NCBI RefSeq assembly: GCF_029210485.1
Contig: NZ_JARGET010000019.1
Coordinates: forward strand, 1-64,000
DNA from: Hoeflea sp. YIM 152468
GTDB lineage: Bacteria; Pseudomonadota; Alphaproteobacteria; Rhizobiales; Rhizobiaceae
DNA: 64,000 nt
Direction of reading: 5' to 3'
Shown here: one piece after another, positions 1 to 64,000 of the stretch
How the letters are laid out: each line of letters opens with the position of its first letter
How positions within the stretch are numbered: the stretch's first letter is position 1
Made by a program: the position numbers and the translations under genes
Notes under the pieces: generated by a model
What the model was told of the DNA's origin: nothing
Databases searched by the model: none
What the model saw: only the letters and a program-made list of their open reading frames with translations

Positions 1-211
1 TCCGGCTCTGTTCGGAGGGCAAGGCGAACGCCGAAGCTACACCACGTCCTGGGACACGATCTTATCACGAGGTTACGCCAACAACGCTAGCCGCGTGGGA
101 TCGTAATCCCATTTGGCAGATTGCATCAGTTAGAAGGCTGCTGGCGAGTTCTCTTAGTACTTAAACGGAGCAGCGCTTCTAGGCTTTAAAAGCGCAGACC
201 GGAGGCTCACT

Positions 212-592
212 ATGAAACGAGACATGGATTTGATCCGATTGATCCTGCTGGAGATCGAGGAAAAAGACAGTGGATCGGGGCAAACAATTACGATTGGCGA
301 CATTGGTCACCCTTCCGAAGTGGTGACCGAACATCTCTTCATGTTAAAAAACGCCGGCTTTATAGAAGGCATTGACGCTTCCCACATGCAAGGGCGCCAT
401 ATGTTGGTCCAAAGGTTGACATGGAACGGCCACGAGTTTCTCAACACTGTCCGCGATCCAGAGGTCTGGGCAAAAACCAAAAAAGGTGCAGACAAAGTTG
501 GAGCGTTCAGTATCGAGGTGTTGAGCGAAATAGCAAAAGGCATAATAAGAAAGAAGGTCGCAGACCTATCAGGAATTGAAATAGACCTTTAA
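212..592 (+). CDS. DUF2513 family protein
   Basis: The 126-residue protein opens with KRDMDLIRLILLEIEE, the characteristic N-terminus of DUF2513, a small predicted DNA-binding-like family found mostly in mobile elements and phages. The middle (about residues 30-75) reads like a winged-helix fold, ending in LVQRLTWNGHEFLN, the usual DUF2513 signature. GGAGG sits 7 bases before the ATG, so the start is secure. The gene and its flanks are visibly richer in A and T than the rest of the window and no neighbour is functionally related, which suggests acquisition. The biological role of the family is unknown. Confidence is high for the family and low for any function. Confidence 0.85.
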   Translation: MKRDMDLIRLILLEIEEKDSGSGQTITIGDIGHPSEVVTEHLFMLKNAGFIEGIDASHMQGRHMLVQRLTWNGHEFLNTVRDPEVWAKTKKGADKVGAFSIEVLSEIAKGIIRKKVADLSGIEIDL

Positions 593-691
593 TTTTAACC
601 TGCTGACGACTTTTTGACGACCACGATGATAGGCGATCTCTCCTACTCGTGCCCCCTTCCCACATCTTCGCATTCATCAAATAAGTCAGGT

Positions 692-725
692 GGCCATCGC
701 GCTAATAGTGTTCCACGCGATGGCC
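692..725. repeat. perfect 10-bp inverted repeat downstream of rpiB
   Basis: GGCCATCGCG (692-701) and CGCGATGGCC (716-725) are exact reverse complements separated by 14 bases. The element lies just past the rpiB stop codon, so on the minus strand it could act as the 3' stem-loop of the TRAP/rpiB transcript. There is no strong U-tract, so calling it an intrinsic terminator is inference. It also sits at the junction between the AT-richer DUF2513 patch and the GC-rich chromosome. Confidence 0.55.
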
Positions 726-731
726 CGGTTG

Positions 732-1178
732 TCAGCGTTCGCCGTCCATCTTGTGCAGCTTGTCGACCCGGCGGCGGAATTCCTCGCTGGTGGAGAATTC
801 AGCTTCCAGATAGGCCTTGATCAGATCGGAGGCGAGCCAGGAGCCGACGATCTGGGCGCCGATGCACATGACATTGACGTCGTCGTGCTCCACCGCCTGA
901 TGGGCTGAATGGACGTCATGGCAGACCGCGGCACGGATGCCCTTGACCTTGTTGGCGGCAATCGAGGCGCCGACTCCGGTGCCGCAGACCATCAAGCCGC
1001 GATCTGCGGTGCCATCGCTCAGCGCCCCGGTCACCAGCTTGGCAATATCGGGGAAGTCCACCGGCTGGTCATCAAACGAACCGACATCGATGACCTCGTG
1101 ACCGAGCGCCTTGATGGTTTCAACGACATGGGCCTTCATCGGAAATCCGGCATGATCAGAACCAACAACAATTCGCAT
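732..1178 (-). CDS. rpiB: RpiB/LacA-type sugar-phosphate isomerase
   Basis: The 148-residue protein matches ribose-5-phosphate isomerase B in length and motifs: N-terminal VVGSDHAGF (the Asp-His substrate loop), CGTGVGASIAANKVKGIRAA (the anion hole and the nucleophilic Cys region) and the downstream GAQIVG. The family interconverts aldose and ketose phosphates such as ribose-5-P/ribulose-5-P, and relatives act on erythrose-4-P, allose-6-P or galactose-6-P. GGAAGG precedes the ATG. It is the last gene of the GntR-TRAP operon, 21 bp after dctM. A catabolic isomerase for the imported carbohydrate is therefore likelier than a purely housekeeping RpiB, but the true substrate cannot be read from the sequence. 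Confidence 0.9.
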   Translation of the reverse strand: MRIVVGSDHAGFPMKAHVVETIKALGHEVIDVGSFDDQPVDFPDIAKLVTGALSDGTADRGLMVCGTGVGASIAANKVKGIRAAVCHDVHSAHQAVEHDDVNVMCIGAQIVGSWLASDLIKAYLEAEFSTSEEFRRRVDKLHKMDGER

Positions 1179-1199
1179 AATTTTATCCTTCCAAAGGGG

Positions 1200-2474
1200 C
1201 TAACGCAGGAAGCTGGGAAGCCAGAGAACAAGATCGGGGGCAAAGGTGATCACGCCGAGGGTGACCACCAGCGGAATGTAGAACGGCGCCAGGGCCTTGA
1301 GCAGATCCCGCAACGAGATTTCTGCGATCGAGCAGACCAGGAACAGCGACAGGCCCATCGGCGGGGTCAGCAACCCGATCATCAGGTTGAAGATTGCCAC
1401 AATGCCCAGATGCACCGGGTCGACACCGGCCAGCACCATCGGCGGCGCGATCACCGGAACCACCAGCAGTGTCGCCGTGGTGGAATCGAGGAACATGCCG
1501 GCGATGAAGAAGATCAGATTGGCAATCAGCAACAGCACCAGCGGATCCTTCGACAGTTGCAGGATCATGGCGGCAAAATCCTGCGGCACCTGCTCGACTG
1601 CGAGGATCCAGCCAAACAGGGCTGCCGCGGCGACAATGATCAGAATTGCACTGGTGGAACGAACCGTGACCAGCATCGAATGCCACAAATGAGACCAGGT
1701 GAGCTCCTTGTAGATCAGCGAACTGATCAGAATGACATAGACGGCGGTGACAGCGGCAGCTTCGGTGGGGGTGAAAATCCCCAGCAGCATCCCGGCAATC
1801 ATCAGCACCGGAGCCAGGATGGCGGGCAGCGCCGGCAACAAGGACTGCCAGATCTCCTGCCCTGTCGGCCAGCGCTCGGCGCGCGGCATCGCATGGCGCA
1901 GCGACAGAACCGCCGCCGTTACCATCAGCAAGGCGACACAGATCAAGGCAGGAACGATGCCTGCCAGCAGCAGCTGGACGATCGAAACGCTGGTCACCGA
2001 TCCGTAGACAATGAGCGGAATGCTGGGCGGAAAGATCGGTCCGACCACGGCCGAGGCCGCGGTCACCGCCGCCGAGAACGGCGCCGAAAAGCCGCGCTTG
2101 CGCATCGCCTCGATCTCGATCTTTCCGAGACCGCCGACATCGGCCAGAGCCGCACCGGACATGCCCGAGAAGATCAGCGACGAGAAGATGTTGACCTGGG
2201 CCAGACCGCCGGGCGCACGGCCGACCAGGGTGTCGGCAAAGCGGAAGATCCGGTCGGTCACTCCGGACAGGTTCATCAGATTGCCGACAAAGATGAAGAT
2301 CGGCACGGCGACCAGCGGAAAACTGTCCAGCGCATAGGTGATGCGCTGGGCCAGAAGGCCGAGCGGAAACCCCTCGATCAGGATGTAGAGGATGCCCGGC
2401 AGCAGGATGGCGTAGACCACCGGAAAGCCAAGGATGAAAAGCGCCAGAAAGGCGATGATGATGAGGATGCCCAT
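1200..2474 (-). CDS. dctM: TRAP transporter large permease (DctM)
   Basis: This 424-residue, almost wholly hydrophobic protein has the DctM arrangement of about a dozen membrane segments. Landmarks are FLALFILGFPVVYAILLPG at the N-terminus, GMSGAALADVGGLGKIEIEAM (about residues 110-130), GPIFPPSIPLIVYG, GIFTPTEAAAVTAVY and LLTPPMGLSLFLVC near the C-terminus, all conserved in the ion-coupled TRAP permease. It works with the small subunit (dctQ, 8 bp upstream) and the periplasmic binding protein (dctP) to import an organic acid or polyol-type solute driven by a sodium or proton gradient. The long open frame on the opposite strand is a codon-bias shadow. Confidence 0.95.
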   Translation of the reverse strand: MGILIIIAFLALFILGFPVVYAILLPGILYILIEGFPLGLLAQRITYALDSFPLVAVPIFIFVGNLMNLSGVTDRIFRFADTLVGRAPGGLAQVNIFSSLIFSGMSGAALADVGGLGKIEIEAMRKRGFSAPFSAAVTAASAVVGPIFPPSIPLIVYGSVTSVSIVQLLLAGIVPALICVALLMVTAAVLSLRHAMPRAERWPTGQEIWQSLLPALPAILAPVLMIAGMLLGIFTPTEAAAVTAVYVILISSLIYKELTWSHLWHSMLVTVRSTSAILIIVAAAALFGWILAVEQVPQDFAAMILQLSKDPLVLLLIANLIFFIAGMFLDSTTATLLVVPVIAPPMVLAGVDPVHLGIVAIFNLMIGLLTPPMGLSLFLVCSIAEISLRDLLKALAPFYIPLVVTLGVITFAPDLVLWLPSFLR

Positions 2475-2482
2475 GACCGGCC

Positions 2483-2950
2483 CTAAATGCTGACGCTCGT
2501 GGCCTTCTGCGGCGGTTTGCGCAGATGGACGAGGTGGACTACGGCCGCTGCGGCGAATCCGAAAAATGTGGAGCCGAGAAAGATCCAGAACGGAATCTTC
2601 AGCGTCGGCGTGGCGTTTTTGAGGTTCTTGCCAATGGTGTTGAACACCGCATAGGCAACCAGCCCGGCGATGAATATGGCGCTGAGCGAGATCAACAGAT
2701 TGAGAACCCGGCGCAGCAGATCCGGCAAAGCGTTGCGCAGGTCTCCCATGACAATGTTCTCGCCGGACTCGACAACCAACGGGTAGCTGACGAAGACGAC
2801 GCAGATGAGAAGGAAGCGGGTGAACTCCTCGGCGCCGATCATCGGGGTTCCGAAGACCCAGCGCATGATGATCTGGGCAAACGGCAAGAACACCAGCGCC
2901 CCGAGCAAGAACACGCTGACATATTCAACAAGGCGTTTGGCAAGTTTCAT
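2483..2950 (-). CDS. dctQ: TRAP transporter small permease (DctQ)
   Basis: This is a four-helix membrane protein of 155 residues with the DctQ pattern: MKLAKRLVEYVSVFLLGALVF, then FAQIIMRWVFGTPMIGAEEFTRFLLICVVF and a C-terminal pair of helices. The usual GAEE(F/L)xR motif is present. I chose the ATG at 2950 (MKLAKRLVEY) because GGGGGAAG lies just upstream; the longer open frame reaches back over the intergenic hairpin and is unlikely to be translated. It lies 59 bp after dctP and 8 bp before dctM. Confidence 0.92.
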   Translation of the reverse strand: MKLAKRLVEYVSVFLLGALVFLPFAQIIMRWVFGTPMIGAEEFTRFLLICVVFVSYPLVVESGENIVMGDLRNALPDLLRRVLNLLISLSAIFIAGLVAYAVFNTIGKNLKNATPTLKIPFWIFLGSTFFGFAAAAVVHLVHLRKPPQKATSVSI

Positions 2951-2970
2951 AAGATCTTCCCCCAAAATGA

Positions 2971-2990
2971 CGGGCGCCCGAAGGCGCCCG
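2971..2990 (-). promoter_or_regulatory. UUCG-tetraloop hairpin between dctP and dctQ
   Basis: An 8-bp perfect GC stem (CGGGCGCC / GGCGCCCG) closes a 4-base loop that reads TTCG on the transcribed minus strand, so the RNA forms an exceptionally stable C(UUCG)G hairpin. It begins 19 bp after the dctP stop and ends 20 bp before the dctQ start. There is no U-run, so it is unlikely to be a full terminator. By analogy with other binding-protein operons it probably stabilises the dctP mRNA end and lowers expression of the permease genes (inference). Confidence 0.65.
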
Positions 2991-3009
2991 CCAGAAGTCG
3001 TCAACGGGA

Positions 3010-4002
3010 TTACTTGACCGCTGCGATCTGCTCGATATAGGGGGCGAAATCAGGGAAATCCTTGCGGATCTGATCCAGCACCGGCGCACGGAATGCGTCC
3101 ATGTCGAGACCTTCGGCTTCGGTAATGACGGTCATGCCGTTCTTCTTCAGCTCATCGACCAGTCCGGCTTCCGACTCCTGCGCCCAGCGCAGCGAATCCG
3201 CAGCCTTCTCATCAAGAGCCTTGGTGATCTTGGCGCGGTTGTCGTCGCTCAGACCCTGCCAGACGTCTTCGTTGATGAAAACGGCAAGAACCGAGTGCAT
3301 GTGGCCGGTCATGGCGACGTGCGACTGGACTTCATAGAGCTTGTTGGCCGAAATCATGGTCAGCGGGTTTTCCTGGCCGACGACCAGACCGGTCATCAAG
3401 GCGGTGGGAAGTTCGGCAACTTCCACTGGCGTCGGGGTCGCGCCAAATCCCTTGACCATCGACACCCAAAGGTCGAGAGGCACAGCACGGAACGGCTTGT
3501 CCTTCAGATCGGCCGGTGACTTGACCTCGAAATTCGACGAGATGTGCCGCGCGCCGCGATAGATGCGGCCGATGATGCGCACGCCGCCTTCTTCGATCAG
3601 CTTTGCGTTGATCTGCTGCAAGGCCGGCGAAGTATTCGGGTCAGTGGCTGCCAGCGCCTGCGCGGCATCGCGGTAGATGAACGGTGCGTTGAACACGGCC
3701 ACGTCCGGCACGATACGGGCCAGCGAAGCAAAGTCATGATGGCCCATGGAGATGGAGCCAAGACGCACGCCGTCGACCATTTCAGCCACGCCGCCCAACT
3801 GGCTTGCAGGGAAGACCTGCACGGTAACGTCGCCGCCGGTGGCTTCATCAATGCCTGCGGCTGCCTCGGTGGCAAACCGGGTCTGAATGTCGCCTTCGGA
3901 GCCGACGTGGGCATAGCGCAGCTCTTGCGCAAACGCGGGCGCCGACAGGATGCCGAACGCCAGGATGGTGGACGCTACGCGCCGGGTAATGGAACTATAC
4001 AT
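3010..4002 (-). CDS. dctP: TRAP transporter periplasmic solute-binding protein (DctP)
   Basis: The 330-residue protein has a clear Sec signal peptide (RR then a hydrophobic core, APAFA|Q at about residue 25), followed by the DctP fold. Conserved elements include LRYAHVGSEGDIQTRFATEAAAG at the N-terminus, the substrate-carboxylate arginine region KPFRAVPLDLWVSMVKGFGATPTPVEVAELPTAL (about 165-200) and VVGQENPLTMI. GGAGGA lies 7 bases before the ATG. The conserved arginine suggests a carboxylated ligand such as a sugar acid or dicarboxylate, while the adjacent RpiB-like gene hints at a sugar or polyol derivative. The precise ligand is unknown. Confidence 0.94.
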   Translation of the reverse strand: MYSSITRRVASTILAFGILSAPAFAQELRYAHVGSEGDIQTRFATEAAAGIDEATGGDVTVQVFPASQLGGVAEMVDGVRLGSISMGHHDFASLARIVPDVAVFNAPFIYRDAAQALAATDPNTSPALQQINAKLIEEGGVRIIGRIYRGARHISSNFEVKSPADLKDKPFRAVPLDLWVSMVKGFGATPTPVEVAELPTALMTGLVVGQENPLTMISANKLYEVQSHVAMTGHMHSVLAVFINEDVWQGLSDDNRAKITKALDEKAADSLRWAQESEAGLVDELKKNGMTVITEAEGLDMDAFRAPVLDQIRKDFPDFAPYIEQIAAVK

Positions 4003-4029
4003 ACTCAGTCCTCCAATGTTGAATTCATG

Positions 4030-4779
4030 TTACTTCGCCACGCCACCACCGCTGAATGCGGCGATGATGCTTTTGCGGCGCAGTTCGTCGCCGATCGCGA
4101 AATGATCGCGCAACCGGTGATCGGCCGCGTCTCCATCTCCTTCCACGATCGAAAGGAAAACCTGACGATGGGATTCCACCAGATCGTCAATCACCTTGGG
4201 TGTGTTGTGGGTCACGCGGCGGCGCTCGACATGGTTCTGCATCAGCAGTTCCGAGATCGCCTTGTAGAGCGTGATCAGAGCCTGACTGTGGCTCGCCTGA
4301 ACAATGGCGGCATGGAACCGGAAATCCGCCAGACCGCCCTTTTCCGGGTCGGACAGGGTCTGGATAAGCGCCGTCAGGCAGCCGCCGATGCGATCGAGAT
4401 CGCTGTCGGTCGCCCGTTCGCAGGCCAATCGGATTGCCTGACATTCAATCGCCATGCGCGCCTGCATGATGTCTTCGGAGGCATTCTGCTCCTGGGCAAG
4501 ACTGAAGGTGAAAAAATTGGCGAGCACCGAAATGTCGGCCTTGCCGACAAAGGCGCCACTGCCATGCCGGATATCGATCAGGCCGAGCATACCCAGAGCC
4601 CGCATCGTCTCCCGCAGCAATGGACGCCCGACATTGAGCTGGGTAGCCAGATCGCGCTCGGAGGGAAGCCGATCACCGGTGCGCAATTCGCCGGACAGGA
4701 TCCGGCTGCGGAAATAGGCGAACACGCGCTCACTTCCGCTCTGGCTATCGGTCTCGTTGGTCGGGATGATTCCGGTCAT
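4030..4779 (-). CDS. FadR-subfamily GntR transcriptional regulator (FCD domain)
   Basis: An N-terminal winged helix-turn-helix (about residues 15-85: SGELRTGDRLPSERDLATQLNVGRPLLRETMRALGMLGLIDIRHGSGAFV) is followed by an all-helical FCD effector domain (about 95-235) with the expected metal/ligand-binding acidic and His residues (DFRFHAAI, ESHRQVF, DHF). I chose the ATG at 4779 because GGTGGAG lies 6-7 bases upstream; a GTG three codons earlier is the alternative. It is the first gene of the operon with dctPQM-rpiB, 27 bp before dctP, and very probably regulates it in response to the imported carbon source. A palindrome fitting this subfamily lies upstream at 4931-4949. Confidence 0.93.
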   Translation of the reverse strand: MTGIIPTNETDSQSGSERVFAYFRSRILSGELRTGDRLPSERDLATQLNVGRPLLRETMRALGMLGLIDIRHGSGAFVGKADISVLANFFTFSLAQEQNASEDIMQARMAIECQAIRLACERATDSDLDRIGGCLTALIQTLSDPEKGGLADFRFHAAIVQASHSQALITLYKAISELLMQNHVERRRVTHNTPKVIDDLVESHRQVFLSIVEGDGDAADHRLRDHFAIGDELRRKSIIAAFSGGGVAK

Positions 4780-4802
4780 AAGCTCCACCCATTGGTCTTA
4801 CC

Positions 4803-5256
4803 TCTTTAGATATCTTGCGATCAAACGAGTCAAGCCCAGCTCGCAACATACACATATGCTGTCCACAAAATCACAAAAATGGCTTGATAACAGGCGCTTA
4901 ATTGCGAGTTTGAGCATCATCAGCACAATCGAATTGCTCAGACCAATTCAAACCATTATCGCAAACCTGTTGGCTGCAAGTCAAATTCACGGCTGCGGAC
5001 AGGTGCGTCCGACCGGCCCGCGCCGAGGGTGGGGCCACAGACAAGCCTGCCTGCAAGGCGCAAGAGAGTTGCTGGCTGCGGGCGTTCTGCCGGGTGCTCT
5101 GCGCCGGGTCGATCGATCCGGACCCCGCCTCAGCGCCGCCTGAGCGGTGGTGTGGTCGCGAGCAAGATCAGGCGCGCGCGCTGCCGTAAGGTGCGGGTCT
5201 GGTGCGGGCGGGTCTGGGAAGTGCCGGTCCGGCAGCGCTGAGCCGGCTGGCTGCAG
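4803..5256. other. non-coding interval upstream of the GntR-TRAP operon
   Basis: These 450 bases contain no credible gene. The half nearest the operon (to about 4990) is AT-richer, as expected for a promoter, and holds the palindrome at 4931-4949. The other half (about 4990-5256) is very GC-rich, with short imperfect GGTGCGGGT-like repetitions, and separates the operon from the convergently placed neighbour. Short open frames here have no recognisable product. Confidence 0.6.
4931..4949. promoter_or_regulatory. candidate FadR/GntR operator
   Basis: GAATTGCTCAGACCAATTC is an inverted repeat with 6-base arms whose core (TTGCTCAGACCAA) differs by one base from the TTGGTC-N-GACCAA form recognised by FadR-subfamily GntR proteins. 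It lies about 150 bp upstream of the gntR start in the only long non-coding stretch before the operon. A second, weaker GGT-CTT-ACC half-palindrome is at 4794-4802, close to the start codon. Binding is inferred. Confidence 0.5.
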
Positions 5257-5757
5257 CTACGGCTGCAGGTGGCACCGGACATATGGACTGCCGGGGTCGC
5301 CGGGCGCGTTGATCAGGCGCAGCGATTGGCTGTTGACCATGTGCACGCCCAGCGTCCGGCTGGTGCTGCGGCCATTCGCCTCGCAGGTGGCCTCGAGCTG
5401 CAGGCTGCTGCTGCCTCGGTCGCCGGGCTCGAAGCTGCAGGTCTCGTCCGAGCGTCTGAGTGTGTTCGGCGTGAGCACGGCAAAGCCGTCAAAGCTGGTC
5501 TGGTCCATCATTGCACAGGTGTCGGCATCGACGGCCCAGACCCCGACATAGGCAAGCCGGCTTTCGCTGCGGTTATGGCTCAGGGCCTCATTGGTGTCCT
5601 CGCGCAACAGGCTTTGCGGCGGCAATATCGCGTTGGCGTCAATCAGCGACCGTCTTGCCGATGACTGGGGTCCGGGTCCGGGTTCAGCCACGCAACCGGC
5701 AAGGCTCCACGGCAGCAAAGCGGCCATCACCAGAATTGTTGTTTTCAGCCGACTCAT
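5257..5757 (-). CDS. putative lipoprotein of unknown function
   Basis: The 166-residue protein has a lipoprotein signal with a lipobox (SLAGC, Cys at residue 22). After a low-complexity linker, the C-terminal half (about 85-166) reads VGVWAVDADTCAMMDQTSFDGFAVLTPNTLRRSDETCSFEPGDRG...C...VRCHLQP. It is Cys-rich and resembles small secreted beta-barrel domains seen in rhizobial hypothetical proteins. The even number of cysteines in the mature domain suggests disulfides in the periplasm. I do not recognise a defined function. It stands alone, with pdxJ upstream on the same strand but over 100 bp away. Confidence 0.7.
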   Translation of the reverse strand: MSRLKTTILVMAALLPWSLAGCVAEPGPGPQSSARRSLIDANAILPPQSLLREDTNEALSHNRSESRLAYVGVWAVDADTCAMMDQTSFDGFAVLTPNTLRRSDETCSFEPGDRGSSSLQLEATCEANGRSTSRTLGVHMVNSQSLRLINAPGDPGSPYVRCHLQP

Positions 5758-5859
5758 GATGTCCTCAATTAAAGCTGGTGCGCTTTCTGGCCGAGCAACA
5801 GGTAAAATTCAAGACGTATCGCAAGCGCCCTTCGCCTCAACAGCGGCGGCGGCCTTGCG

Positions 5860-6606
5860 TCAGCCCTGGCATGCCTTCACGAAGCGGCGAACCGTTTCGG
5901 CCATGCCATATTCCAGCGCATCGGCGGTGAGACCATGGCCGATGGAGACTTCCAGCAATTGGGGAAGGGCGCGGGCAAGGCCCGGCAGATTGTCGACCGT
6001 CAGGTCATGACCGGCATTGACGCCAAGACCGAGTTCCGCGGCAAGCTTGCCGGAGATCTCCAGTTGCCTCAACGCCTCGGCAGCGCGCGCCGGATCGTCA
6101 AAGGTTGCGCCATAGGGGCCGGTGTAGAACTCCACCCGGTCAGCGCCGGTGGCCTTTGCCGCCTCCAGGCTTGCGCGGCTGGCGTCGGGATCGCAAAACA
6201 GCGACACCCGGGCGCCGCTCTTCTTGAGCCGCTGAACCACCGAGCGCAGGACATTGCCCTTGCCCTCAAAGTCCCAACCGTGATCGGAGGTCGCCTGAGC
6301 CGGGTCATCGGGAACCAGCGTGACCTGCTCGGGCGCATGGGCCTCGACCAGATCGAGAAACTCCTCGGTCGGATAGCCTTCGATGTTGAACTCGGCCTGG
6401 GGGAACTCATCATCGATCAAGGCGCGGATATCGGGAAGGTCGGAGAAGCGGATATGGCGCTGGTCGGGCCGGGGATGGACGGTGAGCCCGTGGGCGCCGT
6501 TTTGCAGGGCGATGCGACCCAACGAGGTGACACTCGGCCAGGGCAGATCGCGGCGGTTGCGGAGCATGGCTATGGCGTTGAGATTGACGGAAAGTTGCGC
6601 AGGCAT
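5860..6606 (-). CDS. pdxJ: pyridoxine 5'-phosphate synthase
   Basis: The 248-residue TIM-barrel enzyme condenses 1-deoxyxylulose-5-phosphate with 3-amino-1-hydroxyacetone phosphate in the DXP-dependent vitamin B6 pathway. Diagnostic motifs are [15 protein letters not shown] at the N-terminus, [16 protein letters not shown] (substrate phosphate/His loop), [17 protein letters not shown], and [13 protein letters not shown] with [13 protein letters not shown] at the C-terminus. The start [10 protein letters not shown] matches the family, whereas the longer GTG-initiated frame adds six residues with no support. It is a single gene with no pathway partner nearby. Confidence 0.95.
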
Positions 6607-6843
6607 GGCGGCCCCCTGAACCAAGACGATCTGAAGAGCCCGAGGCCCGTTCCCTCTCCTAGACCATCAATCTGGAATGTGAAAATGAATTTCGGGAAAG
6701 CGTCCATTCCGGTTTTGAATTGATGCTGGCAGAAACCGCATCCAGGCAAGGGGACAATGAGCGACAGCCTCGAATGCGCGCCCTCTTGCCTGCGCGGCGC
6801 CAGGCGCCGCACTTGCGTTGGCGACATTCACACCGGGGTCAGC

Positions 6844-7119
6844 TTACTTGCCGCGCCTCAGATGGGTCGAGTAATCCTTCAAGTCGGCATGGTAATTGTC
6901 GATGATCCGGCTCTGACGCTTCTTGCCGATTCTGAGCGCACCCCAGAAAAACGCAATCGCCGCCACGGCAATCAGGCCGAAGATCGGCAGTCCAAGGTCT
7001 TTCGGATCCGACGAACCGAAAACCCGGGTGAGCAGAACGTTGAACTCGAAAGCCTGCGCTGGCGCGGCGCTGATCAGCGAAGCCAGCAAGACAGCAATTG
7101 CGGACAAGATGCGCATCAT
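6844..7119 (-). CDS. small exported or membrane protein, unknown function
   Basis: This is a short protein of about 90 residues with an N-terminal signal peptide (MMRILSAIAVLLASLISAAPAQAF), a conserved-looking middle (FGSSDPKDLGLPIFGLIAVAAIAFFWGALRIG) that forms one transmembrane helix, and a basic C-terminal tail (KKRQSRIIDNYHADLKDYSTHLRRGK). AGGAAG lies a few bases before paired ATG codons at 7119 and 7116, so the start is near there rather than at upstream TTG/ATG codons. The topology suggests an inner-membrane protein with its tail in the cytoplasm. I do not recognise the family. Confidence 0.6.
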   Translation of the reverse strand: MMRILSAIAVLLASLISAAPAQAFEFNVLLTRVFGSSDPKDLGLPIFGLIAVAAIAFFWGALRIGKKRQSRIIDNYHADLKDYSTHLRRGK

Positions 7120-7218
7120 GTTCTTCCTCATAAACAATCCACACCCATCCTACCGCGCCAATCCTAAATAGACTGTCACCCTACAGCGCCGCGCATCCAG
7201 TTGGCTGCTGAAAGGACG

Positions 7219-7283
7219 CTGTCTCTTTTTCAATCGATGCTTGTCCGTTATCGTTCCAATGAAGACATTTGAACGTGACATGC
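7219..7283 (+). repeat. dispersed palindromic intergenic repeat, copy 1
   Basis: This 65-bp element ends in a hairpin (CGTTCCAATG / CATTTGAACG around a 4-base loop) followed by TGACATGC. About 50 of 65 positions match the equally long element at 15818-15882, and a decayed relative lies at 32184-32216. It is found only between genes here, 100 bp upstream of the AlkB-like gene. It is probably a rhizobial intergenic palindromic repeat; family assignment would need a genome-wide search. Confidence 0.6.
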
Positions 7284-7382
7284 ATGAGCGAGCGCTGAAA
7301 AACCGGAGCCTTATCCCCTGGATAGCAGATCTTGCCTGCGGCAACCTTCGGGCGTATCGTGCTGGCGGGGAGTAGACAGGGC

Positions 7383-8582
7383 ATGATTTTTATCGCCACC
7401 ACACGCAACGGCGACCGGATCGAATACCGCGACCGGAAACGCTGGCTGTGGATCTTGTCGGTGCTGTCACCTTCCCTGCCCGGCCTGGCGGCTGTGGCCT
7501 TCCTGATCAGCGGCAATGCCTGGTGGGTGCTGGCGCCGATTGCATTTTATTACGGCGTCTATGTTGTCGCCGATCATCTGGTCGGCGTCGACCCGAACAA
7601 TCCGCCCGAAGATGTGGTCGAGGCAATGGCTTCCGACACCTATTACCGGGTCTTGCTGTTTCTCTCGGTTCCGGTTTTCTGGTTCTCGTTTCTGGCCTGC
7701 GCCATTGCCGCGGGCCAGCCCGATACCGGTTTCTGGGCCTGGCTCGGCCTGATGCTCGGCGCCGGGGTGAGTTCGGGCACCGCCATCACGGTCGGCCATG
7801 AACTGGGCCACAAGACCAGCCGGCTCGACCGGTGGGGCGCGAAATTTGCCAATGCCATATCCGGCTACGGCCATTTCTGCATCGAGCACAACCGCGGCCA
7901 CCACATTCACGTGGCGACGCCTGAGGACCCGGCCTCGGCCCGGCTCGGGGAAAGCCTGTGGCGGTTTGCGGTGAGGGAGATTCCGGGCACTGCGGTGCGG
8001 GGCTGGCGCATGGAACGGGCCCGGCTGGCGCAAAAAGGACTGGGGTTTTGGCATTGGCGCAACGATATCCTGCAGGGCTACGCCATCACTCTGGTTGCCG
8101 ATGTCGCGTTGATTGTCGCCTTTGGCTGGACCATGGTTCCGTTTCTGCTGCTGCACAATCTGATCGGCTGGTTTCACCTGACCACCGCCAATTACATCGA
8201 GCATTACGGCCTCAAACGCGAGCTTCGGCCCGATGGCCGCTACGGTCCCTGCGAGCCGCGCCACTCGTGGAACACCAACCACATCATCACCAATCTGATG
8301 CTGTTTCATCTGCAACGCCATTCCGACCACCACGCCAATCCGCTCAGGCCCTACCAGGCGCTGCGCTCGTTTGACGATCTGCCGACGCTGCCGTCCGGCT
8401 ATCCCGGTACATTCTTGCTGGCAGCGGTGCCGCGGCTGTGGTTCCGGGTCATGGACCCGAAGGTGATGGCCTGGGCGGACGGCGATCTCGACAAGACCAA
8501 TCTCGATCCGTCTCGGGCAGCGGGCTACCGGGCGCGATGGCCGGCAACCGCCAGCTCGGTTGAGCTGACGGCCGCCCCCTGA
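7383..8582 (+). CDS. alkB: AlkB-type alkane 1-monooxygenase
   Basis: The 399-residue integral-membrane di-iron hydroxylase carries all the AlkB histidine motifs: HELGHK (residues 139-144), EHNRGHH (168-174), NYIEHYGL (about 280) and LQRHSDHH (310-317), set between hydrophobic helices. The family oxidises the terminal methyl of medium-chain alkanes or related substrates using electrons from rubredoxin. No rubredoxin or rubredoxin reductase gene is adjacent and none is fused, so electrons must come from elsewhere. I chose the ATG at 7383 (MIFIATTRNG) since the upstream frame lacks family similarity. Substrate range cannot be inferred. Confidence 0.93.
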   Translation: MIFIATTRNGDRIEYRDRKRWLWILSVLSPSLPGLAAVAFLISGNAWWVLAPIAFYYGVYVVADHLVGVDPNNPPEDVVEAMASDTYYRVLLFLSVPVFWFSFLACAIAAGQPDTGFWAWLGLMLGAGVSSGTAITVGHELGHKTSRLDRWGAKFANAISGYGHFCIEHNRGHHIHVATPEDPASARLGESLWRFAVREIPGTAVRGWRMERARLAQKGLGFWHWRNDILQGYAITLVADVALIVAFGWTMVPFLLLHNLIGWFHLTTANYIEHYGLKRELRPDGRYGPCEPRHSWNTNHIITNLMLFHLQRHSDHHANPLRPYQALRSFDDLPTLPSGYPGTFLLAAVPRLWFRVMDPKVMAWADGDLDKTNLDPSRAAGYRARWPATASSVELTAAP

Positions 8583-8588
8583 GGGGGC
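8574..8588. terminator. GC hairpin enclosing the alkB stop codon
   Basis: GCCCCC (8574-8579) and GGGGGC (8583-8588) pair perfectly, and the three-base loop is the TGA stop codon of the alkB-like gene. There is no T-run after it. It may mark the end of the transcript between the convergent alkB and chemoreceptor genes; terminator activity is inferred. Confidence 0.4.
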
Positions 8589-8662
8589 AGACCATCGGCC
8601 CGGCAACCCACGCAACAGCAAACACCAGAAACAAGGTCCGCCGTCGGCGCTGAAGGGTCGTG

Positions 8663-10171
8663 TCAGGCCACTCTGTCGAGCCTTGAGTGGGTCATTTCCT
8701 GAGTGGTTGTCGCCGACAGGGTGAAGCGCGACGCCAGTTCGGCAAGTGTCTGGTTGAGGCCCAACAGGTTCTGGGTGGCCGCGTTGGTTTCTTCCACCAT
8801 CGCCGCATTCTGCTGGGTGATCTGATCCATCGACGTGACGGCGGTGTTGATCTCGGCAATGCCGAGCGATTGCTCCTGTGCCGATTGCGAGATCGCGGTG
8901 AAATGCTCGCTGATGACGCGCACCTGCCCGCCGATGCTGGACAAGGCCTCACCGGTCTTGTTGACGAGCGAAACCCCGTTGAGGACATCGCTGAATGATG
9001 CCTCGATGAGTTCCTTGATCTCCTTGGCGGCGGAGGCGGAGCGCTGCGCCAGTTCGCGCACCTCCTGGGCGACCACGGCAAAGCCCCTGCCCGCCTCACC
9101 GGCGCGCGCCGCTTCGACGCCGGCGTTGAGCGCCAGCAAATTGGTCTGGAAAGAAATTTCGTCAATCACCGTGATGATCTGGGTGATCTTCTTGGATGAT
9201 TCCTCGATCTTGCCCATGGCCGCGATGGCCTGATTGACGGTCTCACCCGACTGCGCAGCCTGTTGTGCGGCCTGATCGACGATCTGGCGGGCGTCGCCGG
9301 TGCGTTCGGCGGACTGACGGGAGATGGTGCTGATTTGTTCGACCGCTGCCGCGGTCTGTTCCAGCGAGGCCGCCTGCTGCTCTGTTCGCCGCGCCATGTC
9401 GTCGGTGGCGCTGGAGAGTTCACGCGTCTCGCTGCCCGACTGCTTGATCGAAGCAACAATGTCGGTGAAGGCATCATTGAGCTTGGTGACAGTGGTGTTG
9501 AAATTGGCCTTGAGCTGGTCGAATTCCGCTGCCAGCGGCTCCGACATGGTCGCGCCGAGATTGCCCTCGGACAGACTGGTGAGCGCCTGCTCCAGAGCCT
9601 CTAGCGCCTTGTCCTGATCGGCCTTCAGGCGCGCCTGTTCCCGTTCGACCCTGGCACGCTCCTGGCTCAATTCGTCAAGATAGACCGAGATGGCGTAATC
9701 CATGTCAATCAGCGCCGCCTTGATCACGGCGGTCACACCCTGACTGGTCTTGCTGGCCTTGCGGCGTGACCCGAAGCCCCCGAGCTCCTGTTCGATAATG
9801 CCGCGAACCAATTCCTCCAGAACGAGCGCATAGCCGCCGATATACCATGACGGTTCCAGCCCGAGCTTGGCGTGGACCTTGCCGATCCGGGTGACGCCGT
9901 CGATGTAGGCGTGATCGAATTTGCCGGTGGCGATCATGCCCCAGTGTTCCACCTGCTTTTCCTTGGCGTGGTCGACATGGGCCGCATTGCGAAAATGCCT
10001 GGCGGTTTGCGGGGTGGCGGTCACAAACGTATAGAAGCGATCCAGTGCCGGCCCGACCGTGACGTCAATCAGCGGCTTGAGGGCGGCAAGCGCTGCCAGC
10101 TGCTGCTTGCTCATATCCGTGAATGCGAGCTTGTCTGCGATGCTTATCTGGTCGGGCTTGTCGGCGGTCAT
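8663..10171 (-). CDS. globin-coupled methyl-accepting chemotaxis protein
   Basis: The 502-residue soluble chemoreceptor has no transmembrane helix. Residues 1-170 form a protoglobin sensor domain (HemAT-like) with the proximal haem histidine in the GKVHAKLGLEPSWYIGGY segment. A linker with a HAMP-like stretch (about 190-240) leads into a full MCP signalling domain whose hairpin tip reads IDEISFQTNLLALNAGVEAARAGEAGRGFAVVAQEVRELAQRSA. Family members sense oxygen or other diatomic gases and control CheA. AGGA precedes the ATG. No che genes are nearby, so it must feed a chemosensory array encoded elsewhere. Confidence 0.93.
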   Translation of the reverse strand: MTADKPDQISIADKLAFTDMSKQQLAALAALKPLIDVTVGPALDRFYTFVTATPQTARHFRNAAHVDHAKEKQVEHWGMIATGKFDHAYIDGVTRIGKVHAKLGLEPSWYIGGYALVLEELVRGIIEQELGGFGSRRKASKTSQGVTAVIKAALIDMDYAISVYLDELSQERARVEREQARLKADQDKALEALEQALTSLSEGNLGATMSEPLAAEFDQLKANFNTTVTKLNDAFTDIVASIKQSGSETRELSSATDDMARRTEQQAASLEQTAAAVEQISTISRQSAERTGDARQIVDQAAQQAAQSGETVNQAIAAMGKIEESSKKITQIITVIDEISFQTNLLALNAGVEAARAGEAGRGFAVVAQEVRELAQRSASAAKEIKELIEASFSDVLNGVSLVNKTGEALSSIGGQVRVISEHFTAISQSAQEQSLGIAEINTAVTSMDQITQQNAAMVEETNAATQNLLGLNQTLAELASRFTLSATTTQEMTHSRLDRVA

Positions 10172-10186
10172 GAAGGGAAATCCTGA

Positions 10187-10686
10187 TCAAGGCAGCAAAA
10201 AGGGCACGTCATGGCGCTTTTCAAAACCGGTTTGCCAGGCCCTCATGGCCTTCCCGCAGAGACCTATTGGCATTTAGCTAACGAGGATTAAACGCCTGCT
10301 CACGACTTCTTGCTGCTTTCAATCCCGAACCAGCCGACAAGCGGTTGGCTGCCATCATTGTGACGGCCCCGGCGCCATTTTCCACATTTTCGATCAGCAG
10401 TTTCCTGCAGCCTGCGTCAGTTTGACGTACCGGAATGGGCCCCGCGATCCGGCTTTGGGCCCGCCGCTTGCTCCTTTTGGCCGGGCCAGGGCGAATCACG
10501 TCCGTGGTCCCACCGATCAGTCGCCGATCTTTGGCCAGATCCGTCTTGCTGCCGTTGCCGGAGCCTGCGTATGCGACAGCGCCGGACCCGGTTGCCAGCA
10601 GCCGCCTGGCCAGCCCCGCTCTTGCGGGATCGGCGCAGATCCGAGACAGGCCCGATTGGCTGTCCCGAAACAGGCGCCCGGCGGCA
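10187..10686. other. 500-bp non-coding interval
   Basis: This interval lies upstream of the chemoreceptor and downstream of the LysE exporter, both on the minus strand. Near the chemoreceptor start are a 10-bp palindrome AAACCGGTTT (10224-10233) and an inverted repeat AGGCC-N5-GGCCT just after it, possibly part of its promoter control. The rest is GC-rich with no open frame that resembles a protein family and no tRNA-like structure that I can see. Confidence 0.55.
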
Positions 10687-11319
10687 TCAGGGCGTGAGCG
10701 GGTTGCGGCTGTCGCTCAGGATCTTGCCGCCAATGGCGATGAAGCAGACCCCCGCGGCCCGCTCGATCCGGTGCTGAGCATTCCCAAACCGCCTGATCAC
10801 CGGGGGTGACGACATGAACAGTGTAACCAGCGTGTACCAGCTCGCGGCACTTGCCATCACCAGGCCGATCATTGCCGTCATCACCCAAAGCGGCATCGCA
10901 TCGCTGACGGCGGTGGCGAACACACTGGTGAACAGCACAATCGCCTTGGGATTGGTCAACGTCACCAGAAAGCCGAAAACCAGCGGATTGCCGGACCGCA
11001 CCCGGTTCTGATCGCCAAGATCCAGCGGCGCGGGTCTGATCAGCACCAGCCTGATCCCGAGATAGACCAGATACAACCCGCCGCAGATGCGCACCGCCCA
11101 GGCAAGCCATTGATACTGGACAAGAATGGCAGACAGCCCGAGCAAGCTCAGCCCTGCGTAAAGACCCAGTCCCGCCGTCACGCCGAGCGTGGTCATGAGA
11201 CCGGCGCGCGGTCCCCGCGCCATGGAGGACCGCACCACGGCGATGAAATCCGGGCCGGGCAGGATCAAGGCCGGGATGAAGAGAGCGAAGACGCTGATGA
11301 AGGCGATGGTCCAGTCCAT
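10687..11319 (-). CDS. LysE/RhtB family exporter
   Basis: The 210-residue inner-membrane protein has about six helices and the LysE signatures: FIPALILPGPDFIAVVRSSMARGPRAGLMTTLGVTAGLG at the N-terminus, GGLYLVYLGIRLV, and FGFLVTLTNPKAIVLFTSVFA in the middle. This family exports amino acids (lysine, homoserine, threonine) or related metabolites. GGAATAGCCA precedes the ATG. The substrate cannot be assigned. The Tag-like gene lies 30 bp upstream on the same strand, so the two may be co-transcribed. Confidence 0.9.
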   Translation of the reverse strand: MDWTIAFISVFALFIPALILPGPDFIAVVRSSMARGPRAGLMTTLGVTAGLGLYAGLSLLGLSAILVQYQWLAWAVRICGGLYLVYLGIRLVLIRPAPLDLGDQNRVRSGNPLVFGFLVTLTNPKAIVLFTSVFATAVSDAMPLWVMTAMIGLVMASAASWYTLVTLFMSSPPVIRRFGNAQHRIERAAGVCFIAIGGKILSDSRNPLTP

Positions 11320-11351
11320 TGGCTATTCCGTTTCAGTGTTCACCGCCCGCA

Positions 11352-12017
11352 TCACAGGCTCATCGCCAGCACACGGCTGATTTCGGTCAGGGACCGGCCC
11401 GACTGGTCCATCCAGACGTTGAAGGCGGCCTGGATATCGGCCAAGGCCTTTTTCGAGGTGGCCGGCTTGTCGATGACGCCCTCGGCAATCAGGCGGGCGG
11501 TCACGCTTTCGGAGAGGATGAAGCTGTCCTTGCCCTGGCTGCGCAGGCAATATTGCGCGGTCGTGCCGCCAAGCCGGCTGCCGCGCTTCTTCAACAGATC
11601 CAGCAAGCCGACAAAATCGGTCGACGGCCAGCCGGCGATGGCCTTTCCGGCACTGCCGGACTCCGCCGCCAACGCCTGAACAAAGACCGCGTTTTGCTGC
11701 ACCGAGCGGATCTTGGCGCCGTTGCGGATGATGCGGGTGTCCGACACCAGCCGGTCAAAATCCTCGTCGTTGAGCATGGCGCAATGGCCGATGTCGAAGC
11801 CGTCAAATGCAGCCTCGAAGCCGGGCCACATGCTGTCGACCACTTTCCAGCTGAATCCGGCCTGAAACACGCCTCTGGTCATCGCCGCCAGCCAGCGGTC
11901 ATCGGCGATGGCTGCGAGTTCGGCTGAGGCTTTTGGCGGGGCAAGCATTGCATTCAACACATCGGCGCCACCCTTGCGGGCTGCGGCGATGTCGAAGATG
12001 TCGTCAAAAGAACGCAT
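11352..12017 (-). CDS. DNA-3-methyladenine glycosylase I-like protein
   Basis: The 221-residue protein begins MRSFDDIFDIAAARKGGA and contains WLAAMTRGVFQAGFSWKVVDSMWPGFEAAFDGFD and LVSDTRIIRNGAKIRSVQQNA, which correspond to the Tag fold (KRxxFRxAFxxFD and RNxxKIxAxxxNA in the family). Tag removes alkylated adenine from DNA as the first step of base-excision repair. The N-terminal Cys/His pair that binds zinc in E. coli Tag is not seen, as in the alphaproteobacterial subgroup. GGAGG precedes the ATG, which makes the start firm. Confidence 0.8.
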   Translation of the reverse strand: MRSFDDIFDIAAARKGGADVLNAMLAPPKASAELAAIADDRWLAAMTRGVFQAGFSWKVVDSMWPGFEAAFDGFDIGHCAMLNDEDFDRLVSDTRIIRNGAKIRSVQQNAVFVQALAAESGSAGKAIAGWPSTDFVGLLDLLKKRGSRLGGTTAQYCLRSQGKDSFILSESVTARLIAEGVIDKPATSKKALADIQAAFNVWMDQSGRSLTEISRVLAMSL

Positions 12018-12150
12018 GCCGGCCTCCGCTGCAAATCTGCCACCAAAACGAGATTAATGCATCTAGATTCTTGTTCAATTCTATTCATCTCGACAAGAGC
12101 GGCGTTGCCTTGAAGAAAGAAAGGCAGCGTCCTGGGCGATGGCGAGAGAG

Positions 12151-12175
12151 GCGACCGGTCGAAAGAACCGGTCGC
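12151..12175. repeat. perfect 9-bp inverted repeat
   Basis: GCGACCGGT (12151-12159) and ACCGGTCGC (12167-12175) are exact complements around a 7-base loop. The stem lies between two minus-strand genes, directly after a short tandem array, and may act as a transcript-end structure for the methyltransferase-fold gene at 12232-12906. There is no U-run. Confidence 0.5.
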
Positions 12176-12176
12176 G

Positions 12177-12221
12177 GCACCGGCCGCACCGACCGCACCG
12201 GCAGAACCGGCAGCACCGGAC
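12177..12221. repeat. 9-bp tandem repeat array, five units
   Basis: Five consecutive 9-base units follow the pattern G(C/A)ACCG(G/A)(C/A)(C/A), beginning GCACCGGCC and ending GCACCGGAC. The array sits 10 bp beyond the stop codon of the methyltransferase-fold gene. Read on the minus strand in that gene's frame, the units would encode a Pro-Val-(Leu/Arg) repeat, and the frame stays open for about 45 codons past the stop. It could be a decayed C-terminal extension or a simple intergenic minisatellite. Confidence 0.6.
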
Positions 12222-12231
12222 CCTGCCCGGC

Positions 12232-12906
12232 CTAACCGGGCCGGGTGGCGACCCAGATCATGTGCGTTGCCCCCCGTTTCTTGGCACGGGCGCGGGTCGG
12301 CACTTCCGCGACGGCAAAGCCTGCCTGCTTGAGCCGCCGGGTGAAGGCGGGATCGGGCGCCGAGGACCAGACCGAAAACACACCGCCGGATTTGAGCGCC
12401 CGATAGGCGCTCGCCAGCCCTTGCGCCGTATAGAGCGCATCGTTGCCGGTGCGGGTCAGCCCCTCCGGACCGTTGTCAACATCAAGCACAATGGCATCCC
12501 AGGCCGCGGCCTCGCCGCCGATCAGTGCGCCGACATCGCCCGCGTACAGGCTCGCCCGCCGATCGTCGAGACAGCCGTCAAACACCGGCGCCATCGGTCC
12601 GCGCGCCCATTCAACAACTGACGGCACAAGTTCGGCGACGGTGATGCGGGCGTCTTTGCCCAGGGCCTTGAGCGCGGCGCGCAGGGTAAACCCCATGCCC
12701 AGACCGCCGATCAGCATGCGGGGCTGGCTGCGCCCCTCAAGCCTCTCCGCCGCCAGCTCGGCCAGCGCCTCCTCCGAGCCGCTCAGACGGCTGTTCATCA
12801 GTTCGTTGGAGCCGAGCATGATGGAGAATTCCGCGCCGCGGCGCATCAGCCGCAGTTCGGGGCCATCATCAAGTTTGACGGCATCGAGCCGTTCCCAGGG
12901 GATCAT
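12232..12906 (-). CDS. spermidine synthase-like SAM-dependent methyltransferase-fold protein
   Basis: The 224-residue protein has the class I Rossmann fold of spermidine-synthase relatives: MLIGGLGMGFTLRAAL (nucleotide-binding glycine loop, about 64-80), ITVAELVPSVVEWARG (the acidic ribose-binding residue) and WDAIVLDVDNGPEG (the DxD-like catalytic loop, about 135). It lacks the N-terminal beta-hairpin tetramerisation domain of true spermidine synthases, and the family is often annotated only as spermidine synthase-like. The reaction is therefore unknown. It is a single gene on the minus strand. Confidence 0.75.
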   Translation of the reverse strand: MIPWERLDAVKLDDGPELRLMRRGAEFSIMLGSNELMNSRLSGSEEALAELAAERLEGRSQPRMLIGGLGMGFTLRAALKALGKDARITVAELVPSVVEWARGPMAPVFDGCLDDRRASLYAGDVGALIGGEAAAWDAIVLDVDNGPEGLTRTGNDALYTAQGLASAYRALKSGGVFSVWSSAPDPAFTRRLKQAGFAVAEVPTRARAKKRGATHMIWVATRPG

Positions 12907-13128
12907 CGCACAATCCGTTGCCGTGGTTGCCTTTGTGCGCCCCTATAGCACGCTGCCGCGCCGCCGCCACCGGCGCAGCTCGACCCAGATGACAAAATTC
13001 AGCCTCATGCCGGCTGGCAGCAGACGAGATTGAGACGGTGCCTGTTCATCGGATCACGTGCCGACAATGCTGACGATACTGCCGTCCGCCCGGTTTACAC
13101 CGGTCTTGCGAACGGTGCGTGCGGACTG

Positions 13129-13821
13129 CTAGCCAACCAGTTTCTTCTGTTTGGCAAAAGGGCTGAGACCAAGCCAGACCTGCATGCTTTGTGCGATGGT
13201 CCGCTCACCCAGCAGTTCGATCTTGTCGGCTTCGCTTTCGATGGTGCCCAACCCCATCCATATCGCCGTCATGGTTCGCAAATCCGTTGTCACGTAAAGA
13301 TTGATGTCAAACCCCGGATCCGACCAGCACAGATCAACCTCACCTCCAGGTTCGATCACCAGCCACCACTGGTTCTTTGGGGCAGGCAAATCCGAATACA
13401 GAAACTGAACCACCGTGCGGATCGACGGCAGCGGCGAGGGATCAAGGTTCCGGCGCATGTCCCACATCAACAGGGACGGATCGAGATTTTTCAGGGAGAG
13501 CGACGATTCAACCCATTTTTGCCCCCACAGGCCAATGGCTTCGACAACCGGACGAATGTCCTTTCCAGCGTCGGTCAGGCGATATTCAAACACGCCCTTT
13601 TCCGCTTTGAGCGGGATGCGCTCGACCACACCGGCGATCTCAAGTTCCTTCAGGCGCGTAGACAGCAGTGCTGGCGACATTTTCGGGACGCCGCGGCGCA
13701 GATCATTGAACCGGGTGGTCCCGGCAACGAGTTCGCGCATCAGCACCATGGTCCATCGCGTGCACAACACTTCGGCCGCCATCGCCACGGGGCAGAACTG
13801 CTTGTATCCAGCTTGTGTCAT
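13129..13821 (-). CDS. HxlR family transcriptional regulator
   Basis: The protein has about 230 residues. Residues 1-95 form an HxlR winged helix (CPVAMAAEVLCTRWTMVLMRELVAGTTRFNDLRRGVPKMSPALLSTRLKELEIAGVVER) followed by EYRLTDAGKDIRPVVEAIGLWGQKW. A C-terminal extension of about 110 residues resembles the SCP2-like lipid-binding domain found on some HxlR proteins. I chose the ATG at 13821 because GGAAGG lies upstream; a longer form starting at 13869 is possible. It diverges from the DUF1330 gene at 13997 and is likely to control it and itself. Confidence 0.85.
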   Translation of the reverse strand: MTQAGYKQFCPVAMAAEVLCTRWTMVLMRELVAGTTRFNDLRRGVPKMSPALLSTRLKELEIAGVVERIPLKAEKGVFEYRLTDAGKDIRPVVEAIGLWGQKWVESSLSLKNLDPSLLMWDMRRNLDPSPLPSIRTVVQFLYSDLPAPKNQWWLVIEPGGEVDLCWSDPGFDINLYVTTDLRTMTAIWMGLGTIESEADKIELLGERTIAQSMQVWLGLSPFAKQKKLVG

Positions 13822-13955
13822 CTTGACCTTCCCTTCCGGAGGATTCCAACCGTAGTCCTTTGAATGCATCTGCCTAGTACAGAATCGGAACCGGGCAGTT
13901 CAGTTCGGGGACTGGACCGGCAACCGGCCCTTTCGATAGCTCTTGCGGGCCAGCC

Positions 13956-13972
13956 TCGATGTTCACCATCGA
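13956..13972. promoter_or_regulatory. inverted repeat before the DUF1330 gene
   Basis: TCGATG (13956-13961) and CATCGA (13967-13972) are exact complements separated by 5 bases and end 24 bp before the DUF1330 start codon, within the divergent region shared with the HxlR gene. It is a candidate operator for the HxlR protein; no direct evidence is available. Confidence 0.35.
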
Positions 13973-13996
13973 AGCGGCTTCAAAAGGAGAGAAAAC

Positions 13997-14323
13997 ATGA
14001 GTGTCTACCTGATCGCTGACATCAAGGTTACCAATGACGGCTGGGTTGCCGACTACGCGACCAATGTTCACAACCTGGTCGAAAAGCATGGCGGAAAATA
14101 TCTCTGCCGCAGCGGCAATATCGAGACGCTGGAAGGAGTGGACAAGGACAGCACATTGATCGCGATCCTGGCGTTTCCCACCCGGGCAGCCCTCGACGGC
14201 TTTGCCGCCGACCCGCTCTACGCACCTTATGGTCAGGCGCGGCAAGCCGGCAGCATCAGCAATTTTCATGTCGTCGACGATACCGACATTGCCGGTGCTA
14301 TTCCGTATCTCAAAGCCGGGTGA
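13997..14323 (+). CDS. DUF1330 domain protein
   Basis: The 108-residue protein with a dimeric alpha/beta-barrel fold reads SVYLIADIKVTNDGWVADYATNVHNLVEKHGGKYLCRSGNIETLEG, which fits DUF1330 (YxxxVxxHGGKYLxRxG). Function is not established for the family; the fold resembles small monooxygenases and stress-response barrels. AAGGAGAG precedes the ATG at 13997, which makes the upstream in-frame start improbable. It is paired head-to-head with an HxlR regulator, an arrangement that usually indicates inducible expression by a reactive small molecule. Confidence 0.88.
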   Translation: MSVYLIADIKVTNDGWVADYATNVHNLVEKHGGKYLCRSGNIETLEGVDKDSTLIAILAFPTRAALDGFAADPLYAPYGQARQAGSISNFHVVDDTDIAGAIPYLKAG

Positions 14324-14510
14324 ATGCAACCATCGGCGCCAACGGGCAACCGCTGGCGCGCCCCTTCACCGGTCGATGGCGGCGGGCAGCGGGTTTCCAG
14401 ACATTGCGCGGACTGCAACCGACCCGGTCGACGCCATCGACCCAAGCGCCGCTTGGGTCGAAGCGGCGGAAGCCCGTGCGCCAGGCTCCGGTCTAGCTGA
14501 CAATCACCGG

Positions 14511-15638
14511 CTACCTGACAATCACCAGCCGCTCGGCGGCGCGGGTGATCGCGGTGTAGAGCCAGCGCTCGCGGCTTTCGCGAAAGGCGTAGCTTTCATC
14601 AAACAGGACGACCGAGTTCCACTGTGAGCCTTGCGCCTTGTGCACGGTGAGCGCGTAGCCGTAGTCGAAATCATCATAGCGTTTCTTGGTCTGCCAGGGC
14701 ACCTCCAGATCAGGATCGTCAAAGGCACTTTTGAGCAGCTTGATCTTGGCGGAGCCGCGATCCATGTCATCGTCCTCCGGGCGAACAAGCAGGTTGATGC
14801 CGGGCTTGACGGTCTCTTTTGACGACGTCATCACCTGCCACAGCGAGCCGTTGAGCAGCGCCTTGGCGGGATCGTTCCTCAGACACACCAGCTTGTCGCC
14901 CGCCTGCGGAAAGGCCTGGGTAAAGCCCTTGAGTTCGCGCAGACGCTGGTTGTAGCGCCGCCGGGTGCGGTTGGTGCCGACCAGCACCTGATCGGCCTCG
15001 AGCACCATGTCGCGATCGACATCGTTCTTGCCGATGATCTGCGCGGCGCCATAATCGCCATGCATGATCGCGCGGCCTTCGCGCACCTGCATGGCCAGAT
15101 CGATGATCGGGTTGTCGCGGGCCTGGCGGTGGATTTCGGTGAGCAGGATATCGGGCTCGTGTTCGGTGAAATAACCGCCGCCGGAAATCGGCGGCAATTG
15201 CCCGGGATCGCCCAGCACCAGGATCGGGGTGCCGAAACTCATCAGATCCTTGCCCAGCGCCTCGTCGACCATCGAGCATTCGTCGATGATGATCAGCGCG
15301 GCTTGCGCCAGCGGGCTCTGGCGGTTGATCGAGAACAACGGCGAGACGGTGGTCTTGCCGGTTTCCTCATCGGAGACCTCTTCCTCGCCCTTTGGCCGGT
15401 AGATCAGCGAATGAATGGTGCGGGCGTTCTTGGCGCCCCGGGCGCGCAGCACCTGCGCCGCCTTGCCGGTAAAGGCGGCAAACAGCACCTCGCCTTCGAC
15501 GTGTTCGGCGAAATACTTGGCCAGCGTGGTCTTGCCGGTGCCGGCATAGCCGAACAGCCGGAAGATCGGCGTGCGGCCGTCCTTCAGCCAGCGCGAGACC
15601 GCCTTGAGCGCCTCATCCTGTTGCGGTGAAAACTTCAT
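14511..15638 (-). CDS. RecD/Dda-like superfamily 1B DNA helicase
   Basis: The 375-residue ATPase has Walker A FGYAGTGKTTLAKYFA (about 29-44), Walker B LIIIDECSMVDE (about 113-124), motif III ILVLGDPGQLPPISGGGYF and a C-terminal UvrD-C/VirD-type motif YGYALTVHKAQGSQWNSVVL with YTAITRAAERLVIV. The length and motif order fit stand-alone RecD-like/Dda helicases, not the RecBCD subunit. GAGAGG precedes the ATG. It probably acts in repair or replication-fork processing; no recB or recC genes are near. Confidence 0.9.
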   Translation of the reverse strand: MKFSPQQDEALKAVSRWLKDGRTPIFRLFGYAGTGKTTLAKYFAEHVEGEVLFAAFTGKAAQVLRARGAKNARTIHSLIYRPKGEEEVSDEETGKTTVSPLFSINRQSPLAQAALIIIDECSMVDEALGKDLMSFGTPILVLGDPGQLPPISGGGYFTEHEPDILLTEIHRQARDNPIIDLAMQVREGRAIMHGDYGAAQIIGKNDVDRDMVLEADQVLVGTNRTRRRYNQRLRELKGFTQAFPQAGDKLVCLRNDPAKALLNGSLWQVMTSSKETVKPGINLLVRPEDDDMDRGSAKIKLLKSAFDDPDLEVPWQTKKRYDDFDYGYALTVHKAQGSQWNSVVLFDESYAFRESRERWLYTAITRAAERLVIVR

Positions 15639-15817
15639 AGGCCTCTCATGGCAGATTCGCCTGCCGCAGGCGACCCGGCAAATGCAGGCGCGTCAGGCGC
15701 GAGAAAACCGGCTTGTGCGGAACATCCGGCACAGTGGCGAGAGTTTACTGGTCCGGTTCACACAGATGATCGCCAGAGGCTCGGGTGCAAAGCAACCTGG
15801 CCCCACCCTGCCGCACG

Positions 15818-15882
15818 CTGTGTCTCTTTCAATCAATGCAAGTCCGTTGTCGTTCAAATGCCTGCGTTTGGACGCGACATGC
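15818..15882 (+). repeat. dispersed palindromic intergenic repeat, copy 2
   Basis: This copy has the same 65-bp length and most of the same bases as the element at 7219-7283, including TTCAATC, GTCCGTT, CGTTCAAATG and GCGACATGC, with compensating differences in the hairpin arms. It lies between the NsrR-type gene (whose stop codon it nearly touches) and the RecD-like helicase gene, both on the minus strand. Confidence 0.6.
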
Positions 15883-15883
15883 C

Positions 15884-16273
15884 CTAGATGATCGAGGCCA
15901 GATCATGCCTGCCGAGGGTCTGCAAAAAAGCATGCCTGGCCTCGCCCAGCACGCCCTTGAGCCCGCAACGTGGCAGAAACGAACATTGCCCGTTGCCAAA
16001 ACAGTCGGCGATGTTGAAGTCCGGCTCCATGTGCAGCGCCACCGATTTCAGATTGATGTCGCGCGCCGGCATGGCCAGCCGCAGACCGCCGTTGCGGCCG
16101 CGCACGGTTGCGACAAACCCGCCGGCCGTGAGGTTTTGCGCCACCTTCATCAGATGGTGTTTCGACACACTAAACTCACGCGCCAGGTCCTCGACCGATT
16201 GCACCTGCTCGGGTGCACGAGCCAGCGCCATCAGGACTCGAAAGGCGTAATCGGTGTGCAGGGTCAGGCGCAT
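15884..16273 (-). CDS. nsrR: NsrR-type Rrf2 family iron-sulfur regulator
   Basis: The 129-residue Rrf2 protein begins MRLTLHTDYAFRVLMALA. It has a helix-turn-helix with FSVSKHHLMKVAQNLTAGGFVATVRGRNGGLRLA and a C-terminal cluster loop with Cys91, Cys97 and Cys103. The spacing and Asp8 (HTDY) match the ligand set of the nitric-oxide-sensing repressor NsrR rather than IscR. AGAGG precedes the ATG. It is divergent from a group III truncated haemoglobin, which supports a nitric-oxide-responsive repressor role. The regulon beyond this pair is unknown. Confidence 0.88.
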   Translation of the reverse strand: MRLTLHTDYAFRVLMALARAPEQVQSVEDLAREFSVSKHHLMKVAQNLTAGGFVATVRGRNGGLRLAMPARDINLKSVALHMEPDFNIADCFGNGQCSFLPRCGLKGVLGEARHAFLQTLGRHDLASII

Positions 16274-16328
16274 GGGAAACCTCTTTTGTCGTCATTGTCA
16301 TATTGCTTTTTGGGGCGCAGAGGAATAG

Positions 16329-16345
16329 TGGTAAATCAAATACCA
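16329..16345. promoter_or_regulatory. candidate NsrR operator
   Basis: TGGTAAATCAAATACCA contains an inverted repeat TGGTA/TACCA with a 7-base AT-rich centre, inside the divergent interval between nsrR and the haemoglobin gene. Rrf2 regulators bind AT-centred dyads of this general form, so it is the best operator candidate. Assignment is inference from position and symmetry. Confidence 0.4.
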
Positions 16346-16477
16346 GAAATAAACTCGTGATGACAACAGTTTTGGCCGTGTCGGCCTGCCGGTGATTTGG
16401 GTCGCCACACGCTTGGCATCACGGTGAACCCGGACGGCGGGCTGATCCGCGCGTTCATCAACAAGTGGCTTTGGGGA

Positions 16478-16497
16478 GCGATCACGCGGATGATCGC
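16478..16497. promoter_or_regulatory. inverted repeat at the haemoglobin translation start
   Basis: GCGATCA and TGATCGC (7-bp arms, 6-base spacer) lie immediately 5' of the ATG at 16506. In RNA the hairpin would sit against the weak ribosome-binding region (GTGAG), so it could affect initiation; in DNA it could be a protein site. If the real start is ATG 16566, it belongs to the 5' leader instead. Confidence 0.35.
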
Positions 16498-16505
16498 TGT
16501 GAGAT

Positions 16506-16955
16506 ATGTCAGACAGACCTGCACCGGTTACCATCAATGCCCGGCCATCGCCGCCACGGGCGCCCATGGTCGAGATCACAGCGGAACAGATTGCTGTTCT
16601 GGTCGACCAGTTTTATGGCGCGATCCGCCAGCACCCGCGCCTCGGCCCGCTGTTTGAGGACCGTCTGGCGGGCAAATGGGATCCGCACCTTGACCAGATG
16701 AACAGGTTCTGGCGTTCGGTGCTGTTGCATTCGGGCGAGTATTCGGGCCAGCCGGTGGTCAAGCACAATGGCCTGCCGGACCTTGAGGAAGATGATTTCC
16801 GGTTGTGGCTGCAGCAGTTCGAGCGCACCACCGCGACGCTGTTTGAGGCGGGCGTCGCTTCAGCCATCCTGACCATCGCCCGGCGCATCGCCCGCAGCCT
16901 GTGGCTGGCGCGGTTCGGCACGCCGTTCAACACGGCGCCCGACTGGCTCACCTGA
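16506..16955 (+). CDS. group III truncated haemoglobin
   Basis: The 149-residue protein has a 2-on-2 globin core from about residue 21: ITAEQIAVLVDQFYGAIRQHPRLGPLFEDRLAGKWDPHLDQMNRFWRSVLLHSGEYSGQPVVKHNGL. The haem-proximal His lies in VVKHNGL and the group III pattern DDFRLWLQQFERT follows. These globins bind oxygen and nitric oxide and are typically linked to nitrosative stress. Either ATG 16506 or ATG 16566 could be the start; the N-terminal 20 residues are Pro-rich and unlike the family. An inverted repeat (16478-16497) ends 8 bp before the first ATG. It is divergent from the nsrR-type gene. Confidence 0.88.
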   Translation: MSDRPAPVTINARPSPPRAPMVEITAEQIAVLVDQFYGAIRQHPRLGPLFEDRLAGKWDPHLDQMNRFWRSVLLHSGEYSGQPVVKHNGLPDLEEDDFRLWLQQFERTTATLFEAGVASAILTIARRIARSLWLARFGTPFNTAPDWLT

Positions 16956-17043
16956 GACGCTCGGGGACCGTTTGCTATCACGCTTCGGAACCGTCGAACG
17001 CGGCGCCCTCTTGCGTGTGAACCTAAACTATCCGCCATCTTCC

Positions 17044-17430
17044 CTATCTGGCGCGCTCCGGGTCGTTCTCGAGGCTGACCGGATGTCCGTGCGGTGTGGC
17101 CCGGGCGGCGCGTTGCCAGGAGGACGAGAGCGCGTCAATCAGCTCCGGACCTGCCACACCCTTGGCCACCAGCAGCGCTTCGAGCGCCGCCAGCCAGTGC
17201 TGGTAATAATCGCTGCCATCGTCGGCCGCATCAGGACTTGCCACCTCTTTGGAAAGCGCTGCGGCCCATTCGCTCCAGCTGAACAGGCCGCGCTGATGCA
17301 GCGCCACGGCGAGCGCGAAGGCCTGCGCCTGCCACGGCTCGGCAAACACCGGTGTGTCGGTTCCGCTGCCCGCGGGCAATCGAAATGGCGTTGCGGCGGC
17401 TGCGCCAGAACCCGTTTCAGGCTTGCTCAA
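17044..17430 (-). CDS. nitrile hydratase accessory (activator) protein
   Basis: The 128-residue protein resembles the activator family that shares the beta-subunit N-terminal fold and inserts cobalt into the alpha subunit: PVFAEPWQAQAFALAVALHQRGLFSWSEWAAALSKEV, then DYYQHWLAALEALLVAKG. Translation probably begins at TTG (17430) preceded by GGGAGAG. The frame overlaps the beta-subunit end by 14 bp, showing translational coupling. It is expected to act as a self-subunit-swapping chaperone with the alpha subunit, as known for cobalt-type enzymes. Confidence 0.88.
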   Translation of the reverse strand: MSKPETGSGAAAATPFRLPAGSGTDTPVFAEPWQAQAFALAVALHQRGLFSWSEWAAALSKEVASPDAADDGSDYYQHWLAALEALLVAKGVAGPELIDALSSSWQRAARATPHGHPVSLENDPERAR

Positions 17431-18076
17431 GATAGCTCTCCCAGGCGTCGATCGACACCGTCAATGCCGGGTCAGCCCCCTGGCCCCAGAGTTCCGTGCC
17501 CTCAAAGCAGATGGTGTAGACCCGTTGCGGGTTCTCACCCTTGCCGTGTGCATTGGTGTCGGGAAACACAAATCCATCCCGCACCGCCTCGACGACGCCG
17601 GTCTTGCCACGGGCGTAGCGCGGCAGCCTGGTGTGGCCCGAAGGGTGCTCGTTGATGGTGCGCACCCGCGCGCCCGGCGCAAAGCGCGGCGCCGCGGCAA
17701 GCTCTCGGTCGCAAGGGCCACCGCGCGACAACACGGCCGCAACATCATCCTTGTGCAGCACCCGTTTCGGCGTCACGCCGGGCCAGATCCCGTGGCCGGC
17801 CGCAAGTTCGTCGGCAGAGACGAAACCGTGCCGTTCGAGCAGCGTTTCAAGCGCCCGGATCCAGATCTCGTAATAGCTTGCCGCATAATAGGTCGCCGGA
17901 TGCAGGCTTTCGCGGGCATGGCGGCTTTCGTCGATGGTCCAGGCGCCAAACGCCCCGGTGGCGATGGTGACGCCAAGCGCGCGGCGCTCCCAATCGGCAT
18001 GAAACACCGGCTCGTCAGGTTCCGGCGCCACCGGGCCAAAGCCCATCTGGCCGCCGAGGTCGTGCGGCCCGTTCAT
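17417..18076 (-). CDS. nthB: nitrile hydratase subunit beta
   Basis: The 219-residue protein begins [35 protein letters not shown], the invariant beta-subunit start. It continues with [29 protein letters not shown] and a C-terminal SH3-like barrel ([34 protein letters not shown]). With the alpha subunit it forms the enzyme that hydrates nitriles to amides in the cytoplasm. Its start overlaps the alpha stop codon by 4 bp (ATGA). No amidase gene follows, so further conversion of the amide depends on distant genes. Confidence 0.95.
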
Positions 18077-18765
18077 GGCGCCCCACCCTCATCTGCGGCG
18101 GCCGGCCACAATGCTCCGGGGCCGAGGGAGCCGGGCCTGAGCGGCAATCCGGTGCCAATCATTGAATCGCGGGTCACCAGCCGGGCAAGGTCGTCCTGGC
18201 TCAGCCCTTCGGTCTCGGCGGGCCGCATCGGCACCACCATGTAGCGCAGCTCTGCCGTCGAATCCCACACCCGGATGCGCGTGGCTTCGGGCAGCACAAG
18301 GCCGAATTCAGCCAGCACACCGCGCGGATCGATCACTGCCTGGCTGCGGTAAGGCGGTGCCTTGTACCAGACCGGCGGCACGCCGAGCACGGTCCACGGA
18401 TAACAGGAGCACAGCGTGCAGACGATGAGATTGTGGGTGTCTTCGGTGTTGAACACCGCCTGCATGTGCTCGCCCTGGCGGCCGGTGTAGCCAAGCGAGG
18501 CGATCGCTGCGGTGGCGTCGCGCCTGAGCCATTCAGCGAAGTCTGGATCGGACCAGGCCTTGGCCACCACGCGGGCGCCGTTGCGCGGCCCGACCTTGGT
18601 CTCGTATGTCTCGACAATGGCATCGACCGCAGCAGGATCGATCAGACCCTTCTCTGTCAGGATCGTCTCCAGCGCCTTGACCCGGGCTGCGAACGGATCA
18701 AGCTCGTTGTCGTGATGATGGTCGTGGTCGTGCGTCACAGCATCCCCCTGATCTTGATAGGCCAT
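18073..18765 (-). CDS. nthA: nitrile hydratase subunit alpha (cobalt type)
   Basis: The 230-residue protein has the metal-binding claw [10 protein letters not shown] (about residue 110). Thr in the CTLCSC motif marks the non-corrin cobalt form, whereas iron enzymes have Ser there. Other family motifs are [38 protein letters not shown] and [17 protein letters not shown]. The N-terminus carries an unusual Asp/His run ([12 protein letters not shown]), possibly a metal-binding lead-in. The ATG at 18765 is chosen because the longer frame covers the divergent promoter. First gene of the nthA-nthB-accessory operon. Confidence 0.95.
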
Positions 18766-18831
18766 TGTTACGCCGCTGCCTTGACCCTGCCAAGCCCTGT
18801 CAGCGGCCGGTTTCTTGGGTAGACTGTCGAC

Positions 18832-20118
18832 ATGGACATACTGATTCTTGGGGCCACCGGGTTTATCGGCACCGCGGTCATGGCGCGGCTGATGCAGGAT
18901 GGGCATCGGATCACCGGCCTGGGGCGGGATAGCGCGCGCGCCGCGCGGCAAAATCCGGGCTCCAACTTCGTGCAGGCGGATCTGGCGCGGATGCAGCAGG
19001 CCGGAGACTGGACCGAACTGGTCGAACTCCATGATGTCATTGTCAATTGCGCCGGCGCGCTGCAGGACGGGCTGCGCGACGACCTTGCCGCCACCCAGCA
19101 GCGGGCGATGCTAGCGCTTTATACCGCCGCCGCTGCCGCCGGCGGGCGCAGGATCGTGCAGGTTTCGGCACGGCTTGACGGCGCAGGCAGCGACCTGGCC
19201 TTCCTGCAAACCAAGGCCCGCGCGGATGCGGCGCTCAAGGCCTCGGGCCTCGATCATGTCATCCTGCGGCCTGCCCTCGTCATCGGCCGCAACGCCCATG
19301 GCGGGACCGCGCTGCTGCGCGCGCTTGCAAGCTTCCCGCGGCGGCTGCCGTTGATCCACGCCTCGAGCCCGGTTGAAACCGTGGCTCTTGACGATGTCGC
19401 CGAAGCGGTGGCGCGGGCGGTGGATGGCCACCTCCCGCACGGGGCTGATCTTGATCTCGCCGCGGGCCCGGTCCTGAGCCTTGCCCAAACCGTTGCCCGT
19501 CACCGGCAATGGCTCGGCTTCGCGCCGGCCGAACCGGTCGATCTGCCGCCCTGGCTGGCCAGACCGGTGATCGCGCTCGCCGATGTTGCCGGCCGGCTGG
19601 GCTGGCGCTCTGCGCTGCGCTCGACGGCAATGGCGGTCATGGCCGAAGGCGTCACCCGCCGCCCGCAGGGCCAGGCTGCCCCCTTCCCGCTGATGAGCCT
19701 TGAGGAAACCCTTGCCCGCAACCCCGCCGGGGCTCAGGATCTGTGGTTCGCGCGGCTCACGCTGCTCAAGGCTCCGATCATCCTCACGCTGGCGGTGTTC
19801 TGGCTCGTCTCCGGCCTTATCCCGCTGGCAAGATATGCGGTCGCCGCATCCTATCTCGACGGCCTTCTCTCGCCCGGACCGGCGCTGCTGGCCGTTCTGG
19901 CCGGCTGCGCGCTCGATGTGGCGCTCGGGCTTGGCCTGCTGTTTCGCCCCACGGCGCGGTACGCGCTTTTCGGCATGATCGCCGCCAGCCTGGTTTATCT
20001 GGTCGCCGCGACCATCACGGGGGTCACGCTGTGGCTCGATCCGCTGGGGCCGCTGGTCAAGGTGGTGCCGTCGATCCTGTTGACGCTGACGGCGCTGGCC
20101 ATACTGGATGAACGCTGA
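18832..20118 (+). CDS. NAD(P)-binding Rossmann protein with C-terminal DoxX-like membrane domain
   Basis: This 428-residue fusion has two parts. Residues 1-280 are an atypical short-chain reductase/epimerase ([14 protein letters not shown] nucleotide loop; [28 protein letters not shown] near 125-150). Residues 300-428 contain about four transmembrane helices ([45 protein letters not shown]), resembling DoxX-like proteins. Such fusions are annotated as SDR oxidoreductases or complex I assembly-like proteins; the substrate is unknown. It overlaps the next gene by one base (TGATG) and starts 66 bp from the divergent nitrile hydratase operon. Confidence 0.82.
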
Positions 20119-20597
20119 TGACGCTCATTGACATCCTGCTGCCGCTGCATGTGATCGGCGCCGCAGTTCTGCTGGGCACCGGCACCGGGATCGCGTTCTT
20201 CATGCTGATGGCCGTGCGGACCGGCGAGCCCAGGCTCATCGCCCATGTCAGCGGCACTGTGGTGATTGCCGACATGGCGTTCACCGCCACGGCGGTCATC
20301 GCGCAGCCGGTCACCGGCTACCTGCTGGCGCGGCAAGCCGGCTGGCCGTTGTCGGAAGGATGGCTGCTGCTGTCGCTCGGCCTTTACGTTCTGACCGGCA
20401 TCTTCTGGCTGCCGGTCGTCGGCATCCAGATCCGGCTGCGCGATCTGGCGCGCGCGGCAGTCAAGGCGGGCATCCCCCTGCCCGATGACTTCCACAGACT
20501 GTACCGTATCTGGCTGGCCTGCGGGTTTCCGGCCTTTTTCGCGGTGCTGGGCATCGTCTGGCTGATGATCAACAAACCGGCGATCAGCCTATCTTAG
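20118..20597 (+). CDS. DUF2269 family membrane protein
   Basis: The 159-residue protein has four predicted helices: LLPLHVIGAAVLLGTGTGIAFFMLMAV, a central pair around VVIADMAFTATAVIAQPVTGYLLA and WLLLSLGLYVLTGIFWLPVVGIQIRLRDLA, and a C-terminal FFAVLGIVWLMINKPA. The HVIGAxxxxGxGxGIAFFM and QPxTGxxL signatures fit DUF2269, a family with unknown function. Its start codon overlaps the stop of the Rossmann/DoxX gene, so both are probably made together and may form one membrane complex (inference). Confidence 0.82.
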   Translation: MTLIDILLPLHVIGAAVLLGTGTGIAFFMLMAVRTGEPRLIAHVSGTVVIADMAFTATAVIAQPVTGYLLARQAGWPLSEGWLLLSLGLYVLTGIFWLPVVGIQIRLRDLARAAVKAGIPLPDDFHRLYRIWLACGFPAFFAVLGIVWLMINKPAISLS

Positions 20598-21182
20598 CAT
20601 CGGCCACAGGCTCAGGATCAGCAACACGCCCATCGTGATGTTGAACCATTTGAGCCTGACCGGATCGGCCAGCCAGGATCGCAGAACCGAGCCGAAGCCT
20701 GCCCAGGTGAAGACGGCCGGAAAATTTGTCAGCACGAACGCCAGGCCGACCAGAAACACGGTGAGCGTGTAGCGGTCGGGGTTGGTGTAGATCGTCATCG
20801 CCGAGACAGCCATCACCCAGGCCTTGGGGTTCACCCACTGGAATGCCGCCGCCTGGATCAGGGTCAACGGCCGTTCGCCGACCTTGCCGTCGGGCATGGC
20901 CCGCGACATGCCGATCTTCCAGGCGATATAGACCAGATAGGCGCCACCGGCGATCTTCAGCGCCGTGTAGAGAACCGGAACCGTGGCCAGCAAGGCGCCG
21001 AGACCGAAGCCGACGCCGAGCAGCAGCGAGAAGAAGCCGGCCCCGATGCCGACCATATGCGGGACGGTGCGGCGGAAGCCGAAATTCACGCCCGAGGCAA
21101 ACAGCATCATGGTGTTCGGCCCCGGCGTCACCGAGGTGACGAAGGCGAAGATGATCAGGGACAAGAAAGTTTCCGGTGCCAT
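20589..21182 (-). CDS. LysE family exporter
   Basis: The 197-residue membrane protein has the LysE signatures [39 protein letters not shown] and [21 protein letters not shown], plus six helices. AGGAAC lies just before the ATG at 21182, so the longer upstream frame is not used. It converges with the DUF2269 gene and overlaps its 3' end by 9 bp. It is a second, distinct LysE paralogue in this window (see 10687-11319). The exported metabolite is not predictable. Confidence 0.9.
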
Positions 21183-21295
21183 ACGGTTCCTGCGGGCAAG
21201 GTGCCGGCCTATGCTTGAGCTTTCGGGCGAAACGCAGACAGTGTCGTCCGGCCCGCATTCGAGATTGTGATCCAAACCTGTCACAGGAGATCCGC

Positions 21296-22141
21296 ATGAG
21301 CGTTCCGCTTCCTACAGCCACCTTCCCTGACGGTCAATCGGTGCCTGCCCTCGGGCTCGGCACCTGGCATATGGGGGAGAGCCGCGCCGCGGCGGCGAGC
21401 GAAATCCGCGCCCTGCAAGCAGGCATCGATTGCGGTATGGTTGTGATCGACACAGCGGAAATGTATGGCAGTGGCGGCGCCGAGGAGATCACCGGCCAAG
21501 CCATCAAGGGCCGGCGCGACGAGGTCTTCCTGGTGTCCAAGGTGCTGCCGTCCAATGCCAGCCGCAAAGGCACCATCGCCGCTTGCGAGGCGAGCCTCAA
21601 GCGACTCGGCACGTCCCATATCGATCTTTACCTGCTGCACTGGCCCGGACGTCACCCCTTGCGTGACACAGTCGAAGCCTTCGAGGAATTGCGCGCGGAC
21701 GGCAAGATTGCCCGCTGGGGCGTGTCGAACTTCGACACCGTCGCCATGCGCCAGCTCTCCGCCCTGCCTGGCGGCAGCAAATGCGCCGCCAACCAGGTGC
21801 TCTACAATCTGTCGACGCGGGGCATCGAGTTCGACCTCATGCCATGGATGCGCGGGAATGCCCTGCCGCTGATGGCCTATTCACCGCTCGATGAAGGCCG
21901 GCTGTTGCGGCATCCGGACCTGGGCAGGATGGCCAAGCAACTCGGCGTCACGCCGGCGCAACTGGCGCTGGCGTTTGTGCTTGCCCGCGACAATGTCATT
22001 GCCATCCCGAAATCCTCCAGCCCCCAGCGCGTGGCGGAAAACCGGGCCGGCGCCGAGATCAGACTGACCGCGGAACAATTGGCGGACCTCGACCGGCTGT
22101 TCCCGCCGCCGCGCTCACGCCAGCCGCTGCAGATGATTTGA
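21296..22141 (+). CDS. aldo/keto reductase
   Basis: The 281-residue TIM-barrel oxidoreductase has the complete AKR tetrad: Asp and Tyr in [15 protein letters not shown] (about 50-60), Lys in [11 protein letters not shown] (about 82) and His in LYLLHWPG (about 115). The NADPH-binding segment [16 protein letters not shown] is near the C-terminus. GGAG precedes the ATG at 21296. The family reduces aldehydes and ketones with NADPH. It is divergent from the LysE exporter gene, 113 bp away, with no clear pathway link. Confidence 0.92.
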
Positions 22142-22243
22142 GATCGCGGCCTTGCCGCGGCATATCAGTTGCTGGACAGGGAAACGCCGCTGGAGACGAT
22201 GAGATCTCCACCGGCGTCGGCATTGGACAACTCAGGTGACGCC

Positions 22244-22510
22244 TCAATAGCTGAGGCATTTCTCCAGCATGGCTGCATCGGGGTATTTGGCATTGGGGCC
22301 GAATTCTGCGTAGCAGCCCGCGGTCCATGCAGGCGCCGTGTTGTCGCGTGGGCCGGCTGTCGCGCCGGGCTTGGCGGCGATCTTCATTTGAGTGCTTGTC
22401 GCCTGCGCGCGTTTGAAGGTGGCCGAACGGCCCTCGGCGCTGGCGGCGCCTGCGGCTGCAAACATGATGCCGAGGGACAAGGCGGCGGTGGTCAGGATGA
22501 TCTTTTTCAT
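22244..22510 (-). CDS. small secreted protein, unknown function
   Basis: The 88-residue protein has a clear signal peptide (MKKIILTTAALSLGIMFAAAGAASA|E). The mature part is about 64 residues and contains two cysteines (GCYAEFG, EKCLSY) that could form a disulfide, plus a basic N-terminal region. GAGGAAC precedes the ATG. I do not recognise the family; it is presumably periplasmic or released. The AT-poor gap on either side shows no partner gene. Confidence 0.7.
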   Translation of the reverse strand: MKKIILTTAALSLGIMFAAAGAASAEGRSATFKRAQATSTQMKIAAKPGATAGPRDNTAPAWTAGCYAEFGPNAKYPDAAMLEKCLSY

Positions 22511-22644
22511 GGCTGGTTCCTCTCTCTGGGGTGTCGCGTTGTTGCGATGATCCCTTGTAGAAAGGTGCGTCTGAACCGAAATGGAACGCCATGTTAATCT
22601 GGCGTTAACCAAGTGCATCTTGATCTGTGGCCTGACCGACCTCC

Positions 22645-23217
22645 TCACATTCCTTGCGGTCCGCGGTTCATGGCGGCGATGCCGGTGCGGCAGATCTCGA
22701 CCAGGCCGAGCGGCTTCATGATCGAGATGAACTGTTCGATCTTGGACACCCGCCCGGTGATCTCGAAGATGAAATGCTCGGTGTTGGCGTCGATCACCTG
22801 AGCGCGGAAGGCATCGGCAAGCCGCAGCGCCTCGACCCGATTGTCGCCCGTTCCGGTGACCTTGACCAGCGCCAGTTCCCGCTCCAGCGCCTTGTCATAG
22901 CCGAGCTCGACCGAGCGTACAGACAAATCAACCACACGGTGGACCGGAACGATGCGTTCGAGCTGGGCCATGATCTGAGCCAGCACATGCGGGGTGGCGG
23001 TGGTGACAATGGTGATGCGCGAGAGGTGCGCCTCGTGCTCGGTCTCGGAGACCGTCAGGCTTTCGATGTTGTAGCCACGGCCGGAAAACAGGCCGATGAC
23101 CCGGGCCAGGACGCCGGGCTCGTTGTCGACCAGAACCGAGAGCGTGTGACTCTCCGGAAGAGCGGTTTCGGCGGTCATGAAATAGGCCGAACCGGTGGGT
23201 TGATGCTGAGCGTTCAT
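22645..23217 (-). CDS. ilvN: acetolactate synthase small (regulatory) subunit
   Basis: The 190-residue protein has an N-terminal ACT domain (HTLSVLVDNEPGVLARVIGLFSGRGYNIESLTVSETEHEAHLSRITIV, residues 20-70) and the conserved C-terminal domain (ELALVKVTG..., IFEITGRVSKIEQFISIMKPLGLVEICRTG). The ACT domain binds valine and confers feedback inhibition on the catalytic subunit. GAGGAAC precedes the ATG, 27 bp after ilvI. The two genes are co-transcribed under the ilv attenuator upstream. Confidence 0.96.
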   Translation of the reverse strand: MNAQHQPTGSAYFMTAETALPESHTLSVLVDNEPGVLARVIGLFSGRGYNIESLTVSETEHEAHLSRITIVTTATPHVLAQIMAQLERIVPVHRVVDLSVRSVELGYDKALERELALVKVTGTGDNRVEALRLADAFRAQVIDANTEHFIFEITGRVSKIEQFISIMKPLGLVEICRTGIAAMNRGPQGM

Positions 23218-23244
23218 GTAATCAGTTCCTCTAACAGGCGCGGC

Positions 23245-25020
23245 TCAAACGAGCGCGCGGCCTTTGGCATCAATGGCGTTGGCGACGGCTTCGTCGGTGG
23301 CTTCATCGGGCAGCAGCATATCGTTGTGCGCCTTGCCCGACGGGATCATCGGGAAGCAGTTGGCAAGGGCTGCGACACGGCAATCGAAAATCACCGGCTG
23401 CGGCGTGTCGATCATGGTCTGAATCGCGTCATCAAGCTCGTCCGGCTTGTCGCAGCGGATGCCGACACCGCCATAGGCCTCGGCCAGCTTGACGAAATCG
23501 GGCATGGATTCGGTATAGGAATGCGACAGCCGGTTGCCGTGCAGCAATTGCTGCCACTGCCGCACCATGCCCATATACTGGTTGTTGAGAATGAAGATCT
23601 TGACCGGCAATCCGTACTGGACCGCGCAGGACATTTCCTGGATGCACATCTGGATCGAGGCGTCGCCGGCGATGTCGATGACCAGACTGTCCCGATGCGC
23701 CACCTGCACGCCGATGGCAGCCGGGAAGCCATAGCCCATGGTGCCGAGCCCGCCGGAGGTCATCCAGCGGTTGGGCTCCTCGAAGCCATAGAACTGCGCT
23801 GCCCACATCTGGTGCTGGCCGACTTCGGTGGTGATGTAGGTGTCGCGGTCCTTGGTCAGCTCATAAAGCCGCTGGATCGCGTATTGCGGCATGATGACGT
23901 CCTTGTTGGGCGTATAGGCCAGCGAATTGCGCGCTTTCCATTTGGATATCCGGGTCCACCACTCGGTCAATTGGCTGCTGTCGGTGGTCTTCGACGCGCG
24001 CCACAGCCGGACCATGTCCTCGAGCACATGACCGACATCACCCAGAATGCCGATATCGGTCCGGACGATCTTGTTGATCGATGACGGATCGATGTCGATG
24101 TGGATTTTCTTCGAGTTCGGTGAGAACGCATCCAGACGCCCGGTGATGCGGTCATCGAAGCGGGCGCCGATGCAGACCATGACATCGCAATCATGCATCG
24201 CCATGTTGGCTTCGTAAGTGCCGTGCATGCCGAGCATGCCCATCCAGTTCTTGCCTGACGCCGGATAGGCGCCCAGCCCCATCAGGGTCGATGTGATCGG
24301 AAAGTCGGTCAGTTCGACCAGTTCGCGCAGCAACTGGCTTGCCTCGCGGCCGGAATTGATCACGCCACCGCCGGAATAGATCATGGGACGCTTGGCGCCG
24401 GCCATCAGCTCGACGGCAGCCCGAATCTTCTCAAGGTCGCCCGAGACTTTCGGCTGGTAGCTCTTCTGCTCGATCACCGGCGATGGCGGGGTGTAGATGC
24501 CGGTGGCGAACTGGACGTCCTTGGGAATGTCGACGACGACCGGACCGGGACGGCCGGTGGTGGCGATGCGGAAGGCTTCATGGATGACGCGGGAGAGCTG
24601 ATTGACGTCCTTGACCAGCCAGTTGTGCTTGGTGCACGGCCGGGTGATGCCGACGGTATCACATTCCTGGAAGGCGTCGGAGCCGATCAGCGAAGTCGGA
24701 ACCTGGCCGGTGAGGCAAACGATGGGAATGGAATCCATCAAGGCGTCCTGCAGCGCCGTCACCACATTGGTGGCGCCTGGACCCGATGTGACCAGAACAA
24801 CCCCGGGCTTTCCGGTCGAGCGGGCGTAACCTTCGGCCATGTGACCGGCGCCCTGTTCGTGACGCACCAGAATATGCTCGATGTCTTCCTGCTGATGCAG
24901 TTCATCGTAAATCGGCAGAACTGCACCACCGGGATAACCGAAGATATGCTCGACGCCATTGTCCTTCAGCGCCTGCAGAACCATTTCCGCGCCTGTCATT
25001 TCCATTTGCTTGCCGGCCAT
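23245..25020 (-). CDS. ilvI: acetolactate synthase large (catalytic) subunit
   Basis: The 591-residue thiamine-diphosphate enzyme catalyses the first common step of valine, leucine and isoleucine synthesis. The catalytic glutamate lies in ILVRHEQGAGHMAEGYAR (about residues 47-65), FAD/substrate segments in the centre, and the TPP motif GDASIQMCIQEM...ILNN at about 450-480. The start MAGKQMEMTGAEMV (ATG 25020) has AAGGGG upstream. A leader peptide and attenuator lie immediately 5'. Confidence 0.96.
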   Translation of the reverse strand: MAGKQMEMTGAEMVLQALKDNGVEHIFGYPGGAVLPIYDELHQQEDIEHILVRHEQGAGHMAEGYARSTGKPGVVLVTSGPGATNVVTALQDALMDSIPIVCLTGQVPTSLIGSDAFQECDTVGITRPCTKHNWLVKDVNQLSRVIHEAFRIATTGRPGPVVVDIPKDVQFATGIYTPPSPVIEQKSYQPKVSGDLEKIRAAVELMAGAKRPMIYSGGGVINSGREASQLLRELVELTDFPITSTLMGLGAYPASGKNWMGMLGMHGTYEANMAMHDCDVMVCIGARFDDRITGRLDAFSPNSKKIHIDIDPSSINKIVRTDIGILGDVGHVLEDMVRLWRASKTTDSSQLTEWWTRISKWKARNSLAYTPNKDVIMPQYAIQRLYELTKDRDTYITTEVGQHQMWAAQFYGFEEPNRWMTSGGLGTMGYGFPAAIGVQVAHRDSLVIDIAGDASIQMCIQEMSCAVQYGLPVKIFILNNQYMGMVRQWQQLLHGNRLSHSYTESMPDFVKLAEAYGGVGIRCDKPDELDDAIQTMIDTPQPVIFDCRVAALANCFPMIPSGKAHNDMLLPDEATDEAVANAIDAKGRALV

Positions 25021-25077
25021 ATCGCCTGACCCCTTGTTCAGTCTGTTTGTCGGGCTCAATAGCCCGGTTTAAGCCAT

Positions 25078-25101
25078 AAAAAAAGGCCCCCGAAGGAGCC
25101 T
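25078..25101 (-). terminator. rho-independent attenuator upstream of ilvI
   Basis: On the minus strand AGGCTCC-TTCG-GGGGCCT forms a 7-bp stem (one G-U pair) with a stable UUCG loop, followed by a run of seven T (25084 down to 25078). It lies 58 bp before the ilvI start codon and after the leader peptide at 25134-25190, the exact geometry of an amino-acid attenuator. Confidence 0.85.
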
Positions 25102-25107
25102 GTGTTT

Positions 25108-25157
25108 CGCGCATGGGTGCTTTCGCCGGGTGGCTACGCCACCCTGCCCATGCGCGA
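25108..25157 (-). promoter_or_regulatory. nested leader hairpins of the ilv attenuator
   Basis: Two nested inverted repeats lie between the control codons and the terminator. The outer arms are CGCGCATGGG and CCCATGCGCG (10 bp) and the inner arms are GGGTGGC and GCCACCC (7 bp, 3-base loop). The outer 5' arm overlaps the last codons of the leader peptide, so a stalled ribosome on the Ile-Leu-Val-Val codons would block it. How this is coupled to terminator formation is not obvious from the sequence, because no clear antiterminator pairing with the terminator stem stands out. Confidence 0.7.
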
Positions 25158-25190
25158 TCCTACCACGAGAATGTTCGCAAACTTGTTCAT
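25134..25190 (-). CDS. ilv leader peptide
   Basis: An 18-codon frame reads MNKFANILVVGSRMGRVA and ends in TAG. The Ile-Leu-Val-Val run (ATT CTC GTG GTA) is the hallmark of branched-chain amino-acid leader peptides whose translation senses charged tRNA. It is followed at once by nested hairpins and an intrinsic terminator, then ilvI. There is no good Shine-Dalgarno sequence; the likely -10 element ends only 7 bases before the ATG, so the mRNA may be leaderless. Too short for gene callers and recognised here only by context. Confidence 0.85.
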   Translation of the reverse strand: MNKFANILVVGSRMGRVA

Positions 25191-25197
25191 GCCAGAA

Positions 25198-25226
25198 GTC
25201 GTACCGCCTCGCAAACCCTGCGTCAA
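25198..25226 (-). promoter_or_regulatory. candidate promoter for the ilv leader and ilvI-ilvN
   Basis: On the minus strand TTGACG (25226-25221) and TACGAC (25203-25198) are separated by 17 bases. The -35 element is near-consensus for the housekeeping sigma factor and the -10 element is weak. Transcription would start at about 25191-25190, that is, at or next to the A of the leader-peptide ATG. Confidence 0.5.
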
Positions 25227-25303
25227 CGGGTTTGTTGCCGCAATATTGCCTAAAAACGTTCAGTTTCCCAAGACTTGCAACGCCCCATTAACTTCGCAAT
25301 GCG

Positions 25304-27250
25304 ATGGTCGGGGCCATGGAAAACGGCAAGAGCATGGACAGCGAACCGACATCAACGACCCCGGAGCCGGAAGACGGCAGCGAACGCCGCGGCACATTTG
25401 CAGCCGGAAACCGGTTGATGGGCCGTGTGACCGGCTGCTCCGGATCGAAGGCGACCGTGAGCGCATTTGCCGAAAAAGACGGCAATGGCCTGGCGGAGCT
25501 CTGGTCGGTGGGCCGCCTGATTTCCATCAGTGTCGGCGCCAACCGGGTGGCTGCTCTGGTCTGCTCGATGCAAACGGCAACGTCATCCTGGAATGAAACC
25601 GACGAAAACGTCATGCATATCGATGTCGAGCTGGTGGGCGAGATTCGCACCGGCGTGAACGGCAAGACCGAGTTCAGCGCCGGCATATCGCAATATCCCT
25701 ATCTCGGTGCCGTGGCGCACCGTATGCGGTCGTCGGATCTGGCCGCGATTTACGATCCCGGCGTCAACGACACGGCCGTCATCGGCAAGCTGACCCAGGA
25801 CACCTCACTGGGTGCGCTCATTCATATTCCCTCGCTGCTGTCGCGGCATTTCGCTGTCGTCGGAACAACCGGTGTCGGCAAGACCACGGCGGTGACGCTG
25901 CTGGTGCACAAGGCCCTCAAGTCCGACCCCTCCCTGCGGGTGCTGATCCTTGATCCGCACAATGAATTCGCCGCCGCCTTTCCCACTGAATCGATCGTCA
26001 TCGATACCGATACGCTGGATTTGCCGTTCTGGCTGTTCAAGCTTGAGGAATTCACTGAAGTCCTGTTCCGCGGACGGCCGCCGATCATGGACGAGGTCGA
26101 CATTCTGCGCGATCTGATCCCTGAAGCCAAACGCATGTTCAAGGGCACAACCGACACGGCGCTGCTTCGTCGCGGGCCGGAAAAATCGTCGCTGACCGCC
26201 GACACCCCGGTGCCCTATCGGGTCGCCGACCTGCTGGCATTGATCGACGAACGGATCGGCAAGCTGGAAGGCCGGACAGAAAAGCCGTTCCTGCGTTCGC
26301 TCAAGGTCCGCGTGCAGGCCGCGATCAATGACCCGCGCTATGAATTCATGTTCTCGTCAAACACCATCCATGACACCATCCTGACGACAATCAGCCATAT
26401 CTTCCGCATTCCCGGAGACGGCAAGCCGGTCACCACGTTTCAGCTGTCGGGCATTCCTTCCGAGGTGGTCAACTCCGTCGCATCGATCCTGTGCCGCATG
26501 GCGTTCGAAATCGCGCTGTGGAGTGCCGGCGGCGTCCGCATCCTGGTGGTCTGCGAAGAAGCCCACCGTTACGTGCCGTCCGATCCGAAGCTTGGATTTT
26601 TCCCGACAAGGCAGGCCATCTCGCGGATTGCCAAGGAAGGCCGCAAATACGGCGTCAGCCTCGGCGTGATCACCCAGCGTCCCGGCGAACTTGATCCGAC
26701 GATCCTGTCGCAGTGCTCGACCGTGTTCGCCATGCGGTTGTCCAACGACCATGACCAGGACATCATCCGCTCGGCGATTCCCGATTCATCGGCCTCGACC
26801 ATGAGCTTTCTCTCCTCGATCGGCAATGGCGAGGCGATCGCTTTCGGCGAGGCGGTGGCGGTTCCCATGCGCATGATGTTCGAGCGGGTTCCCGAGAACG
26901 TGCTGCCGCGGGCAAATTCAGGTTTGCAACCGATACATCGCGGCGACCCGAATGCGGTGGACCTGACCAAGATCGTGAAGCGGATGCGGCATATCGACGA
27001 TACCCAAAAGCCTGCTGCACCGGCGGCTGACACGCTCACGCACCAGCAGCCTTCAATCGACCCGTCGGATGGATTTGACGTCGCGGCGGCTCATCGCCGC
27101 CTGTCCGACAGTCAATCGCGTCACAACCCCGCCTACCCGCCTCAGGACAGCGGGCCTGCGGCTCCGGCTCCCGCCACGCCGCGCAGCGAGTACAGCTCGA
27201 TCCGGTCGAGCCTGTTGAAAAAGCCGCTGTCTTCGCTGATCAAACCCTGA
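25304..27250 (+). CDS. HerA-like ATPase (DUF87)
   Basis: The 648-residue protein has an N-terminal beta-barrel (HAS-barrel, about 35-150) and a HerA/FtsK-type hexameric ATPase core. Walker A is HFAVVGTTGVGKTTAVTLLVHKAL (about 186-208), Walker B ILVVCEEAHRYVP (about 410), followed by SRIAKEGRKYGVSLGVITQRPGELDPTILSQCSTVFAMRL (sensor region). The C-terminal 80 residues are Pro/Ala-rich and probably disordered. HerA proteins pump or unwind DNA and often pair with a nuclease (NurA, SIR2 or others); none is adjacent. Start could also be ATG 25316. The 5' end overlaps the region upstream of the divergent ilv leader. Confidence 0.88.
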   Translation: MVGAMENGKSMDSEPTSTTPEPEDGSERRGTFAAGNRLMGRVTGCSGSKATVSAFAEKDGNGLAELWSVGRLISISVGANRVAALVCSMQTATSSWNETDENVMHIDVELVGEIRTGVNGKTEFSAGISQYPYLGAVAHRMRSSDLAAIYDPGVNDTAVIGKLTQDTSLGALIHIPSLLSRHFAVVGTTGVGKTTAVTLLVHKALKSDPSLRVLILDPHNEFAAAFPTESIVIDTDTLDLPFWLFKLEEFTEVLFRGRPPIMDEVDILRDLIPEAKRMFKGTTDTALLRRGPEKSSLTADTPVPYRVADLLALIDERIGKLEGRTEKPFLRSLKVRVQAAINDPRYEFMFSSNTIHDTILTTISHIFRIPGDGKPVTTFQLSGIPSEVVNSVASILCRMAFEIALWSAGGVRILVVCEEAHRYVPSDPKLGFFPTRQAISRIAKEGRKYGVSLGVITQRPGELDPTILSQCSTVFAMRLSNDHDQDIIRSAIPDSSASTMSFLSSIGNGEAIAFGEAVAVPMRMMFERVPENVLPRANSGLQPIHRGDPNAVDLTKIVKRMRHIDDTQKPAAPAADTLTHQQPSIDPSDGFDVAAAHRRLSDSQSRHNPAYPPQDSGPAAPAPATPRSEYSSIRSSLLKKPLSSLIKP

Positions 27251-27328
27251 GGCCTGCCCGGCAGTCTGCAAACTTTTGCAATGGAATGGTTTTGTCCCGG
27301 CGGCAGAGCCCCCTTCCCGAAAAAGGGG

Positions 27329-28102
27329 TCAGGCGGCGCACACCCGGTTGCGGCCCTGCCGCTTGGCCTGGTAGAGTTGCTTGTCGGCCCGGCGATAGAG
27401 ATCCTCGCCGCTTTCCTCGCCGTCCCAGATCGCCAATCCGGCGCTCACGGTGACCTTCAATGTGACATTGCCATTGCGGACAGCGATTTCCGAGACCGCC
27501 TGCCTGATGCGGTCCGACAGGTTGAAGAGTTGGCTCTCGCTGATGTTGGGGGACAGGATCGCGAACTCCTCACCGCCAAGCCGCGCCACGACATCATGGT
27601 AGCGGATGAACATGCGCAGACATTCGGCAACCCGTCGCAGGACCTCATCACCGATATCATGCCCGTGCGTGTCATTGACGGTCTTGAAGTGATCGAGATC
27701 GAGGATCACCATGCCTATGGGTTTGCCGATGCTGCTGAAGGCACTGATGTACTCCGTCAGAGCATCATCAAAATAGCGGCGATTGTACACGCCGGTCAGA
27801 CCGTCGGTAACGGCGGCGTGCTCCAGCGACAAGGACCGCACCGAGAGCGACTCGGTCATTTTCTCCAGTGTGCCACGTTCACTGAGGCCGCGGCTCAATG
27901 TCGGAAGCACCAGAGTGGCGCCACACACCACCGAAAGGCCGGTCAAAACAGCACTCATCATCGCGAATTTCGCAGCGGCATCCCCGCCTCCGACGACAAG
28001 TCCGCCAGAGGCGGCGGAGTAGGCCGCCCATGCAAACAGTCCGCCAAACCCCGCAAGGGCGATCAGCAAAAAGAAGAAAAGTTCAACTTTATGAAAGCGC
28101 AT
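27329..28102 (-). CDS. membrane-anchored diguanylate cyclase (GGDEF)
   Basis: The 257-residue protein has two N-terminal transmembrane helices (VELFFFLLIALAGFGGLFAWAAY and MMSAVLTGLSVVCGATLVL), a short coiled linker and a GGDEF domain from about residue 95: DGLTGVYNRRYFDDAL, DLDHFKTVNDTHGHDIGDEVL and the active-site GGEEF in ARLGGEEFAIL. It should make cyclic-di-GMP from GTP; no I-site RxxD is evident just before the GGEEF. Start ATG 28102 is chosen over the longer form. Its input is unknown because no recognised sensor domain is present. Confidence 0.9.
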   Translation of the reverse strand: MRFHKVELFFFLLIALAGFGGLFAWAAYSAASGGLVVGGGDAAAKFAMMSAVLTGLSVVCGATLVLPTLSRGLSERGTLEKMTESLSVRSLSLEHAAVTDGLTGVYNRRYFDDALTEYISAFSSIGKPIGMVILDLDHFKTVNDTHGHDIGDEVLRRVAECLRMFIRYHDVVARLGGEEFAILSPNISESQLFNLSDRIRQAVSEIAVRNGNVTLKVTVSAGLAIWDGEESGEDLYRRADKQLYQAKRQGRNRVCAA

Positions 28103-28197
28103 GGCCCAACAAAAACCCGAATATCTATCGGTCAATTCTAGAGGCAAGTCGTTATATTTGGCTTAACGGCTGGTCGATAGTGGCGACTGGTTGCTGT

Positions 28198-29103
28198 CTA
28201 GTTGTCATGCATCAGCCTGACCCAGTCTTGGTCAAGCTGGTTTCGGAACCAGGTCATCTGACGCTTGGCGTATTGCCGTGTGGCGGCCCGGGCCAGCTCA
28301 ACAGCCTGCTCGAGCGAGAGATGACCAGCCAGATATTGCGCGAGCTGGCTTACGCCGATGGCTTTCATGGCCGGGTGTTGCGGTGGAACATCCAGCGCAA
28401 GCAGCCGTTCGACCTCCTCCAGCGCGCCGTCCTGAATCATCTTGCCAAACCGGGTGTTGATGCGCGCGTGCAGCAGCGGCCTTGGAGGCTCCAGCACGAG
28501 GCAACGGGCGCTGGACGGATCGATGATCGCAGGACGGCCCTGCCCCTGAAACTCCGCGATCGACCGCCCGGTCGCCAGAATGACCTCAAGCGCACGCAGG
28601 ATGCGCTGCCGGTCCGCCGGGCGGAGCCGTTCGGCCATGCCTGGATCAAGCCGCGCAAGCTCGGCAGAAAGCGGTTCTATGCCTTCGCTCTCCAGTCGGG
28701 CCCGCAGATCATCGCGGATGGCGGCAGGAATTGTCGGCATGTCGGACAAACCGCCGGTGAGCGCGCGGAAATACAGTCCCGTCCCGCCGACGACAATCGG
28801 AAGTGCACCACGGGCACGGATGCCGGCAATCGCGTCGGTTGCCTGCTCAACCCAGATGCCGGTGGAATAGGCCGACTGCGGCGGCACATGGCCATAGAGA
28901 TGGTGGGGCACGGCATCCAGATCCTGCGCATCCGGGCGCGCGGTCAGCCGGTCGAGCACACCGTAAACCTGCATGGAATCCGCATTGACGATTTCACCGC
29001 CGTGTTGACGCGCCATCTCAAGCGCCAGCGCGGACTTGCCGCTGGCGGTCGGCCCGGCTATCAAAACCGCCGAGATACCTTGTTGCAGGAGTTTTTGTTC
29101 CAT
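28198..29103 (-). CDS. miaA: tRNA dimethylallyltransferase
   Basis: The 301-residue enzyme adds a dimethylallyl group to A37 of tRNAs that read U-starting codons. Motifs are Walker A IAGPTASGKSALALEMA (about 14-30), NADSMQVYGVLDRLTARP, VGGTGLYFRALTGGL and the C-terminal ATRQYAKRQMTWFRNQ. The ATG at 29103 overlaps the serB start codon on the opposite strand (shared CATG), so the TTG-initiated longer frame is unlikely. It is divergent from serB with no intergenic DNA at all. Confidence 0.95.
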   Translation of the reverse strand: MEQKLLQQGISAVLIAGPTASGKSALALEMARQHGGEIVNADSMQVYGVLDRLTARPDAQDLDAVPHHLYGHVPPQSAYSTGIWVEQATDAIAGIRARGALPIVVGGTGLYFRALTGGLSDMPTIPAAIRDDLRARLESEGIEPLSAELARLDPGMAERLRPADRQRILRALEVILATGRSIAEFQGQGRPAIIDPSSARCLVLEPPRPLLHARINTRFGKMIQDGALEEVERLLALDVPPQHPAMKAIGVSQLAQYLAGHLSLEQAVELARAATRQYAKRQMTWFRNQLDQDWVRLMHDN

Positions 29104-29992
29104 GGCCCTCGTTGCCACGCTTGTCGCCAATCCGTCAAACCCTGTTCTGTCGCCAAAACTGGGCGAAGCGGCTTGTCAGGCCGTAGATGGCGCCGGCCTT
29201 TACTGGCTCGCCGATGGAATCGCCTGCGATATCGCACTCAGAAGCGGAGCCGACGCGGATGCGGCTTTGGCCGGTCTGAGAACTGCTGTTGGTGACTTGC
29301 CTGTCGACGCAGCGGTTCAGCCGGCCGAGACGCGACGCAAGCAAATCCTCATCGCCGACATGGATTCGACCATGATCGGCCAGGAATGCATTGACGAACT
29401 GGCGGCCGAAGTCGGGCTCAAGCAGCGGGTGGCGGCCATCACCGCACGCGCCATGAATGGCGAGATCGCGTTTGAGCCGGCTCTGCGGGAACGGGTCGCT
29501 CTGCTCAAGGGCTTGCCAATCTCCGTGATCGCCCAGGTGATCGAAAACCGTATCACGCTGACGCCGGGCGGCCGCGAACTGGTTGCCACCATGCGCGCCC
29601 ATGGCCACTACACCGCGCTGGTGTCGGGCGGCTTTACCTCGTTCACCTCGGTGGTGGCGGCAATGCTCGGGTTTGACGAAAACCGCGCCAATATCCTCGA
29701 AAGCCAGGACGGCGTGCTGAGCGGCACGGTGCGCGAGCCGATCCTGGGCAAGCAGGCCAAGGTCGATGCGCTTGAAGACATCGCCGCCCGCCTCGGACTT
29801 GATCCGGCTGATGCCATCGCCGTTGGCGACGGAGCCAATGATCTGGGCATGCTGGGAATTGCCGGCTCAGGTGTGGCGCTGCATGCCAAACCGGCAGTCG
29901 CAGCCCAGGCCGGTATCCGCATCGATCATGGCGACTTGTCGGCCCTGCTGTATCTGCAGGGCTACCGGCGGACCGATTTCGTCACTGCATGA
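29102..29992 (+). CDS. serB: phosphoserine phosphatase
   Basis: The 296-residue HAD phosphatase catalyses the last step of serine synthesis. It begins MALVATLVANPSNPVLS, then has the catalytic loop LIADMDSTMIGQECIDELA (two aspartates, about residues 83-90), VSGGFTSFTSVVAA (motif II Ser) and GKQAKVD...VGDGANDLGML (motifs III-IV). AGGAG is about 12 bases before the ATG. The gene overlaps the start of miaA on the other strand and is overlapped by 4 bp at its end by the acetyltransferase gene. Confidence 0.95.
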   Translation: MALVATLVANPSNPVLSPKLGEAACQAVDGAGLYWLADGIACDIALRSGADADAALAGLRTAVGDLPVDAAVQPAETRRKQILIADMDSTMIGQECIDELAAEVGLKQRVAAITARAMNGEIAFEPALRERVALLKGLPISVIAQVIENRITLTPGGRELVATMRAHGHYTALVSGGFTSFTSVVAAMLGFDENRANILESQDGVLSGTVREPILGKQAKVDALEDIAARLGLDPADAIAVGDGANDLGMLGIAGSGVALHAKPAVAAQAGIRIDHGDLSALLYLQGYRRTDFVTA

Positions 29993-30543
29993 CGCCGCTC
30001 AGAACAGAACGCCTGATCCTGCGCAACTGGCAGACACGCGACCGGGACCTGTTTCATCTGATCAATTCGGATGAGCAGGTGATGGAATTCTTTCCGATGC
30101 GGCGCAGCCGGGCGGAAGCCGACGCGATAATGGACCGGATTGCAGCCGGCATCACACAGAACGGGTTCGGTTTCGCTGCGGTCGAGATCGCCGAGACTGG
30201 CGACCTGGCCGGCTTCGCCGGCTTGCACATCACCAACGGGCTGCCGGTCGCTGAAGACGGCGCGATCGAGATCGGCTGGCGGCTGGCGCCGCGGTACTGG
30301 GGCAAGGGATACGCCACCGAGGCGGCGCGGCGCTGGCTCGACTTCGGCTTCGATGATCTGGGGCTTGAGCGGATCATCAGCTTTGCGGTCGCCAACAACC
30401 ACCGCTCGACAGCCGTGATGCAGCGGACCGGCATGCGCCCTCGCCCCGATCTCAGTTTCGATCATCCGGGGGTGCCCGGCACATATCCGCAGCTCAAGCG
30501 GCATGTGTTTTACGAGATGCTGCCCGGTGACCCGCGCGGCTGA
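29989..30543 (+). CDS. GNAT family N-acetyltransferase (RimJ/RimL type)
   Basis: The 184-residue protein starts TPLRTERLILRNWQTRDRDLFHLINSDEQVMEFFPMRRS. It contains the acetyl-CoA-binding segment IGWRLAPRYWGKGYATEAARRWLDFGFDDLGLERIISFAVANNHRSTAVMQRTGMR, matching RimJ/RimL-like acetyltransferases that modify protein N-termini or small molecules. It overlaps serB by the ATGA tetranucleotide, so the two are co-translated. The actual acceptor is unknown. Confidence 0.9.
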   Translation: MTPLRTERLILRNWQTRDRDLFHLINSDEQVMEFFPMRRSRAEADAIMDRIAAGITQNGFGFAAVEIAETGDLAGFAGLHITNGLPVAEDGAIEIGWRLAPRYWGKGYATEAARRWLDFGFDDLGLERIISFAVANNHRSTAVMQRTGMRPRPDLSFDHPGVPGTYPQLKRHVFYEMLPGDPRG

Positions 30544-30570
30544 CGCACACTCGGATCGGGACATGACAAA

Positions 30571-30588
30571 GGCGGCCCGAAAGCCGCC
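30571..30588. terminator. stem-loop between convergent GNAT and degP genes
   Basis: GGCGGC and GCCGCC (6-bp stem) around CCGAAA lie 28 bp after the acetyltransferase stop and before the degP stop. The U-run after it is poor (GTTGATCTG), so it may be a weak bidirectional terminator. Confidence 0.4.
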
Positions 30589-30615
30589 GTTGATCTGATT
30601 CTTGCGGCGACAGCG

Positions 30616-32091
<1,476 letters not shown>

Positions 32092-32118
32092 CGGCAAGGT
32101 CTCCTTGAAGGGCATTCC

Positions 32119-32139
32119 TTGTACAATACTTGGTACCAA
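32119..32139. promoter_or_regulatory. paired palindromes upstream of degP
   Basis: TTGTACAA (32119-32126) and TTGGTACCAA (32130-32139) are two perfect palindromes whose centres are 12 bp apart, 28-48 bp upstream of the degP start. Spaced palindromes like these could bind a response regulator or dimeric repressor controlling the envelope-stress protease; no binding evidence exists. Confidence 0.35.
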
Positions 32140-32183
32140 AGTATGGCGCCAGAGCCTCGTTTGCCTGGATGCGCACATCGGCA

Positions 32184-32216
32184 CTATCGTTCAAGGGTAC
32201 AGAGTCGAACGCGACA
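32184..32216 (-). repeat. possible decayed copy of the dispersed palindromic repeat
   Basis: This short stretch upstream of degP keeps only the hairpin part (CTATCGTTCAAGG ... GTCGAACGCGACA) in the same order as the 65-bp elements at 7219 and 15818. The arms are partly degraded and the 5' half is missing or diverged, so the relationship is tentative. Confidence 0.35.
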
Positions 32217-32261
32217 GGATGGGTCCGGCGGGATCAGCCACGTTGGCATCCGCGCGCGCGA

Positions 32262-32450
32262 TCAGAAATTGCGCGCCAGATAGACCAAGCCGACCCCGAT
32301 CGCCAAGGCGACGACGCCGAAAACGCGCAGATGCTCGTCACCGAGCTTGGGCAATTCCTCCGCCATGCGGCGGATAAAGGAAGGGGCCAGCGCATAGGCC
32401 AGCCCCTCCACAACAAGCACAAGTCCAACCGCCAGAAAGAAAAAGCTCAC
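32262..32450 (-). CDS. DUF2065 family small membrane protein
   Basis: The 62-residue protein consists of two helices (FFFLAVGLVLVVEGLAYAL and HLRVFGVVALAIGVGLVYLA) joined by PSFIRRMAEELPKLGDE, the typical DUF2065 sequence (P..lr.ma..l....d..lR..Gl.a...G). Translation starts at GTG 32450 with AAGGG upstream. It lies 17 bp after hflC, a conserved arrangement, and is likely to be part of the HflKC unit; its function is unknown. Confidence 0.88.
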   Translation of the reverse strand: MSFFFLAVGLVLVVEGLAYALAPSFIRRMAEELPKLGDEHLRVFGVVALAIGVGLVYLARNF

Positions 32451-32467
32451 TGGCGATCACCCTTCAA

Positions 32468-33406
32468 TCAGTTGGCCGGAGCAGCCGAAGCCGCCGCATT
32501 CGCCGCAGCCGACGGAGCACCTGACTCGGCGCCCGCCGCACTGTTGAAGTAGCGGAAGAACTCCGAGGTTGGCGACAGCACCATCGTTGTGCCGCTGTCG
32601 GCAAGCGCCTGGGCGTAGGCATTCATCGACCGGTAGAATTCAAAGAATTCCGAATCGCGCGAGAATGCTTCCGCGAAGATGCGGTTGCGTTCACCGTCAC
32701 CCTCACCGCGGATGAGCTCAGCATCACGGGCGGCTTCGGAGACAATCTCGACAACCTGACGGTCGGCGATGGCCCGGATACGCTGGGCCGCCTCATTGCC
32801 GCGTGCACGGATCAATTCGGCTTCGGCAAGGCGCTCGGCCTTCATCCGCTCGAAGGTCTGCTGCGAGACTTCCTGAGTGAGGTCTGTCCGGCGGATCCGC
32901 ACATCGTCAATGCGCAGGCCGAGCGATGTGGCTTCGGGACGGAGCTGATCACGCACTTCTCGCATCATCGAGGTGCGCTCTTCCGACAGTGCCGCCTCAA
33001 ACCCGCGCAGACCGTAAACCGTCCGCAAGGCCGAGTTCAGACGAGTCCGGAGCCGGGATTCGGCCGCGACCAGATCACCGGAAACCGTCTGGCGGAACCT
33101 CCGCGCATCAGCGATCTTGTAAAGCACGAACGCATCGACTTCGTAGAACTTGCCGCCCGAGACCTGCACACGAATATTTTCGAGATCGAAGCGCAGGGCC
33201 CGGTCCTCGACATATTGCACGGTGTCTGCGTCGATGAAGGCAAACGGCAGTTTGAAGTACAGACCGGGTTCGGTCTTCACATCCTGAATTTCACCGAAGC
33301 GGACAACAATTGCCTGCTGCCGCTCGTTGACGACAAACAGCGATGACCAGGCGATGAAGAGGACGACGGCCAGAAGGCCAAGGATTAGGGGAAGACGATT
33401 ACCCAT
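32468..33406 (-). CDS. hflC: protease modulator HflC
   Basis: The 312-residue SPFH-domain protein has an N-terminal membrane anchor (LPLILGLLAVVLFIAWSSLFVV) and family motifs VNERQQAIVVRFGEI, ALRTVYGLRGFEAALSEERTSMMREV and the helical TQEVSQQTFERMKAERLAEAELIRARGNEAAQ. With HflK it forms the cage-like complex on the inner membrane that surrounds FtsH. The start codon overlaps the hflK stop by one base (TAATG) and GGAGG lies just upstream. An Ala-rich tail closes the protein. Confidence 0.95.
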   Translation of the reverse strand: MGNRLPLILGLLAVVLFIAWSSLFVVNERQQAIVVRFGEIQDVKTEPGLYFKLPFAFIDADTVQYVEDRALRFDLENIRVQVSGGKFYEVDAFVLYKIADARRFRQTVSGDLVAAESRLRTRLNSALRTVYGLRGFEAALSEERTSMMREVRDQLRPEATSLGLRIDDVRIRRTDLTQEVSQQTFERMKAERLAEAELIRARGNEAAQRIRAIADRQVVEIVSEAARDAELIRGEGDGERNRIFAEAFSRDSEFFEFYRSMNAYAQALADSGTTMVLSPTSEFFRYFNSAAGAESGAPSAAANAAASAAPAN

Positions 33407-34515
33407 TAGTTGGTGCCTCCGACGTTCTTGCGGATTTCAGGCAAGGGCAGATAGGGCACGACTCCGGAGCCGTTGCCATCCTGACCGATGATGACCTTGT
33501 CGGATCCGCCGAGAACCTTTTCAAGTGTTTCAAGGTACAGACGCGACCGGGTCACATCCGGCGCCTTGGCATATTCCTCATAGACCGACAGGAAACGCCC
33601 GGCTTCACCGGTCGCCTCGTTGACGACGCGGTCCTTGTAGGCGGACGCTTCTTCGCGAAGCTGGGCGCCTTCACCACGCGCCTGACCAAGCTTCTGGTTG
33701 GCGTACTGGTTGGACTCTTCCACGAAACGGTCTTCGTCCTGCTCGGCGCGCTGCACCTCGTCAAAGGCATCGGCCACTTCACGCGGCGGCGCCGCGTCTT
33801 CGATCGAGACCTGGTTGACCACGATGCCGGACGGGAAAGCGTCCATCACGGTCTGCATGATGGTCTGGACTTCCGTGGCGATGGCTTCACGATTGTCGCG
33901 GAAAATATCCTGCGCCGGCCTGCGGCCGACGACCTCGCGCATGGCGCTTTCGGCAACCTGGCGCAGCGTATCTTCAGGACGGGCGACATTGAACAGGAAC
34001 GCCTGGGGGTCCTGAACGGCATAGAGCACCTTGAACTCGACATCGACGATGTTCTGGTCGCCCGACAGCATCAGCCCGTCGCTCGATCCGGTACGGGAAG
34101 ACCCGCCGGTGTCCATTTCACGCTCGACAATCGTGGCCAACTCGACCGTCTCAAACGGCCAGAAAATCATGTGCAGGCCAGGCTGGGAGACCTCGTCCTT
34201 GGGCTTGCCGAAGCGCAGTTCGACACCGCGCTCGTCCGGCTGCACGGTGTAGACCGACTGCATCAGCCAGAGACCGGCGAGGCCAAGAATGACCAGTCCG
34301 ACAATCGCCTTGTTGCTGCCCGAACCGGGGCCGCCGCCGCCGGGAAGCACCTGGCGCAACTTGTCCTGGCCACGCCGGATCAACTCCTCAAGATCGGGTG
34401 GATTGCCGCCGCCGCGTGGCGGTTGCGGCCCCTTGCCCCATGGCCCCTGATTCCTGTCGCCGCCGCCGCCGCCCCATGGACCGCCGCTGCCTCCGTTTTG
34501 ATTACTCCAGGGCAT
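33406..34515 (-). CDS. hflK: protease modulator HflK
   Basis: The 369-residue protein begins MPWSNQNGGSGGPWGGGGG, the usual Gly-rich N-terminus. It has a single membrane helix (IVGLVILGLAGLWLMQSVYTV, about 75-95) and an SPFH domain with VQPDERGVELRFGKP, REVVGRRPAQDIFRDNREAI and QVSIEDAAPPREVADAFDEVQRAEQDEDRFVEESNQYAN. GAGGT precedes the ATG at 34515, so the much longer frame is rejected. It partners HflC to regulate the FtsH protease. Confidence 0.95.
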   Translation of the reverse strand: MPWSNQNGGSGGPWGGGGGDRNQGPWGKGPQPPRGGGNPPDLEELIRRGQDKLRQVLPGGGGPGSGSNKAIVGLVILGLAGLWLMQSVYTVQPDERGVELRFGKPKDEVSQPGLHMIFWPFETVELATIVEREMDTGGSSRTGSSDGLMLSGDQNIVDVEFKVLYAVQDPQAFLFNVARPEDTLRQVAESAMREVVGRRPAQDIFRDNREAIATEVQTIMQTVMDAFPSGIVVNQVSIEDAAPPREVADAFDEVQRAEQDEDRFVEESNQYANQKLGQARGEGAQLREEASAYKDRVVNEATGEAGRFLSVYEEYAKAPDVTRSRLYLETLEKVLGGSDKVIIGQDGNGSGVVPYLPLPEIRKNVGGTN

Positions 34516-34661
34516 CAATACCTCTTTTCGAACCGAGTTATGGCGCGACCCGGCAGCTAATCCCCGAAACGCGCACGCTGCCCTCGTTATAGGTATCGTC
34601 CGGTCCGCTTTCAACGCAGCATTGTCCAATAGGGCCGTGTTTGCGGTTTATTCCGGTCGAA

Positions 34662-35189
34662 TTATCGCTGACGACGACGCCAAACCGCAAATCGGACAGA
34701 ATGGCTGTCTTTTTCCGTCCTGACCGGATCGGAGAGGCTGACCTTCTGCCAAAGGTTCGAATCAATTTCGGGGAAAACGGTGTCACCCTCGAGATCGGCG
34801 TCCACCTCGGTGAGCAGCAGCTCATCGGCACGATCGATGGTCAGCGCATAGATCTGACCACCGCCGATCACCGACACCTGATTGGCGCCGGATTGTCGCG
34901 CATGCTTTCGCGCCAGGTCGAGCGCGCGCTCAATACTATCCACCGTCTCGACGCCATCGGCGGCGAAGCCCGATCGCGAGACCACAATATTGGCGCGGCC
35001 AGGAAGCGGCCTGCCAATGGAGAGATAGGTCTTGCGGCCCATGATGACCGGTGTGCCGAGTGTCGCCGCCTTGAAATGCTTCAGATCCGACGGCAGCCGC
35101 CAGGGCATGTCCCCGTCACGGCCGATCACGCCGTTGCGGGCATGGGCGGCAACCAGGACGATTTTCAATGCAGCAGGCGTTTCGCTCAT
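34662..35189 (-). CDS. folA: dihydrofolate reductase
   Basis: The 175-residue enzyme shows IVLVAAHARNGVIGRDGDMPWRLPSDLKHFKAATLG (with the catalytic Asp), GTPVIMGRKTYLSIGRPLPGRANIVVSR and VIGGGQIYAL (NADPH/Tyr loop). It regenerates tetrahydrofolate after thymidylate synthesis. It lies 6 bp downstream of thyA, so the two are translated from one mRNA. Confidence 0.96.
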   Translation of the reverse strand: MSETPAALKIVLVAAHARNGVIGRDGDMPWRLPSDLKHFKAATLGTPVIMGRKTYLSIGRPLPGRANIVVSRSGFAADGVETVDSIERALDLARKHARQSGANQVSVIGGGQIYALTIDRADELLLTEVDADLEGDTVFPEIDSNLWQKVSLSDPVRTEKDSHSVRFAVWRRRQR

Positions 35190-35195
35190 GGATGG

Positions 35196-35990
35196 TCACA
35201 CCGCAATCGGGGCGGAGATCGCCGGGTGCGGATCGTAGCCCTCGAGCTTGAAATCCTCATAGGCAAAGGCAAACAGATCGGTGACACCCGGATTGATCCG
35301 CATCACCGGCAGAGCCTTCGGCTCCCGGCTCAACAGAAGATCGGCCTGATCGAAATGGTTCTTGTAGATATGCGCGTCGCCCAGCGTGTGGACGAAGTCG
35401 CCCGGCTTGAGACCGGTCACCTGCGCCACCATCATGGTCAGCAGCGCGTAAGAGGCGACGTTGAACGGCACGCCGAGAAAGATGTCGGCCGAGCGCTGGT
35501 AGAGCTGGCAGGACAATTTGCCGTCGGCGACATAGAACTGGAACAGGCAATGGCACGGCGGCAGCGCCATCTGATCGACCTCGGCCGGGTTCCAGGCCGA
35601 GACGATCAAGCGGCGCGAGGACGGGTTGGTTCTGATCTGGTTCAGCACACCGGCGATCTGGTCAATCGTGCTGCCGTCGGACGCCGGCCAGGAGCGCCAT
35701 TGCGCGCCGTAGACCGGACCGAGATCGCCGTTCTCATCGGCCCATTCATCCCAGATCGACACGCCGTTGGCTTTCAGATAGGCGATGTTGGTGTCGCCCT
35801 TCAGGAACCACAGCAGCTCGTGAATGATCGACCTGAGATGCAGTTTCTTGGTGGTCAGCGCCGGAAAACCCGCTGCCAGATCAAACCGCATCTGGTGGCC
35901 GAACAGGCTGCGGGTGCCGGTGCCGGTGCGGTCGTCGCGGTCGGATCCCTGGTCGAGAACAAGCCGGAGAAGGTCGTGATATTGCTGCAT
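35196..35990 (-). CDS. thyA: thymidylate synthase
   Basis: The 264-residue ThyA has the full set of motifs: [30 protein letters not shown] at the N-terminus, [15 protein letters not shown], and the active-site [11 protein letters not shown] (catalytic Cys) with [20 protein letters not shown]. It methylates dUMP using methylene-tetrahydrofolate and is paired with folA. This is the folate-recycling ThyA type, not flavin-dependent ThyX. Confidence 0.97.
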
Positions 35991-36176
35991 GGAAGCCGTT
36001 TCATGATTCGAGGAAGCGCAATCCTAGCCGAGATGCCGCGCCATCGAAACGACGCTGGCGGATTATCCCCGCTACGGCACACAAGCACTCTGACGAAACG
36101 ATTCCGTAAACAGGCGCAGAACTCTGTTTTTGCGCCGGATTTCCCAAAGCCACAGACTGGCTTCCAATCTGTTGCG

Positions 36177-37337
36177 TTATCTGCGGTCGAGCACTTCAAC
36201 CGCCAGAACCGTCGGCAGGTGCCGCGCAATCTCGTCCCAGCGGTCGCCTTCATCAAGGCTGGCGAACACCGAGCCGCTGTTGGTGCCGAAATAGAGGCCG
36301 GCCGGATCGCGTCCATCCCCCGCCATAGCCTGGCGCAGCACGGTGAAATAACAGCCTTGCTGCGGCAGGCCCTGGCGCAGGGCCTGCCAGCTTTGGCCGC
36401 CATCCCGCGAGCGCCACACCGCGGCCGCCGCATCGGGCGGAAACCGGCCCGCGCTGTCGCCATTGAGCGGCAGCGTGAAGACCGTGTCGGGATCGCGCGG
36501 ATGCACCCGGATCGGGAAGCCGAAGCTGGAGGGCAGGCCTGCGGTGATGTCGTCCCAATTGCGGCCGCCATCAACTGAACGCCAGACACCATGATGGTTC
36601 TGCTGGTACAACAGATCGGCCGTGCCCGGTGCCCGCATCATGTTGTGGACGCAGTGGCCGATCTCGCCATCGCGCGGGGCCGCCGGGTGGTCGTGATGGG
36701 TGCACTTGTCGGCATTGGACAAGCGGTTGCGGCGCTCCCAGGAGGCGCCGCCGTCCTCGGTGGCAAAGACACCGGCGGCCGAGATGCCAACCCACAGCTT
36801 GGCCGGGTCGGACGGATCCGCCACAATGGTGTGCAGAACCAGGCCCGCAGCGCCCGGATTCCAGGCTTCGGCCGACGGATGATCGGTCAGGCTCTCAATC
36901 TTTTGCCAACTCAGGCCGCCATCCGTGCTGGCGATGAGGCCTGCGGGTTTGGTGCCCGCATACAAGGTGCCATGGGCATAGCCGAGTGACCAGATCTGCG
37001 AAAACGTGTCGGCGAACGGCAGGGTCTGTGCACTCCAGCCAATCATCGCGGCGAAATCCGGATCGTTTGCCGCCCAGTCGTCCATGGTGCCGCGGGTCAG
37101 CCGGATCAGGTCCCAGGTTTCGCCGTCATCGCTTGAGCGCCAGATTCCGGCCCCATGCCAGTCGCCGCCGCCGCCCGCCCAGAGACGGCCGGTCGCCGGA
37201 TCGCCAATCACGTGATTGATCGGCCAACCGTCGCAGAAGGGGCCGCGCACGGCCCAGCCGTCGCGATGTTTTCCACCGGAGAGCAAAAAGGCGCCTTTGG
37301 TGGTTCCCACCAGCACCGACAAACTGCTTGAAGACAT
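36177..37337 (-). CDS. BNR/sialidase-fold repeat protein (WD40/YVTN/BNR-like)
   Basis: The 386-residue protein contains five or more Asp-box/BNR motifs, each of the form S.DGG.SW: RSSDDGETWDLI, STDGGLSWQKI, ATEDGGASWERR, RSVDGGRNWDDI, RSRDGGQSWQAL and ASLDEGDRWDEI. These indicate a beta-propeller. Such proteins are frequently mis-called exo-alpha-sialidase; here there is no arginine triad that would support glycosidase activity and no signal peptide, so a cytoplasmic propeller of unknown role is the safest call. ATG 37337 is favoured by GAGGG upstream. Confidence 0.85.
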   Translation of the reverse strand: MSSSSLSVLVGTTKGAFLLSGGKHRDGWAVRGPFCDGWPINHVIGDPATGRLWAGGGGDWHGAGIWRSSDDGETWDLIRLTRGTMDDWAANDPDFAAMIGWSAQTLPFADTFSQIWSLGYAHGTLYAGTKPAGLIASTDGGLSWQKIESLTDHPSAEAWNPGAAGLVLHTIVADPSDPAKLWVGISAAGVFATEDGGASWERRNRLSNADKCTHHDHPAAPRDGEIGHCVHNMMRAPGTADLLYQQNHHGVWRSVDGGRNWDDITAGLPSSFGFPIRVHPRDPDTVFTLPLNGDSAGRFPPDAAAAVWRSRDGGQSWQALRQGLPQQGCYFTVLRQAMAGDGRDPAGLYFGTNSGSVFASLDEGDRWDEIARHLPTVLAVEVLDRR

Positions 37338-37626
37338 CGGATGCGCCCTCCAACGAGCCAGCAGCAATTTACCACCGGAGAGAGGATCTGGCTAGATTGC
37401 GGCCTGGTCAGCCGAACGCGGACCGAGATGAATGGCCACCGGCGGCGGCGACAAAATCCTTCGGCACGAGCGGCAAGACCGATCGCCGTCATGGCCCCCT
37501 GCCCTTTGCAGCGCTGACGCTGTTGAGTCAGGTTGCCAATGCTGCTGCAGAGACTGCGGACAGCGCATAGCATCCGCCGCTGCGCTCACCGCGCGAGCAG
37601 GGCCTGACCGCTGCAGTCAGATTGAT

Positions 37627-37935
37627 TCAGAGGTCGCCGAGCTTGCCGAGTTCCTTGGCCACCAGATAATAGAAGGTCACCCGCGCCTTGGAGTTGTCCG
37701 CCTTCATCATTTCGCAAACTGCGGCAACCGCGTCGTCAGCGGCCGGACCGGTCACGCCGAGCTTCTTGCCGCACCATTTTTCCGAGACACGGGCAAGCTC
37801 TGAGGGATCGGAACAGGCCACCATCGACGCGTCGCGGCTTCTGAGCGCAATGCCGAGATGTTTGACAATCTTGCCGATGGTTTCGTCGGACGCTCCGGCG
37901 TCATATTTCTTCACATCGGCGGCATAATCAGTCAT
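37627..37935 (-). CDS. DUF2853 family protein
   Basis: The 102-residue protein starting MTDYAADVKKYDAGASDETIGKIVKHLGIALRSRDASMVACSDPSELARVSEKWCGKKLG matches DUF2853, a small alpha-helical alphaproteobacterial family. The family is conserved but functionally uncharacterised. GGGGA precedes the ATG at 37935, and the longer frame is not supported. Cysteines are at SACSD and KWCGK positions. Confidence 0.85.
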   Translation of the reverse strand: MTDYAADVKKYDAGASDETIGKIVKHLGIALRSRDASMVACSDPSELARVSEKWCGKKLGVTGPAADDAVAAVCEMMKADNSKARVTFYYLVAKELGKLGDL

Positions 37936-38052
37936 GAACATTCCCCTTTGACTGGAACTCGACTCCACACGAGCCTCATCCGGTTGGCATTGAATGCGCA
38001 TGTTTCGCAATCGCAATTATGCTGTCAATAGCAAGTCCACCCGATTGCCCCC

Positions 38053-38081
38053 TTTTCATTGTACTGCAAGCACACTATATG
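38053..38081 (+). promoter_or_regulatory. candidate ssrA promoter
   Basis: TTTTCA (38053-38058) and TATATG (38076-38081) are separated by 17 bases, a reasonable sigma-70-type pair. Transcription would begin at about 38088, at the foot of the first stem of the tmRNA precursor. Confidence 0.45.
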
Positions 38082-38087
38082 AGGAGT

Positions 38088-38430
38088 GCTGCGCAAGCAG
38101 CTATGACAATAAACGAGCGTTGAAATAAACCATTCGGACCCGGGGGCGGTACCCGGCGCCTCCACCATGATCCGGCCACGAGCCGAAAACCAGCCTGACG
38201 GCCGGATGATGATGGGGGCGAAACAGGATCGACGAGGGTGTAAAGAGCGACTTTTTGTTCGGCATTGTACCACCGTTATCGGGCTAAACTTGTAGTTGCA
38301 AACGACAACTATGCGGAAGCTCGTCTCGCTGCTTAATTGCGGTGTGACACTTCAAATTAAGTCCTAGAGGGTCGCACTTCTAGGCGGGGTTCGGAGGTAC
38401 CTGGCAACAGAAACCTCCACTTTTCAGATT
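38088..38430 (+). ncRNA. ssrA: transfer-messenger RNA (tmRNA), circularly permuted two-piece form
   Basis: The gene is permuted. An acceptor piece comes first, beginning with a GCTGC-GCAA-GCAGC hairpin (38088-38101) and ending in GGCGCCTCCACCA (to 38167). A spacer follows (38168-38213), then the coding piece starting GGGGGCGAAACAGGATCGAC at 38214, whose first seven bases pair with CGCCTCC of the acceptor. The tag frame starts at GCA 38298 and encodes ANDNYAEARLAA before TAA (38334-38336). A GGAGGT/ACCTCC stem (38393-38418) and T-rich tail follow. tmRNA rescues stalled ribosomes and tags the products for proteolysis. Exact ends are approximate. Confidence 0.93.
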
Positions 38431-38666
38431 TTTGACCATGCCGAACCAGACCATGATCGCGCCCGATGCAGCCGGGACGCCGGAATGCCACCCCCGCAAA
38501 TGCGCCATATTCGGCCGATTATAAGTGCATTGGGGCCTTATCGCGGAACACAGCTTTCAAGCGCGCGGGCTTTCCGGTTATAAAGCAGGATGAATCGGCG
38601 GCGCATGACCGCCTGTGCACACGAGACTAGGGCTCTGGACGGGCCCCGACAGGAAAGAAACCGCTG

Positions 38667-39230
38667 ATGCCGCAAGACCATATCCGATACGACATACTTG
38701 CCCAGGATGCGCTGCGAGGCGTGATCCGCAAGGTGCTGTCCGAGATTGCGGTGACCGGCTACCTGCCGGGAGAACATCATTTTTTCATCACCTTCCTGAC
38801 CGAAGCGCCCGGCGTGCGGATTTCGACTGCACTCAAGGAGCGCTATCCCGAGCAGATGACCATCGTCGTGCAGCATCAGTTCTGGGATCTGAAAGTCACG
38901 GAATCGCTGTTCGAGATCGGCCTGTCGTTCTCGGACAAGCCCGAAAAACTGGTGGTGCCGTTTGCCGCCATCCGTGGATTTTATGATCCGTCAGTCAATT
39001 TCGAGCTGGAATTCGACACCGTCCTCGATTCTGCCGCCAATGACGGCGGCGACACCGAAGACAATGGCCGTGCCGAACTTTCCGGGACAATTGAACGGCT
39101 TGCCGAAACGGCGACCAAGGACGAGAATGCCGAGGCGGCAGACGCCACCGAGAGCGACGCCGATGTCGATGCTGCGAAAAAAGCCGGAGCGGACGTGGTC
39201 TCGCTCGATTCCTTCCGCAAGAAAAGCTGA
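38667..39230 (+). CDS. sspB: SspB-type ClpXP adaptor (stringent starvation protein B family)
   Basis: The 187-residue protein has the alphaproteobacterial SspB core (about residues 5-115: IRYDILAQDALRGVIRKVLSEIAVTGYLPGEHHFFITFLTEAPGVRISTALKERYPEQMTIVVQHQFWDLKVTESLFEIGLSF), which binds ssrA tags. An acidic disordered linker and a C-terminal ClpX-binding tail (VVSLDSFRKKS) follow. AGGAAAG precedes the ATG. It lies about 240 bp after the ssrA gene on the same strand, so tag and adaptor genes are neighbours. Confidence 0.95.
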   Translation: MPQDHIRYDILAQDALRGVIRKVLSEIAVTGYLPGEHHFFITFLTEAPGVRISTALKERYPEQMTIVVQHQFWDLKVTESLFEIGLSFSDKPEKLVVPFAAIRGFYDPSVNFELEFDTVLDSAANDGGDTEDNGRAELSGTIERLAETATKDENAEAADATESDADVDAAKKAGADVVSLDSFRKKS

Positions 39231-39242
39231 CGGGACGGATTG

Positions 39243-39437
39243 ATGAGCGGTGACGTCGTCAATCTGCGTATGGCGCGCAAGCGTCGCGACCGCGCCGACA
39301 AGGCGGCGGAGGCGGAACGCAACCGCTTCGAGCATGGCCGCTCCAAGGCGGAGCGCACCCTTGCCCGCGCCCGCAATGACAAAGCCGCACGCGAGCACGC
39401 GGCGTCCCGCCGCGAAACCGATGAAACCGAGCGGTAA
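39243..39437 (+). CDS. DUF4169 family small basic protein
   Basis: This is a 64-residue, strongly basic and helical protein: SGDVVNLRMARKRRDRADKAAEAERNRFEHGRSKAERTLARARNDKAAREHAASRRETDE. This is the DUF4169 pattern (VNLRxARKxxxRxxxxxxAxxNRxxFGRxKAExxL). It begins 12 bp after sspB and 4 bp before the RHH gene, so the three are an operon. Function is unknown. Confidence 0.82.
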   Translation: MSGDVVNLRMARKRRDRADKAAEAERNRFEHGRSKAERTLARARNDKAAREHAASRRETDETER

Positions 39438-39440
39438 GGC

Positions 39441-39686
39441 GTGAGCCGCGGTCAGATCCGCAAGCATTCGGTCAGCATTCGCGGCCATCGTACCAGCATC
39501 ACGTTGGAAGACGCCTTCATGGACGCCTTGCGGCAGATGGCCGGCGAGCGCGGCATCGCGGTCGCGGCGCTGATTGCCGAGATCGACAGCGCGCACGCGG
39601 TGCCGGTCAATCTGTCATCGGCCATCCGGCTTGCCGTGCTTGACTGGGCGCTGGGCAAACAGGCGCTGCCGACACGTGATCAATAG
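39441..39686 (+). CDS. ribbon-helix-helix domain protein
   Basis: The 81-residue protein reads QIRKHSVSIRGHRTSITLEDAFMDALRQMAGERGIAVAALIAEIDSAHAV, which matches the RHH_4 family (PF13467-type: K.S..I.GH.TSi.LE..Fw..L..iA...g.s...l). Translation starts at GTG 39441. It probably binds DNA as a dimer or acts as a small regulator; the target is unknown. It is the last gene of the sspB operon. Confidence 0.85.
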   Translation: MSRGQIRKHSVSIRGHRTSITLEDAFMDALRQMAGERGIAVAALIAEIDSAHAVPVNLSSAIRLAVLDWALGKQALPTRDQ

Positions 39687-39746
39687 GCTGATTTCTGTTG
39701 CCGCCCCCCAACCATTGCTTCAACACCGCGCACACGGTCCCGGCTT

Positions 39747-42700
39747 TCAGCCGCCCGGCGCGATCAGGCTGCGGATCGGATCGTTGACGCCGGGCAGATC
39801 TTCAAAATTCAAGTCCGGGATGGCGCGAGGCAAAGACCTGTCCTCGATGGCTGATGGCGGATCGGCGGACGGCGCAGACAGCGGACGGCGCTCAATGACG
39901 CCGGGGGCGATGGGGGCCTCGGGGGCGATGGGGCCGTCGGGGGCCTGCAATGCCTTCTGCCGGGCAGCTTCCTCGGCCGCGCGTTGTGCAGCGGCCTGGT
40001 CGGCCGCCTGTTGATCGCGGGCGCGTTGGGCTTGCTCCTCCTCCCGGCGCTGTTGCTCCTCCGCCGCCAGACGTGCAGCTTCCTCAGCCGCCACCCTTGC
40101 CGCCTCTTCGGCTTCCGCACGGGCGCGGGCCGCAGCTTCGCGCTGCTCGGCCCGTTCCTTGAGCAAGGCGATCTCGCGGCGAAGCCTTTGCTTCTCGATC
40201 ACGCCGGCCTGCAGCAGTTCCACCTTGCGGCGTTCGCGCTCGAAAGCCCGCATCGAAAGATAATTGGTCAGTTGTCCGGCGTCGATCGACACACCGGGAT
40301 CGACCAGCAGCCCGCCAAGACTGAAAACCACCGACGGATCGCCTCCGGCAATGGCCTCGACACCAGGCTCGAAGCTCATCTGCCAGTTTGCCTCCAGACG
40401 CAGGCCGACCAGATCGACGCGGGCATCGCCCGACAGTCTGGTATCCTGATCGACGATTTCGGCGCTGGAAAAGCGCATGACCCCGCCGGTCAGCGTGAAC
40501 GGCAGCGTCAGACTCTCGGCTTTGAGTTCGCCACCGGTCATGAAGCCGGCGACTAGGTCTGCAACCGGACCGGGTTCGATCGTGAAGTCCTCACGGTCGG
40601 CGGCGCCGAGGATCCGGTCAAAGGCACCGGGGTCCAATCCGGAGATGGTCAGGTTCCCGGCGGTGAGTTCCCCCCCGCCGGCGAGCGAGGCGACAAGCTC
40701 GCGCATCGAATTTCCCGTGCCCTCGAGACTTGCTCTTGCGCCCGCCTTGCCGGCCAGCGCCGAGGTCCCCCCCACAGCCTGTTCCAGGGTTGAAAGGTCT
40801 GCATCCGCTGCGACGACGCGTCCGGACAGGAACACCGCCCCTTCCGCATTGGACAGCGACAGGCTGCCGCCGAGACGGCCGCCGTACCAGTCCGCCCCGG
40901 CGTTTTCCAAAGCCAGCGTTCCGGTTGCCATCGACAGGCCGGCGGAAAAATTCCTCGCAGTCCCGGCCCGCCCGAGATCGATCCGGTCCGCCTCAAGCGC
41001 GATCTTCATTTCCGGCTGTGTCTGTGACGGCGGCAGAAATGGTGCATCGCTCCAGCTGGCCCCGGCACTTCCCGGCAATTGCGGTCCGAGCGCCAGTTCG
41101 CCAAGCCAGCCGAGATCTGCCTCTTCGACCTTCAAACTGCCCTGACCGGTCAGGTTTGAAGCTGTCCGGTCAAATTCCAGTTCGCCCGAGAAGGCATTTC
41201 CGGCCGCTCTGCCGGCGATATCGGAAAGCAGCAGCTGCTCGTCATTCATACCCAGACTTGCCGTCATCGAAAACGCAAGCCCGGTGCCTGCCTGCGGCAC
41301 GGAGCGGTTGAAGGTAAGAAGCAAAGGCTCGATGTCGCCAGTGCTGATTGCCAGATCGAACAGGCCGGTGATCGGATCATTCGACGGTATGCGGCCATTG
41401 CCGTTCAACGTGAATTCGGTTCCCGGTGCTGTAAAGCTGGCGTCAATGTCCAGATCACCACTGTTGGCTCCGCCGGAGGCCTGGAGCGTCAGGGCTGCCG
41501 GCCCTTCACCTTCCAGTGGCAGCACCGCAAATCCGGCCTGCTCGACAAGCCGGTAGGCTTGCGGATTGCTCGCTGTCACCTTGAGGGTGCGGGGACCATC
41601 GCCACCGGGGGTAAGCCCGGTTCCAACCGCCCGGACCGTATAGGCGCCACCGCCGGCCGAGCCGGTCACGCTCAGGTCTGGGCCGCTTGCCGGATCGAGC
41701 TTCAGATCGACACGGCCGGAAAGATCATCGAATGCCGAACTGTTGGCGGCCAGACGGCGGACCAGTTGATGGCCGTTGCTGATCCGGTCGGCAAGCGCGA
41801 ACAGACCGGCGGCCTGGGCGGCGGCAAACTCGCCGGTGACCGTGCCGCTGGGTGCGGCGAACGAACCTTCGAGAACGCCGGAGAAGGCGCCTGAGGCGCC
41901 GCCAAAATCCGCAAACTCCATGCGCTCGATGGTCAGTTGTCGGTTGCGCCACAGCATTGAGGAGTCAAAGCCGTTGAGACGGTAGTCACCAAGCGTGAAC
42001 GTGTCGGCTGTGATGCGGGCGGCGAGATTGTACTGGTCAAGAGACTGGCCCTTGCCGTCTTCGCCTGCCGCAAGCAGCGTCAGCGCACGCATTGCATCGA
42101 CATCGAACGTGTCACCGGACAATTCGAGCGACAGCGACGGCGTGCCCTGGGCCGGCGTTTCCCGTTCCAGCCGGCCTTTGAGAATGGCAGCTCCGACCGC
42201 GACCTCGAGCGCTTCAAAACGCTGCAACTGGGATGACAGGCTGACCTGCGCGGAAAAGCCCGCCGCGCCAAGACGCCGGATCACCGGATCGACATCGCCG
42301 ACCAGCCAGTTGGCCAGACCCGACGGCTGGGTTGAGGCCACGGTCAGGGCGCCGTTAAAGCCGGCGTCCGGGCCGGAGACCAGGCGGCCTCGCGCCTCCA
42401 CCGTGGTGCGGCCGGGCAGATTGGCCGAGAAGCGGTCGATCAGCCAGGCGTCGCCCTCGGGCCGGGCGTCGAGCGTGATCTCCCGCAAGGTCGTGTCGCC
42501 GGCTACGATGGCCGGCAGGTTGAACGACACCCGACCCGGCAACGGCGGCGGCGGCAAGCGGTCAATCAGCCGGTTGAAAATGGCAAGCCGTTCGCCCAGG
42601 GACGCCACCTCCCGCGGCCTGTCGGCTTCGGGATTTTCGCCGGAAAGCCGGGCCATGTCGATTTGCTGGCCGTCGGCAATGAGCAGGAAGTCCGGATCGG

Positions 42701-43562
42701 GGCCGGTGTCGATCGTGGCCTGGCCGGTCATGACATAGGGATCGTCGGCAAGCCCGACCTCCGCGCGCCATTCCTTGATCGCCAGGCGCTCATTGGTTGC
42801 GGCGAAATCGCCCTTGGCGACGACCAGCGGCTTTTCCGGTGCAGCCTTGTCATCAGCGGAACCAGACAGAGCGGTGAAGGTAAACAGCCCGTCATAGACC
42901 GGTGTACTGTCTTCAATGCGGGCGTCGCCCTCGGTTTCGAGCAGAACCGGCCAGGCATCCGGGACTATCCGGGCCCGCAGGCGAATGGAGCCATTGGCCT
43001 GGGCAATGCCGGTGGAAATCGACACCGCGCCCCGCTGCCCTTCGATTTCACCACCGGCTTCTATCAGCCATGGACCGGAGAGGGACTTTGCCGACACAAC
43101 CGCATTTATGTCGCGGATGCGGTGAGTGCGGCCGTTCTGCTCGTCGAGGATCGTGATGTCGGCATCCTCGATGGTCACCCGTTCCAATACCACCAGATCG
43201 CCGGGCGGCGTCGGCTTGCGCTTGAGCGCCCAATCCAGGGTGCCGTCTTCGAGAATCCGCACGATCGCCTTCGGCGATTCCATGCGCATGTCATAGATCA
43301 GGACTTCGCCGCTGAGGAACGGCGCCAGTTCCGCATCCATCGAAAATCTGGCGATGGTCATCGCCGGCTGGTCGTCCTCGCCGACGGTGACATCGGAAAA
43401 GGTCAGTGACGGGAATGGCAGCAGCCGCGCATCCGCCTCGCCGCGCACCTTGACCGGCTGGCCGATGATGCGGCTGGCTTCGGTCTCAAACGCAGTGCGG
43501 TAGCTGCTCCAGTCGATGAACAACGGAGCGAGCAGCGCCGCAAACAGCGCCAGCACCAGCAA
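39747..43562 (-). CDS. AsmA family outer-membrane biogenesis protein
   Basis: The protein of about 1,271 residues has an N-terminal membrane anchor, the AsmA domain (FIDWSSYRTAFETEASRIIGQPVKVRGEADARLLPFPSLTFSDVTVG), a long repetitive beta-rich body and an AsmA_2 C-terminal region. It ends in a 90-residue charged coiled coil (EREERAEQ, EAEEAARVAAEEAARLAAEE) and a Pro-rich tail. AsmA-like proteins bridge the periplasm and are thought to move phospholipids. The conserved start region continues upstream without ATG/GTG; ACG at 43595 sits perfectly behind AGAGAGG, so real initiation may be a near-cognate codon rather than TTG 43562. Confidence 0.88.
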   Translation of the reverse strand: MLVLALFAALLAPLFIDWSSYRTAFETEASRIIGQPVKVRGEADARLLPFPSLTFSDVTVGEDDQPAMTIARFSMDAELAPFLSGEVLIYDMRMESPKAIVRILEDGTLDWALKRKPTPPGDLVVLERVTIEDADITILDEQNGRTHRIRDINAVVSAKSLSGPWLIEAGGEIEGQRGAVSISTGIAQANGSIRLRARIVPDAWPVLLETEGDARIEDSTPVYDGLFTFTALSGSADDKAAPEKPLVVAKGDFAATNERLAIKEWRAEVGLADDPYVMTGQATIDTGPDPDFLLIADGQQIDMARLSGENPEADRPREVASLGERLAIFNRLIDRLPPPPLPGRVSFNLPAIVAGDTTLREITLDARPEGDAWLIDRFSANLPGRTTVEARGRLVSGPDAGFNGALTVASTQPSGLANWLVGDVDPVIRRLGAAGFSAQVSLSSQLQRFEALEVAVGAAILKGRLERETPAQGTPSLSLELSGDTFDVDAMRALTLLAAGEDGKGQSLDQYNLAARITADTFTLGDYRLNGFDSSMLWRNRQLTIERMEFADFGGASGAFSGVLEGSFAAPSGTVTGEFAAAQAAGLFALADRISNGHQLVRRLAANSSAFDDLSGRVDLKLDPASGPDLSVTGSAGGGAYTVRAVGTGLTPGGDGPRTLKVTASNPQAYRLVEQAGFAVLPLEGEGPAALTLQASGGANSGDLDIDASFTAPGTEFTLNGNGRIPSNDPITGLFDLAISTGDIEPLLLTFNRSVPQAGTGLAFSMTASLGMNDEQLLLSDIAGRAAGNAFSGELEFDRTASNLTGQGSLKVEEADLGWLGELALGPQLPGSAGASWSDAPFLPPSQTQPEMKIALEADRIDLGRAGTARNFSAGLSMATGTLALENAGADWYGGRLGGSLSLSNAEGAVFLSGRVVAADADLSTLEQAVGGTSALAGKAGARASLEGTGNSMRELVASLAGGGELTAGNLTISGLDPGAFDRILGAADREDFTIEPGPVADLVAGFMTGGELKAESLTLPFTLTGGVMRFSSAEIVDQDTRLSGDARVDLVGLRLEANWQMSFEPGVEAIAGGDPSVVFSLGGLLVDPGVSIDAGQLTNYLSMRAFERERRKVELLQAGVIEKQRLRREIALLKERAEQREAAARARAEAEEAARVAAEEAARLAAEEQQRREEEQAQRARDQQAADQAAAQRAAEEAARQKALQAPDGPIAPEAPIAPGVIERRPLSAPSADPPSAIEDRSLPRAIPDLNFEDLPGVNDPIRSLIAPGG

Positions 43563-43636
43563 ACCCCCAATGGCGACAAATAGACGGACCAGCGTTCAAT
43601 CCTCTCTTGCGGTCAGCATGCCCGCTTTTGTTGGTC

Positions 43637-45052
43637 TCAGTGATCGAATGAAAAAATCTTGCCCGGATTCATCAGGTTCAAAGGATCGAGCGCCTGTTTG
43701 ATCTGCCGCATCACCGACACGCCCTCGCCCATTTCCAGCGACAAATAGGGTCGCTTGCCCTGCCCTATACCATGTTCGCCGGTGCAAGTTCCATCCATCG
43801 CCAGCGCGCGGGCATTGAGACGGCCGACAAAGGCTTCCGCCGCCGCCACTTCCGCCGGCACTTTGGTGTCCATCAGCACCAGTACATGAAAATTTCCATC
43901 CCCGGCATGCCCGACAATCGGCGCGATCAGACCGGCGGTTGCGATGTCCTGCTGGGTTTGAACCACACATTCGGCAAGCCTGGAGATCGGCACGCAAACA
44001 TCGGTGGAGATCCCTTGCGCGCCGGGCCTGAGCTGCAGCGCTGCCCAGTAGGCATTGTGGCGGGCTTTCCACAATTCGGTCCGCCGTTCCGGATCTGTCG
44101 TCCAGAGGAAGTCGCTGCCACCGCATTCGGCGGCAATGTCGCCAAACATCGCCGCCTGCTCGGCGACGCCGGCTTCGGTGCCGTGAAACTCCAGAAACAA
44201 GGCCGGCGTTTCGGGATTGGACAGTTTGGAATAGGCGTTGCAGGCCTTCATCTGAAGCGCATCGAGAAGCTCGATCCGCGCCACCGGGATGCCCATCTGA
44301 ATGGTCATGACGACCGCGTCGCAGGCGGCCTCGACGCTGGGGAACGGGCAGACACCGCCAGAAATCGCCTGCGGGATGCCCTGCAGACGCAGCGTCACCG
44401 AGGTGAGCACGCCGAGCGTTCCCTCCGATCCGACGAACAGCCGCGTCAGATCATAGCCGGCGGAGGATTTGCGGGCGCGGCGGGCGGTGCGGATCTCGTC
44501 GCCCGACGCGGTCACGGCGGTGACCGCAATGACGTTTTCCCGCATGGTGCCGTAGCGGACCGCATTGGTGCCCGAGGCACGTGTTGCGGTCATGCCGCCA
44601 ATCGAAGCGTTGGCGCCGGGATCGATGGGAAAAAACAGCCCGGTGTCGCGCAGATGGGTGTTGAGCTGTTCGCGCGTCACGCCTGGCTCGACGGTACAGT
44701 CGAGGTCTTCCGCATTGACTTCGAGCACCCTGTCCATCCGCGACGTGTCGATGGATATGCCGCCATGGGGAGCATTGACCTGGCCCTCCAGCGACGTTCC
44801 CGTGCCGAACGGAATCACCGGCACACGATGATCGACGCAGGCGCGCACGATCAGCTTGACGTCGTCGGCGGAAGCCGGGAACACCACCGCATCGGGCAAC
44901 TGGCCGGGAATATAGGTGGTGGTATGGGCATGCTGGGCGCGGAGCGCCTCGCCGGTCTGGACCTGATCGCCAAATCGCTGACGCAGGACACCTATCACCG
45001 CTGCGATGCCCGCGTCGTTGCGTTGGCCGGATTCGATGTCGCTGAGTCCCAT
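43637..45052 (-). CDS. FAD-binding D-lactate/glycolate oxidase-type dehydrogenase
   Basis: The 471-residue protein has a PCMH/VAO-type FAD domain (VVFPASADDVKLIVRACVDHRVPVIPFGTGTSLEGQVNAPHGGISIDTSRMDRVLEV, about 50-110; PGANASIGGMTATRASGTNAVRYGTMRENV, about 140-170) and a GlcD-type C-terminal domain with HAGDGNFHVLVLMD and CTGEHGIGQGKRPYL. The fold oxidises 2-hydroxy acids such as D-lactate, D-2-hydroxyglutarate or glycolate. No glcE or glcF is nearby, so it is a stand-alone DLD-type enzyme. AGGAG precedes the ATG at 45052. Confidence 0.9.
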   Translation of the reverse strand: MGLSDIESGQRNDAGIAAVIGVLRQRFGDQVQTGEALRAQHAHTTTYIPGQLPDAVVFPASADDVKLIVRACVDHRVPVIPFGTGTSLEGQVNAPHGGISIDTSRMDRVLEVNAEDLDCTVEPGVTREQLNTHLRDTGLFFPIDPGANASIGGMTATRASGTNAVRYGTMRENVIAVTAVTASGDEIRTARRARKSSAGYDLTRLFVGSEGTLGVLTSVTLRLQGIPQAISGGVCPFPSVEAACDAVVMTIQMGIPVARIELLDALQMKACNAYSKLSNPETPALFLEFHGTEAGVAEQAAMFGDIAAECGGSDFLWTTDPERRTELWKARHNAYWAALQLRPGAQGISTDVCVPISRLAECVVQTQQDIATAGLIAPIVGHAGDGNFHVLVLMDTKVPAEVAAAEAFVGRLNARALAMDGTCTGEHGIGQGKRPYLSLEMGEGVSVMRQIKQALDPLNLMNPGKIFSFDH

Positions 45053-45211
45053 TTGATCATCTCCTGGCAACTGTGGGTCCACTGATGGCGCCACATACTT
45101 GCTGCTTCGGCATGATGAGGTAATGTGCAAACTGAAACGCTCTTGTCCAGTGCGCGACGACGCCGCGGACAAACAAACCCGGGCGCAGATGAACAATCGT
45201 GAGGAGAAGCC

Positions 45212-45709
45212 ATGTTGTTTGATGCTCCAGTCATCGCGCCCGCGCGCGGTCTGGACCCGTCGTGGCTCGATCACAACGGCCATCTGAACATGGCTTATTA
45301 CAATGTCCTGTTCGACCAGGCTGTCGACCACGCCTTCGGCCTGATCGGCTGCGGGCCTGAATATGTGACGGCGCGCAAGATGAGCTTTTTTACCGCCGAG
45401 GCCCATATCTGCTACCTCAGGGAATTGAAGCCCGATGCTGTGGTGGCGGCGAGCGTGCAGCTTGTCGACTTCGACAGCAAACGGGTTCACCTGTTTCAGG
45501 AGCTCCGGCATGTCGACGGCTGGCTGTCGGCGACGTCGGAAACCCTGATCCTGCATGTCGACATGACCGGTCCCCGGGCCGCCCCGATGCCTGACGATGT
45601 GCTGGCCAATGTGACCAGCATGGCCGCAGCCCATCGCCACCTGGCGCGACCCGAACGGGCGGGGCGATCCATAGGGATTGTCCGCAAGCAAACTCACAGG
45701 GCAGGCTGA
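45212..45709 (+). CDS. 4HBT-type thioesterase family protein
   Basis: The 165-residue hot-dog fold protein has the 4HBT signature WLDHNGHLNMAYYNVLFDQAVDHAF (DHNGHLN...Y catalytic region). It resembles carnitine/betainyl-CoA or general acyl-CoA thioesterases of this family. GAGGAG precedes the ATG. It is divergent from the FAD oxidase gene and directly followed by the ClC channel gene, with no clear pathway connection. Confidence 0.85.
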   Translation: MLFDAPVIAPARGLDPSWLDHNGHLNMAYYNVLFDQAVDHAFGLIGCGPEYVTARKMSFFTAEAHICYLRELKPDAVVAASVQLVDFDSKRVHLFQELRHVDGWLSATSETLILHVDMTGPRAAPMPDDVLANVTSMAAAHRHLARPERAGRSIGIVRKQTHRAG

Positions 45710-45712
45710 TTG

Positions 45713-47350
45713 ATGGGCTTTGACCTGCTTCACTCGATGCCCGAACGTATTCGAAAATGGGTGATGCCCAACATTCGGGCCTTTATCGAACACCGGCAGC
45801 CAGAAATCTGGCTGCTGTCACTGCTGATCGGGCTTGGTGTGGCCTGGGCTGCGATCGGGTTCCGGCAGTTGATCGGATTTGTGCAGCTCTACTGGCTTGG
45901 CAACACCAGCGAACAGGTGCTGACGGTGGCGCAACACACGCCCTGGTACATGATCGTCGCCGGGCCGACGCTGGGCGGCATCGTCGTCGGTATCGTCGTC
46001 AGCCGCTTCATCTCCTCGCGCCGGACCAGCGGGGTTGCTGACGTGATCGAGGCGCGCACCCTGGCCGGGCGCCGCCTCAGTCTGCGGGAGGGCCTTCTCA
46101 GTGCCGTGACAACGGCGTTTTCTCTGGGAGCGGGCGGCAGTGCCGGCCGCGAGGGGCCGGTGGTCCATCTTGGCGCAACGCTGGCAAGTGCTGTCGGCGA
46201 CCGGCTGCATTTGCCCGACCACGCCCGCCGCACCCTGCTGGCGGCCGGCGTCGCATCGGCCATTTCGGCCAGCTTCAATGCGCCCATTGCCGGCGTGCTG
46301 TTCGCCCATGAAGTGATCCTGGGCCATTACGCCTCGCGTTCCTTCGTGCCGGTGGTGATCTCCTCGGCAGCCGGCGCGGTCACATCGCGGCTGTGGTTCG
46401 GGGATACGGCGGCGTTTATCGTGCCGTCCTACCAGATCACATCCTACTGGGAGTTTCCCGCCTTTGCCCTGTTGGGCGTGGTCTGTGCCATGGTGGCAAT
46501 GGCCTTCCAGTTTGCACTGTTTTCCGCCGACTACCTGGCGCGACGCTCGCCAATCCCGATCTGGGCACTGCCGATCTGTGGCGGCCTGATCGTCGGGTTG
46601 ATGGCGGTGCCTTTCCCGCACATTCTGGGCGTCGGCTACGAGGCCACCGACCTGGCGCTGTGGGGGCAACTCTCGCTCTGGCTGATGCTCATCCTGATCG
46701 TGATGAAAACGCTGGCCACCGCCATCACGCTGGCTTCGCGGTTCGGCGGCGGGGTGTTTTCGCCCTCGCTCTACCTTGGCGCCATGACCGGCGGGGCTTT
46801 CGGCATCATCGCGGCATCGGTGTTTCCCGACCTCGCATCGAGCCAGGCTCTGTATTCGATCCTGGGGATGGGGGCGGTGGCCGGCGCGGTGCTCGGCGCC
46901 CCGATCTCGACCACGGTGATCGTGTTCGAACTGACGGGCGGCTATGCGCTGTCGATCGCGCTGCTGCTGACTGTTGCCATTGCCCACGGCATCAACCTGG
47001 CACTGCATGGCCATTCCTATTTCCAGTGGCAGCTGGAAATGCGCGGATTGTTCATCAAGGGCGGCCCGCATCGAACCGTGCTGCGCAATGCCAGGGTTAT
47101 GGATTTCATGACGCTGCCCGAGGATGATGCGGAGATCGAGTATTACGATCCCGACAGCAAGGTCCAGGCACTCAAGGCGACCGACACGCTTGAAATCGCG
47201 CTGCGCCTCTTTGATGCCAGTGGACACATGCGCATGCCGGTGATTGCCGATGGCGAGGACAAGCGCATCGTCGGCTGGGCCGAACAAGTCGAGGCGCTGG
47301 GCCATTTCAACCGCCGGCTGGTTGCGGCCAGCGAGGAAGCGCACCGGTAA
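45713..47350 (+). CDS. ClC family chloride channel/antiporter
   Basis: The 545-residue protein has the multi-helix ClC core with the GREGP selectivity motif (GGSAGREGPVVHLGATLAS, about 140-160), the filter region GGGVFSPSLYLGAMTGGAFG (about 345-365) and a C-terminal pair of CBS-like segments (VMDFMTLPEDDAEIE, LRLFDASGHMRMPVIAD). It may act as a Cl-/H+ antiporter or channel; the gating glutamate lies in GREGP. The start ATG 45713 directly follows a TTG. It is translationally close to the thioesterase gene. Confidence 0.92.
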   Translation: MGFDLLHSMPERIRKWVMPNIRAFIEHRQPEIWLLSLLIGLGVAWAAIGFRQLIGFVQLYWLGNTSEQVLTVAQHTPWYMIVAGPTLGGIVVGIVVSRFISSRRTSGVADVIEARTLAGRRLSLREGLLSAVTTAFSLGAGGSAGREGPVVHLGATLASAVGDRLHLPDHARRTLLAAGVASAISASFNAPIAGVLFAHEVILGHYASRSFVPVVISSAAGAVTSRLWFGDTAAFIVPSYQITSYWEFPAFALLGVVCAMVAMAFQFALFSADYLARRSPIPIWALPICGGLIVGLMAVPFPHILGVGYEATDLALWGQLSLWLMLILIVMKTLATAITLASRFGGGVFSPSLYLGAMTGGAFGIIAASVFPDLASSQALYSILGMGAVAGAVLGAPISTTVIVFELTGGYALSIALLLTVAIAHGINLALHGHSYFQWQLEMRGLFIKGGPHRTVLRNARVMDFMTLPEDDAEIEYYDPDSKVQALKATDTLEIALRLFDASGHMRMPVIADGEDKRIVGWAEQVEALGHFNRRLVAASEEAHR

Positions 47351-47551
47351 AGTCCCGCGCGATCGGCGCGCCGGGCGGCAAGAGAGCGCCGTGTGTTGCG
47401 CAGCAACCCAGGACAGTCGAGCTTTCGCCAGCCGACAAAGAAGTATATCGCGTGTCCGGCAGCGGTTTACATTTGGCCCAATATGCGGCATCGCCTTGAC
47501 AACGGTAACGAGCTTCCGTGCCGCGGCAGCTTACTTCACGGAGACTGACAG

Positions 47552-47971
47552 ATGCAGAGTTTGACACCGGCCCTTTCCGCCGCAGGTATTTACGCAGCTT
47601 TGAACATGGTCATCCTGTTCTGGATCGCGATCGAGACGGGCCGGTTGCGCGCCAAACACAAGGTCTCGATCGGCGATGGCGGGGTCAAGCATCTGGTGCG
47701 CATCATTCGCGGTCATGCCAATGCAATCGAGAACATGCCGATGTTCTTCGTTCTGCTGATCATCGCCGTGCTGATGGGAATACCTGCGATCGCTGTGCAC
47801 GGGCTTGGTCTGATCTTCACCGTTGGGCGCGGCCTGCACGCCTGGCATTTTATCCAGGAAGATGCGCCGGGCTGGCAACGCGGCGGTGGCTTTACCCTGT
47901 CGTTCCTGGGGCAACTCGTGCTGATGGCCGGAATGCTCGGACATGGGGTGTGGATGATGGTGGCCGGCTGA
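47552..47971 (+). CDS. MAPEG family membrane protein
   Basis: The 139-residue protein has four helices and the MAPEG core RIIRGHANAIENMPMFFVLLIIAVLMG (about 48-75), plus LGLIFTVGRGLHAWHFIQ. The family includes glutathione-dependent microsomal transferases; bacterial members are mostly uncharacterised and may detoxify hydrophobic electrophiles. GGAG precedes the ATG. A single gene following ClC after a 200-bp gap. Confidence 0.88.
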   Translation: MQSLTPALSAAGIYAALNMVILFWIAIETGRLRAKHKVSIGDGGVKHLVRIIRGHANAIENMPMFFVLLIIAVLMGIPAIAVHGLGLIFTVGRGLHAWHFIQEDAPGWQRGGGFTLSFLGQLVLMAGMLGHGVWMMVAG

Positions 47972-47981
47972 AAACGCCCAT

Positions 47982-48767
47982 CTAGCTGGCGAGGCTGGCG
48001 GGCCTTGGCGGTGCCGGCACGACGCCTGCAGGCGCGCCGGCGACGCAATAGCGGTCGCGGCCCGTGCGTTTGGCCTGGTAAAGCGCTGTATCGGCAAGCT
48101 TCATGGTCTTTTCCAGCGACTGGCCGGGATGATGCCGGGCGCCGCCGATGCTGACGGTCAGATCGATCCTGCGACCGGAGACGAACCGGCCTTCGGTGCG
48201 CATCAGCAGGCACAGCCGGTCTGAAATTTCGGCAATTGCCGACTCATCGGCGCCGGGCAGGAAAATACCGAACTCCTCGCCGCCCAGACGGCCGATCAGA
48301 GCGTCTGTCGGCAGCGCCTTGCGCAACAGCTCGGCCAGCCGCTTGAGCGCCTCATCCCCGATATCATGGCCATGGGTGTCGTTGATTGCCTTGAAATGAT
48401 CGGCATCGATCATCAGAAACACGCCGGTTTGCGGCACAACCTCCTTGGTCTTTCCCAGCAGATAGGTTCGGGTCAACACGCCGGTGAGCGTGTCGTATCT
48501 GATGTACTCGTCGACCTTGTCGATGGTCAGGGTCTGCATGCGAAACATATTGAGCACGGCGATGCTCAGCGGGGGCGTGATCAGCAGCGGAATCAGCAGC
48601 GCCGGACCAAGCCAGACCAGATATAGAGCGATGCCTGTCCCGCCAAGGCTCCAGATCACAGAGCCAATCGATAACACCGGGACACACACGGTAAAGGCGG
48701 TGATGATGGCCGCAAGTCTGTATACCTGGCGCATCTCGCTGATCTGGAACAGATTTTCAATGCTCAT
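47982..48767 (-). CDS. membrane-anchored diguanylate cyclase (GGDEF)
   Basis: The 261-residue protein has two N-terminal transmembrane helices (LAAIITAFTVCVPVLSIGSVIWSL, IALYLVWLGPALLIPLLI) and a GGDEF domain with the intact active site in IGRLGGEEFGIFLPG, DADHFKAINDTHGHDIGDEALKRLAEL and SIGGARHHPGQSLEKTMKLADTALYQAKRTGRDRYC. Start MSIENLFQIS (ATG 48767) is preferred. It is the second cyclic-di-GMP synthase in the window and converges with the MAPEG gene. Confidence 0.9.
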   Translation of the reverse strand: MSIENLFQISEMRQVYRLAAIITAFTVCVPVLSIGSVIWSLGGTGIALYLVWLGPALLIPLLITPPLSIAVLNMFRMQTLTIDKVDEYIRYDTLTGVLTRTYLLGKTKEVVPQTGVFLMIDADHFKAINDTHGHDIGDEALKRLAELLRKALPTDALIGRLGGEEFGIFLPGADESAIAEISDRLCLLMRTEGRFVSGRRIDLTVSIGGARHHPGQSLEKTMKLADTALYQAKRTGRDRYCVAGAPAGVVPAPPRPASLAS

Positions 48768-49042
48768 GAATTCTGGCCCCACCGAAAATATTTTTTGTAA
48801 TACGAGGTCCGGTGAATAGATGCCGCGTCCTAACACCGCCTGAAAACAATCGCTAAAATGCCGCGCATCCTGGAAACTGGTTGTGGATAAAATCACTGAG
48901 GGGGAGAAAAACGTCTTCCGCCACCATGGATTGCGGCCGCCCCGGAGTGCGCGCCATCCGCGGAAGGAGGATTGCCTGATTGCGATCCTGTTCACATGGA
49001 TGGGTTTGAATGCGGCGATCGGGGAAGCGGACGGCTCTTCCG

Positions 49043-49294
49043 TTACGGCTCCTGCGCGGCCGCGGCAATGACCGAGCCGGGGCGGGCTTCGGCTGTTGTG
49101 CGGAGAAATTGGCTCCGCGGGCCGTCAGCGGGAATCGTTCTTGACAGTGATTGGAACTGCTCGGCGAGTGTATGACCCAGCCTGTCGGCGCCGGCGTAGA
49201 GCGCCATGGACACAAGAGCAGCAGTCAGGCTGTATTCAATCGCGGTCGCGCCAGCTTCGCATTTGGCAGCGCGTGTGCAGAGTACCTTCATCAT
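49043..49294 (-). CDS. Flp/Fap-type pilin
   Basis: The 83-residue protein has a short leader (MMKVLCTRAAKCE), then the Flp prepilin-like sequence GATAIEYSLTAALVSMALYAGADRLGHTLAEQFQSLS, whose GATAIEYSL with Glu and Tyr after the hydrophobic start is diagnostic. Flp pilins are processed by TadV-type peptidases and form adhesive fibrils. There are no tad/cpa genes beside it, and the C-terminal 25 residues are unlike the family. It may be an orphan pilin that uses a distant Tad system, or a relic. Confidence 0.78.
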   Translation of the reverse strand: MMKVLCTRAAKCEAGATAIEYSLTAALVSMALYAGADRLGHTLAEQFQSLSRTIPADGPRSQFLRTTAEARPGSVIAAAAQEP

Positions 49295-49520
49295 GGAGGT
49301 CCCTTTCCAGCATGTGCACATGTCCGAACTCTCATGGTTCGGGTCCGGCCACTCATTGACCAGACACCGAAGGCTTGCACGGTTTCGTTTCAGAACCGTT
49401 GAGAGGTCTGGTTAATGGTGTGCCAAGGGAGAGCGGGGGGCATGGCGGGCCAGCCGGCGTGATCCGCAGCCGGAAAGCGCGCTCGCCGTCGGCCCGGAAC
49501 GCCGGTTTTCAGTCGCGCCG

Positions 49521-52004
49521 CTACGTTCCAACCCGGCTGACAAACCCGTCCAGCACCCGTTTCTGGCCGGCCTTGTCGAAATCGATGGTCAGCTTGTTGC
49601 CGTCGATGACGGCGATGTTGCCGTTGCCGAATTTCATATGGAAAACCCGGTCGCCGACCGAATAGGCCGAAGTTGTGCCGGTGGATTTGGCCACCAGTTC
49701 GCCCTCGATGGTGGAGCCGCGCGGGCCGGATTCACCGTAGGCGATGCGCTCGACCGCATGGCCCGAACGGGTGCCCCAATTGTCGCGCGCGGCATCGGTC
49801 TTGTTGGCCTGCGCCCGTTTCCAGCCCGGCGTGTTGTACGTGCCCGAAAACGGCTCGGCCCGGTCAAAGCGCGAGGCGCCATAGGGGCCGCCGGACTGTC
49901 CGCCAAAGCTTCCGCCGCGGCCGTAACCGCCATAGCCGGTATCCATTTCCGCCACCTCGACATGGGCTTCGGGCAGTTCATCGAGGAAGCGCGAGGGCAG
50001 CGTCGATTGCCACAGACCGTGGATGCGGCGGTTGGAGACGAACCAGATGTGGCAAAAGAGCTTTGCCCGCGTGAGGCCGACATAGGCGAGACGGCGCTCT
50101 TCCTCCAGCCCCGAGCGGCCGCCCTCGTCGAGCGCGCGCTGGTGCGGGAACAGGCCTTCCTCCCAGCCCGGCAGGAACACGGTTTCGAATTCCAGCCCCT
50201 TGGCCGAATGCAGCGTCATGATCGAGACGGCGTCGAGATCGGGATTGTTGTCGGTGTCCATGACCAGCGCCACGTGTTCGAGAAAGGCGCGCAGCGATTC
50301 AAAGCCGGAGATGGTCTCGACCAGCTCCTTGAGGTTTTCGAGCCGGGTCGGCGCATCGGCGGCGCGGTCGTTCTGCCACATCTCGGTGTAGCCGGATTCC
50401 TCCAGAATGGTTTCGGCCAGTTCGTGCCCGGGCGCGGTTTCCATCAGGGTCTGCCAGCGGGTGAACATCTCGACCACGTCGGTCAGGGACTTGCGCGGCC
50501 GGGGCTTGAGCTCGTCAGTGAGGATCAGATCGCGGGCGGCAGCCAGCATCGGGATGCCGCGGGCGCGGGCCGCATCGTGGATCTGGCGCACCGCCGCCTC
50601 GCCCAGGCCGCGTTTGGGCACATTGACGATGCGCTCGAAAGCAAGATCGTCAGCGGGCTGGCTGACGACGCGGAAAAACGCCATGGCGTCGCGGATTTCC
50701 TGGCGCTCATAGAAGCGCGGGCCGCCGATCACCCGGTAATTGAGACCAAGCGTGACGAAGCGTTCCTCGAACTCGCGCATCTGGAACGAGGCGCGAACCA
50801 GGATCGCCATATTGTTAAGCGCCCGGCCCTTGTTCTGCGCCTGCTCGATTTCCTCGCCGATGGCGCGGGCTTCTTCCTCCGAATCCCAGGCGGCGTGGAC
50901 GTGCACACGCTCATGCTCGGGGTTGGATTGCTCGGTGAACAGGGTCTTGCCGAGCCGGCCCTCATTGTGCGAGATCAGGTGACCGGCGGCGCCCAGAATG
51001 TGTTCGGTGGAGCGGTAATTGCGCTCGAGCCGGATCACCTTGGCGCCGGGAAAATCCTTGTCGAAGCGCAGGATGTTTTCCACCTCGGCGCCGCGCCAGC
51101 CATAGATTGACTGGTCGTCATCACCGACGCAACAGATGTTGGGGCGCTCGGGTGCAGGGCGCTGTGCCAGCAATCTGAGCCACATATATTGCGCGGTGTT
51201 GGTGTCCTGATACTCGTCCACCAGAATGAAGCGGAATTTCTGCTGATATTCCTTCAGCACATCGGGATTGGCGCGAAACAGCCGGATCGGCTGGCACAAC
51301 AGATCGCCGAAATCCACCGCGTTCAGGGTTTGCAGCCGCGCCTGATAGGCGGTGTAAAGCGCCCTGCCCTTGCCATTGGCAAAGCCGCGACTGTCGCCTT
51401 CGGGGATTTCCGCCGGCCCGAGCCCCTTGTTCTTCCAGCCGTCGATCATCTGGGCGAATTGCCGTGCCGGCCAGCGCTTGTCGTCGATGCCTTCGGCCTG
51501 AATCAGTTGCTTGCACAGCCGGACCACATCATCGGTGTCCAGAATGGTGAAATCGGAGCGCAGGTTGGCCAGCTCGGCATGGCGGCGCAGCAGCTTGACA
51601 CCGATCGAGTGGAAGGTGCCGAGCCAGGGCATGCCCTCGACCGCGCCGCCGACGAGCACGCCAATGCGCTCCTTCATTTCGCGCGCCGCCTTGTTGGTGA
51701 AGGTGACGGAGAGGATCTGCGAGGGATAGGCGAGCCCGAGATTGAGAATATGGGCAATGCGGGTGGTCAGAACCCTCGTCTTGCCGGTGCCCGCGCCTGC
51801 CAGCACCAGCACCGGGCCCTCGATGGATTCGACCGCATCGGCCTGTTCGGGATTGAGGCCGGAAAGATAATTCGGCGTCGGCCGCGAGGCATTGCGCGCG
51901 GCCATGGCGCGCGCGGCAATCGAGCCGCCGCCGGCTGCCGGCTGTGCGCGCGGCGCTGGATCGTCGTCACCGAAAAACGGAATGTCATCATCTGCTGAGC
52001 TCAT
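49521..52004 (-). CDS. uvrD: UvrD/PcrA-family ATP-dependent DNA helicase
   Basis: The 827-residue SF1A helicase has motif I VLAGAGTGKTRVLTTRI (about 65-80), motif II ILVDEYQDTN, motif III CVGDDDQSIYGWRGA, motif IV IRLERNYRS and motif VI AYVGLTRAK. The C-terminal Tudor-like tail reads VGDRVFHMKFGNGNIAVIDGNKLTIDFDKAGQKRVLDGFV, typical of PcrA/UvrD. It works in nucleotide-excision and mismatch repair. A Gly/Tyr-rich insertion precedes the tail. MSSADDDIPFFG (ATG 52004) is preferred to the longer frame. Confidence 0.95.
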   Translation of the reverse strand: MSSADDDIPFFGDDDPAPRAQPAAGGGSIAARAMAARNASRPTPNYLSGLNPEQADAVESIEGPVLVLAGAGTGKTRVLTTRIAHILNLGLAYPSQILSVTFTNKAAREMKERIGVLVGGAVEGMPWLGTFHSIGVKLLRRHAELANLRSDFTILDTDDVVRLCKQLIQAEGIDDKRWPARQFAQMIDGWKNKGLGPAEIPEGDSRGFANGKGRALYTAYQARLQTLNAVDFGDLLCQPIRLFRANPDVLKEYQQKFRFILVDEYQDTNTAQYMWLRLLAQRPAPERPNICCVGDDDQSIYGWRGAEVENILRFDKDFPGAKVIRLERNYRSTEHILGAAGHLISHNEGRLGKTLFTEQSNPEHERVHVHAAWDSEEEARAIGEEIEQAQNKGRALNNMAILVRASFQMREFEERFVTLGLNYRVIGGPRFYERQEIRDAMAFFRVVSQPADDLAFERIVNVPKRGLGEAAVRQIHDAARARGIPMLAAARDLILTDELKPRPRKSLTDVVEMFTRWQTLMETAPGHELAETILEESGYTEMWQNDRAADAPTRLENLKELVETISGFESLRAFLEHVALVMDTDNNPDLDAVSIMTLHSAKGLEFETVFLPGWEEGLFPHQRALDEGGRSGLEEERRLAYVGLTRAKLFCHIWFVSNRRIHGLWQSTLPSRFLDELPEAHVEVAEMDTGYGGYGRGGSFGGQSGGPYGASRFDRAEPFSGTYNTPGWKRAQANKTDAARDNWGTRSGHAVERIAYGESGPRGSTIEGELVAKSTGTTSAYSVGDRVFHMKFGNGNIAVIDGNKLTIDFDKAGQKRVLDGFVSRVGT

Positions 52005-52158
52005 AGCGGCTGAATGTAGTGATTCGCGGGCGAAAGACCAGCGTTCCCGGTTCATTCCGGTGGTTGACCCCAGCAAACAGGGTGGCTGGCACAACAAGCT
52101 GCGGCTTTCACCAGGCATCAGCTTTGGCTACAGTCAGGCTTCACCACGGGGACGATCG

Positions 52159-53070
52159 ATGGATCACAGAGAGTTTCTCGCCAGCCTGACTGCCGCACAA
52201 CGCCGTGAGCTGACCCGCAAATCCGATGGGCGCGGGCTGATGCAGCTGGCGTTGCATCTGGGCCTCATCGGCCTGATCGCTGCGCTGATTGTGGCGCGGG
52301 TGCCGCTGTGGCCGCTGCTGATGCTGCCACAAGGCATAGTGCTGGTGTTTCTGTTCACGCTGCTGCACGAGGCCAGCCACGAAACCCCGTTCCGCTCGCG
52401 CTGGCTCAACACCGCGGCCGCGCATGTCAGCGGGCTTGTCATCCTGCTGCCGCCGCGCTGGTTTCGCTATTTCCATTTCGCCCATCACCGCCATACCCAA
52501 ATTCCGGGCAAGGATCCGGAACTGGCCGAACCGAAGCCCGAGGGCTGGGCTGACTATATCCGCTACGTTTCGGGCATTCCGGTGTGGATCAGCCATGTCC
52601 GCACACTTGTCCGCAATGCCGCCGGACGCTGCGCCGACGATTTCGTGCCGGTGGGGAAGCGGCAGGCGGTGCGAAACGAGGCGCGCACAATGCTGGCCGT
52701 CTACAGTCTGCTGCTGGCGGGCAGTATCGCGTTTGCGAGCCCGGTGCTGGTCTTCGTCTGGCTGCTGCCGATGCTGCTCGGCCAGCCGTTCCTCAGGCTC
52801 TACCTGCTGGCCGAGCATGGCCGCTGCGCCCATGTCGCCAACATGCTGGAGAATTCCCGCACCACTTTTACCACTGCGGCGGTGCGGCGGCTGGCCTGGA
52901 ATATGCCCTATCATGCCGAGCATCACAGCTATCCGGCGGTGCCGTTTCACCGGCTGCCGGATCTGCACAAGCTGACGGCGCAGCACCTGAGGGTGACCGA
53001 GAAGGGCTATGGCCGGTTTCACGCCAGATACGCGCCGGACATGCATGGCGGTGCCGAGGCGGCGAAGTGA
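52159..53070 (+). CDS. fatty acid desaturase
   Basis: The 303-residue membrane di-iron protein has the three histidine boxes HEASHE (about residue 75), HFAHHRHT (about 110) and HAEHHSY (about 250) between hydrophobic stretches. This identifies a membrane fatty-acid desaturase or hydroxylase of the FA_desaturase family. The substrate may be acyl lipid or a carotenoid-like molecule. It is divergent from the helicase gene with a promoter region of about 150 bp. Confidence 0.9.
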   Translation: MDHREFLASLTAAQRRELTRKSDGRGLMQLALHLGLIGLIAALIVARVPLWPLLMLPQGIVLVFLFTLLHEASHETPFRSRWLNTAAAHVSGLVILLPPRWFRYFHFAHHRHTQIPGKDPELAEPKPEGWADYIRYVSGIPVWISHVRTLVRNAAGRCADDFVPVGKRQAVRNEARTMLAVYSLLLAGSIAFASPVLVFVWLLPMLLGQPFLRLYLLAEHGRCAHVANMLENSRTTFTTAAVRRLAWNMPYHAEHHSYPAVPFHRLPDLHKLTAQHLRVTEKGYGRFHARYAPDMHGGAEAAK

Positions 53071-53162
53071 GGCGACACTTGGCCTTTGCAGCCGTCGGCG
53101 CCTCAAGGCAATCAATCGTTTCCGGACGGGAAACCTGAACCGTTGCCGCCATTGCCATGGCG

Positions 53163-54053
53163 CTACATCTGACGCGTTGTGGTCGCGTCAACTCCGGCAG
53201 ACACCAGCGCGCCGGGCATCCGCGAGCGGCGATACTGCAGAGCCACAACCTTGTAGCCGCCGGCCTTGAGCTGCGAGAGCAGCGAGGGAAGCATTGCGGC
53301 GGTGCGGGCATGAATATCGTGCATCAGGATAATGCCCTTGCCGCGTGCGCGGACCCGCGCCATGGTCCGCGCTGCAATGGTCTCCGGACTGGATTTGAAA
53401 TAGTCCTTGGTGTCGATATCGACATCGAGAATGACCTGGCCGCGATCGGCGACGGCGTTCCGCAATGTGCCGGTGTCGGCCAGATAGGGGAACCGGAAGA
53501 AGCCGACTTCGACACCGGTCGCCCTGGCAACCGCCGCATTTCCGGTGGCAATGTCACTGAGCGCGCGGGAATTGCCGACACTTGCCAGATTGGCATGGTT
53601 GTAGGTGTGACCGCCGATGGAATGGCCATGATCGACAACCCTTGCGGCGACGGCCGGGTAGCTGCTTGCCATCTGGCCAACCATCAGAAAGGTTGCCTTG
53701 ACGCCAAACCGGTCGAGGATCTCGAGCACGCGGTCTGTCTTGCCAGGCATGGGCCCGTCGTCGAAGGTCAGGACCACCTCCTTGTCGTGCAGCTTTATCT
53801 CCGACAGGGAGGCAACCCGCAGCGTCCTCCCGGCCAGCGACCCGAAACCGGGCCGGCCCGGCGCAGTGCCGAAGCTGGAAAACGGCGGCGTGCCATCGGG
53901 CTCATCCGCCTGATCGCGGCCAACAAGCGACTGCCTTTCGACAACCGGCACATAGGCGGTTTTCGCCGTTTTCAGGCTGGAAGGAGGCTTTGACGCACAG
54001 CCGGCCATGGCCAGGCACGACAAGACGCAAACGAAGGCAAGACGCGAAACCAT
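53163..54053 (-). CDS. polysaccharide deacetylase lipoprotein (CE4)
   Basis: The 296-residue protein has a lipobox (LAMAGC, Cys at 19) and a NodB-homology domain with LTFDDGPMPGKT (metal-binding Asp pair), HGHSIGGHTYNHANL (two metal His), FRFPYL and ILMHDIHARTAAMLP. It should remove N-acetyl groups from a chitin- or peptidoglycan-like glycan on the outer surface of the inner or outer membrane. No operon partner is seen. Confidence 0.92.
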   Translation of the reverse strand: MVSRLAFVCVLSCLAMAGCASKPPSSLKTAKTAYVPVVERQSLVGRDQADEPDGTPPFSSFGTAPGRPGFGSLAGRTLRVASLSEIKLHDKEVVLTFDDGPMPGKTDRVLEILDRFGVKATFLMVGQMASSYPAVAARVVDHGHSIGGHTYNHANLASVGNSRALSDIATGNAAVARATGVEVGFFRFPYLADTGTLRNAVADRGQVILDVDIDTKDYFKSSPETIAARTMARVRARGKGIILMHDIHARTAAMLPSLLSQLKAGGYKVVALQYRRSRMPGALVSAGVDATTTRQM

Positions 54054-54164
54054 GGCAACTCAACTCATAACGATGACGTTGCCGGATTTTCGCTGAACAT
54101 GGTTAACCGAGCGTTGACGGCCCCGGATGCCGCATTTTTGCTGGGAAACCGGCCTTGTTCCGCA

Positions 54165-54650
54165 TCAGCCGCAGCACCTTTTGTGCTTTCTGCCCGATCC
54201 GCAGGGACACGGATCATTGCGGCCAATCCGGCCCGGCCCCGCGCCGTGCACAGGGCCGGCGACCACCGGGTCACGGTCCCAATAGACCCAGCGGCCTTCG
54301 ATCTTGCGAAACAGCGAGGTTTCGCTGAGCGCTGCCGCCGTTCCCTGCTGGCGGTAGCGGGCAATGAAGCTTACCGTGCCCTCGCTGTCCCCTTCCCTGC
54401 CCCTTTTTGTGGCGACGATCTCGAGCCCGAGCCACTCTGTGCCGATCTGCAAGATACCGGCCTCGGCGCGATCAAACGCGAGCGCTGCCGGTCCGGCGCA
54501 TGTGGCCTCGATGTAGTCGAGCTTGCCGGTCGCATAGGCCGCATAGCGCGAGCGCATCAGTTTTTCGGCGCTCGGCGCCGGAGCGCCAGCGTGGTAGCGG
54601 CCGCAGCACAGGGCGAGATCAGCAGTGGAGCCGCAGGGGCATGGGGGCAT
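54165..54650 (-). CDS. YchJ family protein with SEC-C motifs
   Basis: The 161-residue protein has a zinc-binding SEC-C motif at each end: [20 protein letters not shown] at the N-terminus and [17 protein letters not shown] at the C-terminus. The YchJ middle domain is [23 protein letters not shown]...[12 protein letters not shown]. YchJ proteins are conserved but functionally undefined; the SEC-C ends suggest ribosome or protein interaction. The N-terminal copy is CxCG(x)8CC and the C-terminal copy the canonical form. Confidence 0.92.
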
Positions 54651-54803
54651 GGGGAGGCCTCAAGCAAGCGTCGCGGAACCTTGCGGGAAACACTCATTCA
54701 GCCGCAACGGCAATCCACTCCGGGATAGCGCGCTGGCGGCCTCCCGGCAAGCGGGCAAAGCCCGACCTGCGTTCGGCGCAGGCCAGGCCATCGGCGCGGC
54801 AGA

Positions 54804-55901
54804 TCAGGCCTGATGCGTTCTGGTCTTGCCCGGATCATGGATCGGCATCGGCGCCACAGTTGCGGTGGTCGTGATGCGGTCGCCGGAAAGCTCAAGCCGC
54901 GTGCCGAGGGCGGCGGCATCGCGGCTGACATGGGCGAGCGCGAGCGAGCTGTCGAGGCGATGGGAAAAACACGGACTGTTGACAACGCCGGCAGGCTTGC
55001 CGCCGTGGAAAAGCTGCTCTCCGCCGGCAACCATGCCCGGGTGATCGATGACAAGGCAGACATTGCTGATCTTCTCCCTGCCTTTCGCCTGCATCAACGC
55101 CTGATGGCCGCGATAACCGGTTTTCGAACCGGCGACGGTGAAACCGAGCCCGACTTCAAACGGCGTATGCTCGGTTGTCATGTCGTAGCCATAAAACAGC
55201 AGGCCCGCATCGATGCGCAGCTTGTCCAGCGCCGCAAACGAGCATGGCATCACACCGGCTGCCGCCAGCCGGTCCCAGATGTCGCCGACCACCGCGGCAT
55301 CGGCAAAGATCTCGTAGCCGCGCTCACCGGAATAGCCGGTGCGCGAAATGCGGCAGGGATGGCCGAACAGGGTCGCGGCGACATGATGGAAATAGGCGAG
55401 CGGCGCCAGGTCAACATTGCAATGGGCGTTGAGAATTGCGAGCGATTCCGGCCCCTGAACCGACACATCGTGCAGATCATCGGTGAAGCCAATCTCAACC
55501 GATCTGCCGGCAGCGGAGGCCTGCAGCAGCGCCATGGTGTCACCGGTCCCGTGAACGATCAACCAGCCGTCACCGCCGAGATTGTAGACGATGGCGTCGT
55601 CGGCCATCGTGCCTTGATCGGTCAGCACCGAGAGATAGGCCGCCTGCCCCTCGCAGATCCTGCCGATGTTGCGGGTGGTCAGATGATCCAGGACAGCGAG
55701 GGCGTCGTCGCCACGCAGATGGATCTTCTTCAACGGCGACATGTCGAACATTCCCGCGGATTCGCGCACCGCATCGTGCTCGTCCTCGGGATTGGTGGTG
55801 TAGCTCCAGGCGGTTCCCATGCCATTCCAGTCTTCCAGACCGGAGCCGAGTGCTGTGTGGCGTGATGCAAGCGCGGATGTTCGGCTGAGTTCAGCGGCCA
55901 T
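54804..55901 (-). CDS. GcvT-like aminomethyltransferase family protein
   Basis: The 365-residue protein has the GcvT/DmdA fold: HDAVRESAGMFDMSPLKKIHLRGDDALAVLDHLTTRNIGRI, SVQGPESLAILNA, ISRTGYSGERGYEIF and the C-terminal FVKGVG-like segment FEVGLGFTVAGSKTGYRGHQAL. These folate-binding enzymes take a methyl group from a substrate or a partner protein onto tetrahydrofolate. It starts 20 bp after the MttB-like gene (GGAGAG before ATG 55901), so the two form an operon for quaternary-amine or related methyl metabolism. The frame that extends into the upstream gene is not real. Confidence 0.88.
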   Translation of the reverse strand: MAAELSRTSALASRHTALGSGLEDWNGMGTAWSYTTNPEDEHDAVRESAGMFDMSPLKKIHLRGDDALAVLDHLTTRNIGRICEGQAAYLSVLTDQGTMADDAIVYNLGGDGWLIVHGTGDTMALLQASAAGRSVEIGFTDDLHDVSVQGPESLAILNAHCNVDLAPLAYFHHVAATLFGHPCRISRTGYSGERGYEIFADAAVVGDIWDRLAAAGVMPCSFAALDKLRIDAGLLFYGYDMTTEHTPFEVGLGFTVAGSKTGYRGHQALMQAKGREKISNVCLVIDHPGMVAGGEQLFHGGKPAGVVNSPCFSHRLDSSLALAHVSRDAAALGTRLELSGDRITTTATVAPMPIHDPGKTRTHQA

Positions 55902-55920
55902 GATTATCTCTCCAAAATGT

Positions 55921-57477
55921 TCAGTACCATTCGTCAGGCATCGAGGCCTTGCGGTGCGCCACGAATTCGGCCAGCGCTTGCTGCGTCGCCTGCTCCATCG
56001 GTGGCTGCACATAGCCAGCCAGCATGTCCTTCCAGCGGCCATTGGCGCGCTGCGCGGCGGTCTGGCTGCCATTGTCCTTCCAGGTCTCATAGGGGCCGGC
56101 ATCGGGCAGAAGCGATTCGTAATTTGCCGCCGCGAAATGGCGCATGGTGTGGGCGGTGGAGAGAAAATTCTGCCCCGGCCCGGCTTCCAGATAGGAATCG
56201 CGCGACAGGGTTTCCTCATTGACGACCATGCTCTGGAACAGCCGCAGGAATGCGCCGCAATTGTCGAGATCCAGAATGAATTTCTCGTAGGACATGGTCA
56301 GCCCGCCCTCGAGCCAGCCGGCGGCGTGCCAGACCTGGTGGCAGCCCGACAGCATCGTCGCCCACATGGCGTTGGCACTGTCCTGCATCGCCTGACCATC
56401 GGGCGCATTTGAGGCGGTAATCTGGCCGCCGCCGGAGCGGACCGGAACGCCGAGACGGCGGCCCAGTTGCGACAGCGCCATGGTCACCAGATTGGCTTCG
56501 GGCATGCCAAAGGTGAGCGCCCCGGTGCGCAGGTTCATGGTTGAGTGGAACGAGCCGAACACGACAGGGCAGCCTTGACGCACCAGTTGCGTCAAGGCAA
56601 TGCCGGCCATGGCTTCGGCCAGCGTCTGGGCCGCCATCGCGGCGGGCGTGACCGGACCCATGGCGCCACCGAAAATCGCCGGCGAGACACAGACGCACTG
56701 GTTGGCTTCGGCATAGACCCGCAAGGCGCCCGACATGGTGTCATCGAACACCAGCGGCGAATTGACGTTGATGTTGCCCTGCATCACCGCATTGTTGGCA
56801 ACGAAGTCTGAGCCAAACACGATGCGGGCCATGTCGATGCAATCGCGGGCGCGTTGCGGCGATGTGACCCCGCCCATGAAGGGTTTGCTCGACAGCCTGA
56901 GATGAGCATGAACCATATCGAGATGGCGCTTGTTGACCGGAACGTCGGTGGGTTCGCAGACCGTGCCGCCGGAATGGTGCAGGTGCGGCGACATGTAGGC
57001 GAGCTTCACAAAATTCTCGAAATCCGCAAGCGTCGCGTAGCGGCGTCCATGATCGAGATCGCTGACAAAGGGGGAGCCATAGCCCGGCATCAGGACAATG
57101 TGATCGCCACCCAGCGTGACCGTGTTGTGCGGATCACGGGCATGCAGCGCAAAGTGTTCGGGCGCTGTGGCGCAAAGCTGGCGCGCCAGACCGCGCTCGA
57201 ACCGCACCCGCTGGCCCTGAACCCTGGCGCCGGCCTGCGCAAACAGATCCAGCGCGACATCATCGCCGCGACATTCGATGCCGATATGCTCGAGAATCCA
57301 GTCAGCCTGGTCTTCCAGCGCGACAAGCGCCGCCTCGCCCAGCAGGTGATAGGCGGGAACAGCTCTGGTATCAAACCTTAGCGGGATGATGTTGGCGCGG
57401 TCGGTGGCGCGCTGCGCCCGGCCGCGTCGTTTGGCAGGGGCCGGATGGCTGTCCATCTCGATGATTTGTGCGTCCAA
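55921..57477 (-). CDS. MttB-superfamily methyltransferase (non-pyrrolysine)
   Basis: The protein of about 518 residues has the trimethylamine methyltransferase-like TIM barrel: GEAALVALEDQADWILEHIGIEC, TVTLGGDHIVLMPGYGSPFVSDL, CQPTD-like CEPTDVPVNKRHLD, and GSFHSTMNLRTGALTFGMPEANLV. No in-frame amber codon interrupts it, so it belongs to the non-Pyl COG5598 group that demethylates betaines such as glycine betaine, proline betaine or carnitine. Start may be TTG 57477 (AAGGGG upstream) or ATG 57456. A corrinoid protein is not encoded here. Confidence 0.88.
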   Translation of the reverse strand: MDAQIIEMDSHPAPAKRRGRAQRATDRANIIPLRFDTRAVPAYHLLGEAALVALEDQADWILEHIGIECRGDDVALDLFAQAGARVQGQRVRFERGLARQLCATAPEHFALHARDPHNTVTLGGDHIVLMPGYGSPFVSDLDHGRRYATLADFENFVKLAYMSPHLHHSGGTVCEPTDVPVNKRHLDMVHAHLRLSSKPFMGGVTSPQRARDCIDMARIVFGSDFVANNAVMQGNINVNSPLVFDDTMSGALRVYAEANQCVCVSPAIFGGAMGPVTPAAMAAQTLAEAMAGIALTQLVRQGCPVVFGSFHSTMNLRTGALTFGMPEANLVTMALSQLGRRLGVPVRSGGGQITASNAPDGQAMQDSANAMWATMLSGCHQVWHAAGWLEGGLTMSYEKFILDLDNCGAFLRLFQSMVVNEETLSRDSYLEAGPGQNFLSTAHTMRHFAAANYESLLPDAGPYETWKDNGSQTAAQRANGRWKDMLAGYVQPPMEQATQQALAEFVAHRKASMPDEWY

Positions 57478-57601
57478 GATAGCTACCCCTTTTAACCGCC
57501 GATCCAGGTTCATCGGACTGATTGGCAGCATCCATGCGGAATCATGCGTTGAAAATCGAAATCTTTTGCACTCGGGGTCTAATATTATTATACGCATTCT
57601 C
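57478..57601. promoter_or_regulatory. divergent promoter region of mttB-like and lysR genes
   Basis: The interval is notably AT-rich (CTAATATTATTATACG near 57580-57595) within otherwise GC-rich DNA. It holds three ATGCG motifs (ATGCGGAATCATGCG and CATTCTCATGCGG), which may be LysR contact sites. A LysR T-N11-A box could not be fixed by eye. Confidence 0.45.
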
Positions 57602-58468
57602 ATGCGGTTTCGAAATTATGACACTTTGCGGACATTCAACCTCGTCGCCCGGCACGGCAGTTTCGCCTCGGCGGCCGATGAGCTGCACCTGACCAAGGGC
57701 GCGATCAGCCACCAGATGCGGCAATTGGAGAGCGAACTCGGATTTGCGGTCTTCCGGCGGCTGCCGCGCGGCATTGTCCTGACCCAGCGGGGTCACGAAC
57801 TGCTGGCCGTCAGCCAGTCGGCGTTCGAGACCGTCGAGCAGCAAATCGACGATCTGCGCCGCCGGCAGACAAGGGCGCTGACCATCGGTGTGACCACCTA
57901 TTTTGCCTCGCGCTGGCTGTCGCCGCGGCTGATGCAGTTCATGCAACTCCACCCCGACATCCGGCTGCGCATCCAGCCGATGATCGATCTTGCCGATTTG
58001 CGCGGTGAAGGCGTCGACCTGGCCATCCGCTGGGGCGATGGAGCCTGGAAGGATGTGGTGATCGAGCCGTTGTTCGCCTGCCCGGCCTGGCCGAGCGGCA
58101 ACCGTTCGGCGCTCGAGGCGGTTGAAGATCAGGGTTTCGAAGCGGCATTTGAAAGTTTTACGCTGCTGCACGACCGCGACGACAGTCAGGCATGGCCTGG
58201 CTGGTTTACTGTGGCCGGCCTCTCTTTCAGGAAGCGCACCGACAGGCTCATCATTCCCGATCCGAATGTGCGGGTTCAGGCAGTGATCGATGGACAGGGC
58301 GTGGCGCTGAACGATGCGCTGGTGACGGCTGAACTCGCCACGGGCGCGTTGTGCCGGCTGAGCCCGATCGAACTTTCCGACTACGGCTATTTCCTCGCCT
58401 ACGGCGTGCGCGGCGAATCCAATCCGGATATCGACATCTTCGCCGCGTGGCTGAGAAACTGCAGTTAG
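57602..58468 (+). CDS. LysR family transcriptional regulator
   Basis: The 288-residue LysR regulator has an N-terminal winged helix (MRFRNYDTLRTFNLVARHGSFASAADELHLTKGAISHQMRQLESELGFAVFRRLPRG, GcvA-like) and a LysR substrate-binding domain (LTIGVTTYFASRWLSPRLMQFMQLHPDIRLRIQPMIDLADLRGEGVDLAIRWG). It diverges from the MttB/GcvT pair with a 124-bp AT-rich interval, so it most likely activates them. The DNA-binding head resembles GcvA, fitting a one-carbon theme. Confidence 0.92.
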   Translation: MRFRNYDTLRTFNLVARHGSFASAADELHLTKGAISHQMRQLESELGFAVFRRLPRGIVLTQRGHELLAVSQSAFETVEQQIDDLRRRQTRALTIGVTTYFASRWLSPRLMQFMQLHPDIRLRIQPMIDLADLRGEGVDLAIRWGDGAWKDVVIEPLFACPAWPSGNRSALEAVEDQGFEAAFESFTLLHDRDDSQAWPGWFTVAGLSFRKRTDRLIIPDPNVRVQAVIDGQGVALNDALVTAELATGALCRLSPIELSDYGYFLAYGVRGESNPDIDIFAAWLRNCS

Positions 58469-58485
58469 CGTGGCGTCCCGGCTCG

Positions 58486-59460
58486 CTACAACCACCCCTT
58501 CATCTTGAACCAGAGATAAGGGCCGACAGCCGAAGCGGCCATCACCGCAAGCGCGATCGGATAGGCCCAGGGCAAGGCCAATTCAGGCATGTCCTGAAAG
58601 TTCATGCCGTAGACGGTGCCGATAAATGTCGGCGGCAGGAAGACGACGGCGACCACTGAGACCACCTTCATCACCTGGTTTTGCTGCACCGAGATCAGTC
58701 CCAGCGAGGCGTCTAGCAGGAAGACGATGTTTTCCGAGATGAAATCGGCATGTTCTGACAGCGACTGGATGTCGACGGCCATTGAGCGGCAGCGCTGTTT
58801 GAGCGCCTTGTCGCCGGCAATCTCCGGCAAGGTCTGCAGAAAGCCACACACCCGGGCCAGCGACATCAGGCTTTCACGCACCTTGGCGATGGTGCGCTGG
58901 TGGCTGGCGATGACGCCAAGTGTGGCTTCGAGATCGCGGGTCACGGCCTCGGGGCTTTCCACCGTGCCGCGTGAAAACACCTCCGTCGAAACGGCATCAA
59001 TACGGCGCGACCGGCTCTCCAGCACCTCGGCGCAGCGATCAATCATCGCCTCGATCAGCCGTGTCAGCACGTCGCGGCCGTCAAGCCCGGAGAATTCGCG
59101 CGCCGCGTTTGAGGCGAAGACAACAAACGCCCTGGGCTCGGCGTAGCGGATGGTGACCAGTCTTTCGCCGGTCAGCACAAAGCCGATGTCGGCGATTTCG
59201 GCGAAATCGGTCTCGGATTTCCAGACCACGCTGGCGGTGAGATAGGCCGCGCCGTTCTCGATGTAGAGCCGGCTCGACGGCTCGATGTCGCGCAGCTCGT
59301 CGCGGCTCGGCACCTCGATGCCGATGAGATTTTCGACCCGGGCTTCCTCCTGCGTCTCCGGGTGGACCAGATCGATCCAGCAGGCGGCGTCCGGCAGCGG
59401 CGCGGCGGCGCCGGGCGGAACCTCGAGGGCGCGGCCGGCACGGTCGTAAAGCCGGATCAT
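58486..59460 (-). CDS. corA: CorA family magnesium/cobalt transporter
   Basis: The 324-residue protein has an N-terminal cytoplasmic funnel domain and two C-terminal membrane helices with the signature YGMNF (GTVYGMNFQDMPEL, about 290). Upstream are EPSSRLYIENGAAYLTASVVW and the stalk helix ...LEATLGVIASHQRTIAKVRESLMSLARVCGFLQTL. CorA forms a pentameric Mg2+/Co2+ channel. Its start overlaps the AhpD-like stop by 4 bp (ATGA). Confidence 0.95.
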   Translation of the reverse strand: MIRLYDRAGRALEVPPGAAAPLPDAACWIDLVHPETQEEARVENLIGIEVPSRDELRDIEPSSRLYIENGAAYLTASVVWKSETDFAEIADIGFVLTGERLVTIRYAEPRAFVVFASNAAREFSGLDGRDVLTRLIEAMIDRCAEVLESRSRRIDAVSTEVFSRGTVESPEAVTRDLEATLGVIASHQRTIAKVRESLMSLARVCGFLQTLPEIAGDKALKQRCRSMAVDIQSLSEHADFISENIVFLLDASLGLISVQQNQVMKVVSVVAVVFLPPTFIGTVYGMNFQDMPELALPWAYPIALAVMAASAVGPYLWFKMKGWL

Positions 59461-59879
59461 CGGCCGGGCTGGCCCGATTGCGCGGCGTCAAACACCTCAT
59501 CGACAGGGATCTGAAGCGCCGTGGCGAGTTGATTGGTCTTGCCGGCCAGGCCGATGATCGCCAGCAACTCGCCATATTGCTCCCCGGTCATGCCCCTGGC
59601 ACGGGCGGCGGCGGTGTGGGAATGGACGCAATAGCTGCAATTGTTGGCGACCGAGACGGCAATATAGATCATCTCCTTGGTCAGCGGATCGATCAAGGAG
59701 GGCTTGCCGACCACTTCCTTGACTTCCCGCCAGGTCCGTTCGAGCAGCGCCGGATCAAAGGCCAGCCAGCGCCACATGTTGTTGATGAAATCGGTTTTGC
59801 GGGTCAAGCGGATGTCATCAAACACCGCCTTGACGCGCGGATCAGCTTCCGGATCGGGTGCAGGCATCTGGGTGGCCAC
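59457..59879 (-). CDS. carboxymuconolactone decarboxylase/AhpD-like protein
   Basis: The 140-residue helical protein has the AhpD active-site motif NNCSYCVHSHTAAARARGM (CxxC plus His). Its start GTG 59879 is supported by GGGAG upstream. The family ranges from alkylhydroperoxidase partners to decarboxylases; the CxxC with a downstream His favours a peroxidase-like redox role. It is co-transcribed with corA through a 4-bp overlap. Confidence 0.85.
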   Translation of the reverse strand: MATQMPAPDPEADPRVKAVFDDIRLTRKTDFINNMWRWLAFDPALLERTWREVKEVVGKPSLIDPLTKEMIYIAVSVANNCSYCVHSHTAAARARGMTGEQYGELLAIIGLAGKTNQLATALQIPVDEVFDAAQSGQPGR

Positions 59880-60152
59880 GGCAAATCTCCCTACGGGTGT
59901 TGCTTGCAAAGCAGGATTGCTCCGATCACCAAGCTGCCCACAACAGGCACTGGAAATCAATCGGCTGTCGGCCCGCGGCCACAGGCCTGGGCTTGCGCCA
60001 ACCGGGCAGCGCTGATGCTCAAGGGGGTCGGACGCGGCGGGCCTTCACCGCCGGTCCGAACAGGCCATGAGTTGTTCATGATCCTTTGAACTTTCCCGGC
60101 TACTCAACTACAAACAGATGTACAGCTTGTGTTTGCGATCAGGAGATTGAGC

Positions 60153-61031
60153 ATGGCAGACAAACCGACCGTTACCCAAGCCATGATCCAGGCTTATGAC
60201 GACTACACGCACCTGACGCTTGACCGGCGCGGCTTCATGAACCGGCTGACCAAACTTGCGGGTTCGGGCGCAGCAGCGGCCGCGATCGCACCGCTGCTGG
60301 CGGCCAACAGCGCCCGGGCGGCGATCGTGGCTGCCGATGACCGGCGGATCGAGACCCACGAGGTGACATTTGCCGGGGCCACCGGGAGGCTGCAGGGGTA
60401 TCTCGCCATGCCCGCCGATGCCACCGCACCGGTGCCCGGCATGCTGGTGATTCACGAAAACCGCGGCCTTAACGATCACATCCGCGACATCGCACGGCGG
60501 ATGGCGCTGGAGGGCTTTGCCGCGCTGGCGGTGGATTTTCTCTCGCCGCTCGGCGGCACACCCGACAATGAGGATACCGCGCGCACGATGTTCAACGAAC
60601 TCGATGCCAGCCAAACCACGGCAAATGCGGCAGCGGCGCGGGCCTGGCTCGCCGGCTACCACAGGGTCACCGACAAGGTCGGCGCGATCGGGTTCTGCTG
60701 GGGCGGCGGCCTGGTCAATGAGCTGGCGGTTGCCGATCCGGAGCTTCGCACCGGCATTGTGTTTTATGGCCGCCAGCCCGACACCAAGGATGTTGCGTCG
60801 ATCAAGGCGGCGATGCTGTTGCATTATGCCGGACTGGATGAACGGATAAACTCCGGCATCAAGGACTATCGCAATGCCCTGCTGTCGCATGACAAGGTGT
60901 TTGCCATCCATGTCTATCCGCGGGTCAACCACGCCTTCCACAATGACACCTCGGCGGCGCGCTACAACAAGGCGGCGGCAGATCTGGCCTGGGAGCGCAC
61001 CATCGCTTTCCTGAGGGGCACGATGTTCTGA
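60153..61031 (+). CDS. Tat-exported dienelactone hydrolase family protein
   Basis: The 292-residue alpha/beta hydrolase has a twin-arginine signal (DRRGFMNRLTKLAGSGAAAAAIAPLLAA, cleavage near ARA|A about residue 48) and the dienelactone hydrolase triad with Cys in IGFCWGGGLV (about 181) and His in NHAFHND, plus the oxyanion segment VIHENRGLNDHI. It probably cleaves lactones or ester-like substrates in the periplasm. AGGAG precedes the ATG. It is divergent from the AhpD-like gene. Confidence 0.92.
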   Translation: MADKPTVTQAMIQAYDDYTHLTLDRRGFMNRLTKLAGSGAAAAAIAPLLAANSARAAIVAADDRRIETHEVTFAGATGRLQGYLAMPADATAPVPGMLVIHENRGLNDHIRDIARRMALEGFAALAVDFLSPLGGTPDNEDTARTMFNELDASQTTANAAAARAWLAGYHRVTDKVGAIGFCWGGGLVNELAVADPELRTGIVFYGRQPDTKDVASIKAAMLLHYAGLDERINSGIKDYRNALLSHDKVFAIHVYPRVNHAFHNDTSAARYNKAAADLAWERTIAFLRGTMF

Positions 61032-61145
61032 CACACTTGGATCCGGCTAGCCTTTTTCGGCGGACCCGCGCCCGCATTTTTTGCGGCGGCACCCCGAAAA
61101 ACGGCTGGTGAGCGCTTGCAAAGCCCATAATCGCCGTTTACGCTT

Positions 61146-61171
61146 ACGTTAACGTCATACCACTCCGGAGT
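61146..61171. promoter_or_regulatory. two 10-bp palindromes upstream of a small gene
   Basis: ACGTTAACGT (61146-61155) and ACTCCGGAGT (61162-61171) are perfect palindromes, 6 bp apart, just before the ATG at 61180. The second contains the likely ribosome-binding GGAG. They may be an operator or simply fold the RNA near the start. Confidence 0.35.
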
Positions 61172-61179
61172 ATTCCCCC

Positions 61180-61536
61180 ATGAACGATCTCGTCTCCCGC
61201 ATCGTCGCCAATGTCGGCATCGATGCCGATACGGCCGAAAAGGCAATCGGCTCCATTCTGGCCTTTCTGCAGTCGGAAGGCCCGGCCGACAAGGTTGCCG
61301 AAATGATGGCATCCGTGCCTGGGTCCGACGACCTGATGGCCAAGGCGCCGGCCGCCGGAATGCTGTCGATGGGCGGCGTCATGGGCCTGGGCTCGAAGCT
61401 GATGGGCATGGGGCTGGGCATGGGCGAAATCTCCCAGGTTGCCAAGGAAACCATCGGCTATGCGCGCGAAAACGGTGCCGGCGATTCGATCGACGAGATC
61501 GTCGCGTCGATCCCTGGCCTGTCGCAGTTCGTCTGA
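61180..61536 (+). CDS. small conserved hypothetical protein, Gly/Met-rich
   Basis: The 118-residue protein has two conserved helical parts (VSRIVANVGIDADTAEKAIGSILAFLQSEGPADKVAEMMASVPGSDDLM and IGYARENGAGDSIDEIVASIPGLSQFV) separated by a Gly/Met-rich hinge (GMLSMGGVMGLGSKLMGMGLGMGE). It resembles alphaproteobacterial DUF2267/DUF2780-like proteins, but I am not sure of the family. No signal peptide is seen. A strong terminator follows. Confidence 0.75.
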   Translation: MNDLVSRIVANVGIDADTAEKAIGSILAFLQSEGPADKVAEMMASVPGSDDLMAKAPAAGMLSMGGVMGLGSKLMGMGLGMGEISQVAKETIGYARENGAGDSIDEIVASIPGLSQFV

Positions 61537-61566
61537 GCCGCCTGGCGGCTTAAGGCAGGCATTGGG

Positions 61567-61597
61567 AAACCCGGCAGCCTGGTTGCCGGGTTTTTTG
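61567..61597 (+). terminator. rho-independent terminator
   Basis: AAACCCGGCA and TGCCGGGTTT form a 10-bp stem with a 7-base loop, followed by TTT. It sits 30 bp after the small conserved gene at 61180-61536 and would end its transcript; the A-rich 5' side also makes it plausible in the other direction. Confidence 0.85.
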
Positions 61598-61657
61598 CTG
61601 CCCAGAGGCCGGCTCAATCGCCTTGCTGCCTTGCCGCCTTGCCGCCACCGGGCCGGG

Positions 61658-61852
61658 TCAGGCCGGGCGCATCGCCTTGTTGAGCTTGGCGGCGATCAGC
61701 CAGGCCACCGGCAGGGCCAGCAGCGCGCCCAGAGCCGCAGCCAGCGAGATCGACAGCGCGTCGACGCGACCCAGCACCAGGGCGGCGATGACACAACTGC
61801 CCGCCAGCATGCTGCCGGCGATAATGTAGACCATGGCTGCAAGCTTGAGCAT
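61658..61852 (-). CDS. small two-helix membrane protein
   Basis: The 64-residue protein has two hydrophobic helices (MVYIIAGSMLAGSCVIAALVLG and ISLAAALGALLALPVAWLIAA) and a short basic tail (KLNKAMRPA). GGAGACATCC precedes the ATG. The family is seen next to other alphaproteobacterial genes and is sometimes mis-annotated as CTP synthetase; function is unknown. Confidence 0.7.
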   Translation of the reverse strand: MLKLAAMVYIIAGSMLAGSCVIAALVLGRVDALSISLAAALGALLALPVAWLIAAKLNKAMRPA

Positions 61853-62044
61853 GGATGTCTCCTGTGGTTACGCTGTCGAGGCCGGTATGGCCCGGTATCG
61901 GGTCAATCGCAGTCTAGGCGCGCCAGGCTGTCGCCCCCTTGATCTGGCTCAAATGCCGTGCCTCATCTGCGCCGCCACGCTTTCGTTCGGCCTGTGCCAG
62001 AACGGCACACAGGCTTCTGGCATGATTTGTGCTCGGTTTAACGC

Positions 62045-63445
62045 ATGAGCACGACCCCTCCCCTTGTCAGCCGCCGCGCCCTGCTTGCCAGCCTTGCTGG
62101 CGCCAGCGCGGCAGGCTTGTTCGCACCGATGGAACCGGCTTCGGCCGCCGCCGGCGACCTGTTCACCCGGATTGACCTGCGCGGCGGCCACGACGCCGAT
62201 CTGGCCGGCTTGCTGCCCGATGCGGCCGACGACCAGAGCCGCCGGTTTCAGCGCGCCATTGACGCGGCGGCGGCGGGCGGGCGGATCCTGCGGCTGCCGC
62301 CCGGAACCTTTGTCGTCTCCAACATCACCCTGCCCGAGGGCGCAAGGATTGCCGGCGTGCCCGGCGCCACACGGCTGATCTATGGCGGCCGCGGCCACGG
62401 ATTTGTGGCCGAAGGCGCGCGCCGGATCGAACTGTCGGGGCTGGTGCTCGACGGCGCCAACCAGCGGCTGGGCGAACATGTGTCGGGGCTTGTGCATCTG
62501 CGCGGGGTGGCGGAGGCGGTGATCGAGAATGTCAGCCTCGCCGGCGCCGATGGCCATGGCGTGTTGCTCGAAGCCTGCGGCGGGCGGATCCATCATTGCG
62601 AGATTTCCGGAGCCCGGCTGGCGGGCATCTATGCGGTGGAAAGCCGCGGGCTGGCGATCACCGGCAATGTGGTGCGCGACTGCGCCAATGGCGGCATTCT
62701 GGTGCATCGCTGGTCGGCGGGCGAGGACGGGACGCTGATTGACGGCAACCGGGTGATGCGGATAGCGGCGCGGGTCGGCGGCACCGGCCAGAACGGCAAC
62801 GGCATCAACATCTTCCGCGCCGGCCATGTGATGGTGAGGGGCAACCATGTCTCCGATTGCGCCTTCTCGGCCATCCGCGCCAATTCCGCCAGCAATATCC
62901 AGATCGTCTCCAACCAGGCGATCCGCGCGGGCGAGACCGCGATCTATGCCGAATTCTCGTTTGAGGGCGCGGTGATTGCGTCGAACCTGATCGATGGCGG
63001 CACGGTGGGGATCTCGGTGGCCAATTTCAACGAGGGCGGGCGGCTGGCGGTGGTCCAGGGCAACATCATCCGCAATCTGAGCACGCAAGGCCCCTACCCG
63101 GCCGAATATGCCGGTTTCGGCATCGGCATGGCAATCGAGGCGGATGCGGCGGTCAGCGGCAACGTCATCGAGGGCGCGCCGAAATGGGGGGTGCTGATGG
63201 GCTGGGGGCCGTTTCTCAGGGCGGTCAATTTTTCCGCCAACACGGTTCGCGATTGCGGCGCCGGGGTCGCCGTCTCGGTGGTCGAGGGCGCCGGTGCGGC
63301 GCTGATTTCGAACAACATGTTCGATGCCACCCCCGATGGCGCGATCATCGGCTGCCGCTGGAACGAGGTGGTGACCGGCGACCTGGCCCGGGCTGGCGCA
63401 GACCGGTTCAGGCATTTGACCATTGACCGCAACGCGGTGGCCTGA
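62045..63445 (+). CDS. Tat-translocated beta-helix repeat protein (TIGR03808 type)
   Basis: The 466-residue protein has a twin-arginine signal (SRRALLASLAGASAAGLF...ASAAAG). It is followed by a right-handed beta-helix with repeated short turns such as NITLPEGARIAGVPG, IENVSLAGADGHGVLLEACGGRIHHCEISGARLAGIYAVE and GNVVRDCANGGILVHR. These fit the TIGR03808 family of rhizobial periplasmic repetitive proteins. It resembles pectate-lyase-like helices, but no catalytic residues are evident, so enzymatic activity is uncertain. Translation starts ATG 62045. Confidence 0.9.
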   Translation: MSTTPPLVSRRALLASLAGASAAGLFAPMEPASAAAGDLFTRIDLRGGHDADLAGLLPDAADDQSRRFQRAIDAAAAGGRILRLPPGTFVVSNITLPEGARIAGVPGATRLIYGGRGHGFVAEGARRIELSGLVLDGANQRLGEHVSGLVHLRGVAEAVIENVSLAGADGHGVLLEACGGRIHHCEISGARLAGIYAVESRGLAITGNVVRDCANGGILVHRWSAGEDGTLIDGNRVMRIAARVGGTGQNGNGINIFRAGHVMVRGNHVSDCAFSAIRANSASNIQIVSNQAIRAGETAIYAEFSFEGAVIASNLIDGGTVGISVANFNEGGRLAVVQGNIIRNLSTQGPYPAEYAGFGIGMAIEADAAVSGNVIEGAPKWGVLMGWGPFLRAVNFSANTVRDCGAGVAVSVVEGAGAALISNNMFDATPDGAIIGCRWNEVVTGDLARAGADRFRHLTIDRNAVA

Positions 63446-64000
63446 GGGCTTGTGGCGCCGCGCCCGAGAGCGGGCGCAGGCAATCGCTCCGCGCGGCAGA
63501 ACCGCCGGAGTGTCGAGCAGAGAAAACCGGGTCCGGAGGGCCGCGCGCGGGCTGCGCCTCTGAAATCTGGTAGTCTGGGGTGGCGCGTTCCGCGCGCGGG
63601 CCCGAAATTTGCCGGATGATGTCCGCATCCGACAGGCGGCGCCTCGCACTCTGCGGACTGTTACCTCCGCCCGGATTGCTCCTGTTGCAGCCTGGACAGG
63701 CCGCAAGAGTGGTTTTCGGGGATCCGGCACGGACGCTGAAGGTCATCGACCCGTCATGTCCGCCACAGGCCCGGTCCGAATTCCCGGTTCCTCACCCGCC
63801 ATTTGGCTGGCAGGCCCCGAAATCCGGCCCGGTGGCTGGCTTTGCACGGCCCGCCTCGCGGCAGGCCGCCCGCCAGCGGAGCCCCCGATGGCCTCCGCCT
63901 CCTCCCGGGCCTGCCGCACGTTAGGGCAGTTCCCGAAAGGCCTTCCTCCCGCCTGGCTCGAAACGTTCGCGATCCATCCGGCAGCGGAAGCGCACCAAGT
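63446..64000. other. non-coding end of window
   Basis: The last 555 bases are GC-rich with repeated GCGCGCGGG-like stretches but no frame with a recognisable protein, no convincing ribosome-binding site and no tRNA. A 114-codon plus-strand frame at 63580-63924 lacks family similarity and is dominated by Pro, Arg and Ala, as expected by chance. The next gene probably begins outside the window. Confidence 0.5.

Follow-up and report, generated by a model that had tools for sequence, protein, structure and literature searches.

Related probable branched-chain amino acid attenuators upstream of ilvI and of an MFS transporter gene in Alphaproteobacteria

Two related attenuators of the branched-chain amino acid (BCAA) type are each common to ilvI and to one lineage of MFS transporter genes in Alphaproteobacteria, an association seen in related bacteria. 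The element studied here lies on the minus strand of a 64,000-nucleotide stretch of Hoeflea sp. YIM 152468 (contig NZ_JARGET010000019.1, positions 1 to 64,000; hereafter the window), upstream of ilvIH, and it is probably an unremarkable attenuator with an existing Rfam entry, which can now be read as cis-acting and as probably leaderless.

The element upstream of ilvIH

All the features listed in a preliminary description made from the sequence, namely an 18-codon frame, nested hairpins, a TTCG-loop terminator with its T-run and then ilvI, are present on the minus strand. The leader ORF (MNKFANILVVGSRMGRVA, 18 codons plus TAG, 25134..25190) begins with the ATG at 25190-25188 and ends with the TAG at 25136-25134; the A of the ATG is 25190, which corrects the start position of 25191 given in that description. 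Its sensor codons ATT CTC GTG GTA (Ile-Leu-Val-Val) occupy 25172-25161, where they had been described. Downstream of these codons the fold pairs strand A (25147..25157) with strand B (25107..25117) in a long stem, and nested inside this stem is an inner hairpin formed by a 5' strand GGGTGGC (25138..25144) and a 3' strand GCCACCC (25128..25134), with the stop codon at its loop. Between the leader ORF and ilvI, motif scan and fold both mark an intrinsic terminator, GGCTCC-TTCG-GGGGCC followed by a T-run (25078..25101; hairpin 25101-25084, T-run to 25078). The ilvI gene (acetolactate synthase 3 large subunit, 23245..25020, minus strand, ATG at 25020; NCBIfam NF006581, 1208.5 bits; Pfam TPP_enzyme N, M and C) is followed by ilvH (acetolactate synthase small subunit, 22645..23217, minus strand; Pfam PF10369 and ACT domains). 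Ahead of the leader lie a -35 hexamer TTGACG (25226-25221) and, after a 17-nt spacer, a -10 hexamer TACGAC (25203-25198), which matches TATAAT at three of six positions and stands 7 nt from the ATG. Divergent from ilvI is a gene for a DUF87/HerA-type ATPase (25304-27250, plus strand), and the same pair of neighbours is annotated in S. meliloti (L302). Elsewhere, the window holds an alphaproteobacterial (permuted) tmRNA gene (38049-38421, plus strand).

A mechanical scan of positions 24900-25400 of the window found no sigma-70 promoter, and the single terminator-like site it yielded equals the shuffle mean of 1.0; single-sequence motif scores are therefore insufficient alone. The fold of the element has a z-score of -4.74, none of 200 shuffles being equally good, and taken together with conservation this places the element beyond chance.

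The Rfam family RF02502, "Rhizobiales sRNA Atu_C8", matches 25188-25068 on the minus strand with 120.1 bits (E 5.2e-26; gathering cut-off 50 bits). The match is complete over model positions 1-122, and the boundaries are nearly equal to those of the element. Atu_C8 reportedly goes back to the 2012 work of Wilms in Agrobacterium. We found nothing on ilvI in PMC4201532 and PMC3927594, both by word search, nor in an excerpt of PMC3738593. One copy of RF02502 is present in the window's genome. Within its family (Rhizobiaceae) the model matches 381 of 394 genomes, 374 of them over the cut-off, and of the 13 genomes without a match ten are 2.0 Mb or smaller and three are 77-81% complete; across the order, 217 of 397 genomes match, 72 over the cut-off. 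We fetched 150 copies (30 and 120 further ones) among the matches listed, and the downstream gene is an ilvI homologue (at least 68% identity) in 139, and an MFS gene in 10, whereas the contig ends after one copy (L078). A leader frame was identified in 149 of these 150 copies; L108, which has no T-run by the rule used, was dropped, and L078 counts in neither gene class of the resulting 149 leaders. In three family f11 genomes two RF02502 elements stand about 2.7 kb apart, each followed by an ilvI-like gene (L085/L105, L095/L110 and L117/L119).

Leader codons, RNA start and termination

The run of Ile, Leu and Val codons is conserved. At least four such residues in a row are found in 129 of 138 ilvI leaders and at least three in 137, compared with 2.5% and 12% of random 17-mers of IlvI composition, although the run counts are biased upward because the leader frame was picked by this run; the choice among Val codons is free of that bias. 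The rare codon GUA accounts for 178 of 381 Val codons (47%) in the leaders, against 88 of 5069 (1.7%) in the downstream ilvI stretches. Rare sensor codons are expected of a sensor of charged tRNA. In 149 aligned rows (effective number 81), with ranking among column pairs at least 60% complementary, the top seven covarying pairs belong to the A:B stem, where covariation is strongest, and to the inner hairpin. The central idea of the preliminary description, an ilv attenuator with sensor codons, is supported by the conserved Ile/Leu/Val run and the GUA bias, with no antiterminator found. Given a short leader ORF with clustered Ile, Leu and Val codons before a BCAA gene, as in ribosome-mediated BCAA attenuators, the attenuator reading of the window element is well supported by sequence comparison.

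We consider it likely that the element is a ribosome-mediated transcription attenuator of the ilvIH operon acting from a leaderless or nearly leaderless RNA, a reading that builds on the component parts and how well they are conserved, on the biased codon choice, on covariation in the A:B stem and on the two promoter-spacing classes observed here. The RNA would start at the ATG or within about one base of it, and a ribosome would load on the 5' AUG and translate the 18-codon leader. If charged tRNA ran low, the ribosome would slow down at the Ile-Leu-Val-Val codons; the RNA downstream would then fold differently and allow the polymerase to read through the terminator into ilvI. In all other cases transcription would stop at the T-run, giving the RNA of about 110 nt that Rfam files as the sRNA Atu_C8.

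The spacing of the promoter bears on where the RNA starts. TTGAC, the core of the window's -35 hexamer, stands 34-39 nt ahead of the start codon in 55 of the 149 leaders (45 before ilvI, 10 before the MFS gene; 54 of 149 without L054, an artefact of start choice). Two biases enter this count: starts were chosen with a preference for ATG over GTG in both spacing classes, and a candidate at 34-39 nt was preferred where a frame offered a choice; 17 of the 150 loci have two or more candidate ATGs. At 35-38 nt there are 55 hits against 0.63 expected from the rate farther upstream. All 55 leaders of this class start with ATG, C is found at -1 in 89%, and a Shine-Dalgarno-like motif is seen in one (L120). 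In a further 66 of the 149 leaders TTGAC lies at 50-90 nt, and in this class GTG serves as the start in 15 leaders and a Shine-Dalgarno motif is present in 50. The other 28 leaders fall in neither class, with a Shine-Dalgarno motif in 14. The contrast between the two classes is the one expected if the 34-39-nt class is leaderless.

The window's leader, with a spacing of 36 nt, belongs to the 34-39-nt class. It has an ATG, lacks a Shine-Dalgarno motif and is preceded by a core promoter, poor in its -10, that ends about 7 nt ahead; its near-leaderless start is thereby supported at the level of sequence. The earlier proposal that the promoter spacing would put the RNA start at the ATG agrees with this comparison. 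The same attenuator could instead have a short 5' leader and a start other than Shine-Dalgarno, since with a weak -10 and no promoter by mechanical scan the RNA could begin some bases upstream. We regard this variant as unlikely, in view of the Shine-Dalgarno count of 1 in 55 at the short spacing versus 50 in 66 in the separate 50-90-nt class. On an IlvI tree of 135 stretches the 34-39-nt class needs eight changes as labelled, three of them forced by well-supported branches; the number is seven with L054 relabelled and five if five long rows are also omitted. Because several changes are needed, the way these leaders are initiated appears to have changed on at least two occasions. The family offers natural pairs in which one and the same operon has a predicted leaderless leader in one member and a Shine-Dalgarno-led leader in another.

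The step that would undo the terminator was approached with ribosome-masked partition functions, both for the full-length RNA and for RNA cut before the terminator 3' arm, and these found neither an antiterminator nor a coherent alternative helix. In the full-length RNA the terminator persists whichever codon the ribosome covers, and a probability below 0.5 at one codon or more is seen in 14 of 148 leaders. In the cut RNA, moving the ribosome from the stop to the sensor codons raises the occupancy of the terminator 5' arm by at least 0.25 in 2 of 149 leaders and lowers it by at least 0.25 in 39 of 149; for the window's leader the values are 0.04-0.21 at the sensor codons versus 0.71 at the stop, opposite to the expected direction. 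The test is a weak one, as among seven E. coli controls it was positive for trpL, hisL, leuL, pheL and thrL and negative for ilvL and ivbL. Covariation of the terminator 5' arm with upstream columns is also weak and unconvincing (C76-G88, with U-C in 6 rows versus C-G in 136). That no antiterminator was found would suit a plain terminator, or termination governed by something besides leader translation, and yet such a reading is highly improbable: the upstream neighbour at 25304-27250 is divergent, so that there is no same-strand upstream gene to terminate, and the codon bias of the leader argues against it as well.

Several known systems come close to the predicted attenuator. For S. meliloti, an excerpt of PMC2573895 records an "ilvIH cis regulatory" element upstream of ilvIH (SMc01431), citing Vitreschak 2004, and mentions neither a leader peptide nor a leaderless start; the RF02502 copy of this species (L302) has the layout of the window. 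Together with the Rfam match, this published element shows that the window element had been wrongly called unannotated. The Caulobacter crescentus ilvBN/ilvIH attenuator resembles the window element in having a terminator and a leader CDS in which Ile and Val codons stand in tandem, and the excerpt of PMC4117421 describing it leaves leaderless status unstated. In Corynebacterium glutamicum, which belongs to another phylum, an excerpt of PMC11857589 treats the ilvBNC attenuator as leaderless, like the one predicted here, and puts the start a single nucleotide away from the start codon of the leader (the wording "start of translation" in this text evidently means transcription). An antiterminator overlapping the terminator is worked out there, whereas none was found in the window. 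A leaderless ilv leader is already known as such in Corynebacterium, and the earlier idea that one would be new is wrong or overstated. Within the same bacterial family as the window, excerpts of PMC10117765 and PMC7298713 describe rnTrpL/peTrpL of S. meliloti, a leaderless leader ORF, as predicted for the window, and an attenuator RNA with trans roles shown; that system serves the trp operon with Trp codons, whereas the window has the ilv operon and Ile, Leu and Val codons.

These trans activities of the S. meliloti trp attenuator RNA and peptide (excerpts of PMC10117765 and PMC7298713), and the typing of RF02502 as an sRNA in Rfam, would fit a trans-acting sRNA from an independent gene whose position before ilvI is incidental. 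We find this improbable, given that 139 of the 150 fetched copies precede ilvI, ten the MFS gene and one a contig end, and that Ile/Leu/Val codons with a GUA bias are needless for an sRNA alone. The Atu_C8 RNA could additionally act in trans. The name under which RF02502 is filed covers neither the frame, nor the operon, nor the promoter class; under the reading favoured here, the Rfam "sRNA" becomes an attenuator that acts in cis and is predicted to be leaderless.

The RF02502 element before an MFS gene

Ten of the 149 leaders (L008, L019-L022, L025, L031, L033, L035 and L036) are followed by an MFS gene instead of ilvI, and further loci with RF02502 before the MFS gene are L286, L287, L289, L291, L293-L297, L300, L301 and L325. 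The idea that all second RF02502 copies serve ilvI paralogues was rejected, as one does (L032) and ten precede the MFS gene. In the L032 case, the second copy of its genome stands ahead of an acetolactate synthase gene whose product shares only 70% identity with the window's IlvI. At the MFS loci the ilv cassette is preserved in full, with its promoter, predicted leaderless ORF, A:B hairpin and terminator. The MFS leaders encode peptides such as MKIAMVLVVVIKRMGRMV and MMIENGMVVVGARMGTAA, and in all ten TTGAC lies 35-37 nt from the ATG. They share the stem core GCGCATGGGC, which is present in 10 of 10 MFS leaders, in 11 of 20 ilvI leaders of family f1 and in none of 118 other ilvI leaders. The distance from the T-run to the MFS start is 36-69 nt. 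The MFS protein is nearest to TIGR00710 (Bcr/CflA), with 207.3 bits for one protein (cut-off 200.9) and 169.1, below the cut-off, for another, both values coming from partial proteins.

In the order as a whole (397 genomes), the ten highest-scoring MFS matches, at 676-713 bits, coincide with the ten RF02502-led loci. At 20 weaker MFS places of the order (308-525 bits) an Rfam scan found no RF02502 over the cut-off; a TPP riboswitch is present at one of them (L188), and another leader attenuator at 8 of 20. In the 394 genomes of the family there are 13 MFS places, of which nine have RF02502, one (L290) the other attenuator form and one (L188) the TPP riboswitch, with nothing found at two. Plasmids carry the arrangement too: 12 of 14 plasmid records with the MFS gene, from Rhizobium etli, R. 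gallicum, R. lusitanum, other Rhizobium and Phyllobacterium, have the RF02502 element directly upstream by coordinates, and it was not found upstream of the plasmid MFS genes of Pseudomonas and Agrobacterium. Among the best 80 of 490 named MFS loci, 20 were scanned with Rfam and eight have RF02502 over the cut-off (one of them, L208, being locus L008 again); a motif scan applied to the full 80 picks out these same eight. Organisms with named MFS loci include Rhizobium lusitanum, R. sullae, Mesorhizobium sp. WSM4311 and Devosia ureilytica. The cassette is found in Rhizobium, Mesorhizobium and Devosia, and a restriction of the element to one genus was rejected.

On the MFS tree the Devosia proteins group with family f6. 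The ilvI leaders of f6 belong to the 50-90-nt class in 17 of 18 cases (the eighteenth is the L054 artefact), and none of the 18 contains the GCGC[AG]TGGG core. The five f6 MFS leaders, by contrast, all show both Rhizobiaceae features, and this points to a transfer of the MFS cassette. In titles and abstract openings of the open-licence literature we found no description of an ilv-type attenuator before such an MFS gene, and no such element was found at the distant MFS homologue of the window's own genome (L200).

TPP riboswitches stand upstream of related MFS genes in L188 (1244-1359) and L299 (1258-1374), which brings the kinds of RNA switch seen in this MFS lineage to three or more. As a separate observation, in E. 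coli K-12 (L168) emrD, the gene of an MFS multidrug pump, lies about 0.9 kb from the ivbL-ilvBN leader, a single case that may be coincidence.

A second attenuator form and the shared signal

A second form of attenuator is also found before both genes. Many of its leaders end in ...RMGR, ...CMDR or similar ahead of the stop, and CATGCGCC is conserved at the foot of the terminator. It precedes the MFS gene at L187, L192, L194-L198, L204, L213-L216, L219, L290, L303, L306, L308 and L310-L317, and ilvI, in family f74, at L304, L305, L307 and L309, where the leaders take the second form as in MKILVVVVGTTRMGR. We built a model, R1, from twelve second-form leaders, all from MFS loci, so that matches before MFS genes were expected and matches before ilvI were not. 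Among 385 genomes of the class, R1 gave 16 matches at E of 1e-6 or lower, one per genome in 16 genomes; 11 precede the same MFS gene, four precede ilvI (all in family f74) and one precedes neither. Eleven loci with weaker matches were examined: L325 precedes the MFS gene and is RF02502 (98.8 bits), and the other ten precede neither gene. R1 also matches the window's own element, weakly (E 0.0016), and it finds the eight first-form MFS leaders among the named loci. In the reverse comparison RF02502 gave one weak match alone (32.2 bits, E 0.012) at the 16 R1 loci, and at the second-form loci scanned no Rfam family scored over its cut-off. The second form is outside Rfam coverage.

On the MFS tree of 79 stretches (53 labelled by the attenuator or riboswitch seen and the rest chosen from those without, L300 and L224 being long rows), the first form requires 6 changes, against 12 for the second, which occurs on both sides of the midpoint root.

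From these sequence associations we moderately favour the reading that the MFS transporter answers to the signal that also controls BCAA synthesis, through two related attenuators with Val-rich sensor runs that ilvI and the MFS gene have in common. The shared signal would be scarcity of charged BCAA tRNA, or the stalling of ribosomes at the sensor codons. Such a transporter might rid the cell of ribosome inhibitors or of compounds that poison BCAA synthesis or the BCAA tRNA synthetases; alternatively, it could import a BCAA-related nutrient. The main interest of the attenuator lies in its shared use with a transporter, which is seen in relatives and not in the genome of the window. Both the trigger and the substrate of the transporter become directly testable in the rhizobia that carry the cassette.
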